A DNA stretch of 64,000 bases from Thamnidium elegans. Taxonomy: Eukaryota > Mucoromycota > Mucoromycetes > Mucorales > Mucoraceae. The stretch is from NCBI GenBank assembly GCA_025201345.1, contig JAIXMG010000009.1, forward strand, positions 310,001 through 374,000, read 5' to 3'. Under the pieces are notes generated by a model. It was not told the DNA's origin, searched no databases, and saw nothing but the letters and a program-made list of their open reading frames with translations. This document shows positions 1-64,000 of the stretch, piece by piece. Numbering within the stretch: the first letter of the stretch is position 1; the number at the start of each line of letters is the position of its first letter. Both the position numbers and the translations under genes were made by a program.

Positions 1-1655
1 GAAGAAACAGTTGATCTCTTTTTTTCCATTGGTAATTTAAATAAAGATTCGTCACTATCACTGTTACTTTGGTCTTCTTCTTCTTCGTCATCGTCATCAC
101 TTACATCACTAGCACAAGTGACAGTTCTTAAATGAGTAGGTTGAGTAGGTTGAGTAGGTGGATTGGATACCAATGATTTGCTGGTAGAAGATCTACGGTC
201 TTCTTCGATGGGAATAATTCTAGGTCCGTGCAAAAGCTTATCTAATAAAATATTTGAAAATTCTTTCTTGTTTGCTAATAAAGACGATTTAGCATCAACC
301 CAATTGACTTCTTGTGGTTCCAAAAATAAGCGAGAAGAATCTAGATTTTCAGCGAAATTTAAAGAAAGTTGATTATTGATATCATCTAATAAATTAGAAG
401 GTTTTCCATATAATTTAAAGGCGTTAAAAGTAGCGAATAACCATTGAACTAAATCATTTGTATTTGAAGTCATTAATAGAGCACTAGAAGAATCACTAAT
501 AAGTTGTTGATTTTTGTATAAACTTCCTTCTAATTTAAATATGGTAGCCATATTAATTAATTTTGGTGATTCTGGATATACTGTGTAAGCTTGTACCACG
601 TTCTTCAATGTCATTACAGGATGCTTTGATTTTTTGGACTCAAAAAACAAGACTTGCCCATTGGTTTGAATCAACTTTTTACTAAATAATTTCTTTTCTA
701 TTCTGGTATTGGATACAACCGACCAAAACTTTTTCCATCCAGTTGAACCAGGAAATCGAACCTGCACAAAGCCTTCCATTTTTAGTAATTGTTGGTTATT
801 TAAAATTGAATTGAATTGCGGTCTTGTAATAAAAGCTCTTGTATAGATCTCTTGCAAATGAGAACATTCAAAACACGAAAGTCGAATAGCAATAATCCAT
901 TTAGCTAAATTATCTACATCACTTGCTTGTAAAATAAATCGATTAGCGCCAGCGGAATTTAAAGAAAATAAATTGGTTCTAGTTTCAACAGTTAAACAGT
1001 TTTCAATTTTTACTGTAGAATCAGTTATATTAATATATTGTGGGTAAACTTCTTTTAAGTTGGTTGCTGAGTTATCCCATAATGTTAATACTGGTCCACA
1101 TAATTCAACATACCAAGGACTCCATTTTTTTGTTTCACATTGAGTACCATTCGAATTTAAATCATTTCTCTTTTGTAAATAGCCTTCCATATAAACTTTT
1201 TCTGTATAGCTTGTTATTAAATCATCTACTTTTTTAAACTCGCTAGGTGGGAATAACATTGTATCTGAATTTGACTTTTGTGGTTTAACAAATCGGCTAG
1301 GTCTCTTTTGTGAGGTATTGGTTTGAACATAATTTCTTATCGACACTGGTCTTTTTAATTCGGTTGTTGCCATGGTAACCATTTCTTCAGGCTCTTCAGT
1401 ATATTCTATTGGTTCTCTATTATTATTATTACTGTCGTCATGGTCTCTATAATCGTCGTCATGGGAACTAGTATGCCAATCAGGTTGGTTTAACCCATAC
1501 TTTTCCAAGTACAGTAATCGAGAACGTCTACGGGTTGCCATTGAAACCTTTCTTCTGGTTGGTTTGGTTTTTGGTTTCCTTCCTGTTGTTGAGACACTTG
1601 CGTTATCTGAATCTACTTCCATATTGTCATTGTCTAAATAACGACGACCTGACAT
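1..1655 (-). CDS. Caf120/Skg3-like protein with two PH-like domains (C-terminus beyond the window)
   Basis: An uninterrupted reading frame of about 551 codons starts at the ATG at 1655 and is still open at base 1. Residues 1-60 are basic and acidic low complexity (RRK and RRRRSR clusters). A PH-like domain begins near residue 154 (motif MEGYLQKR, then KKWSPWYVEL) and a second near residue 291 (KMEGFVQVRFPG, then GWKKFWSVV). An acidic Asp/Glu/Ser tract lies close to the window edge. This two-PH layout is that of fungal Caf120/Skg3, which associates with the CCR4-NOT deadenylase and with sites of polarised growth. The assignment rests on domain pattern and motif resemblance; a different fungal PH protein is possible. 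No intron is seen. The first ATG follows an A-rich leader. Confidence 0.72.
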   Translation of the reverse strand, partial: MSGRRYLDNDNMEVDSDNASVSTTGRKPKTKPTRRKVSMATRRRSRLLYLEKYGLNQPDWHTSSHDDDYRDHDDSNNNNREPIEYTEEPEEMVTMATTELKRPVSIRNYVQTNTSQKRPSRFVKPQKSNSDTMLFPPSEFKKVDDLITSYTEKVYMEGYLQKRNDLNSNGTQCETKKWSPWYVELCGPVLTLWDNSATNLKEVYPQYINITDSTVKIENCLTVETRTNLFSLNSAGANRFILQASDVDNLAKWIIAIRLSCFECSHLQEIYTRAFITRPQFNSILNNQQLLKMEGFVQVRFPGSTGWKKFWSVVSNTRIEKKLFSKKLIQTNGQVLFFESKKSKHPVMTLKNVVQAYTVYPESPKLINMATIFKLEGSLYKNQQLISDSSSALLMTSNTNDLVQWLFATFNAFKLYGKPSNLLDDINNQLSLNFAENLDSSRLFLEPQEVNWVDAKSSLLANKKEFSNILLDKLLHGPRIIPIEEDRRSSTSKSLVSNPPTQPTQPTHLRTVTCASDVSDDDDEEEEDQSNSDSDESLFKLPMEKKRSTVS

Positions 1656-3015
1656 TGAAGAAGTAAAAAGAAAAAGAAAAAAGGTATATAATATTTATAT
1701 TTTAATAAAAAGGGAAGAAGAAGAAAAAAAAAGATTTTTTAAAAAAAAAAAAGTATTTTTAAAAATATTAAGTCAGGTGAGTCAGTGAAAAAGAAATAAG
1801 GAGAAAGAAATAATATTGGTCTATTCCGAACATTTTAAATAATAATAACAAAAAGTCATTCTGTTGTCATTACAATTTTTTTGGGTAATGTTTTTTTTTA
1901 CACAAAAATATATTCAATTGATAGTTTTTTTTAGTCTTTTGCACCATGTTACAAAGAAGCAAAGAAAAAAACATGAGTTTGAAATAAGACATGTGATTTT
2001 TTTTTCGATTTCTACTACATTAATCCACATGCTAAAAGACTATATTATATATTAATTATGGTTGACGTACCTACTATATATTTGTTACTTTGCACCCACC
2101 CCCTTTACTTTTTTTTTGCTTGTCGGTAAGAAGTTGCTTTAAAGTTCCACTATTTATATTAAAGCGAGCCAAAAAAAGAAAAGGGGGTTCTCTCTATCTC
2201 TTTCTCTCTCTTTGTAACAATCAACCCTCAATTAGTTAAATATTTTACCTGTATCAGGTTACTCACTCTCCACATGCAAGTCTCTCTGAGCTCTAATACG
2301 TCCGTGTGATATTTGCAGATCCTATTGATCTGCAGGTTTGATACAATAGATCAAGCGTTATTGAAAATTGTCTCCAGAATGCACAGTTTAAATACCGCGT
2401 TTAGAACCTATGTAAAACCAATGTGTCAAAAAAATTATGAACCGAGGCATCTCGACCACATTTTAATTTCTATATTTCATCCAAAGGTTAGATCTGTCAC
2501 AGAAAGAGAAAGTGTGAACAGTTACTTTTATTATAGTTACTTTTTCTCGTAGTGCCTATCCCAAACCAATAAAATTTCTTTAAATTGTAGTGGCATACTG
2601 ATATAACAAAGTGAAATTAAACCAATAAGATCTTTGTACCTTTTTTTTTTCATTTATCGAACACCACCTTTCTACTGCAGAACTGAGAAATAAGGTACAA
2701 ATATTAGACAGCTACGTTGTACGAGTGTCCAAAGGTGGCGGCTTACAAGGGTATGTAAAAACTAATATCAATAAACCAGAAGCTTAAAAAAGAGGAAAAT
2801 GTATACAATTCCCACAAATTATTGGCACAGACTGAATTGATCTTTATCATAATTTTTTATTTTTAAAATAGCTCACTTTATTGCTGGCTGGCACCAGTCG
2901 TGACTGCCCTAATTAGTGGTTGATCTTTTGAAGCTGTACAGCAACTTTTTTTAAATAGAGTCCAGGCAAAATAGAAGACCGTGTATCTTTTATTTTATTT
3001 ATTTTTTCACATATA
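1656..3015. other. Intergenic region between divergent CAF120-like and CLASP genes
   Basis: No convincing gene. Homopolymer A/T runs lie next to the CAF120-like start and a CT-rich tract at about 2190-2215. A perfect 8-bp stem hairpin (TGCAGATC-5-GATCTGCA) sits at 2314-2334. A few short coding-like stretches (for example around 2340-2500 and 2670-2740) do not assemble into a recognisable protein. This is the bidirectional promoter space of the two flanking genes. Confidence 0.5.
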
Positions 3016-5626
3016 ATGAATACCTTGTCTAAAATGTCTAATACAGAAGTAAATTGATGTTTCGTGCAATTATCTAGCAACAAAATGTAACTAAATATAC
3101 GTGTATATATTTTAATTAATAGATTGCCTCCAATAAGAGTGTCGAAAAAGAATTTGAAAAAGTAAACAGAATCTTTCAGGGAAAAGAAAATGAATCAAAT
3201 TGGGAAGAACGAGACGGTTTAATAAAGCAATTGGGAGACATGTTAAATTCAACCAATGTCAGCGAGTACAAAGAGGTCATTGTACGTGGCTTTCATTCAG
3301 AAATTACTGGCATCATAAAATCTGTAAGTATAAAAGTAAAGAATAAAAATATATATTATTGACCACTTTTCAATAGATTCACAGTTTAAGAACATCAGTT
3401 GCAATAGCCGCTTTATTACTTGTATCTACTATCAGTATCACTCTTGGAAGTATACTCGACCATTACACTATGGAAATTATTCTCAGTAACTTAATGAAGT
3501 GTAGCGTAGTTACCAAAAAATTAATATCAACAAAAGTTATGGAAGTCACAATAGTCTTCTTATCAAATACACCCTTCTATCCGAAAATGATAACAATGTT
3601 ATGCAACTCCATGAAAGAAAAGAATGTGCAACTTAGGCAACTTTGCTGTACTTACATACAAACAATATTAAAAACTCACGGATCGCAAGAATCTGTAAGA
3701 GCAATTGTCGAGAAATCAGATACCTCTTTTTCAATAGACAATTTTTTAAAGAAAGAGCTTGTGGATGCCTCTCCAACTGTAAGAGATGCTTGTCGATCCT
3801 TATATTGGACCTATTCTCAGTACTGGCCTGAAAAGGCAAAAAGGTAAGTTTCTTTGAAATGATTTTACTACTTATTTACTAAATATTTTTATTTTGTTTT
3901 TAGAGTATACGATATGCTCGATTTACCAACACAAAAAGCATTGGGACGATCTAAGCCCATGGAATGTATTTCATCAGCCACCTCATCCACAAGACTGGTT
4001 AAAACCCCATTATTGAAGCGATCTGCCTCTGAGCGATCATCTGTATCCAAAAATACAAGCGTACCTCTCTCTTCTCGAGCTGTTCCAGTTAAACGTTCGC
4101 CCTCTTTTCCTGGTCCCGGTTCATCTTCCTTTTCTGGTTTATCTTCTTTGCCAAGTTATGCTCGACCCGTAGCACCGAAAAGTACGCTAATTAGGTCTAT
4201 TTCTTCACCAGTAGCGCCAAAGCGTGTACCTACTTTATCCAAGCAATTGAAGCAAAAACCAGCTGCAACAGCAACTACATTAAAGACAACAGCGGCCACT
4301 ACAGCAGTAAAAACAACGACAGCCGCAAAATCACTCCCAATAACAGCTGCAAAAGTAACAGCAACAACAACAACAACATCCTCAACTACAGCAACAACCT
4401 TAACAGCAACTTCAACGACATTGAACAAATCCCTTTTGTCTCATAGACCTTCACTTTCTCAACGAAAAGAGGATTTGGAAGCAATGTCTCTTTTAAGTAT
4501 GTTGAAGGATAATAGCTCACATATCAAAAGTAAAGGTATTCGTCTCTTAGCAGAACGCATAAAGGATGTCCCCTATGAACCCACTTTAACAACAACACTC
4601 CCGAGCAATGTTCCAAAGAAGATTGACATATTACCTCTTTTAATGGATCTCTTGTCACGAAAAGAATTTGATAGCGAAATACACCAAACATTAATGTGCT
4701 GGGAATGTATTACTAGTATCTTTACTAATATATTCTCCCTTCGCCATTACGGCCCGACATTAATCATCGCAGATCAACAACAAAGGCAATATCCCAACTC
4801 TGATAAAAGGATGAAGGTCTGGAAGACTTACAGTAAAGGACTTCGACGTTTAAAAATGTTCTTAAAACGAAATGACACATTGCTTGCTGAGCGATTATTA
4901 TCTATTTTAACATCTGTTAAGAGCACAGAACAAAAGTTGTTGGATGCTAGTATTAAACACGATTTGCGATTAAATCCTTCACACCAAGGAAGTTTAGAGG
5001 TTGGATTATTAAAGTGGATGAACGAGTTGTTGCACGATTATATCGGATTACCTGAAGATGAGGACGAAGAGCTGTTGGTTGAAGGTTCTGACTGGTTAGA
5101 TAATTCTGATGGCATCATTGCAGAACAATGGTTTGATACCAGTGCTCACATGAAATCATACGTTTCGTTTGTAGTTGATATGTTGTTTGAAACAAACGAG
5201 AATGATGAAAAATACCCTTTGCTTTGTTGCATGATCCGCAACCTGAAGCTTGCCAATCAAAAGGTCTTCGAAAGAGAATTAGATCAGCTCGATCGAAAGC
5301 AAAAGATCATGATTGAAGACGCCTTGATCGTCGATTCAAGGTCCTTGTCAAGGGACGATGAATATTCAGTCCTCTTTGAGGCTGAATATTCCGTCCCTTG
5401 CGAGGCTGAAAATATACCACCGGCATCATCTTGCAAAAGAAAAATGCCGTCATCGGTTGATGCAGATGTGGATGAGCCACGTCAAAAGATGACGAAAATA
5501 AATGGAGATGCAGTGAATACTGTATCTCCAGTACAAAGCATAGCGATTGAATCGCCAAAAAGAAAGGCAGATTCGTTGGCACAGGAATCTGCCCTTTACA
5601 ACAAGCGAAGAAAAAGCTGTTCCTAA
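3016..5626 (+). CDS. CLASP-family microtubule plus-end protein
   Basis: Four exons: 3016-3048, 3123-3323, 3377-3843 and 3904-5626, joined at GT-AG introns of 53-74 bp, give 807 residues. The N-terminal part (residues 12 to about 235) is a CLASP-type TOG/HEAT domain, with the family signature NWEERDGLIKQLGDML followed by TSVAIAALLLVSTIS and TVRDACRSLYW. A long basic Ser/Thr/Pro-rich linker follows, with repeated TTA/TTT tracts (about 4260-4430). A second helical domain (about 4480-5280) and a basic C-terminus (KRRKSCS) complete it. CLASP/Stu1 proteins bind tubulin, rescue microtubules and act at the spindle and cortex. The start is the ATG that splices in frame to the TOG domain. An extra upstream exon cannot be excluded. 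A strong inverted repeat lies inside the last exon (5349-5400). Confidence 0.85.
5349..5400. repeat. Inverted repeat (hairpin) inside the CLASP last exon
   Basis: The arms CAAGGGACGATGAATATTCAG (first 20 bases at 5349-5368) and CTGAATATTCCGTCCCTTG (5382-5400) are complementary apart from a small bulge. The stem of about 19 bp has a loop of about 12 nt. The repeat is translated in frame, producing the doubled EYSV(L/P) peptide. Confidence 0.8.
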
Positions 5627-5861
5627 AATATATAAAATAAAAAAAAAAAGTAAAATTAAAAACATCAAAAAAAATAAGGACTTCGACCTATATTTATCTA
5701 CTTTATCATTATTAGTATTACTATTCAGTTTGCTTTAAATCTCTCTTTCGGATGTTCTTTGCGAAAAATAGATATAAGAAAATGGAGGCAGTAACCCCTT
5801 TTACTGGGATTGGTTTTCTACACTCAAAGTAAGAATAAAAGTTAATTTTATTATAGTTACA

Positions 5862-6127
5862 GTAGCGGCTCTATTTAAGGGTGGATTTCTCTAGGACGTC
5901 TTCGGTCAGTCCCCTACTTTAATACCATTATCTCCACTATTCAATTTAAAGGTGGAATCCAATTTCACAAAAATACGAAATAGAGCTGAAAATACATATA
6001 CCCTTTTTCTTTTTTTGGAAATAACTAATAAAACATACTATGTTCTGTGACAAGGTGATTATATATCTAGCTATAAATGCTGTGCAGGTTTTTTTTTTTG
6101 CCTACTCTTAGATAGAGCCGCCACTAC
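5862..6127. mobile_element. MITE-like element with about 25-bp terminal inverted repeats (family 2)
   Basis: The left end GTAGCGGCTCTATTTAAGG at 5862 matches the reverse complement of the right end at 6105-6127 (GTAGTGGCGGCTCTATCTAAG) with few mismatches. The element is 266 bp and non-coding, which fits a miniature inverted-repeat transposable element. A second, shorter copy of the end sequence lies at 19694-19755. No transposase was found inside, and flanking target duplications were not resolved by eye. Confidence 0.6.
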
Positions 6128-6309
6128 ATTACGGTAATAAAGTATGTTATCCCGATAAGGATATAGCAATGAACAAAAATATAAGGGTTACAACGGGAAA
6201 AGATATTGATTAGATTGTGAGTAAAGGTGGTGAGACAAAGTATAGTAAAAAGGAACCATGTTTTTTGTTTAGTCCCCCCATTTTAGATCCTGAAAAAACC
6301 CAAATCGAT

Positions 6310-6715
6310 AAAAAAAAATGACCTTACACCTTTTTGAAGCATTGGTGTCTCTGTTCCATAACAAAGTTTTACAATTAGTACAACGAAGAACCTTGTTATT
6401 AGACTGGAGACGAACGTTGCTTTTGTTTTTACAAGTGTTACAGACCTAGATAATTCGTTTTATATTGTGTAGCTTGTTATTATGAAAGTATTATGTACTT
6501 ACGACAGACATTCTAAATTCGTTCATGTCCAGCAGATATAATTCTCCAAATTTTTCTCGTCTTCAAACATTTTTGTAAACTAAAGAGGTTACACCATGCT
6601 GATGACCTTTAAAGTTATTGCCATGAAAACTGGTAAATACATGGTTTCTACCAGAACCAACTGCGCAAGGCCTAAAATACACATAGTTATAAAAAGTTCG
6701 GTTACCCTCGGCATT
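6310..6715 (-). pseudogene. Decayed Fanzor/TnpB-like nuclease, C-terminal part (copy 1)
   Basis: On the minus strand a block ending LLDMNEFRMSV resembles the RuvC-II-side motif of TnpB/Fanzor proteins. It is followed by an intron of about 65 bp (GTAAGTAC ... CTAG), then VCNTCK and RCTNCK (two CxxC pairs of a zinc ribbon), then WNRDTNASK, the RuvC-III block with its catalytic Asp. A TGA interrupts the frame upstream of DMNEF. The preceding sequence (GSGRNHVFTSFHGNN) aligns with the same part of copy 2 at 22.4 kb. No upstream RuvC-I is present, so this is a truncated relic. TnpB/Fanzor proteins are RNA-guided DNA nucleases carried by mobile elements. The family assignment comes from motif order and spacing. 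Confidence 0.62.
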
Positions 6716-6906
6716 CAAAATTAATCGAATTAGATGCAAAATTCAACATTTCTGTTATATCACCCCTTTCTATGATTATACGGCCAAATTAGAGGCCAAA
6801 AAAATTAATTAGTGGAGTGTGGTTTATACCAAACGTGTTTAATTTGTGACCCTTTTTTTCTTTTTCTTTCTACTTCTTTCTCTCTTTCCCATTTTTTTTT
6901 GGTAGA

Positions 6907-7804
6907 ATGGGACGTACTAAATTAGTGAAACGAACTGCACGTAAGCACTTTTTAGAACGTTATGGTTCAGAAAAAGTTTTGAGTGAGTTATCTCGAGAAG
7001 ATTATAAGTTGTTAACAACGAAAACGAGACGTTGTTACTCGGAAAATAATACTGCGGTAGAAGAAGTAAAAGAACTTCGATTTAGCGTAGCTCAAGTAGA
7101 AGCATTAACAAACGCTTCACAAGAGTTTGTTCTAGAATTGTATAAGAAATTTGCAACTGAAAATGGGTTTCCTGAATTAATCGATCAGGTAAAGAATAAA
7201 TCTTCAATTATTGAATCTACTACTTGTGAAGCTGATAATACTCCACTCGATGATGACCCTGAAATTCGAAAAAGATTCAGGCAACAAACATCGCAAGACA
7301 GACATTTAAGTAAGTATTTATTTATACGTCTATATAAATATGAAAATAATATACAGTTGACACTTCTTTTTTATACCTGTGTATATAGATCTTTTGAGGA
7401 ATGGACCAACAACACATAGAATAGATTCTGAAGGAGTAGAAAAACATTTAGAATTAGAGACCACAAAACCTTTACGAACAAAAGAATTATATGTTAGTTC
7501 TGTTCTTCCTTCTTTTTCCAGTAACGACGATACGCACACTGAAGCTGGTTCAAATCATGGATCGAAGAATGCATATTCTACTGGTTCTGAGGGATCTAAG
7601 CGTAGTCAAGGATCACTTCATTCACTCTCGACGAGCCACGGTTCACCTCAATCACAAGCTACAAATCAAGGCTCGCCTCGTTCACAAGATGCAAGCCAAG
7701 GATCAAAACTTTCAAACCGTAGTGATAGTAATAATAGTGATACTAACAGTAAAAAAAATAATACTTTAGATCCTGCTGAAGAAGACTTTTCCATCCAAGC
7801 TTAA
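6907..7804 (+). CDS. Unidentified protein, possibly histone-fold-like, with Ser/Gln-rich tail
   Basis: Two exons, 6907-7309 and 7389-7804, join across a GTAAGT...ATAG intron to give 272 residues. The N-terminal about 95 residues are basic and helical (MGRTKLVKRTARKHFLERYG, then RFSVAQVEALTNASQEFVLELY). Helix lengths and hydrophobic spacing are reminiscent of a histone-fold or similar small helical domain, but I cannot name the family. The C-terminal 100 residues are low complexity, with a recurring GSxxSQ/GSxxS pattern and an acidic end. A pyrimidine-rich stretch precedes the ATG, as at other real starts here. It could be a chromatin or nuclear protein, but that is speculation. Confidence 0.62.
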
Positions 7805-7824
7805 CAAAAGAACGTGGAAAATCC

Positions 7825-7989
7825 GTGCAAAATATATTTTGCACCAATTCTGTGTAATTTTTTGCGATTTGGGGATATCTCCAAAATTACATAATTTTGG
7901 TGTTAATTCGATATATACATTTAAAAACATATTATTCATGCTCATCTTAAATAAAGTCATTTTGTGCAAAATATATTTTTTTATTTAAT
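7825..7989. repeat. 20-bp perfect palindrome and related repeat, possible mariner terminal repeat
   Basis: GTGCAAAATATATTTTGCAC at 7825-7844 is a perfect 20-bp palindrome. The same half, GTGCAAAATATATTTT, recurs at 7974-7989 next to the Tc1/mariner relic. Between them, CCAAAATTA-CA-TAATTTTGG (7881-7900) forms another near-perfect hairpin. These look like remnants of terminal repeats of the neighbouring element, but no matching right end was found. Confidence 0.45.
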
Positions 7990-8049
7990 ATTAAAAGTAT
8001 GCTATTTAAAAATGTGCAAATACGCAGCAACATTTATTAATTAGTATCA

Positions 8050-8530
8050 GTAGAAGAAGTACTTGCTTGTTAGTTACTTGATGCAACCGAAGAACCAGAA
8101 GTTGACGACGACCCTACCGATAATAAGCCAACACCAAAAGATACGACTACTGCTCATTCTATCAAGTTTATGAACGAGCTTCTTAGTGTAATGGATCTTG
8201 ATGAAACTTTCAAAGGAAATTACATCGTTATGGATAATGCTTCTATTCATAAATCCAAGCCGATATTACGGAAAATTGAAAGTAAAGGCTACAAAGGCAT
8301 ATATCTACCTCCTTATCTACCTGAATTGAACCCCATTGAACAATTCTGGGCAATAGTTAAAGGAAAAGTGAAGCGTGATCGGCTTATGAGTGAAGAAATT
8401 TATCTAATAGGATTGGCGATGCCTGTAATGATGTACTCATCAGTGATCTTCATAGCTTTTGTAGCCACTCTAAACGCCAAAACATTAAATGCTATAATAA
8501 AACACCGTTCTAATATACACATGTCTCTTT
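8050..8530 (+). pseudogene. Tc1/mariner (DDE) transposase relic
   Basis: The frame beginning near 8088 encodes the end of a DDE endonuclease. NYIVMDNASIHK carries the second catalytic Asp, and YLPPYLPELNPIEQFW carries the third acidic residue, a pattern typical of Tc1/mariner-IS630 transposases in fungi. A TAG lies just upstream, in the VLAC*LLDA segment. After about 8400 the protein continues in another frame (IGDACNDVLISDL), so there is at least one frameshift. The first catalytic Asp and the helix-turn-helix N-terminus are missing. The copy is therefore inactive. Confidence 0.82.
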
Positions 8531-8566
8531 TTTATTTTTTAAACAACAAACATCTGTGAATATCCC

Positions 8567-8592
8567 TTTGGTCGTAGTCGTAGTCGTAGTCG
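8567..8592. repeat. Short tandem hexamer (GTCGTA)n
   Basis: About four copies of GTCGTA in a row (GGTCGTAGTCGTAGTCGTAGTCGC) separate the mariner relic from the next relic. Confidence 0.8.
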
Positions 8593-8694
8593 CTTTTAGA
8601 AGTTGTTTTTGTCCAAACAATGGAAAAAAGCTAAAAGGATGTCCAGTGAAGGTATGAATCTCATTTCGCTGAATATGTCATTAATTAACTTTTA

Positions 8695-8970
8695 TTCCCA
8701 AGATACAAATTAATTTACTTTACCATGGAGCTGGAGGCCTGGCTCTGATTTAATGAGCAAGATGTTATTAAATGATCCCACGGCTGTGAACTTGGTTGTG
8801 CAATCATTATTAGGTAGTATACTTGTCTATTATAAATGCACTAGCTTTTAATACGTATAATATATTATAGGTACAGACATTCCAGCAAACAGTTATGCTG
8901 TAACCTCAAATGAGTGGACGGATGGTACAAGGTCTGACGTCGTTTACGCAGCTGAAGGCAAACTGTAGAG
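8695..8970 (+). pseudogene. Relic of a PD-(D/E)XK-like mobile-element protein
   Basis: Spliced across a GTAGTATAC...TATAG intron, the plus strand reads PWSWRPGSDLMSKMLLNDP, then QSLLGTDIPANSYAV, then NEWTDGTRSDVVY before a stop at about 8968. The W-(x)DG-(T/S)-R-(S/T)-D-V-(V/L)-Y block resembles the nuclease-core Asp region of a PD-(D/E)XK-like family that is repeated in Mucorales genomes. The following ExQ half is absent. The frame breaks upstream (a short CPNNGKKLKG piece at about 8610-8650). The family recognition is from memory of motif style, so it is tentative. Confidence 0.4.
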
Positions 8971-9006
8971 AAAAACTTTGATTAACACAGAGAAATTAAC
9001 GTTTTT

Positions 9007-9117
9007 CTTAGGGACCACGCCGCACTTTCTTAGGGACCACGGTGGACTCCCATATAGATAGTGAGGATCGGGTACCCCATGGTCCGTAAGAGTATGTCAC
9101 ATCACGGTGGTCCCTAA
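9007..9117 (+). mobile_element. MITE family 1, copy A (CTTAGGGACCAC terminal repeats)
   Basis: This 111-bp segment begins CTTAGGGACCAC, repeats TTAGGGACCAC internally at about 9030, and ends GGTGGTCCCTAA. Its interior is nearly identical, in inverted orientation, to copy B at 9734-9820. The same termini bound copy C at 47130-47310. It is non-coding. The TTAGGG string is part of the terminal repeat, not a telomeric array. Confidence 0.72.
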
Positions 9118-9187
9118 TATCAGACCAAACAGTAATTGATCATTTTTTATATAAATAGTAAGTTATTCTTCATCCGAAGAGAGAATG

Positions 9188-9733
9188 TTAACATAATTTA
9201 TACTTTTTGATCAATGAGTATGTTTTCTTATGTTTTGGAAACTGGCCAAAAATATTCCAAGTTACTTTAAAAAGAGAAGAATAAGTTTTATCAACACTAA
9301 AATACAGTTTTTGGATGGGAGGGTACTTAAATTGTAAATTGTCTAATTTAACAGCGTGCCAATGTACATTTAATGAATTCTGAAGAATAAAAGGTTGTAC
9401 TTTCACTTTAAGTTTTACTGGAGCTTTGAGTGGTAAGTAAGTAAATGGTTCGTCTGCAAATGATGTGAAGGAAGGTTCGTTGTAAATACATACAGGTAAA
9501 TCGTAAGCATCAGCAACAATTTGAGCACATTCAGACGTCTTAAACCAGACAAGCGACGTATTACATTTTGCATCTAAGCCAGCCTTAATATATTCTTCTA
9601 AATTGACAGTGTCGAAATCGAAGAATCTTGAATACGCATCTTTGTTAGCATCTAAAGCTACAAGCATGTCCTTCTTGATATCTTTATATCTATTTTCATC
9701 ACCATAGCGTAAATAGGATATAGCTCTATACAA
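9188..9733 (-). pseudogene. OTU-family cysteine protease relic, cut at the catalytic cysteine
   Basis: The minus-strand frame reads SLYRAISYLRYGDE, an OTU motif normally preceded by DGNC. It continues with a helical segment, then DAYDLPVCIYN, and ends with QNSLNVHWHAVKL, whose His matches the catalytic His of OTU proteases. The open frame continues upstream only into MITE copy B, and there is no plausible ATG. The residue in the catalytic Cys position is Ser, contributed by the last codon of the MITE. OTU domains remove ubiquitin and also ride on several eukaryotic transposons and viruses. Here it lies between two inverted MITE copies, in transposon debris. It is inactive as it stands. Confidence 0.6.
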
Positions 9734-9820
9734 ACTCTTACGGACCACGGGGCACCCGATTCTCACTATCCCTATGGGAGTCCACCGTGGTCCCTTAGAA
9801 AGTACGCCATGGCCCCTAAG
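9734..9820 (-). mobile_element. MITE family 1, copy B (inverted relative to copy A, one end missing)
   Basis: The reverse complement of 9734-9820 matches copy A (9007-9095) almost base for base, through CTTAGGGGCCATG...GGTCCGTAAGAGT. It lacks the final GGTGGTCCCTAA end. It ends exactly where the OTU reading frame resumes. Confidence 0.7.
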
Positions 9821-10954
9821 AAAGCCGTTTAATAAATAGCAAGGAAATAAGAAAATATTAAGTAGCAAGACATTTTTGAACAGTACCAGTGCGTATTTTC
9901 CATTAAAAACATTACCGTGCTTCGTTTAACCTTTATGGTATATCGTTTTTCTTTAATACGTTATTTTAAAAACGCATTAGGAAGAAGGATTTAACATTGA
10001 AAGCCAATGGGATTTCGGCCAAATATAGTACATTGCGGGATCCGAGCCATGTAATAGTAATGATTTCAAAAAGAGAATAAAAAGAAAAAGATACAAAAAG
10101 TGATCAGTTGCAAAAAAGATTATTCATTTATTTATTATTATGAGTAAAATATTTTATTTTTTGTTAGTTAAAAAAAAAAAAAAAAAAAGAAAAAGAAAAG
10201 AAAAAGAAAAGAAAAAGAAAAGAAAAAGAAAAGAAAAAGAAAAAGAAAAAGGAAAGTCAGAGCCACAAATATGTATACTATCGCCCATAAACTATTCCTA
10301 CCCCATGAACTTTTTTTTAAGAAACATGACTATAGTTTAGCGGAGGCAACATCAACTTTTCATACGGATCATCACTCTTTCCGGAGAAGGGAATACTTAC
10401 TAAAAGATGTAGAGAGATGTGTGTAGATATAGCTTGCATATATCAAAAGGGCTTTTTTTCTTATGGGTCCGTCAAAACAATTAATTAGTTGTACTATCAC
10501 CCATAATGCCAATTCATCGGCGACCACAGCCCAGCGGGGGGATCATCATTCGAACCCATAAAAAAGAAAAGAAGAAGGGGAGGGATCTTGATATCGGCAT
10601 CAATACGAAAATAAAACTAGTACGCTGTCCCTGAAGAGGTCGGAAAACCTCTTCTTCCCAAATTATTGGAACAAAAGGAGTCAATTCGACTCCTCCTCAT
10701 CGACTCAACTCTACCTCCAAAGTCAAATAGATGATTACACGAATGCAATGTTCCTCAACTAGATGCATTTCCAATATTCCACCGTAATCATAAAATAGGC
10801 CTTCCTTTTGGTACTAACCTAACCCGTCTTTATGAATAACATAAAGCCTCCGGATAAGAAACGGTAAAAAAAAAAAAAAGTGCAAGCAGATAAAGTTGAT
10901 GAAGAAGAAAAAAGAGAAGAAAAAAACCCCCTTTTTTTTTTAAAGGAACCTGTG

Positions 10955-11017
10955 CTTACTGCGGCAGCCATGTGCTTTGATGACGTTGCAAAAAAAAAAT
11001 CAGACTGTCGCAGTAAG
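10955..11017. repeat. 63-nt stem-loop
   Basis: CTTACTGCGGCAG (10955-10967) pairs with CTGTCGCAGTAAG (11005-11017), a 13-bp stem with a single G:U pair on the plus-strand RNA and a 37-nt loop containing an A10 run. It could be a structured RNA, a small MITE end pair or chance. Confidence 0.6.
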
Positions 11018-11808
11018 GAGAATACTTAAGTAAAAATGGTTTATAGAAAAATTTGCGTTAACAAATATAGACACTAAAAAATGACAGTAAGGTCTGACAT
11101 TGTGTACCTTCTAAAATAAACAATGATTTCTTATGCGAGCGATTTTCTTATTTGAGTTTAAAAACAGGTGTATTTATTTAAAAAGAGACAAAAATTAAAA
11201 GCGATTTTACATATACCATAGTGTCTGTTTTCGATACCTGCCGATAAAAGGTACATAAAATGAGCGTCAAGTCGTATAAAAAGCCTAGGTAGAGTCACTA
11301 TTTTCATACTTGTTCCTTTCTAAAGGAGGGGATTCAATTTTCACTGGCGAATATAAAGCGCATTTCAACACCATTATTTATAATTACCCCCTATTTTTAA
11401 GCTTGAAAGAAGTCTATTTTCCTTGTATGCACTACATAATCATAACTGTCAAATATTTTCAGTATCAAAATATGATGGTTTACAATAAGCTTTATTAATA
11501 ATATTGCGAATAGACTATAAAAAAGACAAAAATATTAAAGTAGCATTCTAATCTAATGTAAATTAGGGTAGACATTACCTTTCTCTTAAAACGTCTTCTT
11601 TTTTTTTTTTTTGCGATCTTTTCTGTTAAACTTAAACCTTTGATAGCCACTATTAAATAAGATTAAAAGTCTAATAACGTTTATTTCTTATTTTAATTGT
11701 AAAAATCAATCCCGATAAAAGGGATTGCTAATTATAATTTCTTTTACAACAGCGGTTACATTATTTTGATTGATCATTACACTTGATACCTAACGTTTGT
11801 TATGTTTT

Positions 11809-11832
11809 ATAATCGATGAACTCATCGATTAT
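11809..11832. repeat. 11-bp perfect hairpin upstream of a coding-like relic
   Basis: ATAATCGATGA and TCATCGATTAT are perfectly complementary, separated by two bases, immediately 5' of the coding-like stretch at 11841. It may be a terminal-repeat remnant. Confidence 0.55.
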
Positions 11833-11840
11833 TTTATTTT

Positions 11841-12490
11841 ATGTGTGATTTTACCACACCACCCATCTTAACTGAATCCCAAAATCAAGCCAATCATGAA
11901 TTTATGAATATAGTTATAAACTACTCACTTTCAGCACATTGCAAGTCTCTAATGAACCCAATGGTAGCTTTAGGGTATTTTTTGACTAGTAATTCTGTGT
12001 TTTTGGCTTCACTTGAATATCAATTCGATCCTATCATACGTCTTCTTTTCCAAATTTCTAAGGATCTAACAATGAAGGAGTCAGGCCCAAAAAATATATC
12101 TCTAGAATCGATGGAGCCCCTACTAGAAAACATAAAAAGAAGAATCGAAGATAATGTTGGTAAAGATGACAAGATACCAGGAGAAGTTGTGAAAAAAACT
12201 AAAGGCTATATTAGTGAAAGCTTCGTGTTAGCGATGGCCTATTCGATATCCATATGGCATCACATTTAGGTAGAACATATTTGAGCAAGAAGCGCCCTTA
12301 TATCCGGCGGTTGCTTTAGGAAGAATCACATCCTTTCGTACGAACATAAAGAAAACAAAAACGCTGATACAACTCAGGAATAAATGTATAAGTTTAGATT
12401 TTAGGAAGAATATTATTATAAAACGCAAAGGCAATAATAATAAAGTTCAGTTTAAGTGAGCACCAGACTATATTGTTGTCAACTAGTAAT
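11841..12490 (+). pseudogene. Coding-like relic of unknown family
   Basis: An open stretch from ATG 11841 to 12269 encodes 142 helical, mixed-charge residues with no motif I recognise (for example LTSNSVFLASLEYQFDP). Coding character continues beyond the stop in other frames (YPAVALGRITSFRTNIKKT at about 12300, and ENDYLFSLYEMVIGRL-like sequence at about 12490). This suggests a frameshifted longer gene. A 36-bp motif near its end (12451-12486) is shared with the region downstream of the 22-kb Fanzor relic. That hints this too is mobile-element debris. Low certainty. Confidence 0.35.
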
Positions 12491-13462
12491 GAAGACTATC
12501 TATTTAGTTTATATGAAATGGTTATAGGACGTCTAGTCTTCGCAAAGGTATTATCACACTTTTTTATTGAAGATGGCCAAGGTAGATTTATCGCGAAAGA
12601 TGATGTTGATGCCATGGATTACATTACCAATTATTGAAAAGAGTTTTTGCTGAGGTTGTAATCAATAAGTTTGAGAAATTAAAAGTAGTAAGTTACGTGC
12701 GGATAGTAGCTACAATACTTATACAGATGATCAGAAAACACTCTTTTTATATTACTTAAACCGGGCTAAAAAAAACCGGTACTGAACGGATATTTATGAT
12801 AAATAAATAATGTGTAACATGCCTGTTTTTCTTTGGTTTTACTTTAAACTAAATCTTCTTTATTATAATGATGAATAAGTTTCCTCCTTTTATAAAAAAC
12901 GATAAATAAATATTTGTCTTAAATAGATACACTGTAATTAACAATTAGATGACAGAGTATCGTATTATACTCTTTTCTCGTTTAAATTATGTTGTCGATC
13001 TACGCACAGACATTATACTCTTTTTTTTTTTTTGACAGATAGATAGTACAAATCAAAATATCGCACCCTTTTTTAATATCGGAATCTTAAAAATAACAAA
13101 AATTCACTTTTTGTTTCATACCTTCGGAGATACGTTTCAGGATTGGAAAAAAAAAAGTACACCGTACAAAAAAATATATAGAATGCTTTTTAAAGGCAGG
13201 GTTGTAATCATTAGGTAATAAACAGCTAAAAAAGGCAAGGCGAAAGAGTATGGAAATAAAAAGCGTGGGGAATATATATATTTATATATAATTTAAGGTT
13301 GCTTCGTGCGTTGATGGTCTGTGTGTTTAAAATATACGCACACTTTAGATCAAATAGTTTGGCATGTAAACATACACTTGTGCAACAATTAAGATTCAAT
13401 TGTCATGGGCGCGGAGAAACACTGCCAGTGCTTTGTTTAAAAATAAAAAATTGAATGAAACC

Positions 13463-13495
<33 letters not shown>

Positions 13496-13587
13496 ATCCC
13501 CTATCTTTTTATCTCTATCTATTTATCTCTCTTTCTCTTTAATACATCTTTTACATACTTTTTTGAAAAAGAGAAAATAATAATATT
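12491..13587. other. Intergenic region upstream of the HSF-type gene
   Basis: It is AT-rich, with poly-A/T runs and a 28-base A run at about 13466-13494. A coding-like tail (KVLSHFFIEDGQGRF at about 12550-12640) ends at a stop, and nothing else is recognised. A pyrimidine-rich stretch at 13505-13545 precedes the HSF-type start. Confidence 0.5.
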
Positions 13588-14954
13588 ATGTCTGGTATTG
13601 ATTCATTACATATCTCTACACCTGGTTCAGATCACATTGTTGAGCCCTATTCGCCTTATATCAACCGTAATAAAAGAACTAGCTTTTCTTCTAGTCGCTC
13701 TGGAGCTTCTACTTCTTCACCTTATGAACCACCAGCAGATTTTTTATCGTTTAATGAAGAGAAAGCTCCAGCACAACGTAGATCTTCAAAGAAAGGCGTC
13801 AGTTCATTTATAAGTAAATTGCATACGTAAGTATTTAACCTAAAAAAAAAAGCTATAAATAAAAAAACTAACTTTTTATAAAAGTATGGTGGAGGATGGA
13901 AGACATAGGAATTTGATATCTTGGAATCCCCATGGTACTTCCTTCTTTGTTTATAATGCGGTTCAATTCTCTCAAGAAGTTCTTCCTGAGTACTTTAAAC
14001 ACAGTAACTTTTCCAGTTTTGTTCGTCTTTTAAATATGTAAGTTTTTTTTTTTTTTTTTGGCACTTTAACATACTAAAAAAAAAGAAATTTTTAAGGTAT
14101 GGATTTCACAAGATTAATAAATCACCTCGAGGACAACGAGGCAACAATGAAAATGAAATATGGGAATTTTCGCATCCTAAATTTCAACACGGTCGTCCAG
14201 ATTTTTTAAAAGATATCAAAAGAAAGGCAATGGATTCCGAACTTTTAAGACGAGAGACAGGAGATATTCATGCTTCATTTGCTACACTTCAAATGTCTCA
14301 AGCTGATTTACTTCAACAATTTTATGTACTTCAAGATAACTTTTCAAATTTATTACAAGGTTTTGAAGAAACAAAAAGAATTCAACAACAACAACAGTTT
14401 ATTATTCGTCAACTCGCTGAAAGGCAAGGTTTATCACATCAAGATTTATTAAACGGTAGTTTTTTCTTTTAAAAATCGATAATTATTTTACTATTATTAA
14501 ACTCTTTTTTTTTTTTTTTCTTTCTTTCTTTCTTTTATTAAAATCAGGCGAGTTTAACTTGGAAGAAAATAGGTCTAATATTTTAGATCAATCATTTAAT
14601 GAACAAAGAGCAGATACACAAAGTCCTGTACCCGTATTTGTCACTACACCTGCAACAACAGATAATAGTTATAGCCATTTACAGTTTATAAATGAGAATC
14701 AAAATTGGGAAGCTATACAGAATCCACTTCAGTCCGCACCAGATGTTACCATGTCAATATACGCGCCTAGCAATACACCTTCACCTGCTCCCGTATCGCC
14801 TAATATGTTTGATACAGCCGTCAATACTCCATTACCACCTAGCCCTATGCCTATGACTGGGTCCCCCGCTGTCCCTATGGCAGAGGATTCGAATGATTCC
14901 CGTTACCAATTAAAGTTTGAGGACGTTAATACCCTCGGTCTGGGGTTCTCTTAA
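13588..14954 (+). CDS. HSF-type DNA-binding transcription factor
   Basis: Four exons, 13588-13826, 13885-14037, 14097-14455 and 14548-14954, give 385 residues. The HSF-type winged-helix domain runs from about residue 74 to 170. Diagnostic pieces are SSFISKLHT at the domain start, then LISWNPHGTSFFVYN, LPEYFKHSNFSSFVRLLNMYGF and WEFSHPKFQHGRPDFL. A Gln-rich heptad coiled coil follows (about residues 180-255), which in this family mediates trimerisation. The C-terminus is Pro/Ser/Thr-rich with acidic patches, a likely activation region. There is no response-regulator domain, so it is not Skn7. It could be Hsf1-like or Sfl1/Mga1-like; I cannot choose. An intron inside the DNA-binding domain is frequent in HSF genes. 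Confidence 0.9.
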
Positions 14955-15169
14955 AAAAAAGCATTTCAACACGTACAAATAATAAAATAGATTTTTTTTT
15001 TTTAGAAAAGACGAATGAGATTAATAAATAAATGGTCATTTCCTTCTTCTCGTATGTAAGAAAATACTCCATCACATCTATCAAAATATTTAAACTTTGA
15101 GATCAACATTTTTAAAAAAAAAGCATAAATTATAGTAAAAAAAAAAACGGTACCTTTATTGTCAGATAA

Positions 15170-15535
15170 TAAAGATAGGTTATATTTTTCTTTTTCAGTA
15201 ATATTCCACCATGACTTTCCTGTAGCTCTATTGATTGCTTCCCAAGTAGACCATAACCAAATGATTTATCTTATATTTGGTCTGGGGATTTGGATAGTTG
15301 AAACTCAATAGCTTGAGATAAAAACAAGCAATAAACTCTTCTTTCGCCTTCATACAATATAAGAATCAGTTGGTACCTTCTACTTCTATCTCTAACTCGA
15401 TTACTAGTAATTCAATGTCTTGGTCGGTCCATTTCCCTTGAACGTCTAGTGCTAGTTTGGTAGCAAATGCCTTGCGTTGTTTGTCTCGTTGTTTAATTAC
15501 AATAGTGTCAAAATCTTCTTCTGAGCTGTATGTTC
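15170..15535 (-). pseudogene. Myb/SANT-like domain relic
   Basis: The minus strand reads GKWTDQDIELLVIELEIEVEG, a Myb/SANT-like first helix. After a frame break comes WSTWEAINRATGKSWWNIT, resembling the end of such a domain. The two parts are in different frames with stops between them, so it is either a relic or a gene with an unseen intron. Downstream, 15540-15870 has only TA repeats and homopolymers. Confidence 0.42.
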
Positions 15536-15872
15536 ATAGAAGTATTAGAGTTTATTGACATATATATATATATAGTTGAAAGGAAAAAGGAGACTAAAAA
15601 GATGTTTTTTTTTTATCTTGTGTTTACTTACCAGGTTTAAAGGATATGTTTAGATATCAAACCTTGTTCATCATTTCTCATCATTTACCTAAATAGACGA
15701 TATATACCCCACACAATCGTCTAAACATATTTTTTTTTTTCTTATGCCAAAAAAAAAGGGAGTATTTATGTGTTTACAAGTATGTGGGAATCAGTGTAGT
15801 TTTTATATTAATTTATTAATTTATGCTTAAATAGATGTATAAAAAGAGATAGAATGATAAATAGAAAATGTT

Positions 15873-17782
<1,910 letters not shown>

Positions 17783-17959
17783 AGTAAAAAAAAAAAGAAT
17801 GTATAAAAGTATAAAAGTATAAAGAAGAAAAAAAAAGAAAAAAAGTAATTTCAGAAGAAAGTATTAATAAATGGATCTCATTTTAAGTCGGAGCAACCGC
17901 ATTTTGTTATACACAAAAAAAAAAAGTTTTTTATTTTGTAAAACACAGTTTAACTAAGT

Positions 17960-18136
17960 TTAGAGTGCTTGGGATATTAACTTGTGTTTATTACTGTATC
18001 GAGAAGCAAATATAGTCATAGCTATACAAGAAAGAATATAACCGCTGAATTTAAAGAAGGCCGACCTCGAGAATTGTCTTTCTTCTTCAGGTGTACGGAA
18101 TGACGAATATATTTTCCACAGATTAGGAAGTGCCAT
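17960..18136 (-). CDS. Small single-pass membrane protein (58 residues)
   Basis: The ATG at 18136 opens a compact frame ending at the TAA at 17960. Residues 1-27 are polar and charged (MALPNLWKIYSS, then TPEEERQFSRS). Residues 28-46 form one hydrophobic helix (FFKFSGYILSCIAMTIFAS). The tail is basic (RYSNKHK). This layout fits a small mitochondrial or ER tail-type membrane protein, such as a small subunit of a translocase or assembly complex, but I do not recognise the family. It lies 178 bp upstream of the aldehyde dehydrogenase start, on the same strand. Confidence 0.55.
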   Translation of the reverse strand: MALPNLWKIYSSFRTPEEERQFSRSAFFKFSGYILSCIAMTIFASRYSNKHKLISQAL

Positions 18137-18449
18137 TAGAAAACTTGCAAATAGGAAACGTAAGACTTTTGTGATAAAAAAAAAAAAAAAAAAAATTAAA
18201 CAAGGTGGTATAAAATAGTCACGTTTCGCCTAAACAGTAGCACCGTTACACCATCGAACTCCACCAAAGAGTTCTATTCATATAACGTTTGAGTACAATT
18301 TTGGAGAGTAAAAAATGTTTTTGCCTAGAATAGATTGCGTTACTTCAGAACTTAGATCTCTACCAAGTATATATTAAAACCGGAAGCGAAAGATATATAG
18401 AAGGGTTAATTATCATGCTTCGGTCGTGCACCCGAGTGATATCCATTAA

Positions 18450-18985
18450 TTAAGATGTATTACGCATTATGCAATCTTTTTGAACAAGATAACAATGAGG
18501 TTCTAAATATGTTCAAAGCGCTCTCAATGTATTATATGACAGCACCTAAACTTTCCTATATGCACATGCAACCGGGGATGAAACCAGTCTTTTTTAGCTC
18601 TCAGTTCTAACACATTATTTTCACACAAATCGAAATTAGCATTATTTTGATAAATTAGATAACTATAACGTACCACCCAGGCTTTTAATCTCAATAAAGT
18701 TTCTTGTCCATGTGGAGGGCTTTTTTCTTTACTTTAGCCTATGAAAATATCGTATTTAAAGCGCATTTAAGCAGAATTATAGAAGGCGTCAAAACACAGA
18801 TATCACCATTGGAGCAAATTGATGATATTTCCCTCGATCATTTTTTAATTTGATTATTCAATCTCAAGCTATTTACGACCGAAAATATCGCTACTTCTTG
18901 ACTTACAGTTTGAACAGAATATTAGATTTATCTGATGAGTCTGATAACCCCAACTATCCTCTATCGACTCTTTAAAAACAAGGAA
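18450..18985 (+). pseudogene. Frameshifted coding-like relic of unknown family
   Basis: Coherent peptide segments occur in changing frames. One (from about 18453) contains LFEQDNNEVLNMFKALSM, a second (about 18715-18860) contains HLSRIIEGVKTQISPLEQID, and a third (about 18855-18985) contains YFLTYSLNRILDLSDES. Stops and frame changes separate them, so this is a decayed gene or element. No family is recognised. From 18985 to 19690 only AT-rich sequence is seen, plus an uninformative short open frame. Confidence 0.35.
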
Positions 18986-19693
18986 TTTATGTATTGACAT
19001 GTAATGTTTTAGTCATGTTTTAATAACTAGGTATAAACAAATTAGCTATTTTTTCTCTCTTCGTGGAATAAGAAAAATGTTGACAGAATTTGTTATCTGT
19101 ATCGCGATGAACTGGATTTTTTTTTTAAAACTGTATTATTCCTCTTTACTTTATATATAAATATATAAAATAGCGTAGAACTACAAGTACGTAAATATAA
19201 AAACATCTTTATTCAACAATACGTACAAGCGTTTTTTTTTTTTTTTCAGCTGATTAGTAAATGCTTGTAGAATTTACCTCAGATTCTGTTTATCGTGTTT
19301 ATTATAGATGTAAATGGTGCTTACAGATGCATATCGGGTATAACTTTAGTGTGTGGGTACAGGGATTAAAAATCAAGTGTCTTTGGAGTAACACGTATTT
19401 CTTAATTAGGTGTTTTAAAAAATGCATAATTTTTTTTAATTCCTATTTAGAACGGACGGAGTGTGTTGTAATTAATTATTGTTACGCTCGTTTAAGAAGG
19501 ATACAGCATTTGCAGTCGTACTAAAAATGACTTTTGAATTATAAAATGCTTTGTGTATAACATCAGGAATGTGGTTACTTTTAGAAAAAGGCTCTTCTAT
19601 TTTAACATTACGTTAAACTATTTTTGTTGTCTAATTAAAAGAATCAAAACAACATAATGAATTTAAGTGAATATCATATAAACAACAACTATA

Positions 19694-19755
19694 GTAGACG
19701 CTCTATTTAAGGGTAGCCAAAATATGAAATAAATCCACCCTTAAACCAAACTTAC
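19694..19755. repeat. Partial copy of MITE family 2
   Basis: GTAGACGCTCTATTTAAGGGTAG at 19694 matches the left end of the 5862-6127 element (GTAGCGGCTCTATTTAAGGGTGG). A short interior later, CCACCCTTAAA mirrors it, so this is a deleted, about 60-bp version. Confidence 0.5.
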
Positions 19756-19789
19756 TCTTACATTGAGTACTAGATGAGATGAGATAATT

Positions 19790-20075
19790 ATAAAAATACT
19801 GTATAATACTGCTAAAGCTACTTGTATGAAGCACCGAAATGAAAACCAAGATGTTTTCGAATTTATCACTCGCCTTCCTTCTTTGAAAACATACAGCGGA
19901 AAGACTATTTGAAAGCTGTTTCTATTAGACTAAACAAATATAAAAGAATTTATAGCTACTACAACAAAGATAACTGGTAAGTTTGAATCTAATGTTACGT
20001 TCGAGAGTATACTAATATATTTAAAATTAGGTCTATTAAAGAAGATTTTAAAGCCTACATCAAAAATTAATGAAC
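19790..20075 (+). pseudogene. Coding-like fragment, unknown
   Basis: The plus strand reads CMKHRNENQDVFEFITRL, then after a stop RLNKYKRIYSYYNKDNW. A plausible intron (GTAAGTTTG...AATTAG) follows, then SIKEDFKAYIKN and a stop at about 20069. It may be a remnant of the mobile element that follows, but no known domain is visible. Confidence 0.3.
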
Positions 20076-20408
20076 TGTTTTTGACTCATTTATTTTTGAA
20101 TTTCATGGAGCCATTTCAAATAAAGTTCAGGATAGGCCTAAGTTGAACAACTTTTTCTGTGAAAACTTCTTCCTTTTCTGTTCGTAATACTGATTTAAGA
20201 TAGACTTTTCTTGCAAATCGTTCTATAAGCCAAAATAATCATTTAACGTCTCAGTCAATGTTTTCTTGTAATTTAAGCATTGCTTTGTTTTTGAATTTTT
20301 ATGACCAGCTTGGCTGCATGTAGAACAAATGATAGAAGAAGAGTTATCACTTGTAGAATTTTGTTGATCTAAGCACTTTTTTTTTTTTTTTTTTTTTTGT
20401 CTTTCCAA
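20050..20408 (-). pseudogene. Zinc-knuckle N-terminal fragment, probably from a Fanzor-like element
   Basis: On the minus strand a CxxCxxxGH...C knuckle (ICSTCSQAGHKNSKTKQC) is followed, after a stop and frame shift, by FARKVYLKSVLRTEKEEV and VVQLRPILNF. This layout resembles the N-terminus of Mucorales Fanzor-like proteins. It is head-to-head with the plus-strand relic that begins about 20430. A poly-T run (20380-20398) lies at its upstream edge. The assignment is tentative. Confidence 0.38.
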
Positions 20409-20429
20409 ATCGTTTATACTGGATCAATG

Positions 20430-22917
20430 TTTGCAAATTATTTTTATCTTGAAAAGTTAGAGAATGACAAGTTTGTTCCTCGTATTGATCAAATTTAAAC
20501 TATCAATTCTTTTCGCTTTTCGCTGCTCAAGGGAAAAAAGCTACTAAAGACATTACTGATAGTTTCAAGAAGTTTTGCGAATCTTTACCAGAAAAAGTTA
20601 ATTTAAAATATTATAAAGGACAATTATATTAAACTATTATTTCGACTATGGCTGCACAGTATGAAACAAATAATCGTAATAGTATCGTCAAAAACTACGA
20701 AAAAAGAATTATCCATTATTGTTCTTGCTTTATTTTCAAAAGTTGATCATGAACTTTTTTGCGGAATTAAGTTATCAGTTGCTAACAGAAAAGCCCTTGC
20801 ACAATATATTTATCAAATAAATATAACCTAACTAATTATAAATGGCTCTCCCCCATAGAGAAGAATGCAGCAAATGAAACTATTGTCAAAAAAGCCCTTA
20901 ATTTTTGGCCCAGATATGATGATCCTACTAGCAAACGTCTAACTGAACCAACCCTTTAATGAATCTATTAGAAATATAACTTTCAGAGCACAAATTTTTG
21001 CTAATTCATATATAATTAATAATCAACACAACAGGTCATCACTTTCTGTACTAACTGATTAAAACTTCTGGTATTCCATCTGTCAATTAATAATGGGCCA
21101 CAAGATAACCAACAAGAAGTTTATGACACATGAAATAATTTTAGCTTTTGAAAAGTTCAAACAAAAACACCAATCAATTGTATATAGCCTTAAATAGCTT
21201 CCAATTAAAGGCTACAGTGATTCTATTTTTGCTGCTTGTGTCACTATCGCCACTACATACTTAAATAACATTGTTGAAACATTTAAAGGCAGAGCGTTAT
21301 ATTTTTTATATATTAAATTAAAAAATATATATAAGATAGTAGTTTTTTACTTCAAAAAATAAAAAATTAAAAACTTTATATATTATACTAGGATAAACAT
21401 AGAAGTATTTTATATAATGTAGCTGAAAATTTCTGTTATGAACTTCTCTTGGGAAATAAACATTCTAATTGGTCTAATCAACTGGATGTGGTTGGTATAA
21501 CGCGTACTAATCAAGTAATTCAATTAATACAAGAACCCAAAGAACAGTTATCAGTCTTACCAATCTCTGGTAATACATATGAAGAAAACGTTACCCAATT
21601 TTTCGCTACATTTGATTCCAGCAAGTTCGGATTTAAAAGGTAGATAAGTAATTGTTGATTATACACGCATATACGCTAAGATATATTTATATTTACATCA
21701 GTATTGAGGACCTTCTGTCTCCCAAGAGTAAAATTAAGCTCAATGTACTTTAATGACGAACGGATTTGGTACCTGTTTTTATTTTGCTAGAAGTAAGCAC
21801 AACTCTGGTACTGATCATAACGAATTTCTTTTAGATGATTTTATAACGCAGAAAATTGAAGATCATTTTTCACCTTGAGAGTTAGATCCTGGCAGAAAAT
21901 ATGTTTTTACACCTACAATAGCCCACTCCTCCGATCAGTTAGAAGTAAGACGCTGTAGTCCTAAAGAAAGAAGATGCTACGCTGGTACTACCAAAAGATC
22001 TGCATTCACCGAAAAGCTAAAAGTTCAATTTAATATAAAATATATCAAAACAAATATTACTTTCTCAAAGACAGTACGCTCTGAAAAAATGAAACGTAGA
22101 GTGAAATATATCTTGAAGCATTTGCCTACTCTTTTCTCTTTTTACAATTAAAAATCTGCTCCGTTCCGATTCCACAACTATCAAGGAAAACAGAGATCGA
22201 ATGCTGGGATGGCCAACATATTGATAAACGGAGGAAAGAAGTATAATTGAAAGAAAAGAAAGAAAACGAAAGTTAATAGAAAGAAAAAAAGTAAAAAGAA
22301 TGATTGCAACAAAAAAAAATAGATAGTAGATATGTAGTATTAAATATTTAACTAGTTCAAAATATTAACAACAGAAAAAAAATAAATAGGAATCTAGTAA
22401 AGCAAAAAAAAAATTTCAAGAATCTGATCACATCCCTTTAATTTCTTTTGGTGATGGTATGAAGAATAAAGATACTGTTCGTATTAAATGCCATACTTCC
22501 GGTTGTACAGCAGTGCTGTACAAAGAGCTAAGGCAACGATTAAAAAGATTTAGATATGTTTTGGTGGATATAAACGAGTTTAGAACCTCAAAGATATGTG
22601 TTATTTAAATATTTTTTATAGACTTTTAATTCTATTTTTTTTTTTTAAATGTAATCAGGTCTGCAGTAGCTGTAAAAAAAAAAAAAATAAAAAAAAAAAA
22701 AAAAAAAGAGTTGTACTCAATAAAGCTTTCAGATGAAAAGTTTTTCCATGGTATTTTAATATGCAAAAACTGTAAAATACTTTGTAATAGAGATACCAGT
22801 GCCAGTAAAAACATGCTTGATATATTTTTTTTTCTATCTGGAAAGAAGAAGGAAGACTCTTGGCCTTTCAAAGAGAAATCTCCGCGACAAACGCAGTTTC
22901 CTCTTCATGAGGATTAA
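20430..22917 (+). pseudogene. Nearly full-length decayed Fanzor/TnpB-like nuclease (copy 2)
   Basis: Reading through stops and introns, family blocks appear in order on the plus strand. They are AAQYETNNRNSIVKNYEKR (about 20655), LSVANRKALAQYIYQI (about 20775), and TNGFGTCFYFARSK (from 21756). Next comes LDPGRKYVFT (21882-21911), the RuvC-I strand with the catalytic Asp at 21885. Then FRFHNYQGKQRS and INGGKKYN (about 22155-22245), SFGDGMKNKDTVRIK (about 22445), and VDINEFRTSKIC (RuvC-II side, about 22562-22597). An intron follows, then VCSSCK and ICKNCK (zinc ribbon) and CNRDTSASKNM (RuvC-III, about 22785). At least one TGA (21876-21878), a TAA near 22150 and several upstream stops disable it. 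TnpB/Fanzor proteins cut DNA guided by an RNA encoded at the element's end. No guide RNA can be proven by eye. Confidence 0.7.
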
Positions 22918-23639
22918 GATATTTACAATGTATGATAGTTCAAACAAAAAAAAATTGCTGATTTTTTCTACTGTAGTGTATATATCACAAAAAATAACTA
23001 TAATAAATGTGTTTAAAGTAAGCACCAGCCTATAGTTTGCCAGCTACGTAGTTATTTAAAGATGCAAAGCGTAAATTTCGTTTTAAAGTGTCTCCTAATA
23101 TTTTAACTTGCATAGTTTTAGAATTTAATACTAAAATATATTACGAGCTCGAGAAGCTAGTGGCACTAGTGATGATGTTTATTGTAAACATTTGAATAGC
23201 TATGTCTGTAATTTTTAGTCTTTGACAAAACGAATAAAAAGACTTTTTGCGTAGAAGAGTTCAGCCACAACTGTACCACAGTCACTTATTAATGATTGTG
23301 GTATATAATGGTCTTGGCTTCACCCCCCTAAAAAGAGGTGTGATAGCAAATAGTTTATATACTCTTCCGCTTTTTTTTTTTTTAGAAAAAAAAGAGTTGT
23401 TTTATTCCTTTATTTATTGGGGTGCGTAGAAATATAAATTCCATAATTAGTCACAAGGTAAGATATAAACCCCGTACAACAACTGTATTACCCGCGCGCA
23501 TTGAGTCTCAACCAAGACAAGGAATATTTGTATATTTTTTTCTATATACACATATAGTAATTTCTTTCTTTTTTTTCTCTTTTTCTTTTTTCATATACAC
23601 CCATATATATATATATATATATATAAAGAAAGAAAGAAA
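22918..23639. other. Element flank and promoter region of the phosphatase gene
   Basis: It holds no protein gene. A 36-bp motif at 23011-23046 is shared with 12451-12486. Beyond about 23500 the sequence becomes pyrimidine-rich (TTTCTTTCTTTTTTTTCTC), with a (TA)n tract just before the ATG at 23640, which looks like a fungal promoter/5' leader. Confidence 0.5.
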
Positions 23640-25514
23640 ATGATACCAGAAGGTCAAGAGAATAACAATAGTGTAAGCATCATTGATAAACTAGCAGCAG
23701 CTTTTCGTTCACAAAGTAATATAAACCCAAGTGTACGTCCCAATAATAATAATAGTAGACAACCTAGTTGTTCAACACCATCCCTACGTAAACGATCTTC
23801 TGGTAGTCTTAGTTTTTATAGACCTTTACCAGAAACAAAACGAGATGTCAGCATAGAACCATCTTGTAAGTTAGATGACCAACCAACTCAAGTATCTACA
23901 CCAAAAGTAAATACGACTACTACTAAAGCAAAAAAAAGATTATCAGCCACATTCAATCCTATACAAACTAATCCACATGGTAACTCAAATGGTGGTGGCC
24001 CATTATCCAAAACAATTAAAGAAATCAAATCCATTGAATCAAAGGAACTAGGTGACATGTTGGACACACTAGAACCGTTAATGATTGATATGAGACCACT
24101 AGAAAACTTTGAAAAATCACGTATTCGAAATTCAATCAATGTTAATTTACCTAGTTTATTATTAAAAAGATATAGAAGAGGTGTTGTGTCCAATTTTAAT
24201 TTGGCAAGTTTTATTACTACACCTGAAGGCAATGATTATTATAATCGATGGATGTACAAGTTTAATATTCAAGACAACAATATTCAAAATTTACCTGAGG
24301 GCGCAAGATTTATTGTCTATGATGATCATATGATGAATGAAGATACAACTACAGCAGTTTGGACACTAATGGCTGTAATCGCAAAGAACCTGAATTTTCC
24401 TCAAAGTGTATCCTACTTGAAAAATGGTTACTATGGTTTCGAAAATTGGGATCTTCAAGCGAAACATATCATTCAATTTAATCAGTCTCCACCATTGCCT
24501 ATACCTTTATTTAAACCAACGCCTATGGTTTCTAGAAGTGCCTCCACTTTATCTTCTAAAAACATCATTAACGTTCAAAGAAGAGCAAGTTTATTCAGTC
24601 TAGATACGACTCCAAGAGCAAAATCAAATCTAACTCAAAGACCAATCTTTGAGAAATCAAACTTATTTTCCCCTTCCACTCCTTCTACCAGTACTACTTC
24701 TCCTGATATATTCCATACACCCGTAGAGCAATTCCCTGTTGCATTAAACGGCGATGTTACACCAAAAGCAGACGATGAATTTGATTTTGTTATTTCAGAA
24801 ATCATACCAAACTTTTTATATTTGGGTCCTGAAATTTCTACAACGGAACAACTAAACGGTTTAAAGGCAAGATCGATTCAAAGGATTCTAAACATGGCAG
24901 AAGAATGTGATGATGATGTACCAGGCTTAAAATCTGCTTTCAAGTACCACAAAATTGCTGCTAGAGATACAGTTGAAATGCAAAATGTACAAGGCACTCT
25001 GAAAAATGCTGTACAAGTGATAGGTATATATATATTATATATATACAAAATATATAAATAGTTATGCAAGGAGTAAGTTAGACTTATAAGAGAAACTTAC
25101 TTTATATTTTTAGATGACTCAAAGAAACACCATGAACCTATTTATGTACATTGTAAAGCAGGTAAATCAAGATCTGCAGCTGCTATTTTAGCTTACTTGG
25201 TATTATCTGAACATTGGACCCTGAAAAGGGCTTACCGACATATTGTAAAAGCAAGACCCAATATTTCTCCTAATATTGGTTTCGTTGCTGAATTAATGAA
25301 ATTGGAAGAAGGTGTGCATGGTCAAGTCAGTAATTTTGCTGGTACCGATTGGCATTTAATTGATTCTAATAATCCACCAAGTCCTGATACTCTATTAGAA
25401 ATGGGAAGGTTAGAAAAGGCTTGGAAAAGGGGTAGATCTCAAAGCGGAAGTCGACATAACTCATTAAATGGAAGTAGAGGAAGTATTGTATTTACTGCAA
25501 AAGAAGATTATTAG
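23640..25514 (+). CDS. Dual-specificity (MAP-kinase-type) phosphatase with rhodanese-like domain
   Basis: Two exons, 23640-25023 and 25114-25514, give 594 residues. The N-terminus is low-complexity, Ser/Asn-rich. A rhodanese/CDC25-like module (about residues 140-280: PLMIDMRPLENFEKS, then INVNLPSLLLKR) is the usual docking domain of MAP kinase phosphatases. A Ser/Thr/Pro linker leads to the phosphatase domain (ISEIIPNFLYLGPE, then RILNMAEE). The signature HCKAGKSRSAAA lies in exon 2, with catalytic Cys and Arg, and is followed by PNISPNIGF. The upstream general-acid Asp is probably in the AARDT segment. Family members dephosphorylate Thr and Tyr in MAP kinases. The Ser/Arg-rich C-terminus (SQSGSRHNSLNGSRGS) is a likely phosphorylation target. 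Confidence 0.9.
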
Positions 25515-25545
<31 letters not shown>

Positions 25546-25893
25546 GTGTATATATATGTGTATATATTATTTTATTTTTCTTGTGCAAAGTAATAAAAAA
25601 TAATCTTTGAATTAAGTAACTTACATTGTTAAGTGGGTGTTACAATGAATAACCTATTGGCTATTAGTTAAAATACTATAGCCACAATAGCACGTATTTA
25701 AAATTACTTGATTATTTGCATTAGTAGAGTAACCTCGGTATAATTAGTTAGAAATCCCACCTATGAAAAATGCCTCCTAGTTAATATATATATATATATA
25801 TATATTTTACAAATTAATGTTTTTATTCAAATGAAGAAATATGTATACAAGAAAAGGTATATGATGTGGTTTTTTAAAAAAATATTAGTTAAG
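25515..25893. repeat. Intergenic (TA)n/(TG)n microsatellites
   Basis: Convergent 3' ends of the phosphatase and BEACH genes. TATATA/TATG tracts lie at 25515-25570 and 25783-25804; nothing else is recognised. Confidence 0.7.
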
Positions 25894-28800
25894 CTACATC
25901 TTGTTACAAAGAGGTATAAGATGTTCAGCACAAGATTTACAAAATTTAGCGGTTTTATCGGGACAAGCCATAGGAGAGTTTGACATGCAACCAGAGCAAT
26001 AAATACCTATTAATAATCTTAATATCATATTGTGTTTTATATTTAGTTCTTCTTACCTCCACAGGTACGACAGTTATTCTTTCGTTCCAAAACAGAAAAT
26101 ACTCTTCTACAGGTCATACACTCTTTATATTTATCTTCTCTCAATAAATGATATGTATCAGATGTATCTGGTAAAACAAACGAATACACTTGACCCTGTC
26201 TATTACCAGTGAATAAAGTCTTTCTGGAGGCAGATACAGTCAATGTAATAATATCACAATCGTCTAAACTAGAGTCGATACGACTTTGATGATGCATTTG
26301 GTGTACTAGAACAAGAGACCATTTATGATGTCCAGATTTGGGATCTACTTCTACTTGTTTAAGCCAAAACTTAACTAATCCTCTTCTATGTCCAGTGATA
26401 ATTAAATCGCGGTTATTCCATTCCGTCATTTTACGTTCATAAAATACACAAGAAAGAATCGACTCAGAGCTAGGACATGCTGATTTTGTTAAATAAAGAT
26501 CACCGTTGATAGTCCATACACGAATAATATGACCAGAACAGGTAATAATATCACCCTAATATATAATTTTAGATATATAGTTAATACCAAGACACAAAAT
26601 AATACTTACAGTGGTATTATTAATTTGAATGTTTTGAATTCCGTTTTCGTGTCCTACTAAAGATTGAATATACATTTTACGGTTTATATCCCAAATAATT
26701 GCAGTTTTATCCTATTTTTTTTTAAAAAAAAAAAAAGTTTAGCATACATGGTAATTAGTATATTAAAAAAAATGGTTACTTACTTCCGAGCCTGTTACTA
26801 AAACACTATAAGATCTTGAAGCAGCAATTGCTGTAACTGGAGCAGTATGACCCTTCAAGCATTCCAAAAGTGTAAAGTCTGTAGCCTTTTCATTCTTTAT
26901 CTTCCATATGCAAACAAGCTAATAAACAGGGATTTAGTATAATAATTCAATTTTATCCAACTTTCACTTACATTGTCTGTACCACCTGTCACTAATGTAC
27001 GAGAATCAGGGAAACAAGCAGTACTAATATATCCAACATGCATATTTTCAAACACATTCAAAAGCTAAAAAGAAAAAATAAGTTTCTGAGAGCATTAGCT
27101 ACAAAAAAAAACATTTACCTTTCCATTATCAGTAGAATACAATCTCAAACTATTATCGGTAAATCCCCATTCAATATAACGAAGACCATCAGGAGGCATT
27201 AATAATTGTTGACAAGTAGTAACGCCTAATTTATCATTGTAAAGATCAATACTTTCTATCTGTTGCTTAATATCTAAATAAATATATATATAAAAAGTTT
27301 TAGTTATAAGAATACATGATGACCTCGTTTCTTTTATTATTATTTTTTTACCGCGAAGAGGCATAAGTGATTGCGTCAATTTATCAAGATGATCTTGGAA
27401 GAAATAAGAACCCAAGGTCATAGGATCAGTGACCGAAGGAGTTCTCATTGGATGAGCCTTTTTAAATAACTGACGAGGAGTTTGACCAAAGTTATTAATG
27501 ATACCAATCGTAGCAGTCTTTTCCACAATATCTGTAATTGCATCCAGATCTACAGCCCCTTCGTAAGACACATGATGAAATACATTTAATGAATCAATAG
27601 CAGCAGGTCCTTGCTGCTTACACCCAAAAATCAAATCAATCCAATGATGTAAATTAGCGCTAACATAATCACTTTCAAGTGCCTCACGATGACGTTGAAT
27701 AAATAACTTTGGATCACCATGAGCCCAAGGGGGTAACACAACTGAATCAATCGCTTCGCCTGTTCCTTGCTTTACACCGAAATTAAATTTGTTTACATTG
27801 GTTAAGAATTCAGGTAAATAAAAGAATTCAGGTACCAATTCTCTAACATCGCCCATATTCTTTTCCGAAGCTGATTCCCATGCTTTCCCAATTGAATCAA
27901 ATAATCGATCGGCATGATCAAACGTACCGCCTTGTAATTTAAGATAATGTTGTGTAAAAGGTTCAAGACGAATCAAGAAAGAGCATACAATCATAGCAGA
28001 CGAATAATGTGTACCGTAGTGAAAAGCAGGCGTAGGATCATCCGTCTCACCCCATTGCTTGTAACGTTCAGAGAATTCCTTTCGTCTTTCTACTGTTTGA
28101 GCTCCCATTGGACGAGTTAAATCTCTAAAAGTCTTTGGATCCTTTAAATCTAATTCTTGACTATGATAATCTGCTAAAATCCAAGGGAAAACAGGGTATT
28201 GTGTTAAATCATTATACGAGCGACCAGCAATAGCATTCAAGTACATTAAATATTGGAAATTGGTAATCCCTTTCCTTTCCCATCGTTGAGTTAAATCATG
28301 TAATGTAGAGGTACCAAATATACTAGACAGCTTGAAAGTATTACTAAGACCAGAGTTTGTATAAGTATCCTTTTCTCTTCCAAAGATGGTTCCAGCGGAA
28401 TCTTCGTGAACTGATACACGACTCACAAGCTTAGAATAAAGTTCATCACGTTCTGATAAATCAAGCGTAATAAGTGCATTTTGACCATCCGTAAAGAAGA
28501 TCTCCAATGCTACATCTCTAAACAAGAAACGACGTTTGAATACATCACGAAGATCAGCAGCAGCCCATTTTCTACAAGTATGAAGATCACCAGAGGGACT
28601 AATAAATGGTTCAGTATCCATACCAGCAGCCTGTGCAACCAATAACAAATACTGATCTCGTTCTTCTTTAGGTACATCCCAAATTTCAACAACTTCACCA
28701 TCACTTAACTGGAAGAAATTATCAATCAGATAAATATTGTTCTTGCAAAGTAACAAGAGTCCTTCACTAGCATCCAATCCAGCAATTTGACTTATATTAT

Positions 28801-31800
28801 AAACATCAAGTACCATATCTCCTTGATCTAACAATCGAAGTACTTTACGGTTCTTATCTTCTTCGTAAGAAATTTGTTCATCCTCTTCCGGGCCATCCTT
28901 TTCCATTTCGTCGTTCAAAGTTTGTTCATTATCTGATGTACAACCAGGGCCTTCTGTTAATTCCATATCAATATCTACAGATATCTTACTTGTAATATTT
29001 GATACTGTCTTTGTAGTAACAGGTGTATTTGAAGGCGCCAATGGTGTTTGCTTTGGTAAATACGAAGTATAATCATTATTAGAAATATACTGTAATCTCT
29101 TTCGCATACGATTAGGACCTTCTGTATAGTCCAATCTCCATTTCAAATCAGTAGACTTTTCAGGCCCCCAAATAGCTCTTTCTCTCATTAAGTCTTCAGA
29201 AATACGAGTCCATTCACTTTGAATAAAGTTTTCGTGGCCATCTGAATCTTGTAACGCCTTGGTGAACCGACTCATTTCAACTTCTTGAATGCTTTGCGAC
29301 CAAGATAATGTTTTAGTGGTATAGTCTAGCATGATTTCTCGTTCATAGTATTCTCGCTTTTGAAGTTTCTTGAGTTTATTGATTCTTTTAGTAATATAAC
29401 CTTTGAAGGTTTCTCGACTATACTTGTGTTCTTGCATAATTGTGTTCTCCCATGATTTACAAATATGTTCACTAAATAGTATATTGAGCTCGAATTTACG
29501 TGAGTCTAACCATCTATAAAACGATTCAAGATCCTGATAGAAGAAAAGAAGAGGAAAACGTTAGGATACTGACGAATATATATATAACTATAAAAGAACA
29601 CTCCTCCAAAACTTACCATTTCAAGCATTTGTTTGAAACCATCAATTAATTCTTCTGATTCAATTCCTTTGACACGGATATTAAATACGGCCGAAACACT
29701 ATCAGGTTTTTGTAAAACCAATAGCTTCCACATCTATAAGGAACATTTAGATTAATATCGTATATTTCTTTTTTCAAAAAAAAAAAGGGTACTTACATTT
29801 GCAGCAGCATCTCTAACTTTATCATCATTGGAAAGCAAGTATCGATAAAGGTGATAACAAAAGCACTTCATAAACTCCATATCACTATTCTTGGCACTCA
29901 AAATAATCTTTTGATGATGCATACAGTACTCAAGGAACGCAGTTGTCTTTATCGTGTCTAATTCGCCATACTCCAAATCTGAAATCTTAACCAAGATCAT
30001 ACGATTAAATGCGCGGTACAGTGTTACCAAAGAACTATCGTTTGATCCATATTTACTGTAGAATTCATCCATATGTAATATTTCTAAAATGGTAGCTAAA
30101 AGGTCATAAGTTTGTTCCGTTCCGCCTTCCTTGAATCGACCTTGAATAACTGCGTCAGCGGCTAATTGCGCGAACTTAGATACGTTGGCCAAGACACGAG
30201 TATCAAGCAATAATTCCATTTCTAGTTGAAGTGTACTCTTCATGTTTTGTGCGATATGTGTCATTAAATAACTCTCAAATACCAACTGTTGTTCGTGTGT
30301 ACTAGGAGGGAAAGCCTACTCCAAAAAAAAAAGGGTCAATTAAAATATTGATTTATCGAATGCATACGTTATATAAACTTACCGAAAAAACAAGTGTAAG
30401 GCCATTCAAGTTTTTACTTTGAGGGTCTACAATGGATTGTATACAAATATCCACAACAAAATTTAATAGCGAATCCAACATGGGGTCCTGTAAAACCTTG
30501 TTAGGAATTGAATTACTTCCTTGGCTCCAAGAAGCAGACCTTTTTAGAAAAAAAAGTTAGTCCTTTTCATATAAACTCCAGCATAAAAAAAAATCTACCT
30601 TAATCTTGTCATAAATGCTTGTCCACGTTTTGAGACATGAGGTGAAGTCTTTGTAGTTAAAGCAGACGTACCACCTCTTTTAATAATACTACTTCCAGAA
30701 TTGGTATTACCACTTTCTATAGACGCAGTATCATCATTATCTCTAAATCTGTCAAAATAAGGAGACCCATCAATTGGTGAAGACATGGCCGAAGAAGGCG
30801 AAGCCGTATGATCCAGATCAAAATTAGTGAGCACAACATCTTTTGAATTCAATTCATCTTCAGAAGACATATTACTGGTATGGCAAACTGACGAGAACAA
30901 AATATGAACAATACAATCTACTACATCTTGCTTACTACAAGCTTCTCTAAACACAGGTCGAGAACCATACATTTCATCAAACAGTTGAATAAACGCATCC
31001 AGCGATTGAGATATCAATGCTCTATTAGTTTCAGTTGCTTTCTTATTGCTTTTTTCCTTTACAGGTCGAATAACTGCACTATTACTTCGAGGACGTAACG
31101 GGCTTCGCAAGATAGGAGGAAACACCGGTGTCTTGGGACCTTCTACCACTTTTCTACCCTCATCCCATAACGCAATAATAATCGGTAACACATCAGGAAT
31201 AGCTAACTTACTACCTTCTTGACTGTCATGCAAACAAGTACGTAGATTATTGATATCAAACGCGTCGTAAATAGGATAATCCGAAATATCAATTCCCATC
31301 ATCATAACCATCAGCGTTTCATGTAACTGAGACAGATTCCAATAACTGGGTAATAAATTGCGCAGCACTAAAAACCCTTCTGAGATAGTTCTAAACTTGT
31401 TTACATATGTTGGTCCTTGAGAGGTACAAAGTCTAGCCAAGATACGAGATGCTAAAACTACAGTAAAAGAGTTCAAATTGGGCTCAAAAAATAGTAAGGG
31501 CCATTTGTTGGTTATGGTAACTGCAAATTTGTTGACGTATTCGGGTCCATTTGATTTATCACACAAGATATCGTGAAGCATTTCGAGTACAATGTTACGC
31601 ATTTGAACTGTTTTGTTGGTTTGACCGCCATGTTTTGCGTCTGTGATCATCTCGATAGAAGCACCAAGTCCTTCGGCGTCAGTAACTACGCTAGGGGTAG
31701 AGTGTGTACTGTCAGATCTTCCAGCGGGACGAGGCGCTTTCGCGAAGGAAGGAACAGAAGAAGCTACACCAAAAAAGATTAATCACTGGTGTCATATACT

Positions 31801-34800
31801 AAAGTTCTATTTATAAAATTAAAAAAATACCTTTAGATACAGTAGATGCCAAAAAAGTAGCAACAGCTCTAATACTTTCTGTATTCCAATTACTCAACAT
31901 GATGGCTTTCAAAGAATCAACAAGGTGAGGTATAAGTTCTTTAGCATAAATATTCATTCTAAACGCCAAAAGAACCTTTTTTACAAGATCTATAAAAATA
32001 CGTTAATTTTTTTTTTCAAAGTTTTTTTTTTTTTTTTTTTTTTTTTTACTTACGAATCTTTGGTAAACGTCTAGAATTAAAGTTTCTCATTTTACTTGTA
32101 TTTAAGAACAAGATAAATTGATCAAGTTGAGCTCTTTGAACTGGAATAGATGTCTTTTTCCAAATTTCAAAGTTTAAAATCACGAAACGGTAGGCTAAAG
32201 GGTTATTAATTACAGAATCCCTAAGAAGAAGAAAAAAAAGGTGAAGAGTTAGTTGAAACATAAAAAAAAACTCTTTTCACTATTGTATTTACTCTGGTGA
32301 TTGAGGTGTTTTTCCTATAAACGTCAATAACAATTCAAATAATTCAACCGTGATCAATTCTCGCTTTTGTTTCAATAAGTAAGCTAAAATCTCATACCCA
32401 TGACATCTCTCCATATCTTCAGAGTTTCTCCAAGAATAACGAATAATTTCAAACAAAATAGCAGTAGATTTGCTTAGAGTTTCTGAATTCTAACAAACAA
32501 AAATTATTAGAAAGCTATCCATTTTTTTTTGTTTTTCAATTATTATAACTTACTTGAGATTGTTCAATTAATTTTAAAGCAATTGCACACCCACCAATCT
32601 TCCAAATCGATTCATCCAGTCCAAATGGATAAGCAACAATAGGTTCACCAATAAGGTACCCCATACTTTCAGGCATATACACCGCGTGATCCAATTTAGG
32701 AATAGCCGAATTCAATATCAATCTTGAACTGCCTACTTCTGACGATATAGTGTTTGAAGTAGCTTCACTAATACCTGTCAAAGTCAACCCTGTTCTAGTA
32801 CCTTCTGATAAAGTATTACAGGCAAAGAATGCAAACAAAATTTTACTTTCGGCAATAGATTGAATTGATGCACTCTTGATAGCTGTCGCCAATTGTTGCG
32901 ATGATTCACGTCGATTAGATGGTTTAGACATACTACGTAACGCCAAGAATAAACAAGTTGCTGCTTCATATGTTTGAAATTGTCTTAAAGAATCTTGAAA
33001 CAATGATTTGTATCTAGCACCCAAATTAAAATAAAGATTGATGGCTTCTTTTTCTAATATATCTGAAATCAAATAAGTAGGTCCCAAGTTCCAAACTAAA
33101 TCAGAGGTTGATATAAGAGTATCACCTAATGTACCAATAACTGCCTTGATCGTGTTAGTAGGAATAGAAGGAGTGATGTAAGAGCAACTGACTTGTTCAA
33201 TGCAAACGCCGTTGACATACAAAGTCATTGTACTAGATTTGAGCGATAATCGAGACTTGTGATGTACAAGTGCCAAATGATACCAGAACCCAACATGGAA
33301 CTCAAACGATTTAAATACAATATCATATTTTGAATTTGTGTTATAAACGTGCAACATTTTTGATTTAGCATCAACATATATCTTGAGCATAGGCGTTTCA
33401 TTCTCCAATACACTAAACAAGGTCAAATTTGAAAAATCGTCTTGACGTTCAATATGAACCCAAGATAATAAAGTATAGCCATTAGGTGGGAATTGAGTTA
33501 ATTGGGGGATTTGTAACGAAGCAGAGTCATGTGAGCTCATATCAAACTGAATGAAGTTAGGCCATCTGCTGCGTGAAGCTCCTTGTAAGATCAAGTCCAT
33601 TAATCCATCAGGACTTTGAAGGTCTTTCGTATCAGGTCCAATATTAAATCGTTTAAACAAGTATTGAAGTTCTTGGTAACTTACGCCCATACTCATAAGT
33701 TTCTTGATAATTTGTAAGATCATTTCTTTTTCAACCAAGTCTTCTTGATCTTGTTCGATGACATCAGTTGGGAACGCGCGTTGTAATAACTCTAAAATCA
33801 ATCCACTTCGATTCATTTTAATTTGATTTCTTCTACTTGCTTGTGTTAAAGCATGTAACGCACACAATATAGCTTGTGAGAGCTGAGTATCATGCACAGA
33901 AATACACTTTTGTAAATGAAAGATGGTAGGTGTGATTTCTGAATTAACAACCTTGACAGAAGGTGATTTCAAAACCAATTCAATACGACGAAATAAATCA
34001 AGCGTGACAGCTGTATCACTTTGTTCTAACCCTGTTTCATCCACAAAAAGATCATATACTGATGTATCATCTATAGCAAACGCAAACAACATACCAAACA
34101 CTTGATGAGGTATACTGTTCTTATTTAACGCACCAGTTAACGTAATAGCATTTTCCAATGACACGTAACCAACGTCTTTTAAAAAATAATTCTTGTTGAT
34201 ATAATGATGATGCATAGATTGAGCTAATACTGCGAAAATTGTTTGTAAAACAGAAATGATTTTGGTACGAACAGTAGCAACATCTTTGATCGTATCATTA
34301 AAGAACCTTTCCGGTTCTTCAAACGCACCTTCTAACGCTACAATCATTGATACCAGACTAACAAACCCACCTACGCGACGAAATATATCGCGTGTGGATT
34401 GATGTGCCTTAAAGATACGATAAATGGTTTTTAATACTTCGAGACGGAAATCAAGATCATCGCGAGGAATAAATTGAATGGCTTCCATTACTCGGTTGAA
34501 TGTATTGCCTACTTCGGCTCCAGGCGATGCAGTATCTGTAGGTGACGGCGAACTGGATTTTGGATCATAAGCATGGCTAGATAAGTTTTCAAATAACCTT
34601 AAAGCTCCAATACGAGTTTTTGGATATTGAAGCAAATCAAACAAGTTACCGCGATAACTACAGTACACAAAATTAAAAAAAAAAAAAAAAACTGTATAAA
34701 AAAACAAAAAAACAAAAACTTACGATTTTCTAAAGATAATAACATTGGTAGGAGTTGAAGTCATGGCTATAATACAAGCAATTACTTGATCGAAATGGAC

Positions 34801-37009
34801 CAATACACGATCCAAAAACTCATCATCCTGTGTTGTATCATTAACTTCAAGTTTCTCTGTTACGTCCGAAAGCATCAAGCTCATAATATTAAGGAGGCCA
34901 GCCTCTTGTACAACAACAAAAAATTTGGGTGATGAATTTATTAGTTCTGCCAAGCTATTACAGATCAACGATACTACTTTTCCCGATGAGCTACCTTAAT
35001 TATAAAAATAAAAATAAAAGTGAGTAACACACGCACATTTTTTTTAAAAAAAAAAAAAAAAAACTTACTTTGAAGGTGTAATGATAAAACTGCGATTTCT
35101 TTTAGAGGAACAAAATTAAGATTGACCATAATAAATCGTATCAAATCCATAATCCCTTTTTGTACTTCTAAATCATAGTTTTCCATACTTTCAATTAGCT
35201 GAGGTACGGCGTTAGTTGATTCTATAACAAAATAATTGCAAGGATGATTTTCAATGATTCTCTTCATGGCTTCAAATAAAGCGATCTGTAAAGATACTGG
35301 TAATTCATGTTTAGTGGAAGGGTATAAAAAAGTATTCAATAAGCACTGAAATGCTTGAATATTTTTAACAATTTTATCTACACATTCAAATAATAGGTGA
35401 GAATACAAATATTATTATCATATATTTGTATATATTACCTGTTTGGCCCTTTGGTTGAGGGGTTGAAAAGTCTATTCACATTAATTGTTAATAAAACAAG
35501 AAAGTTTTTTTTTAAAAAAAAAAAAAAGAATATTTACCTGCGTGTTGATAAGGTAAACCGTCCGACATGGATGGAATTGGGCTTATTTTTCCCACAAATG
35601 AAAGTTCTACAAGTCTATTTATTATCTCCATCTGTTTTGCGTATATATTTAAAATTAATAATTGAAACTTTAATGTTATTTGTTACTATTTACCTTTAAA
35701 TTTAGAATAGTCTGATTAAATGGACCCATTTTAAGTAAATTACATAACGCTTGATAACCACCAGACTGAACCATTTCATCAAATAATACACAAAATTGTA
35801 TCTTGTCGGAGCCACGAAACTGGTAATATAATAAATCTAAGCCCAATATGATTTCACGGTGGTCAACAAGTGTCAAATCATCCTTTGTCGTACAATCCTT
35901 CCATCCTCTGACCATAGTCTCAATACATCTACGACTATGAAGGTATTGAATCACTTCTCCATTTATATCTACAGATTTTAATATGTCTACAGTTCTGTAT
36001 TTCCAAGTCATGTAATGTGGTTCCTTATCTTGAGAAATGGTATCTGCAGGTTTAGCAGACATGATACGTAAAATCATAAAAAATGTATCTTCAGCAATCA
36101 AACGATGTAACACGGATTGATTTTGAACAAACTGCTTTAAAATGTCTGCTATAATATCTCCTGTATCAGTAATACTTGCAATTTCCGTATCATCTTCATA
36201 TTGAATATCGTAATAACCTGGTGATAAATCGATAAAAGATCGAAACAATTTGATAATAACAGATGGAATACGTTGTTGTAACATCAATATAACAATTGGC
36301 TCCTAAAAAAAAATTACAGTACATAAGTTTGATTACCCTCCCATAAACTCAATTAAGAAAAAAAAAAAAACTTACGGGGCCAAAAGAGATTACTCGAATA
36401 GCTTGTATCACATTGTACAAGTGGGATTTTGACCTTAAATTATCCATCAATGCTATTATAATTATATTTTCTCAGCCTCATATAAATAATACATGGAATA
36501 TATTGAGAATTACTTACCTTGACTGGACTCTGCTTTACTTTTATGCTCGGGAACTTTACGTATACCGCAAATCAATTCTTTTGTTATTAAACCAATAAAG
36601 GTGCGGTCATCTGGAATGGTGTTAAATGTAAAACTAACCCCGAATTGTTCATAAGTTGAACAAAAGAACGGAAGTAACTCCATTAAAAATGAATCCGATC
36701 GTTCCTATTTTATATAACTGTTAAAACTTGTCTGTTGTGTGTGTGTGTGTTTGTGTGCGCGCATTAAGTATTACCTGTTCACTAGATAACAAGTCATTGC
36801 ACTTTTGCCAAATGTCACGAAAACGTGCCTGTTGTTGTTCTCGCCTTTTTTTTAAAAAAAAAAAGAAAAAACGAAAAGGGATGAGTATATAAACTACAAG
36901 TTGTTTAAATAAGGGTTATCTTTTACTTCATCAGGTCTTGCTTAGACACATGCGATTCCTCTGGTATTTTGTTGATAGTGTTTATTCTATCAACCCAAGA
37001 TCTCCACAT
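25894..37009 (-). CDS. BEACH-WD40-FYVE giant protein (ALFY/WDFY3-like)
   Basis: A chain of about 25 exons on the minus strand, from ATG 37009 to TAG 25894, encodes roughly 3,200 residues. The N-terminal two thirds is helical-repeat sequence with a ConA-like lectin module at about 33020-33560 (PNGYTLLSWVHIERQDD, then FWYHLALVHHKSRL). The C-terminal third has the classic order. The PH-BEACH domain runs from about 28870 to 28400 (KNNIYLIDNFFQL). The BEACH domain runs from about 28300 to 27360 (GITNFQYLMYLNAIAGRSYND, first 20 residues; NKFNFGVKQ; LPPWAHGDP). WD40 repeats lie at about 27330-26130, and the zinc finger of FYVE type is at the end (MTCRRVFSVLERKNNCRTC, GIYCSGC, CKSCAEH). ALFY proteins scaffold autophagic clearance of aggregates and endomembranes. 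The FYVE basic motif is RKNNCR rather than R(R/K)HHCR. Introns are 50-80 bp, several with long A runs. Exon edges were only partly resolved. Confidence 0.88.
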
Positions 37010-37122
37010 ATTTTAGTCTTAGTTGTATGTAAAAAAAAAGGGGGGAAGAAAGAGAGAAAGAAAAATAAAATAGTGTAGGAGAACCAATATTTATTCTTAG
37101 CTGTAGTTGCACAAATAGGTTT

Positions 37123-38748
37123 TTATATTTTACTAACAATATAAGGTGTTTCTTTATCCAAAAACCGAATAGCTCTAGACTTTATATTTAAAGTAGGGTT
37201 AAAAAAGTAAAAGAAATCAGCACCCAGAACCAATTCAATTTTACCGCCGTAGATCATCGGTAATACTTGTATTTCCATTTCTGATTTAATATGAGGATCT
37301 GCTGGATGAACAATAGGCAGTTTCAATATACCAATCGTATCTTCATTACCAAAGTCTGTGGATATACAAAAATTATCTGTTTCCATCATATCAAGTCCTA
37401 ATCGTTTAACACAATCTAACGACATGGCCGAACTTCCCCAGCGTAATTTAGCTAATAACCCTTTTACTTTCTTTCCATTTACTTCCAATTCCAAGAATGT
37501 TAAATTTACACCGGCATGTTCCTCTGGCACTCGATAACATACACTTTTACTACTGTTTAAACTACCATTTGATTTCACTGCTGTAATCCAGGGCGGTATC
37601 GTCTTTTTCTCTTTTTCCTTTTTATTCTTTACTGCTTGTTGAATACGGGCTTGTACCGCACTTTTAGTTATAGATGAAGGTATATTCTCTTTATTTACGG
37701 ATTCTTCTTTCACTCCTTTTCCCTTATCTTTTTTCTCTTCCGTGGTATCTTTTTTTTCGGTATTTACTTTTGTCTGCGGTTTCCCTTCATCAAGCAAAAT
37801 TGTTGTTTCTTTAGCAGTTGGTGCTTCTTTAGAAGATGATGCTTCTTTGGTAGTAGGCACCGAATCTTTTATAGGTGCTGAATCTTTGGTGGTAGATACA
37901 GATTCTTTGGTGATAGGTACTGATTCTTTTATAGTCAAAGCTTCTTTGGTAGGAGCTTCTTTAACAGGCGAGGCAACTAATTCTTTTACAGGTGATGGTT
38001 CTTTTACGGGCATTTTCTCTTTGGTAGGTGCTGTTTCTTTTGTTGGCATTTTTTCCTTTGCAGGCAATTTCTCTTTTATAGGTGCCGCCTCTTTTGATAA
38101 TTCGCTTGTAACCACCACTTCTTTTGTTTTTATTTCTTCCCTTTTATCTACTTCTATTGTCTTTGTAGCCACTATTTTATCCGCATATATAACTTCTTCT
38201 ACCGGCGACGAATCTTCACCACTGGCAGGTGCATTGGATATACCCTTTGGATTTAATAAATGACCAATAAATTCTGCACCAGGATACATACTCTTGGAAG
38301 GAGAATCTGACGAAACAAAGTATCCTGAACAAAGTAAAGCTTTTGTTTCAGCCGAACGAAACATGAGATCATTATCCAGTCTTTCACAGTCTAATGTAAC
38401 AGAAATTCTGGTACAATGGTTACGAGCTAAATCAGCTGCCTCTGTCCAATTTTTTAGACTGGGTTCCATAGGTTCAACTAAACGTTTGAACCTTGGATGT
38501 AAATGCATAACGAATAAAATAATAACTTCTCTTTCAGTTGGTTTAAAACTAAGACTGTTCAGTTTTTTTTCAAACTCTTTAATATAACCTTCGAGTTGCT
38601 TTGTTAATTCTACTTGTTCTAATTGTAATGGCGTCCATTCCTTTCTAGGTTCTTCGGGGGCTTGGTCTTCTTCGCTTTTCGCGTTGTTATCAATAGACCT
38701 GGCTTTTTGAGATGATTTCTTCTTTGGGCGTCTTGTTGTCTTTTTCAT
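37123..38748 (-). CDS. Gag/retropepsin-derived protein, apparently domesticated
   Basis: A single open frame from ATG 38748 to the stop at 37123 gives 541 residues. After a basic N-terminus (MKKTTRRPKKKSSQK) comes a segment resembling the end of a retroviral-type gag capsid (REVIILFVMHLHPRFKRLVE, then AADLARNH). A 180-residue tract of degenerate (P)xKE(x)xP repeats follows (about 38080-37700). The C-terminus is a retropepsin fold (LELEVNGKKVKGLLAK, then KRLGLDM, and LVLGADFFYFFNPTLNIK). The catalytic DT/SGA is replaced by RWGSS, so the protease is probably inactive. There is no reverse transcriptase, integrase or LTR nearby, and the frame is intact. A cellular gene derived from a Ty3/gypsy-like gag-pro is the best reading. 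The ATG chosen is the first after the A-rich leader; an upstream extension would be only hydrophobic poly-Phe/Leu sequence. Confidence 0.72.
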   Translation of the reverse strand: MKKTTRRPKKKSSQKARSIDNNAKSEEDQAPEEPRKEWTPLQLEQVELTKQLEGYIKEFEKKLNSLSFKPTEREVIILFVMHLHPRFKRLVEPMEPSLKNWTEAADLARNHCTRISVTLDCERLDNDLMFRSAETKALLCSGYFVSSDSPSKSMYPGAEFIGHLLNPKGISNAPASGEDSSPVEEVIYADKIVATKTIEVDKREEIKTKEVVVTSELSKEAAPIKEKLPAKEKMPTKETAPTKEKMPVKEPSPVKELVASPVKEAPTKEALTIKESVPITKESVSTTKDSAPIKDSVPTTKEASSSKEAPTAKETTILLDEGKPQTKVNTEKKDTTEEKKDKGKGVKEESVNKENIPSSITKSAVQARIQQAVKNKKEKEKKTIPPWITAVKSNGSLNSSKSVCYRVPEEHAGVNLTFLELEVNGKKVKGLLAKLRWGSSAMSLDCVKRLGLDMMETDNFCISTDFGNEDTIGILKLPIVHPADPHIKSEMEIQVLPMIYGGKIELVLGADFFYFFNPTLNIKSRAIRFLDKETPYIVSKI

Positions 38749-40471
38749 TTTATAAGTATATATGTATAAAAAAAAAAGTAAAAGAAAGAAAAAAAAAAGT
38801 AACCTGGGATTACTGTGCTTAAACAGCACCAAATAGCGGATTTTCAAACGTTTTATGGCTTGGAGTTGAACTTGTCCACTGTCCGTTTTTTTTTTTTTGA
38901 ATATCTGATCTTGCTTAAGAAAATAAAAGCCGAAAGTTCTCTCATAAAAATTACACTACAATAAATTTGCTTCTGGAACTGTATGGCGTTCATAGTATAG
39001 TGTGGGTTATTATTGATAAATTCAATAATGATAAAAAAGGATGTATTGTGATAGTTATATATTTATAATGCTTTACATTAATATCTCAAACTTATTCATT
39101 TTCATGCACCAAGTTTCTTTTATGAAGTTAAAGTGTAAATAAAATGTAAATAAACGAAATTAAACAGTAATATAACACTGCTTTTTTTTCGGATTGGCCG
39201 TGTAAATAGAGCGTTCATCAAGACTACTCTACAGTTTATGATGCACAAATGATACGTTTCCTAAATACTGTATTTTCACCGTATGATATGCGACCGGTTA
39301 AAGACTAGATCAACTCCTGTATCTTATTTTGGTCTCATTCAAAGGCCAAGTCAATGATTCAATGTATCTACAAGACAAAAAGAAGCATAAAAAAGATACT
39401 GAAGAATTGGATGTTGTTAGGGACACTAATGGTAAAATAAAGCATACATTTAAAAAAATTGTTAAGGACTATAACTATTTATTTATTCGATAAGCTTCGA
39501 CATATTAGTACTACGGAAAAGATTTGTTTGGTGACGTTGTACCACGCTGGTTTATCAACGAATTGCGACGATTTGAAAAACTTTAACTAAAAGATGAAAT
39601 AGATAAAACTAATAGATGTTATTAGCAACAATACAAACCTTAAAAAAATCACTAGTACGCTGTTACTCAATGGCAAAGTAATCGTTTACTTGATGGTTCA
39701 TCCACTATGAGGACACGTAATAATATTTCAGAATATAGTAATATAGATAAAATAAAAGGCAGTGCTTTAAAATTACTAAAATACTATGTAACTAGTATAT
39801 GATACTTGTTGCCAACGAAAGTTTTGGTTCATGCCAGGTAACATGTATTAATAACTACTGATTATAATCATATGACATTAAGATGTTCTATTAATACTTA
39901 TTTGTTACACACGGGTGTTGCAACGGTATTCATTTTAATTGTACTTGGTAAATTCAATACTTCTTTTAATAATTAGTTAACTTTATGCAAGAAATGAGTT
40001 GCTCCCGTAGAATAACACTAAAAAAAAAATAACTTGGCTAGTATCACTAAAGAGTCTGTTTTTTTTTTTTTTGGCAGTGCCTAGTTTATGTAATATGATG
40101 ATAGTAATAAAGTATATGGTTTTTTTTTTTTTTTTTTTCGTCTGGTTTAACCCCTGTCTCCCCTACGCGTACAGATTGAATATCTACTGCAGTAAAAAAC
40201 TTTAGTTCCCGCTTATTATGTGCTACTATTTTGCAGTTAAAAAAAAATGATTTAAGCTAAAGTATGATAAAGAAATATATTTTTATTATCCAAGTTTTAA
40301 TTCTATTTGTAACATGTTTGTTTTTTTTAAGTACTGCAAGATATCTTTGAAGTTTTTTTTGTGTGTGTTTGTGGGTATGTGTACGGAGTTTCTAAAGAGA
40401 AAAAACCACCTTATTTTTCACGCGTAGACAAATATGTATATTTTTATTGTTATAAATAGATAAAAAAAAAG
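38749..40471. other. Intergenic region with a coding-like relic at 39200-39840
   Basis: Plus-strand pieces DKKKHKKDTEELDVVRD, then KDLFGDVVPRWFINELRRFE (about 39515-39580), then YAVTQWQSNRLLDGSSTMR are coherent but are separated by stops and frame changes. This indicates a dead mobile-element protein of a family I cannot name. The rest is AT-rich with T runs at about 40062 and 40121-40138. Confidence 0.4.
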
Positions 40472-40805
40472 CTACACTTTTTTATCAGCAAGCTGCTCCC
40501 GTAGTTCATTTATTTTAGTCGTTTGTTTTTCTACTAGACTCATTAATTGTTCAGTTCTTAGTTGGTATTGACTTAGCAGTTGTTTAGTATGTTGTAACTC
40601 ATTAGCGAGATTTTGAACATAATCATCGTCAACACTTGATTGAGTTGTACTTGTACTTCTTTCTGTCGCTCTTGTCTAATAAAAAAAAAACTATTATTAA
40701 AAAAAAACTCATGACATGGTGTGTAACACTTACATTTGTTGTTGGTATTTGATAACTTGGCGCTGCTGTTGTAGCTGTATAGTTGATATCTTGCTGTTGA
40801 GGAGC

Positions 40806-40837
<32 letters not shown>

Positions 40838-41075
40838 GAGGGGTTTCATAAAAAAAATCAATAGATGGGTATGGCCCAGGATGTATCATATTTTGATTAT
40901 CCATTGTATTATACATATATTGTTGTTGTTGTTGTTGTTGTTGTTGAGGGGGATAAGGAACATGGTATTGAGCGTCTTGTGTATATATTAAATTGGAAGA
41001 AGTAGAAGGTGTGGGTATAATGGTAGGAGCTGAGGTATAATAAGGCACTTCGGTAGTAGTAACGTGCTGATCCAT
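40472..41075 (-). CDS. Gln-rich protein with C-terminal coiled coil
   Basis: Two exons, 41075-40734 and 40675-40472, join at a GTAAGTG...TTAG intron to give 181 residues. The first exon has two poly-Gln runs (9 and 11 residues, mostly CAA codons) in a Tyr/Pro/Thr-rich background. The second exon is a heptad-patterned helix (NELQHTKQLLSQYQLRTEQL, then MSLVEKQTTKINELREQL), a probable dimerising coiled coil. No DNA-binding basic region is obvious, so bZIP is not claimed. It may be a transcriptional co-regulator, by composition only. The family is not recognised. Confidence 0.65.
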
Positions 41076-41728
41076 TTTTTTTTTTTTTTATCTATTATAC
41101 TTCAAAAAAAACTTTATTAAAAAAAAATGAAGAAAAAAAAAGGAAACCGGGAACTTTTGGTTACTTATATAAAAACCCAATCTTTGTATGTATAAGCCTT
41201 TAGTTACACAGAATGATACGCGCGCCACATATCTTTAAATTAACGAGTTAAAAATAGAGGCAGTGAACAAGTGAATTATGAACAATACAGTGTTTTTTTT
41301 TACGCTTTCTGAAATTAGTATTGGCTTTGTTTTTCATTTGTGCTACATTTGATTGGGTCAATTTAACTGATTCAAATTAGCCGATTCATGTTTTCACGTA
41401 GCTCAAATTTCGTGCAATCTCAAATTAATGTATATTTAGGCATTGCTTCCACTGAAAGAACATGTATCCGTTAAGATACCTCGGGATACTCTTATTTTCT
41501 AAATAGTCACCATTGTGTATTTGGTGCGTAGAGCGTAAAGAAGAAAAAAAAAAAAGGGTTCAGATGCAATTACGGATCTTGTCCGGGTTTTAAAATAGCG
41601 CTAGACATGGCAACGTAATTCAGGATATAAAGATGGTTCTCCTCGTTTGTTGTTGACCTGCACGGACCTGCGTGTCTAACTATTATTCTATCTCCTGTCA
41701 ATAGCTCGAGACTGAGCTTATACTACAG

Positions 41729-41768
<40 letters not shown>

Positions 41769-41923
41769 TACCTGAAAGTATAAATTTCCAAAAAAAATTT
41801 AAGGTACATGCAGACCAAAAAAAAAGCCTTAAATATTCTATTCTTTTTTATTGTTATTAGTGCTAAAAGAAGAGAATTGGGTAACTAGGCATTGTTAAAT
41901 AAATTGAAAAGTTCACCAAAAGT
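41076..41923. other. Intergenic region with a 35-base A run
   Basis: No gene is seen. An A run of about 35 bases lies at 41731-41765. The sequence lies between the 3' end of the repeat-protein gene and the 5' end of the Gln-rich gene, which are on the same strand. Confidence 0.6.
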
Positions 41924-43747
41924 CTAAATGTATCGACTTGATGGTTCTTCATATCTTCTTATATTGGTATTAGGTATGTATTTACTAGGTTGACTTCGAC
42001 GTAAGTTATTACTGTGACTAGCGATAGATTCTCTATGAAGTTGTAAACGAGATCTAAAGTCAGACGCAGGTGTGTAATCTTGTTGAGAATTTTGGAAACG
42101 AGTACTAGCTTCTAATTTTGGGCTTTCGAATACCATGGCACTCTTTCTTCGCTCTCTAATACCAGCCAATACTTGTTTAGCATTATCAGCTACTTCTGTA
42201 GTCTTTGTATAATGAGACTAAAAATATTATTTATGATTAGTTGAACAGTAAAATAAAAATATAATATAATATCTACCTTTACCCTCGAGCTAGATAAAGA
42301 CTTGTATTCCATTGCATGTTGTTCACCAGCATTTAAGAATCTATTATTAGGTACAGAATATCGATGATGTAATATGGGAGATGAATAATGTCCCGAAGGC
42401 ATGGTATAATTTGGTTCTTGTGTACTTTTTGGTTTCAATTTTCCCGATGTCTCTAGTATCGGATCATTTTTTATGTTTTTTAGTAATTGAGATGATCTCT
42501 GCATCCAAAACTCTTCTTCTTCTGATGACGAAGAAGATGATACCGTTTCGGATCTCATTCGGTCTCTTTGACTTGTCTTGCTATCGGTATTAAATCTTGG
42601 CTTTCTCGTTAACCTTGGTTCTGTATTTAATCTTGTGGGCTCAGTGTATCTTGCTTCAAAATACCTTGCTTCAGGATTTCTTAACTCTGGTAATCTTGGC
42701 TCAGGTAACCTCGACTCAGCGTACCTTAATTCAGGTAACCTTGGCTCAGAAAACCTTGATTCATGTAACCTACTGTCATGTAACCTAGATTCAGACAGTC
42801 TCGGTTCAGACAACCTTGTTTCACGTAACCTCGAACCATGTAATCTTTGTTCAGGCACTAAAACAACTAGATATCAATATACACACGCACACATATAAAA
42901 AAAAAGGGGAAAGGCGTATAAGCAAAATTACCTGGCTCAGAGGCAAAACTTCTAGTAAAAGCTTTAGGACGAAGACTAGGTACAGTTTCAATTTGGTTCT
43001 TTTTATAGGTTTTAGGTGGGGTTATATAGGAGTAATTATTATATCTTTTTGAAGAATCATCTCTTTGTGCTGTGGTATCTTTGACAACAGTTCGAAGTGG
43101 TGAAGGTTCTAATTTCTTTTTTGGTAATAAATCATTTCTCTTTTGTAAAGTATTACGGAATTTATTGATATCTTGTATTTTACTACAACATTTTTTTTAA
43201 AAAAAAAAAAAAAAGTAAGCATATATCCATGTATGGTTGTTTGTTTTTAGTTTACCTTGCATTTTTAGAAATAGTAGTTCTGCTTACAGGACGAGATAGT
43301 ATACTATCCATCATAAAGTCTGTATCTAAAAAGTCTCTTAAATCACTAGATACCAAATCAAACGAAACAACTTCATCACCTATTAAACAATAAATTAATA
43401 AATATACTTGAGTGTATAAATTTAATTGTGTAAATAATACCATTGTTTATCTTTTTAAATAACATGACACTTTCAGTCCTTGAAGCGGGTCTGGCAGGGA
43501 TAGGTCTTTGGTTAAGCATATTACGAGATATCATATCATCATCATAGCAAACTGAAGGCGCAGGTGTTACTAAATCACGATGAAACATTCTTAATTCATC
43601 GTCGTCTATACTATGAAGTGAGATACTATAATGATTTGATTTATTTGTTTGGTTTCCCGACATGGAGGTATGACGACCATCTCCATTAGCAAACCAGTCA
43701 ACCACATCTCCAACTGAAGTAAGATCGTCACAAGTGTTTATAGACAT
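41924..43747 (-). CDS. Uncharacterised protein with degenerate pentapeptide repeats
   Basis: Five exons from ATG 43747 to the stop at 41924 give about 520 residues. The N-terminus is acidic and Ser-rich (SVGDVVDWFANGDGRHTSMS). The middle exon (about 42858-42600) encodes some 20 copies of a five-residue repeat, consensus (S/P)E(P/S)RL, with variants HDSRL, PELRY and FEARY. A Ser/Glu run (SSSSSSEEEEFW) follows, then a basic Ser-rich C-terminus (NNLRRSQPSKYIPNTNIRRY). No enzymatic domain is visible. Composition suggests a largely disordered, phosphorylated scaffold or cytoskeletal protein. The repeat DNA also leaves long open frames on the opposite strand, which are artefacts of the 15-bp periodicity. 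Confidence 0.68.
42600..42850. repeat. Coding minisatellite, 15-bp unit
   Basis: About 17 imperfect 15-bp units on the plus strand of the type (T)TCAGGTAACCT(T)GGC encode the (S/P)EPRL repeats of the host gene on the minus strand. Confidence 0.7.
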
Positions 43748-44371
43748 GACCTTTTTTTTATATATATATGTAAGAAAAGAAGAACAGAAGAAAGGGGGAA
43801 ACAAGAAATAAAGGAAACAAAAAAAAACAAAAAAAGAGTCAGTCGTTTATTCAGTTTAGATGCATTATTGTTTGATAATACTTTTTTTTTCCCCCTTCTT
43901 TTTTTTTACCCTTTGTAAATTAATCATACTTTTTTTTAAGCGTTGAATTTGTGTCAACTAAAAATAAAGAAGGTTTTTAACAACTTTTTTTAACAACTCT
44001 CCTTATAAAATAAAAAAATCTCCTTGAATCCATTTTAATGATTTGCATTCTTCAATTGATAGAATACAACAATTGCCTCTCTTTTTCTTATTATTTATTT
44101 GTGAACAATAGACCTTTTTTCTTTGTTACTTAATACTATTTCACTCATAAAAAAATACGCACAAAAACAAAACAAAAAAGACTATGAATTAATACACATA
44201 AAACGAAATGCAATTCACGTATCTGGGGGGGGGATAGTTGCATAGCAACTGCATTGTTTAATCAAGTTTACAATTTGATAATTTTATACAAGTAAGAACT
44301 TGACAATGATAATATACGCTTGTTTATTGTTTACGATTCCAAGTTTTAATTAATTCATTTGTTTTTTTAAT
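43748..44371. other. Intergenic region, no gene seen
   Basis: AT-rich spacer between two same-strand genes. It contains A/T runs and an 8-base G run at about 44226-44233. Nothing further is recognised. Confidence 0.6.
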
Positions 44372-46262
44372 TTATCCTGCTTTTTTTATAAACGCTTGTA
44401 ACAATTCTATACAAACACGAGCATCTTCAAATGAATCATGTCCATCTGTACCAGTTTGAATAAACTTTTTCAATACAGCCGATGATAATCCACGTAGACT
44501 ATTTCTATAAGGAAGTCCTGCTTTATGCGGAAATAGCTAAAAAAAAAAAGAGAGAGAGAGAGTAAATATAATTTGTACTAATTTAAAAAAAACAGCTCTA
44601 AATAAACTTACTGCCACAGTATCAATAATCTTTGTATGAATAATTCTTAATGCATTCATATCATTTTCTAAACCATGTCCAACAATAATTGTATCCTGAT
44701 CAATATACTTGAACAATTCTTTTCTTAGGCCATCCAAATCATATTTTACTCCTTCTAATGTTTTGATTCCACTGTAAGCTGTATTTAAATCAATAATCAT
44801 ATTACTTGGTAATACCAGTTCATCCAATAAAACTTTCATATCTTGATCTACAGCAGTTAGTCGAATCAGTTCCATACCAGCTGTTGTATAACCCATCTCA
44901 CAATCCAATGCAACAATATTTTGTCTTGTACTAGACTTTGCATCACGTGCTGGTGTAGGTACATAGGGGATCTTTTGATGCAAAACACTAGGATCACTAT
45001 CCTTATAAACATGAGGTCCACGAGAACATCCAGTACTACCCAATTCATCTTGACAGCATCCATACACTTTTTCTTTTAAACCATCTACTTTCATTATTTT
45101 AATACGTGCAGGGTGATAGACACATGCATCCATATCATTTTTATCCAATACGTCCTTGATCAAATAATCCTTTTTACAACGATCACATGCATGAATGGTA
45201 CCTACCATAGCCTTATGAGCTTCATAAGGTTCATCTAATAATTCAGGTAATGGATACTCTAATTTCTTTAGCATATCCATGGAAACCAAATGCTGCTGTG
45301 CCTTTTCATATAAAATGGTAGCTGATTTCTTGATAGAGATGGGGTCAACCCATTCACCATCTAATCCAATATCTCGTGATCCTGTACTGTCCGGTCTCTT
45401 TTTTAAATTCATGATGGTCGACATGGCCATTTGCTTATATCCTGCAAGGTTGGTCGTATTATAAAGGATCTTTTCTTCTTGTTGTTTAGTGTGTTGTGTG
45501 GCTAATGTAGGGTGTTTATCTGTAATCGGTTTATAAATACGTGCATATACTTCGTATATTTTTGTGGCAATAAGCTTTTTTTTTTTTGTGGTTTAGTATA
45601 TATCTATTTTGTTTTTCTTCTTTAAAATTTACCTGTCGAACTTTTAATGGTATGTTGTATTTGGCAGAAGGTGTAATAATAGGTGGTCCTGTAGGTTTTG
45701 CTTTAAACTAATAAAATCTTTTTTAAAAAAAAAATTTGTTGCAGTTTTGATTATTACTTACAGTAGCCGTATGAGCGGTTCGCTTCTTTGACTCAAATCC
45801 CGTACTAGATTCTACATGTGGTAATGGCGATGCACGCGATTCTATTATTTTCTCTTTAACCACTAACTTTTCTTTTACTACTATTGGTTTAATGACTTTT
45901 TTTTAAAAAAAAAAAAAAAAAAAAAAGAGACGTGTTATTCGATTGTTTGACATTTAGAAATATATACGTATTTTTTTACCAGTTGGAATCAAAGGGGTTA
46001 CTTTGTTAGCTGTATCTACTGGTTTTTTTCGTTCAATGACTTTTGTAGGCTCGATCTTTTGACGTTTTACAGATTCTCTTGGAAGATCTATATACTCACA
46101 TATATTTAAAAAAAAAAAACAGAAATGCTTCGAAAAAGAGTTTTTTTTTTTTTTACCTGGTGTTGGTCTCGTACGTGTATGAGAAAAAAAGCAAGGGTTT
46201 CTGCTGCATTTCGGGTATAATGGACATGGTGTTGTTTGAAATAGTCCAAGTGAAGGAAGCAT
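44372..46262 (-). CDS. REX3: RNA exonuclease 3-like (DEDDh) protein
   Basis: Five or six exons from ATG 46262 to TAA 44372 give about 515 residues. The N-terminus MLPSLGLFQTTPCPLYPKC continues into CFFSH, a C-x5-C-x4-C-x3-H zinc finger at the position where fungal Rex3 proteins carry one. A Lys-rich linker follows, then a Cys/His-rich segment (HACDRCKKDYL, CCQDELGSTGC). The exonuclease core shows ALDCEMGYT (Exo I, D and E), VGHGLENDMNAL (Exo II) and GHDSFEDARVC (Exo III with the catalytic His and Asp). These enzymes trim the 3' ends of structured RNAs such as RNase MRP RNA, snRNA and rRNA precursors. The last exon (about 44535-44372) is separated by an intron carrying an AG repeat. Confidence 0.88.
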
Positions 46263-47129
46263 CCTTTTCAATCAAGTTAAAAAAAAAGATGAACGCTAAA
46301 CCTTTTTTTTTTTTTTTTTGGGAGCGTACTTTTTTATCATGTTTCGCGACTGCTTTTTTTTTTTGCATTGATGTTAAGGATTTAGAGAAAACCTTGCAGA
46401 TTAATATTATGAACGAGTACGGGAGTGCAAATGGCTTTATTCTTATTGTGGATAATGTTATCTTGTTTATACCAATTAAGCGATTGAACAATTGAGCAAT
46501 TTTGGGCTCTAGTCAAAGCCTGGACAAAACATTTCGAAAGTTTAAAGTATAACTCAATAAAAGATCACTATACATTTATTACTATAAGTCTCGTCTATTG
46601 AAATAACTCTGCTAATCAATAGGTAGTGTGGTAAAGTGTAAAAGAAGGGATAATAAGATAATAGTAAGAAAACGGGGCACCAGTTCCTGTTTTATATAAT
46701 AAAAAACGACTTGCGAAATAAATTAAGTAAATGATTTAGGTAAAAGGCATATTGGAAAGCTGGATCCAAGGGAATCCGGGAACAAAATTAAATAAAGAGT
46801 AAAGATAAAATAAAAGAACTTGATTTAAAGGACTTTTATAAGTTAACAGAAGTATAAGATTAAATTGTTTACAAAAAAATCTTATTAAAAAGTATCGAAT
46901 CGTACTGGTTTTCTCATTGTTGAGTAAACGGTGTAACTTTTATTAGCTCCTTCTTTCTCTTTGTATTACCTTTCATATTCAATATTAACAAAAAAAAAGC
47001 TTTTACCACTCTAAGACTATATCATCTAAGTAACGTCATCAGATGGAGGGTATCGAACTGTGAAAGTAATTGGGTCTATATACGTGTGGTTTGTTACTTC
47101 TGGTACACTTTGACGTAGTACTATCGGGT
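46263..47129. other. Intergenic region upstream of REX3-like gene
   Basis: AT-rich, with T runs close to the gene. A short open frame antisense to the promoter looks meaningless. No RNA gene was found. Confidence 0.55.
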
Positions 47130-47310
47130 TTCTTAGGGACCACCGAGTTAATCCTTAGGGACCACAGGGGTGTACATAGGGTAGCTCAGGTTTTTTTTTT
47201 TTTTTTTTGTATAAAAGTAGCTCTTTTTTTTTTTGTATATGGTAGCTCAAGATCGGGTGCCCTGTGGTCCTTAAGAAACTCCCCACACACAACCCGGTGG
47301 TCCCTAAGAA
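47130..47310. mobile_element. MITE family 1, copy C
   Basis: 181 bp bounded by TTCTTAGGGACCACCG and CGGTGGTCCCTAAGAA, a perfect 16-bp terminal inverted repeat. Inside each end the TTAGGGACCAC/GTGGTCCTTAA motif is repeated once more, as in copies A and B near 9 kb. The interior carries two long T runs around a duplicated GTAGCTC segment. It is non-coding. Confidence 0.78.
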
Positions 47311-47549
47311 TTAAATAAAAAAATTAAACTAAGATACTTTCAGTTGCTATCAAAGTTATTTAATCAATACCCGTTATTTTATACTACTTATATCAGACCA
47401 TAAGAAACGTAAAAAAAAAAAAAAATCGTTTAGTTTTCATATTTTTCTTCGTATTTTATTATCTTTCTTACTAACAATATAAGGAAAATAAGGTAAATAA
47501 AATATAGTTTATTAAGAGAAAAAAAGAAATTATTCTTCATCGGAAGATT

Positions 47550-48660
47550 CAATTACAACAAGCTCATTCTTTTGTGCGTACGTCTATGTACGGGTACATA
47601 AACATATATAAATTTGTTTGTCTCTTCAGGGACACGTTCCTGGAATATTCTTTCTGCTATAAATAACTTCTTTTCTGTAGGATTGTTTGCCCTGTACCTA
47701 ATATTTTTTCTTTTATTTTTGTTATCTAAGCATAAGAAGAGGATCACTCTTGTTTTGGGAGGCAGCAGTATTTGTTGGTAAACTGGGGTATTCAGTTTCA
47801 AGATTTGTATCTAAACCGAAAGTGTTATTGTTATAAGTATTGTTATGTTCAATATTGTTATTATTTTTTGTGCGCAATGAACTGTACAGAATTTTTTCCA
47901 GTTTGCACAATGTTTTTTAATTGTTCTACTTCATTTTTTAATTCAATATTTTCTTTTTTTAGAAGCTGTTCTAAGTTGTTGACTTTTTTTTCTAAAGCAG
48001 ATAGTCGATCTGCTGTAGTGTTGTCGTTGTCATTGTTGTTGTTGTTATTGCTGTTCCATTATTTTATCTGTTAACCTTTTTTTATTACTTCTTGTTATAG
48101 AAGCAATTTCAGTTTCAATTTGTTGGATAATGATTATTTTTCTGTATAGTTTGCAAAAAAATTGAGGTCTATACTGCCTTGTATTTCTAATATGTCCATT
48201 TCTGTTGACTGTTCCTTCTTCGTTACATTTAGGACAACAAATTAATCCTCTATTTTCTTTAAACTGTTCCATTAGTTTTAAGTCCATCGGAGATAACAAT
48301 GTTTCGTTAGATTCAGGCAGTGGGGGGGGGGTGCTCCTCTTTTTGTAGCTGGGGTAGGTGTATAAATTGAAGATGCAGTGCTGGAAGGGGTGACAATTAT
48401 AGGAATTTCAAATTTTTCTGCGCGAATGTTACTATACTTGGAGTTACTACTGTTACCACCAATGATATTTTTATTTTGCTTTTTTTATTTTTTATTTCCT
48501 TCATTTTTTCTGTATCTTTTTGGTTATTATTATTTTTTTGTAATACATCTTTATCAGATGTTTTAGTGGTAGCATTGGTAACTGTGGGTGTAGTTTTTTT
48601 TTTTTGGCTGAAGATTTTCCCTCTTGTTGAAATCCAGAGGAAGTAGATTGATCCATTGCA
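47550..48660 (-). pseudogene. Frameshifted zinc-ribbon/coiled-coil ORF, probably mobile-element-associated
   Basis: Starting near 48656 the minus strand reads MDQSTSSGFQQEGKSSAKKK. It runs through an A10 tract that shifts frame, then IPIIVTPSSTASSIYTPTP, then a C9 tract (about 48322-48330) that shifts frame again. Next come LMEQFKENRGLICCPKCNEE and RNGHIRNTRQYRPQFFC (a C2C2-type zinc ribbon), and later a long coiled coil (RLSALEKKVNNLEQLLKKEN). A basic tail ends near 47550. Two breaks at homopolymers could be real decay or assembly length errors. The ribbon plus coiled-coil layout suits a transposon accessory or DNA-binding protein. It lies back to back with a Harbinger transposase relic. Confidence 0.45.
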
Positions 48661-48999
48661 GGTAAGGAGTCTGCCGTGGAGAGTGATATAATTTTTTTTT
48701 GAGCTTGTAAAAAAGTATTTTAAAAGTGAAATGTAACTCTTGCAATAGTACATATAGTAATAAATAATGACCCAACTCTCAGTGTTTAATCAATTAAGTA
48801 AGTAAGTTATACAAAATTGCCAAGTATTAGGATCCAGGGATTCGGTTTAGCGGCTTATTTCGCCTAATACAAGGTATACAATAAAAGACTTCTTAAAGAA
48901 GTGTACTTAAATATTTGTAAAGAAGATAAAAGATAATTATTTTATTCAAATTGATGTACGCTCCTTCTTGGAAAAAAGACGCATTTTTTATTCGGAAAT

Positions 49000-49560
49000 C
49001 AACATACTGTATTAACAAAATAACCGTATGTGACGATTAGAAACGAATCCGTTACATTTCGACCGGCTATTTTGGAAGTAGTCATGACATGCGCGTCTTT
49101 TCTGAAACAAGGCTAGGTTCTAATCCCAAGGAATTCTTTTCTGGAGACCAGTACGTGCTCGGTGATGGAGGATACAAGGCGTATAATTATCTCGTACCGT
49201 GCGCCGAAAACCACGTAATCAACAATGACCAAAGGCAATCAAAAAATTTAATACGTATATCGCCATTATGCGTATTAAAATCGAACATGCTTTTGGTATC
49301 TTGAAGGAGCAATTTTGGTCGTTGAAGGATATTCCTTTGAGAATTCGAAGTGACCAGGAAGTTGCGTTTGCCAGTGACAGGATTCGGGTGTGCGTCGTCT
49401 TAAATAATTTTTTTATTAGATAAAATAACTGACGAAGTGACCATTCGATTGAACGAAAACTGGAGACGAAGATAGGCTAAAGAAGAAAGTGGGATAGGAA
49501 GACGAGGATATAGTGAAAATGACGATAGTCTTCCTATCTTACTAACGAGCGAAGAGAGGG
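49000..49560 (+). pseudogene. PIF/Harbinger (DDE_4, HARBI1-like) transposase relic
   Basis: The plus strand reads KRIRYISTGYFGSSHDMRVF, then ETRLGSNPKEFFSGDQYVLGD (first 20 residues), then GGYKAYNYLVPCAEN. After a frame change come MRIKIEHAFGILKEQFWSLK and VCVVLNNFFI. These are the second and third acidic blocks of the HARBI1-like DDE nuclease (HDMRVF, LGDGGY, RIKIEHAFG). Frame changes and missing N-terminal sequence make it a pseudogene. Downstream, at 49430-49600, Arg/Glu-rich coding-like residue remains. Confidence 0.75.
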
Positions 49561-49927
49561 CAAATATGGTTGTATAAGGGAAACCGTATTGAGAAAAAAT
49601 ATTTCTTCTTTTGAATATGGCCAAGATGTTTCGTTGGTCGAAGGAAGATATCTGGAAAGCAGGGAAAAAAGTTTTTCTTTTGGTTTAATTGTATGAATAA
49701 AAAAAGAATAATAAAAGAGTACCCTTTTAAAAAAGAGAATACAAATGGTGTAGATCCATGACATCAGGAATAACTAGAATAAGTTACCATAAAAAAAAAA
49801 TGTTCCCTTAAAAAGATTTTTTTTTCCTCAAATTTTAAAAAAAAAGACTCCCATGTTAGTTGCAAATTTTATTTTTTCCATAAAAGGAAATTTCTATAAA
49901 CTTTTAGTAGATTGACAAAATAAAAAG

Positions 49928-50640
49928 AACTGTCTAATAGACTATTGTCAGCACTAATATATTTAGTGTCGCTTAGGTGTGGGCTATATCTTTGAAAATA
50001 AGATTGGTATATTTCCATGTAGTTTTATTAACACAAAAGAACGTTTAAAAATCACTACTGAGAATTTTTGCAAAAGCGGTTCTCGTTATGAAAGTTAAAA
50101 GAAAACTGTTTAATGGACTATAGTCAACAATAATATATTTGGTGTCGCTTAAATGTGGGCTATATTTTTGACAATAATGTTGGCGTATTTCCATGTAGTT
50201 TTACTAACAAAAAATAACAGTATTTACTTTTTAAATGAGAATATTTCTCGTTATAAGCTTTAAAAGATACAAACACGAAAACTGTCTAATCATCTATGAA
50301 AAGCAATAACATAATTCGTGTCGCTTAGGATTAACCCACATTTTTTATAATAACATTAGTTTATTTTCATGTAGTTTTACTAACAAGTAATAAGGGTTGA
50401 AAATCATCACTAGATTATAAAAAAGTGTAGTTTTTATCATAAAAGTTAAAAAACCAAAATAAACAAAAACTATATAATTAACCATAATAACAAATAGTAT
50501 GATTAAAATCACATGAAAAAGTACTACATTTTCAAATCCATATTAGTTTATCTCAGATTACTTTTACTAATAAGAAGCGACAAGGTTAGTTCGTGAGAGA
50601 AAAAAAATTTTCTCTGCATTTTTTTTTTTTCAGGATATCC
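49928..50640. repeat. Tandem satellite, four diverged units of about 176 bp
   Basis: Unit starts, each AACTGTCTAAT-like, are at 49928, 50104, 50280 and 50468, giving spacings of 176, 176 and 188 bp. Shared boxes within units include GTGTCGCTTA (about 45 bp in) and CCATGTAGTTTTACTAACA (about 95 bp in). The fourth unit is the most diverged. It is non-coding and AT-rich, and ends near a T run and CAGGATATC at about 50630. Confidence 0.85.
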
Positions 50641-50931
50641 CCTAGCTATGATAAAATCTTATATAAAAAAAAATCCCGTAATCCTCATGATCATCCTCGT
50701 AGAGTAAGTCTTTTTAATATATAGTTGAGACAAATATTCTTTAGTTTAATTGTAGATAAGTGGGGCCCTGCTTTTGGTACAGTTCTTTTTGGCCGGGCCT
50801 TATCAACATATATTTTATCCGGACCGGGTATAATCAAACGCGTCTGCGTTTTCCGGACAAGTGCGGTCCGAAATGGATAATTTTAGCTTTATTAAATTAT
50901 ATTTATTTTTTTGATTAACGAAATATATAAG

Positions 50932-51004
50932 GGTTTCTTGGTGTAGTCGGTTATCACGTCTGCTTAACACGCAGACGGTCGCCAGTTCAAGTCTGGCAGA
51001 AATC
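50932..51004 (+). tRNA. tRNA-Val (anticodon AAC)
   Basis: The 73-nt sequence folds as a standard cloverleaf. The acceptor GGTTTCT pairs with AGAAATC (one G:U), with a D-arm around TGTAGTCGGTTA and anticodon stem TCTGC/GCAGA with loop TTAACAC. The T arm is GCCAG-TTCAAGT-CTGGC. The anticodon AAC reads GTT and related Val codons. Internal A- and B-box promoter sequences (GGTGTAGTCGG, AGTTCAAGTCT) are intact. There is no intron and no encoded CCA. It stands alone, between a satellite array and a kinesin gene. Confidence 0.96.
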
Positions 51005-51007
51005 ATA

Positions 51008-51013
51008 TTTTTT
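51008..51013 (+). terminator. RNA polymerase III terminator of tRNA-Val
   Basis: A run of six T on the coding strand lies four bases after the tRNA 3' end, the usual Pol III stop. Confidence 0.85.
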
Positions 51014-51839
51014 AATTTTTATTTATTTCGTGATACGTTAGGCGTTATTCTGTATTACTACTGTCAGAGTTATTTTAATAGACAAGACTTTTAGTTGTAA
51101 ATATATAGTAAAAAGATGACCTTTTATTGAGTTTATATTTAAAGTAATTTATATCTAAATTGAAGTAGTACACAGCTTATTCTATTTTAGCTGTGACACT
51201 AGAGGTCTTTTCTGTTATCATTAATGCGAAACGTAGATAGCTCTAGCAAGACATTAATGAATGAGCAATTTGGAAAGATAAAATAGATTATTTAAAAACA
51301 AATTACAATAGCAACAATTAGTATTATGTTTCCAATTGGCTTCTTTAACGAAAGATTCAAGATAGAGGTTTTTAGCTTATAAATAATGTGACATTGATTT
51401 ATGTAAACCAGTTTTCTTGTTTTGTCAAGGGTTTAAGCAACATTTTAGTTTTGCGGTCAAATCGATAGAACAATAGAATGTTACTGAGATTATATGTAAA
51501 AAGATACTGTATTTGTGTATAGCTTATGTAAGTGACAAATGAGGATATGACTTGTATAAGTATGTATAAATTAGTATTATCGAAATACAGTATAATGCGT
51601 AGATATATCATTAACGCAGACTAATTATAAATAGTAAGGAAAAAAAAAATATTGTGATCATAAAAATGGAGGTATAGATGCATTATCATAACTAAAAAGA
51701 GAAAACTTATTTTTAAAGATTACTTTGTATTCTTTATTAAATGGTATATATATATATATGTATATAGGATACCCTTCGTAAAGGATGAGAGATAGTATCA
51801 CTACAAAAAAAGGGGAGTAAAGGTTTTGAATCACAAATA
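51014..51839. other. Intergenic region downstream of tRNA, no gene seen
   Basis: AT-rich, with a short TA microsatellite at about 51747-51760 and a few short open frames lacking any protein-like composition. Nothing is recognised. Confidence 0.6.
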
Positions 51840-54800
51840 TTAACAAAGGCTCTCGCTTTTCGGTAAAACAAGACCATATTGAATATCAACCGGACTTTGC
51901 AATACTTTTATAAACAATGAATCCAATGGGGAATTTATAGGTACTGTAAGGTAATTAGGAATTGTATTGAAATCTTGCCGAATATGACCAACTCTTCGCA
52001 TTTGCACTAGACCGGTCTGTAGTGAATTCAACATAGAAGTCAGATGTTTAATCGAAGTTGTATTGTACTGCTGTTCTGTTTTGAGTTGCACAATATCTTC
52101 CATTAAAGATTCAGAAACAAGTCTTGCTTCTTCCGGTTCAAGCGATCGAATAAGAGAGATAGCAATTTCATAAGCTACTTGTGAATCAGTATTATCTAAA
52201 ATACCAATTTGAAGCTCCTTATCGACAACGTCCATCCAGTTATCATCATTATCATCAATTATATTTTTTTCAGTAGAGAGACGAACTATTTGTTGACTTA
52301 GTGTATCGATTTCGACAGTAATTAAATCGATTCGTTCATCCATGTATTGCGGGTCAGTGACATTTATGGATATATTTTGTTTATTTTCTTCTTCAATTAC
52401 TAATTGACGTTCTATTAAAAGCTCTTTTTGTTCTTGTATCAATCGGTCACGCTATAGAATAAACAAATAATTATGTTAACTATATGTATGATTTATATAT
52501 CTATATTTTCATTAAATACCTTTTGAACTAACTCTTCGCCAACTTTATTTGCAGATTGACCTCTCACATACAAAGAGATAGCACTTTTTTTTTTAGAAAA
52601 AGACAAAGGTTAAATATCTACTGATGTTTCCCTTTTGTATAATTAGGTATTTACCGATGAATTAATCTCTTTTTTTGATATACATGCTGCTGTAAAGTAG
52701 TAACTTTAAACTTTCCACCTGATTTTCTAATTGCACTCTGCTTTACCAAATACCCTCTTACATTTGCACAGGCAGCAGCTTTTGCTAGTAAGTTTTTATC
52801 GGTAATGGCACTATTGTTTTTTGTCTTTTTCTTTTCACTATTCGACATGACTTTTTTAATTATAGCAGAAATTTGTTTCATTTGGCCTCCTAACGCAACG
52901 ATTTCTTCAGTTGAACGCTTTGAAGCGGCCTTTTGCTGACCTAGTTCTCTTTCGGTTCTTTTTTTTGCAGATACCAACACAGTCTCTTGTCGTTTCATCT
53001 TTGCCAACTCTCGTTCACTTTCCATATGTTTTTCTTTAGCGCGATCGGATTCCAATTTTAATCGCTTAATTAATTTTTTCTTTTCGTGAGTTAGTTTTTC
53101 AACGGTACGATTTAATTGATCTATTATAGATTGGTTTTGGTTACGAATACCATCTGTTTTACTCATTAGTTGCATATGTTTTCGCCTTAATGATTGTAAT
53201 TCGACTTGTTGTTTCTTGATCCGACATTCATATTGAGTTCGAGTATCTGCCATTTCTCGTTTAAATTGACTTGTGGCAGAAGTCTTTTTAGATAGTAATT
53301 CAGCTATTTTTCTATTTAATAGCTGAGCTTGTTCACTTCTTTGTTTTTCAGATTTTTCTAATTGACGAATGACGGTATGTTTACTTTCGATCATGTTGGA
53401 TAACTTTTGTAGAAGCCGTTTATTTTCATTTAAACAATCAGTTTGAAGAGCAGAAGCAACTGATATGGGAGGAATAGAGTCGACAGTTCTTCTTCTATAC
53501 TGTAATACTTTAGGACCACCGACTAATACTTCTGGTTCCTTGTTATTCCAAAAGTTATTTGATGCAATAGAAATCTAATAAAATATTAGTACTTTGATCA
53601 AAATAAATAAAATAAAGGAGGTTATGTTTTTCAAACTTACTTTTGCAGATTCTAAAAATTCGGTCTCTCTTTCAATACTTTTTCTTGCTTCATATAAAAC
53701 CTTATTATCGGCAGTAAATTTAGATTGCTTAGGAGAAGGTGAATTGCTATTAGAGGTTAATAAAGTAATGCTTCTTCTTCTTTGATTTTTTATTCGTTTG
53801 CTACCAAATCGATAACTATGTTTTTTCTTTGATTTTCGATCTATTTTTTCGGAACAAGGGGTTTCATAATATTGAGTTGAATTGTTTGGGGAAGCGACCA
53901 AAGTAGCCGAAGAATCTACGTGATCGATTTGTAATAAGGAATTTCTAGGATCAACAAATAAAGGTTTTTGTACAGTGGTTTGCTGAGCTTGAAGTAATTC
54001 AGCTCGAAGTGATTCTATTGTTTTTGCGTACTCTTTTACCAGAGAATCATCTACTAGTAAAGTATCAATAGATTGATCATTATTATTATTTAATTGTCGC
54101 CTAAATTTATCACGTTCGTATTTTACTACAGCTAATTCTTCAGTTGTAAGACCAAGTGTTTGATGAAGAGAACCAACTTGAGATTTTAAATTATCCATTT
54201 CATCGTTGACTGCACGAAGAAAATCATCAGTACCCCTGATTTCTTCTTTCAATCTTGTGATTGTTGCCTTTAGACGTTCAGATTCACCTACTTGTTGATT
54301 TACTACGACTCTATTACGAATATTACGAGCACGATTTGCATATTTTAAAGTATTTAAAGTCTCTGTTATATTCGAATCTGACGGAGAAGCACAAGCTAAC
54401 ATTAAAGTTTGACTATTACCACCTAAACTATCTTGTAAAAGTCGAGTGAGTTTAGAGTCTCGATAGGGTATGTGAGACACGCGACGAGATTCATCCCCGA
54501 GAGCAGAAATGACGTTTCCTAGTGCTAGTAAACCTGTATTTATGGAAATGCCTTCTTTTGCCCGATCTCCCACAGCATTTGTTCTTTTTAACTAATTATA
54601 GCATTAATTAAAAAAAAAAAAAAATTGTATGAATACTATATTTACTCTTTCTGAACCAGCTAAATCAACGAAGTGAAATTTTGATGTTAGCTTTTTAATA
54701 TATGGTGTAGAAGAATCGCTAACAAGTGTTTGGTCTGAAGGAGATCTAGTTAACTTGTCTAAATTGTTTAAAGTAGTATCATCAGTACTACCAGATATAG

Positions 54801-55664
54801 TAACCTGTTGTTTCAGTATGACAGAAAATATAGCATGTGATCTTGAAGAAGTATTATTCATATCAGTTGAAGCGGTAGTACGAGCAATTGAACCTTTTTG
54901 TAGGTATCTAATAGAGTTAAAATAAGTTACACACACACACGCACACACACTTAATAAAAATAAAAAACTTACCCCATCAATTCATTTGGACTTGTCACTA
55001 CTTCTTCTCTTACGCCACTCCAACAAATATTTCCTTGGTTATCTTCTCGAATAGTCAAGTTACTGACATAACCAGTTCGTTTGACAGCAGTAGGACATAA
55101 AAGATCGACAAGATCCTCATTATGCAGTTCCAAAAACGAGACATAGACTTGAAAAGAATAATTTGGTGATTTATTTGCATTCAATCCTTCAAATAAAGAA
55201 TTAATAAACCTAGGAACTATGCCTTCGTTGATAGTCGAATTCATAACAGAGTCTAATCCGATACCCATACTATACGTTTTACCACTACCTGTTTGACTAT
55301 ACTTTTTGATTTAATAATAACCCTTTTTATATATTCATATATATATATATATTTTACCCGTATGCTAAAATGGTAGAGTTATATCCTTCCATAAATTTAT
55401 TTAACAGTGGTATAACACATGTAGAATACACTAGATTTTGATCGGCTGCAGGTGGATAAACATAATCAAATGTAAAAGATCTATCTCCATCCAACACTAT
55501 TTGTTGTTCATTATTGGGAATAAATTTAATGGCATAATGTTGCTTTTCATTTTCTGTTAGCGGTCTAACACGTACAGCCACTCTAAGTAGAATACTATAA
55601 GTTTATTTAATTCAACACATATCATTACTAAATATTACCTAACAGAAGAAGAAGTTGCTGTCAT
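51840..55664 (-). CDS. Kinesin-4 family motor (KIF4/chromokinesin-like)
   Basis: About eight exons from ATG 55664 to the stop at 51840 give roughly 1,120 residues. The N-terminal motor domain includes [24 protein letters not shown] (P-loop), [13 protein letters not shown] (switch I), [11 protein letters not shown] (switch II), [20 protein letters not shown] and [17 protein letters not shown] (neck). The neck and motor sequence match kinesin-4. A long central region is coiled coil (about 54330-52670) with a basic Ser-rich insert (RIKNQRRRS). The C-terminus is helical and acidic. Kinesin-4 motors suppress microtubule dynamics at the anaphase midzone, carry chromosomes or act in vesicle transport. 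The first exon carries only MTATSSSVR before the intron. Confidence 0.9.
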
Positions 55665-56252
55665 AGAAATATATATTATATGCGTATGTAATACGGAAAA
55701 AAAAAAAAAAAAATAGAGAGAGAAAGAGAGAAAGAGAGGAGTGCGTATTATTTTATAAAAAAAAAAAAAAAAAACGCCTTTTTGATGTCTCAATAAACAA
55801 GTGTGCAAAAGGGGTAAAAAGCACATGGCTCACTTGATGCTGGTTTATTCAACTGTAATATACTAAATAAACTATATAACCTCCCTTCTTTCTATCTTTA
55901 TATATATTAGCAAACATTCCATTCAATTTATATTTTATTGCAGGATATAATAAAACCTTCGGAAAAAAAGGGACTATTTTTTTGTTGTTGTTGTTATTTT
56001 TTTTTTAAAACGTTTCATAAAATGTTATACGAGAAAATATTTTAGTTTGTTGTCAGTTCATGCTTTTTTAAGAAGGAAAACTATGGTTACACTCATCTCC
56101 ATGGCAACAGGCGTTTTGTGTTCCCCCCCTTTTTTTGTTGTTGTTGCTTGTTGTTATTTAATCTTCCCGAGCTTTCCGCTTCTTTTCTCTTTCTTTTTCT
56201 TTTTTCCTTTCTCTTTTATACACACACACATACATATATTTTTTTTACCGGC
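55665..56252. other. Divergent promoter region with homopolymers
   Basis: It lies between kinesin-4 (-) and the small gene at 56253 (+). It contains A runs at 55698-55713 and 55758-55774, a TTG triplet run at about 55982-55995, and a pyrimidine-rich stretch ending in (CA)5 at about 56215-56232 just before the ATG. Confidence 0.6.
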
Positions 56253-56597
56253 ATGTATAACCAAAATAGCAACAAGAGAAAAAGACAGTGTTTACCTAGT
56301 ATAAGTCAACTACTTCCTTCACCACCGCTATCATCACATTCATTCTATTCATACTACAAGCCAGAATATATACATCCACCACCAACCTTCTTTTTTGACT
56401 TGACAGATAGTATTATTAATGATACTCAAGTATTAGAAGACGCTTCATTCTTCTTCTTTGGTCAAATAAGAACTCCTTCCCCTTCTGCATCTACAACACA
56501 TAAAAGAAAGAGAGATTTTATACTAGTGGATTCATATCATCATGAGTCTTCCACAAAAGAAAAGTTAATACCTGATCTTATTCAATCTAGAAAATAA
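56253..56597 (+). CDS. Small basic protein of unknown function (114 residues)
   Basis: The ATG at 56253 follows a CT-rich leader and a (CA)n tract, as in other genes here. The protein begins MYNQNSNKRKRQCLPSISQL and later has KRKRDFILVD, two potential nuclear localisation clusters. Between them lies an aromatic stretch (PPPTFFFDLTDS, ASFFFFGQI). A short PSISQLLPSPP motif may be a docking peptide. It may be a cell-cycle or transcription regulator of the short basic type, but I recognise no family. The frame is intact to the TAA, followed by long A and T runs. Confidence 0.5.
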   Translation: MYNQNSNKRKRQCLPSISQLLPSPPLSSHSFYSYYKPEYIHPPPTFFFDLTDSIINDTQVLEDASFFFFGQIRTPSPSASTTHKRKRDFILVDSYHHESSTKEKLIPDLIQSRK

Positions 56598-56659
56598 TAT
56601 CTCCCTCACAAATTATACCATACAAAAAAAAAAAAAAAAAAAAAAACTTCTTTTAAAAT

Positions 56660-56692
<33 letters not shown>

Positions 56693-57130
56693 CATATATA
56701 AATAATCAAAAAGAAAAGATTACGCTCACCGAGTATACTAATATCAAGTCCATGTGACATGATAAACAAATTACACTTGGGGGAGGGGTACTTATTCACC
56801 CAAGTCTTGACACATTCCACACTTTGGATGGCATCATCATCACCTTTATTTTAAATCCAGTGTCTGCAATTATATATCTTTTTTTAAAGAAAAAAGGGGG
56901 TGCTAGAGAGTCTCATAAAAGAAAAAAAATAATGACTAGTTCCAATATACATATAACATCTAAAAATAAAATGGGTTTTTAGTACCACCAAGTAGTACTG
57001 ATAAAAAAAAAAAATAAGCAAAGAATTTGTTTATATTTGGGTGGAAGGAGGCTTTACAATAATTTTTATTTAGAACAAGCCTTATTTTTTTATTTTTTCG
57101 CGTAGTGATATTTGTAAGCTCAAGAAAAGT
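56598..57130. other. Intergenic region with long A and T runs
   Basis: An A run at about 56622-56645 and a T run at about 56665-56692 follow the small gene. Nothing else is recognised. The two flanking genes converge here. Confidence 0.65.
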
Positions 57131-59477
57131 TTATTTTGGTGTCTTCTTTTTACCAGTTTTCTTTTTACCAGTCTTTTTCTTTTTTGGTGATACAACTACA
57201 TCCAGTTCTTCTTGTTTGGGTGATGATTGTTGTTTGGGCGATACTTCTTGTTGGTTTTGGTCCTGTTGCTATATTATTATTTTATCTCTTTTTTTTATTA
57301 TTATTATTGTACTTACATCTTGGTCTTGATTTGTCTCCCAATCATAAACTGGTACTTCTTTTTCGCTGGTATTATTTTGACCTGTAGACCAAGGATTATC
57401 GTTTGATCCACCAATTTCCTCATATCCATCACCACTAGCAAAATTAAATGTAGGAGATTCCAAATAAGGGCTATCCATAGGTGTAGGTCTACGATTATCT
57501 TCATCTTCACTATCCGACATAATATCAGGACCTGATAATCTTCTTAAACTGCGACTCCAAACATCATTTAATTCACTTTTGAACGCAGGTGGACGGTAAC
57601 TTTCTACAATCACAGGTTCTTCTTTAATCTCATGTTCAATTTCATCATCCTGATCCTTTGGATGAATTTGTAATACATTATTTTCTTTACTATAGTATTC
57701 AACTATAGGTTCAACATCTTCATCAGCAGCAACCATGGGATTTCTAGGTCCTTCGTCATCAGAGTCATTTGGTTTATAGGCCGCTAAATTAGTTGTAATA
57801 TTTGTATCTTCACCAAACCAATCATCTTGTAACTCTTCCCCAACATTAAAATGATCGACTACTGCAGGTATTTCTTCTGACACTAGTTTGACGTCCTTTT
57901 TCTTTTTGGATTTAACTGGTAAAGTAGGTGGTGGAGGTGTATCGGATCGGTGGAATGAAGTAGGTTGTTCCAACATGGTTGGGTCTATTATCTAAAGTTA
58001 ATAAAAATATATACATCATGTTTTATATGTTTTATTACTTTACGGTCTAATGCAATATCTTCAAGTTCTTGATCCCAAGCTAATTTTAAATCTTCTTGTT
58101 GTCTTGCTAAACGTGGCTCAGAAGCTATATATATATATATATATATATATATGGTATTAGGTTTTTTACTTACCCGTTACTAAAAACAATAAAAATAAAC
58201 TTACGTTGATCAAAATTATCTTGACCTCTTCTTCTTTGCATACTTTCAGGAACATCATCATCTTTATCCAAAGTTTCTAATAAATCTACAATTTCGACTG
58301 CTTTTAACTCGAGTTGTTTATTTAATGATTCAATCTAATAACAAGTTAGATTTTGCACATCCTTATATATATATATATTCACTTTACCATAAGCTGTAAA
58401 AATGGTACACCGAGGTATTCGTAGATATACTTTAACCCTAATCCAGATTTCATACTCGTTTCAGCATATCGAATTAAATTGGGTTTGATTGCACCTTTTT
58501 TAATACGATCTTGATTATGTTCATATAAAGTTGCATGAATTGTATCAAATTCTACTTTGCGTTCTTGTCTAATATAATACATAATTAGATATATATATAT
58601 ATATTATATTTTGCATACCAAAAAAAGATACTTACTCTTTATCACAAAAGTTACCTATCACCAATACCGACATCGTCTCTGGTACATTAGAAAGTTCGTT
58701 ATTTACATAATCAAAAGTCCATGGTTTAGTTGTATCAAATAAAAAGATAGCACCGTGAGTATTTCTATAGACGTTTACAGTAGACGCGTCTAACCCCATA
58801 TTATTATCGACAGAAGAAGAAGAAGAAGGAGAAGGTATAGGCGCTGCTGGTTCCGGTTCAGTAGTTGTATGCTCCAGTTTAATACCCTTATTATCAGATT
58901 TCGTCTTATTATGAGCTTTATCAACTACATCCCATACTTCAATCTTTACAATATCGTTTGAATCTAGAAAATCATGCCTTTTTTTTTAAAAACTTTGATT
59001 CTACTATATACACACATACAAATAATTTTACCTTTATAATGCCAAGGTATATTAGCTACTTGAATTTGAGGTGTAGAGATATAGTTTTCATCAAAGTCTA
59101 AACCTTGAAGTCGATTGACTTTTTTGTTACAGAAAGGTGTTATTTTTTTATTTTATTTTTTATTTTTGCATAAACTTTGTTTAAAAAAAAAAAGAGAAAC
59201 TACCTACATAGGTTGGTTTTTCCTGTCATAACGTCTCCACGTAAAACAATTTTCACTACATAATATATAAGCACTCAAGTACTAAGATTTACTTAGATGA
59301 ACTTACTGTTGTATTGAACTCCTTTTCGAAACGCATTGCTCATTGCTTTAAAAGATGGCTGTAAAGTTTGTGCCACAGTTGATGCAGCTGGTTCCTTTTT
59401 ATATATATTAGTTTTTTTTTTCAAAGAGAAAGTCTTGAACTCACCTTTTTACTTCCAAACGACCACAAAAAGCTCAT
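57131..59477 (-). CDS. Rab-like protein 6 (RABL6/Parf-type GTPase)
   Basis: Nine or ten exons from ATG 59477 to TAA 57131 give about 590 residues. The GTPase part begins KIVLRGDVMTGKTNLC, a P-loop of the unusual RABL6 form, and continues with DFDENYISTPQIQVANIPWH and VKIEVWDVVDKA, where typical GTPases have WDTAG. TVNVYRNTHGAIFLFDTTKP and VLVIGNFCDK (the NKxD position) follow. The C-terminal half is acidic and Pro-rich, ending in a Lys-rich tail of repeated KKTGKKKTGKKK. RABL6 proteins are atypical Rab-related GTPases linked to growth control and traffic. The fungal role is unknown. A Ser/Glu-rich insert is present in the G domain (about 58800-58850). Confidence 0.87.
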
Positions 59478-59653
59478 ATTATTATAACACTAAAGAAGAA
59501 CAAAAAAAAAAAAAAAAAAGGTAGTGGAGGTTTAAAAAAAGAGCGGGCAAAAAACCTAAACGTGACGTACTCAAAGGTGCTGATGAAACACTATCATTAT
59601 GCTTTTCTTTTAATAAGCGTCTTGTTTATAATAGTATTTACGTTTTATTACCC

Positions 59654-59688
<35 letters not shown>

Positions 59689-60528
59689 ATAAAGTGTCGT
59701 GTGCTGATAATGAAGATAGTATTATGAGGGAGGGTAATTGAAATTTGTGTACCCGAAGCCAACCGGGTGCTACAGTGGCATTTCAAGTAAGAAGACACCA
59801 GCGTTGATCATTAGTTTCTGTATATCTTTAAAACATGAATATATATATCACACACTATTTACGACTTTACAGAAAAACGCGCGTCTTAGTTCAGAAGTTC
59901 TAATTATCTTTCCTTTACAGATAAAACATATTAAAAAACTTTTAAGTATGATATACTGATCATTTCTCCTTGCAAACCCTATAATTAATTCTAGACTCCT
60001 CTCCTTCACCTTCTATACGCCATATTATGTTAAAAGGATTATTTTTAATTTGGGTTTATTGGGGATACGGATATAATTATAAGCGAGTTCTGTCTTATGC
60101 GTTGTGTTGTGTACCTTAAATAATTCTACATCACCGGAGATCGCTTCCCCCTATCTCTTGGTAAGTGCTCTTGGTAAGGGCTCTTAGTTATATAAACTGA
60201 TTTCACACCTCCACACGGGTGTGTCTCCTCTTTCTTCTCCTTTTCTTTTACACATCACCGAAAGGAGTAGTGTAATATGTCATTCTATCGAGAATAAACT
60301 GAAAGGATCGCATGATATTAATAGCAGAAGGTATTAAAGCGTAAATCCCGAATAGATTCTTAATAATGTTGTATATAATAAAATGTGCACAAGAAAAGGT
60401 ATTCGCATGAATTAAAAAATACCCTTCACAGTACAAAAAAAAAAAACACATCTTCCCAAAAGAAATAAAAAAAAAAAATTTAAAAAGCGCGTCAAAAAAA
60501 GGTATATTTTACCAATGGTATATTTTAA
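59478..60528. other. Intergenic region between RABL6 and peroxiredoxin
   Basis: Poly-A and poly-T runs lie at 59502-59519 and 59656-59686. A 13-bp direct repeat (CTCTTGGTAAGTG/CTCTTGGTAAGGG) lies at about 60156-60182, followed by a CACACC...GGTGTG hairpin at about 60207-60226. No gene is found; one short open frame at 60248-60451 has no protein-like features. Confidence 0.55.
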
Positions 60529-61294
60529 TTATAGCTTTGATAAAACGGCTTCAGCACCAGAAGAAGAAACACCAGGAGCAGTTTCGACACCAACATATTT
60601 CACTACCAAATCATCAACGACGATAGCGAAACGCTTAGATCGAATACCCATGCCATTCTTGGTTAAATCTTGAGCGAGACCAAGGGCATCAGTAAATGCA
60701 TGACTACCATCACCAGCCATAATTACTTTATCGCCAGCCTTATAGGCTTTAGCAAAAGCGTTCATAACAAATCCATCCATAACAGAGATACAAACAACTT
60801 CGCTGATTCCTTTGGATTCAAGTGCTTCACGAGCAGAAATAAAACCAGGGACATGTGTTTCGGAACAGGCTGGCGTAAAGGGACCTTTTTTTTTTTTTTT
60901 TGGTAGGATTAGTTTTAATTTTTTTTTTTTAACAAAAGAAATAGTACCTGGAATAGCAAAAATAACTGCTTTTTTGCCCTTTAACTTTTCATGAACTTTA
61001 TAGTGAATGGGGCTATATGTTATACAGTTAATTGATTATATAGAAACTTAAAAAAAAAACCCTTAACTTACCGAGGACAAGCAGTAATGTCTTCTTTAGG
61101 ATCAAAAGGGACATACTGAAGAACGCCATCAGGGATCTACAAATTTTATGTAAGAAAAAAAAAAAAAAAGGGAATACATGCACTTTTTTTTTTTTTTTTA
61201 CAACTTACAATATCACCAACTTTAATAGACTAAATTCATTAAAAAAAATTGATTAATCGAGTCTTTACATAGTATATATCATATATATTACCAT
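60529..61294 (-). CDS. Peroxiredoxin 5/AHP1-type thiol peroxidase
   Basis: Five exons on the minus strand give about 167 residues. Exon 1 contributes only the ATG (61294-61292), followed by a 62-bp intron, and exon 2 is a 21-nt microexon (61229-61209) reading SIKVGDI. Later exons give PDGVLQYVPFDP and KGKKAVIFAIPGPFTPACS, in which the Cys is the peroxidatic residue, then ETHVPGFISAREAL, VVCISVMDGFVM and IRSKRFAIVVDD. The end is VETAPGVSSSGAEAVLSKL. The family reduces H2O2 and alkyl hydroperoxides with thioredoxin or glutathione. No obvious SKL peroxisomal signal is present (the end is LSKL with SKL as the last three residues, so PTS1 is possible, as in Pmp20). Confidence 0.92.
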
Positions 61295-61959
61295 TTTAAT
61301 AAGTAAAAATTTAAGAGAAAGAGAAAAAAATTACATTAAAAATTACTCATTGGATTTTATACCTTTTGATTTTTCTCCGACAATGGTCACAGGCATAACA
61401 AAGATAGAATATTTATGCGTTACCTACCTCTTAATTGTAATATATCTATATTTTTTATTTTATTTTTTAATACATTAGATGTATTCGTTTGTCACTACCT
61501 CTTACTTGAGAGTTATCTTTCAACTTTGAGGTGTATGAGTTTGTATGTAACTTCAATTCGCATATATCAATCCTTGAGAAGAAATACAAAAAAAAAGCAT
61601 ATCTTAAAAAGCACGTAATATATCGTTTCAATTACTCTATTATCGCAGTAATCAAGGCATTAACTTTTTTTTATATATTCTGTTTTTTAATGTTGCTATA
61701 TGTAAACCTGTATTCCTTCTCTTCCAGCAAGACAATTATATATTGGTGTTATGTTGGCACCTTTACAATAGACCAAACATTTCTATTCCATCTTCTATCA
61801 TTATACTACTCGCTCTTTTATGTTAGAACCTCGTACACTGTTAATAAAACAAAACGACAACACCCTTTTTATTTTCTTCTCCGCCCTAATTGGCTTCACG
61901 TTTTCTCTAAATAAAAAAAAAGTTTAGTTCATTTTTTTTCCTCTTTCATAAAGCGAAAA
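61295..61959. other. Divergent promoter of peroxiredoxin and NDUFAF7-like genes
   Basis: AT-rich, with T-rich leaders facing both starts. Open frames here (for example 61531-61914) are hydrophobic translations of AT-rich DNA, and I do not call them. Confidence 0.6.
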
Positions 61960-63469
61960 ATGTATACAAGACGTCTATGCTTAAATACCAACCGATTATT
62001 TCATACAACTTCAGTATCATGTAAAATTCGGCCGGGGTTCTTTACTTCAGTTCTATGCAACAAGGAAAAACCACCTCAAACTGTGTTATCTTCTTACCCG
62101 CTCAGAACTAGTAAAGAAACCCATGACTACCATATACCACCTGTTGGTTCCAAAATGCTTGTACGCGAGTTTATTGACGATTCACTCTATAACCCTCATT
62201 ATGGGTTTTATTCCAAATCTACCATGGCTGTTGATGAATTGGAAGAAATGGAACAAGAGGAGGATCATATTCAGTATTTGAAAAGAGTGGTTCGGTCGCG
62301 TGGACGTGTCCATCACCATAATGTTCAACAGCTGAGGTATACCTTAACAGAACTATTCAAGGTAAAAAAAAAATCAATACATAATTTTGAAAAAGAAATA
62401 GGGTTAACTTTTCTTTTTTTTTTTAAAAAAAAAAAAAGCCTTGGTATGGTTATGCAATTGCAAAGTACATGGTATCCGAATATAAGTTAAACCTTTACCC
62501 ACACAAAGATTTGATTATATATGAAATGGGAGGAGGTAATGGAAGATTGATGGGCCATATATTAGACTATATTCAAAAATACGAGCCTTCAGTTTATAAA
62601 AGAACTCAGTATAATATGATTGAGCTATCTGATCGAGTTGTTCCACCTTCGTTTATGGAGAGAGGAAACGTAAATAAACATGACTGTGTACAAGTTTTGA
62701 ACCAAAATATCTTTGAATGGGATACACTTGTTTCAGAACAATGCTTTTTCTTAGGGATGGAAGTAATTGTAAGTGTGTATGAAACTATTATCTGCCAATA
62801 ACATCTGCTTATCCTCTTTATTACTAATAGAATCATTTTGCTCATGATGTAATACGATACGATATGGATAAACTAAAACCTCATCAAGGGTACGTCTGCG
62901 TCGACGAAAGAAGAAATTACTATGAGATATTTGAGCCTATCGGGGACGATTCCACCATTTTAAAATACCTGTCTTTAAAGAAAAGAATAGGAACAAACCA
63001 TACCAAAACCAGTTTTCAACAAAAAATTAAACAATGGTTTAGTTCTCCATTATCCGCTAACCAAACCGAATATATTCCAACTAAATTATTTCAGTTTATG
63101 AACATCTTAAATACATATTTTCCTCGGCATAGACTAGTCTTAACAGATTACAATTCGTTAAACAACGCGATGGAAGGAACAAATGGACCGTTGGTGCAGA
63201 CAGCTTATAAAGGATTGATGGTGCCCTGTTCCACTTACTTATCGCCACCAGGTTGGTGCGATATCGTATTCCCTGTAAACTTTGAACTGTTGCGACACAT
63301 GTACTTATTAACCTGTCGCGCTACTACGGCCGGTAACGAAAAAAATGCGAAGGTTGTTAAGTATGACGATTTTTTGGAACGCTACGGAGATATCGAAACA
63401 TCAAGGTCCAAAAAAGGTGCATCATTAAAATTAATGCACCAACCTAATGTTAAAGTATTCTTAACGTAG
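61960..63469 (+). CDS. NDUFAF7/MidA-like mitochondrial arginine methyltransferase
   Basis: Three exons, 61960-62361, 62439-62768 and 62831-63469, give 456 residues. The N-terminus (MYTRRLCLNTNRLFHTTSVS) looks like a mitochondrial targeting peptide. The DUF185/MidA fold follows: LVREFIDDSLYNPHYGFYSK, then DLIIYEMGGGNGRLMGHIL (the SAM-binding GxGxG-type loop), FFLGMEVINHFAHD, YIPTKLFQFMNIL, RHRLVLTDYNSL and PPGWCDIVFPVNF. NDUFAF7 symmetrically dimethylates an arginine of the 49-kDa complex I subunit during assembly. The SAM loop here reads EMGGGNG rather than ExGxGxG. The protein is shorter in the middle than some homologues, but its frame is intact. Confidence 0.88.
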
Positions 63470-63693
63470 TAATAAAAACATATTTATATGATTAGTCAAT
63501 TTTTATATTCTACTTCCCAGGAATCGAACCAACTGAGTTTACATTTTTTGGTTTTTGGCGTTTGTCAGCATATCCATGTGAAGATTGCCCCACATTTTTC
63601 AATTTGTATAAAAAAACCGCTTTTTTTTTTTTTTTTTCCTTTCTCTCTTTTTTCCTTTTCTTTTTTCTTTATACAACATACCTTTTAAGAAAA

Positions 63694-64000
63694 ATGTCAC
63701 AATTCCCTGTTGCTCTCCCTAGTAAAGAAAGTCACTTTATGACACTTTCTCAAGAAGGTCCATTGTTCATTCTCCATTTACACCACAAGGACAATCGCTT
63801 CAATACTGAATTCTGTTTATCTATTCTTAAAGCACTTCAAATTGTTGAAGACTATTTCCTTGCAAGTGAAGAAATTGGCGACATGGCATTGGTTACTGTT
63901 GGTAACGATAAAATCTATAGTAACGGTTTAGACTTAATGCATGCTCTCAGTTACACTCCATTTATGGACGTTTATCTTACCTTGCTTAAGCGTTTGGTTA
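63694..64000 (+). CDS. Enoyl-CoA hydratase/isomerase family protein (5' part only)
   Basis: ATG 63694, after a T/C-rich leader, opens a frame that is still open at the right edge (102 codons). It begins MSQFPVALPSKESHF, then has ILHLHHKDNRFNTEF (the crotonase first-strand NxxN region) and ALVTVGNDKIYSNGLDLMHA, whose YSNGLDL matches the oxyanion-hole block (FSxGxDL). The family includes enoyl-CoA hydratases and delta3-delta2-enoyl-CoA isomerases of fatty-acid oxidation; this short N-terminus suggests the latter. Only the first third is visible. Confidence 0.82.
   Translation, partial: MSQFPVALPSKESHFMTLSQEGPLFILHLHHKDNRFNTEFCLSILKALQIVEDYFLASEEIGDMALVTVGNDKIYSNGLDLMHALSYTPFMDVYLTLLKRLV

Follow-up and report, generated by a model that had tools for sequence, protein, structure and literature searches.

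A decayed Fanzor1 gene in the Mucorales fungus Thamnidium elegans and its relatives in the genome

Fanzor1 of Mucorales has been in print since 2013, and the accessible part of that paper describes it from Mucor circinelloides, Rhizopus and Phycomyces, with capture in DNA transposons including Mariner and with a C-terminal motif, D-X-[TS][TS]XX-[C4]-RD, in which RD stands within 5-50 residues after the zinc finger (PMC3627910). Two fingerprints of Fanzor proteins are given in the available sections of another paper, namely the motif DPG in RuvC-I and a catalytic glutamate (Ealt) placed six residues ahead of the zinc finger (PMC10711439). SpuFz1, the Fanzor1 of Spizellomyces punctatus, is encoded by a single open reading frame and, according to the excerpts at hand, has a proven guide RNA and proven cleavage (PMC10432273, PMC11423790); the available portion of the former paper places its guide RNA at the right end and also reports 'ghost' loci that have no nuclease (PMC10432273). 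The available part of the latter also presents PpFz1 of Parasitella parasitica, a mycoparasitic fungus, as a Fanzor1 with solved structure (PMC11423790).

The window, that is, the whole stretch of 64,000 nucleotides that was analysed (G000:C64:310001-374000), comes from the genome of Thamnidium elegans (34.1 Mb, 64 contigs). Thamnidium is a member of Mucorales, the order to which Parasitella parasitica also belongs. The window carries a decayed Fanzor1 gene with its main part at 20967-22910 on the forward strand. In our judgement it is almost certainly a dead gene, one belonging to a Fanzor1 clade of Mucorales that has an N-terminal CCHC zinc knuckle and, in the T. elegans genome, an intron in the zinc ribbon; the gene decayed without visible selection and underwent an inversion. 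It has the fungal order and the C-terminal motif in common with the Fanzor1 published in 2013 and differs in being a pseudogene; the main text of that paper, as far as accessible, does not use the term 'zinc knuckle', and no ribbon intron was found described there (PMC3627910). RuvC-I, the shifted glutamate and RuvC-III of SpuFz1 (PDB 8gkh and others) align with relatives of the window copy, though the latter, unlike SpuFz1 with its demonstrated guide RNA and activity, is known from sequence alone. Closest to it are two hypothetical proteins, P0025 of R. microsporus and P0026 of R. azygosporus, with 43-52% identity over the longer pieces; both are gene models. P0025 has the CCHC knuckle, a lysine in place of the shifted glutamate and no RuvC-III, whereas P0026 retains the glutamate and NRD. 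PpFz1 was not returned by sequence searches with the relatives, in a PDB copy that may be without it.

The 742-residue protein of a relative on contig C2 (L055), whose gene model was built from splice sites (one acceptor ending in AAG, the others in the usual AG after T or A), aligns to 21747-22824 of the window with E 9e-41, as against E 0.5 for its best match outside the element within 11 kb. The best score was 107 bits in a 5-kb region versus a maximum of 27.3 over 200 dinucleotide shuffles. When the window pieces were read through, each stop being written as X, a search of 5.8 billion proteins gave 23 matches: 22 with E < 1e-33 and a last one, a PF07282 'transposase', with E 0.49. All 19 strong matches with an organism name belong to Mucorales genera (Rhizopus, Mucor, Mycotypha and Benjaminiella). 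P0025 was the best match (46% identity, E 2.6e-116), and one of the 22, P0027, carries the UniRef label PNPLA. A profile of 21 relatives retrieved SpuFz1 from the PDB with E 1.1e-16, the runner-up having E 0.73, and a single relative matched SpuFz1 with E 1e-6; the link of the window copy to a biochemically proven Fanzor1 runs through these relatives only.

The published fingerprints can be read in the window copy itself. The DPG motif occurs as ELDPGRK at 21879. Ealt is present as NEFRTSK, intron and VCSSC, giving E, six residues and C, a spacing that depends on the intron reading. The 2013 motif is found as TSKV-CSSC...CKNC...NRD, with the linker between the CxxC pairs lengthened by an A-tract that contains a frame break. 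In an alignment of nine rows, all have the RuvC-I aspartate, with the motif reading DPN in P0006 and DLG in P0012. Eight rows keep the shifted glutamate; the ninth, P0025, has K at this place and breaks off shortly behind it. Where bacterial TnpB has D-hydrophobic-G in RuvC-I and its glutamate about 50 residues ahead of the ribbon, the window copy has DPG and Ealt. An earlier note on this DNA had recognized a TnpB/Fanzor-like nuclease from blocks in order on one strand, and both the blocks and the identity hold: ELDPGRKYVFT from 21879, VDINEFRTSKIC near 22562 and LICKNCKILCNRDTSASKNM near 22785 lie on the forward strand in this order, and the fingerprints, the homology and the SpuFz1 profile match support Fanzor as the identity. 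It speaks against this identity that the ribbon piece of the window alone, split by an intron and a frame break, reached only 15 bits (E 0.028) against PF07282 (Cas12f1-like TNB), below the cut-off of 26.3; a PF07282 score is no part of the published Fanzor definition. Among the relatives, P0005, P0006, P0026 and P0028 score above the cut-off and P0025 has no match. Searches of other Pfam families with the window pieces and relatives stayed below the curated cut-offs throughout.

D...E/D layouts are common among RNase H-fold transposases, and the blocks might on that ground come from another transposase of this fold that merely resembles Fanzor. We give this next to no probability, because DPG, the shifted glutamate, the C4 ribbon and RD occur together and in order, because PF07282 is precomputed in 11 of the 22 strong matches (12 of 23 overall) and other Pfam families in none, and because the profile of the relatives retrieves SpuFz1 from the PDB.

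The Fanzor1 gene can be followed through the window by comparison with its relatives. The first part of exon 2 lies inverted at 20140-20399 on the reverse strand and matches residues 66-122 and 127-153 of P0025 (E 2.5e-17). It contains the CCHC zinc knuckle (20330-20232, reverse strand), preceded by a basic tract, then RKVYLKSVLR..FTEKVVQL; a second match of the knuckle is to the L055 family (E 5.7e-4). The rest of exon 2, from IRNITFRAQIFANSY to ETFKGRALYF, runs forward at 20967-21305 with two in-frame stops, its approximate 3' boundary being placed by comparison with the L055 gene model, and residues 157-277 of P0025 match 20967-21332 on the same strand with 50% identity (E 6.9e-38). The remains of exon 3, from DKHRSILYNVAENFCYELL to EENVTQFFATFDSSKFGFKR, form an open frame at 21392-21640 (forward), the first part aligned to P0025 and P0026 and the 3' end placed by a by-eye match to exon 3 of L055. 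The remains of exon 4 (21744-22319, forward) carry RuvC-I with the DPG motif in the frame from 21879 and three in-frame stops, and match residues 441-628 of P0025 with 52% identity (E 8.4e-52). Exon 5 (22390-22589, forward), which aligns to relatives, extends from FGDGMKNKDTV to VDINEFRTSK and holds the shifted catalytic glutamate. After the ribbon intron (22590-22656, forward), exon 6 (22657-22910, forward) comprises CSSC, the expanded A-tract, CKNC, RuvC-III NRD, the C-terminal FQREISATNAVSSS and the stop. The reading frame of the family ends at 22908-22910, as judged by eye with the paralogue at C11:655k (L010), and not at 22917. The 3' flank at 22911-22980 (forward) is common to the paralogues, reaching about 22932 with the one at C64:1.11M (L011) and about 22980 with L010. 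The ends of the element and a target-site duplication were not found for the window copy. Just downstream, at 23640-25060, the window contains the start of a gene that, judged by eye from its frame, is dual-specificity-phosphatase-like.

The earlier note had taken 20430-22917 as a nearly full-length element. The extent is roughly right, but the boundaries are not: the first 520 bases belong to a second family, here called B, and the N-terminal part of the Fanzor1 gene is inverted. The B fragment at 20429-20951 (forward) is N-terminal; it has 68% DNA identity to a locus at C6:219k (L013), and pieces of it have 79% identity, over about 100 bases, to one at C48:20.4k (L018). One could still regard 20430-22917 as one single element with an unusual N-terminus, as both fragments have the same reading direction and adjoin at 20951/20967. 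This is very unlikely, since the DNA matches of both L013 and L018 end at the edge of the B piece, L013 has no match to the proteins of the relatives, and in the Rhizopus relative the knuckle part, inverted here at 20399-20140, stands directly before the IRNIT block. A continuous element over this span was thus rejected in favour of a Fanzor1 gene with an inverted N-terminal part beside a piece of family B. In L013 the B piece adjoins the reverse complement of window 20124-20095, a match of 30 bases only. In P0025, residues 153 and 157 come together once the segment is turned round. A single inversion with ends at about 20140 and about 20967 makes both the P0025 order and the L013 order contiguous. 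Such an inversion would have flipped the N-terminal part and brought in the fragment of another dead element. It does not put in order the other B fragment at 19802-20066 (forward), which has 71-85% DNA identity to L015 and L014 and corresponds to the stretch after the DPG motif in L015.

A further fragment of family B lies at 20071-20134, and the B fragments stand out of their usual order beside the Fanzor1 copy. The ribbon region of L014 resembles that of L003 (E 1.6e-5), which carries PF07282 at 42 bits, and L014 itself scores below the cut-off for this family (E 0.0056). L003 had no significant match in the PDB, the best being TnpB at E 0.036, and the B pieces of the window matched none of the proteins compared. 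Family B, which is decayed and separate from the main element, appears to be Fanzor-like, on weaker evidence than that for the main element.

The earlier note was also right that the copy is dead, although one of its grounds, a frame break, proved at the zinc ribbon to be an intron. The recent family related to the window copy has an intron between EFRTS and VCPNC in 12 of 12 aligned copies, and its GT donor is kept in 11 of them and lost in L062. At the same place the donor is GT in the paralogue L010, AT in the window copy and TT in the paralogue L011. Because the recent family has an intron at the same site and L010 keeps the GT donor, 22590-22656 is read as an ancestral intron, and decay as the cause of the gap was rejected. 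A second intron precedes exon 5 in the recent family, and in the window it is seen by eye at about 22325-22389.

The true lesions of the window copy are five in-frame stops, about three frame breaks, the lost splice donor and the inversion. All five stops lie inside blocks that align to relatives, and the frame breaks fall before 21744 (by eye), within the A-tract (22672-22708) and from 22824 to 22833. This tract, within the zinc ribbon, is 23-24 bases longer than in both paralogues. With gaps excluded, and with a separate tally for the A-tract and for the opening 15 bases of exon 6, the window copy and L010 are identical at 149 of 170 sites in exon 5, 57 of 67 in the intron and 178 of 199 in exon 6 after the A-tract (88, 85 and 89%); the corresponding numbers for L011 are 150/165, 60/67 and 180/197 (91, 90 and 91%). 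Such near-equal decay of exons and intron would be as expected without selection, the intron contributing few sites, only 67. After insertion, the copy would have decayed by stops, frame breaks, loss of the splice donor and growth of the A-tract. Might the locus nevertheless be a working gene, whose introns remove the stops so that a protein, or a regulator, is made? Its largest interruption is indeed an intron, and D, E and D are still in place, as is the C4 ribbon. But the five stops lie in blocks aligning to relatives, position 22590 no longer has a splice donor, the N-terminal part is turned round and the exons have diverged about as much as the intron, so that we consider a working gene extremely unlikely and a dead Fanzor1 gene the proper reading.

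The genome contains many related sequences, for which all match and cluster counts given here are lower bounds. PF07282 was found at 21 places, 19 of them above the cut-off, and none of these places is the window copy. Searches of the genome with blocks of the window gave 29 matches for RuvC-I and 40 for exon 5, each number including the window itself. When matches within 3 kb were merged, Pfam accounted for 21 clusters and the window blocks for 47, without overlap, which makes 68. The recent family comprises at least 13 copies, of which 12 are mutually 97.6-99.3% identical. An intact relative elsewhere in the genome, as the earlier note expected, is nearly realized by the C2 copy: by a rough count it is the only one of 13 without a stop or frame change across exons 2-6 (742 codons), and its predicted exon 1 contains a stop. 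Exon 1 was read in four copies, and those of C19, C3 and C63 are open there but broken later. Hence no fully intact copy was found among the 13 copies of the recent family checked over exons 2-6.

In both contigs that were read further upstream, C2 and C19, a DDE transposase precedes the Fanzor gene, both being on one strand. The two elements have about 5.7 kb in common, in two pieces owing to an insertion in C19. In C2 perfect inverted repeats of 24 bases stand on either side of the transposase, and a third, imperfect repeat (16 of 18 bases) closes the element behind the Fanzor gene; in C19 the left repeat lacks its outermost part. The composite element of C2 (L070/L068/L055) occupies G000:C2:34347-42500, with the right end of the recent family at C2:34782-35134. 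Two transposase pieces had no match in Pfam at E 0.1, and PF13358 is present in 28 of 120 transposase relatives listed (of 170). PF13358 is DDE_3, which is kin to Tc1/mariner. Fanzor2, by comparison, sits in IS607-type elements with TnpA, and the transposase beside the recent family is of the DDE type instead. In the window itself, neither the transposase nor the terminal repeats of the relatives had a meaningful match: the sole transposase match was of 14 residues (E 0.5), and the composite DNA gave one match, of 24 bases at 56182.

The right end of the composite was found in 18 rows, 13 of them the family copies and five at four further places. Two of these places, L072 (G000:C1:2157600-2159100) and L073 (G000:C1:2107900-2109450), have the same deletion, which starts within exon 2, reaches into the 3' region and has taken away the RuvC core. 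They are 98.6% identical over 1.4 kb, and beyond the element end, in the 3' flanks, their sequences differ. Since they share the deletion yet differ in the 3' flank, copies lacking the nuclease core have probably moved. At a third place, L075 (G000:C56:985400-986400), the transposase end runs straight into the last 70 bases of the composite, with no Fanzor gene between them, and the two right ends there agree at 81% over 47 bases; L074 retains only the last part of the composite. In layout only, L072, L073 and L075 are like the 'ghost' loci described with SpuFz1 in the available part of that paper (PMC10432273).

On these observations, we tentatively suggest, while leaning somewhat against it ourselves, that a DDE_3-type transposon, by means of a right end that had been duplicated and had diverged (TIR-transposase-TIR-Fanzor-TIR'), captured the Mucorales clade of Fanzor1 that has the CCHC knuckle, that Fanzor and right end spread to at least 13 places, and that derivatives lacking the core still reached different sites. 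If this is true, the nuclease would be a passenger or act in trans, and would not be required for moving its own copy.

By homology to other Fanzor1 proteins, for which this has been demonstrated, a living protein of this family would bind a guide RNA from the right end of the element and cut matching DNA with its D-E-D RuvC site. The 3' flank at 22911-22980 is, by its position, a candidate place for the guide RNA. For the guide RNA that the earlier note expected near the 3' end of an intact relative, no signal was found: in the one relative folded, L055, the right end was not more stable than shuffled sequences (z 0.12; 53 of 100 shuffles at least as good), and a search of Rfam over 19500-24000 of the window returned nothing at the gathering threshold.

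In the open-licence literature, as far as its texts were accessible, no description was found of the N-terminal knuckle, the ribbon intron or the composite carrier, except for the capture by Mariner (PMC3627910), and no paper was found there that links Fanzor with Mucoromycota or with a zinc knuckle. Fanzor as a kind is already known, and the window copy is a real but ordinary fossil, with an anatomy now better defined than in the earlier note. Alone, it is one further fossil of a known family of eukaryotic RNA-guided nucleases. The genome of T. elegans, on the other hand, with about 68 Fanzor-like clusters, one recently spread family and nuclease-free derivatives, is a natural setting for asking of what use Fanzor is to the transposon.
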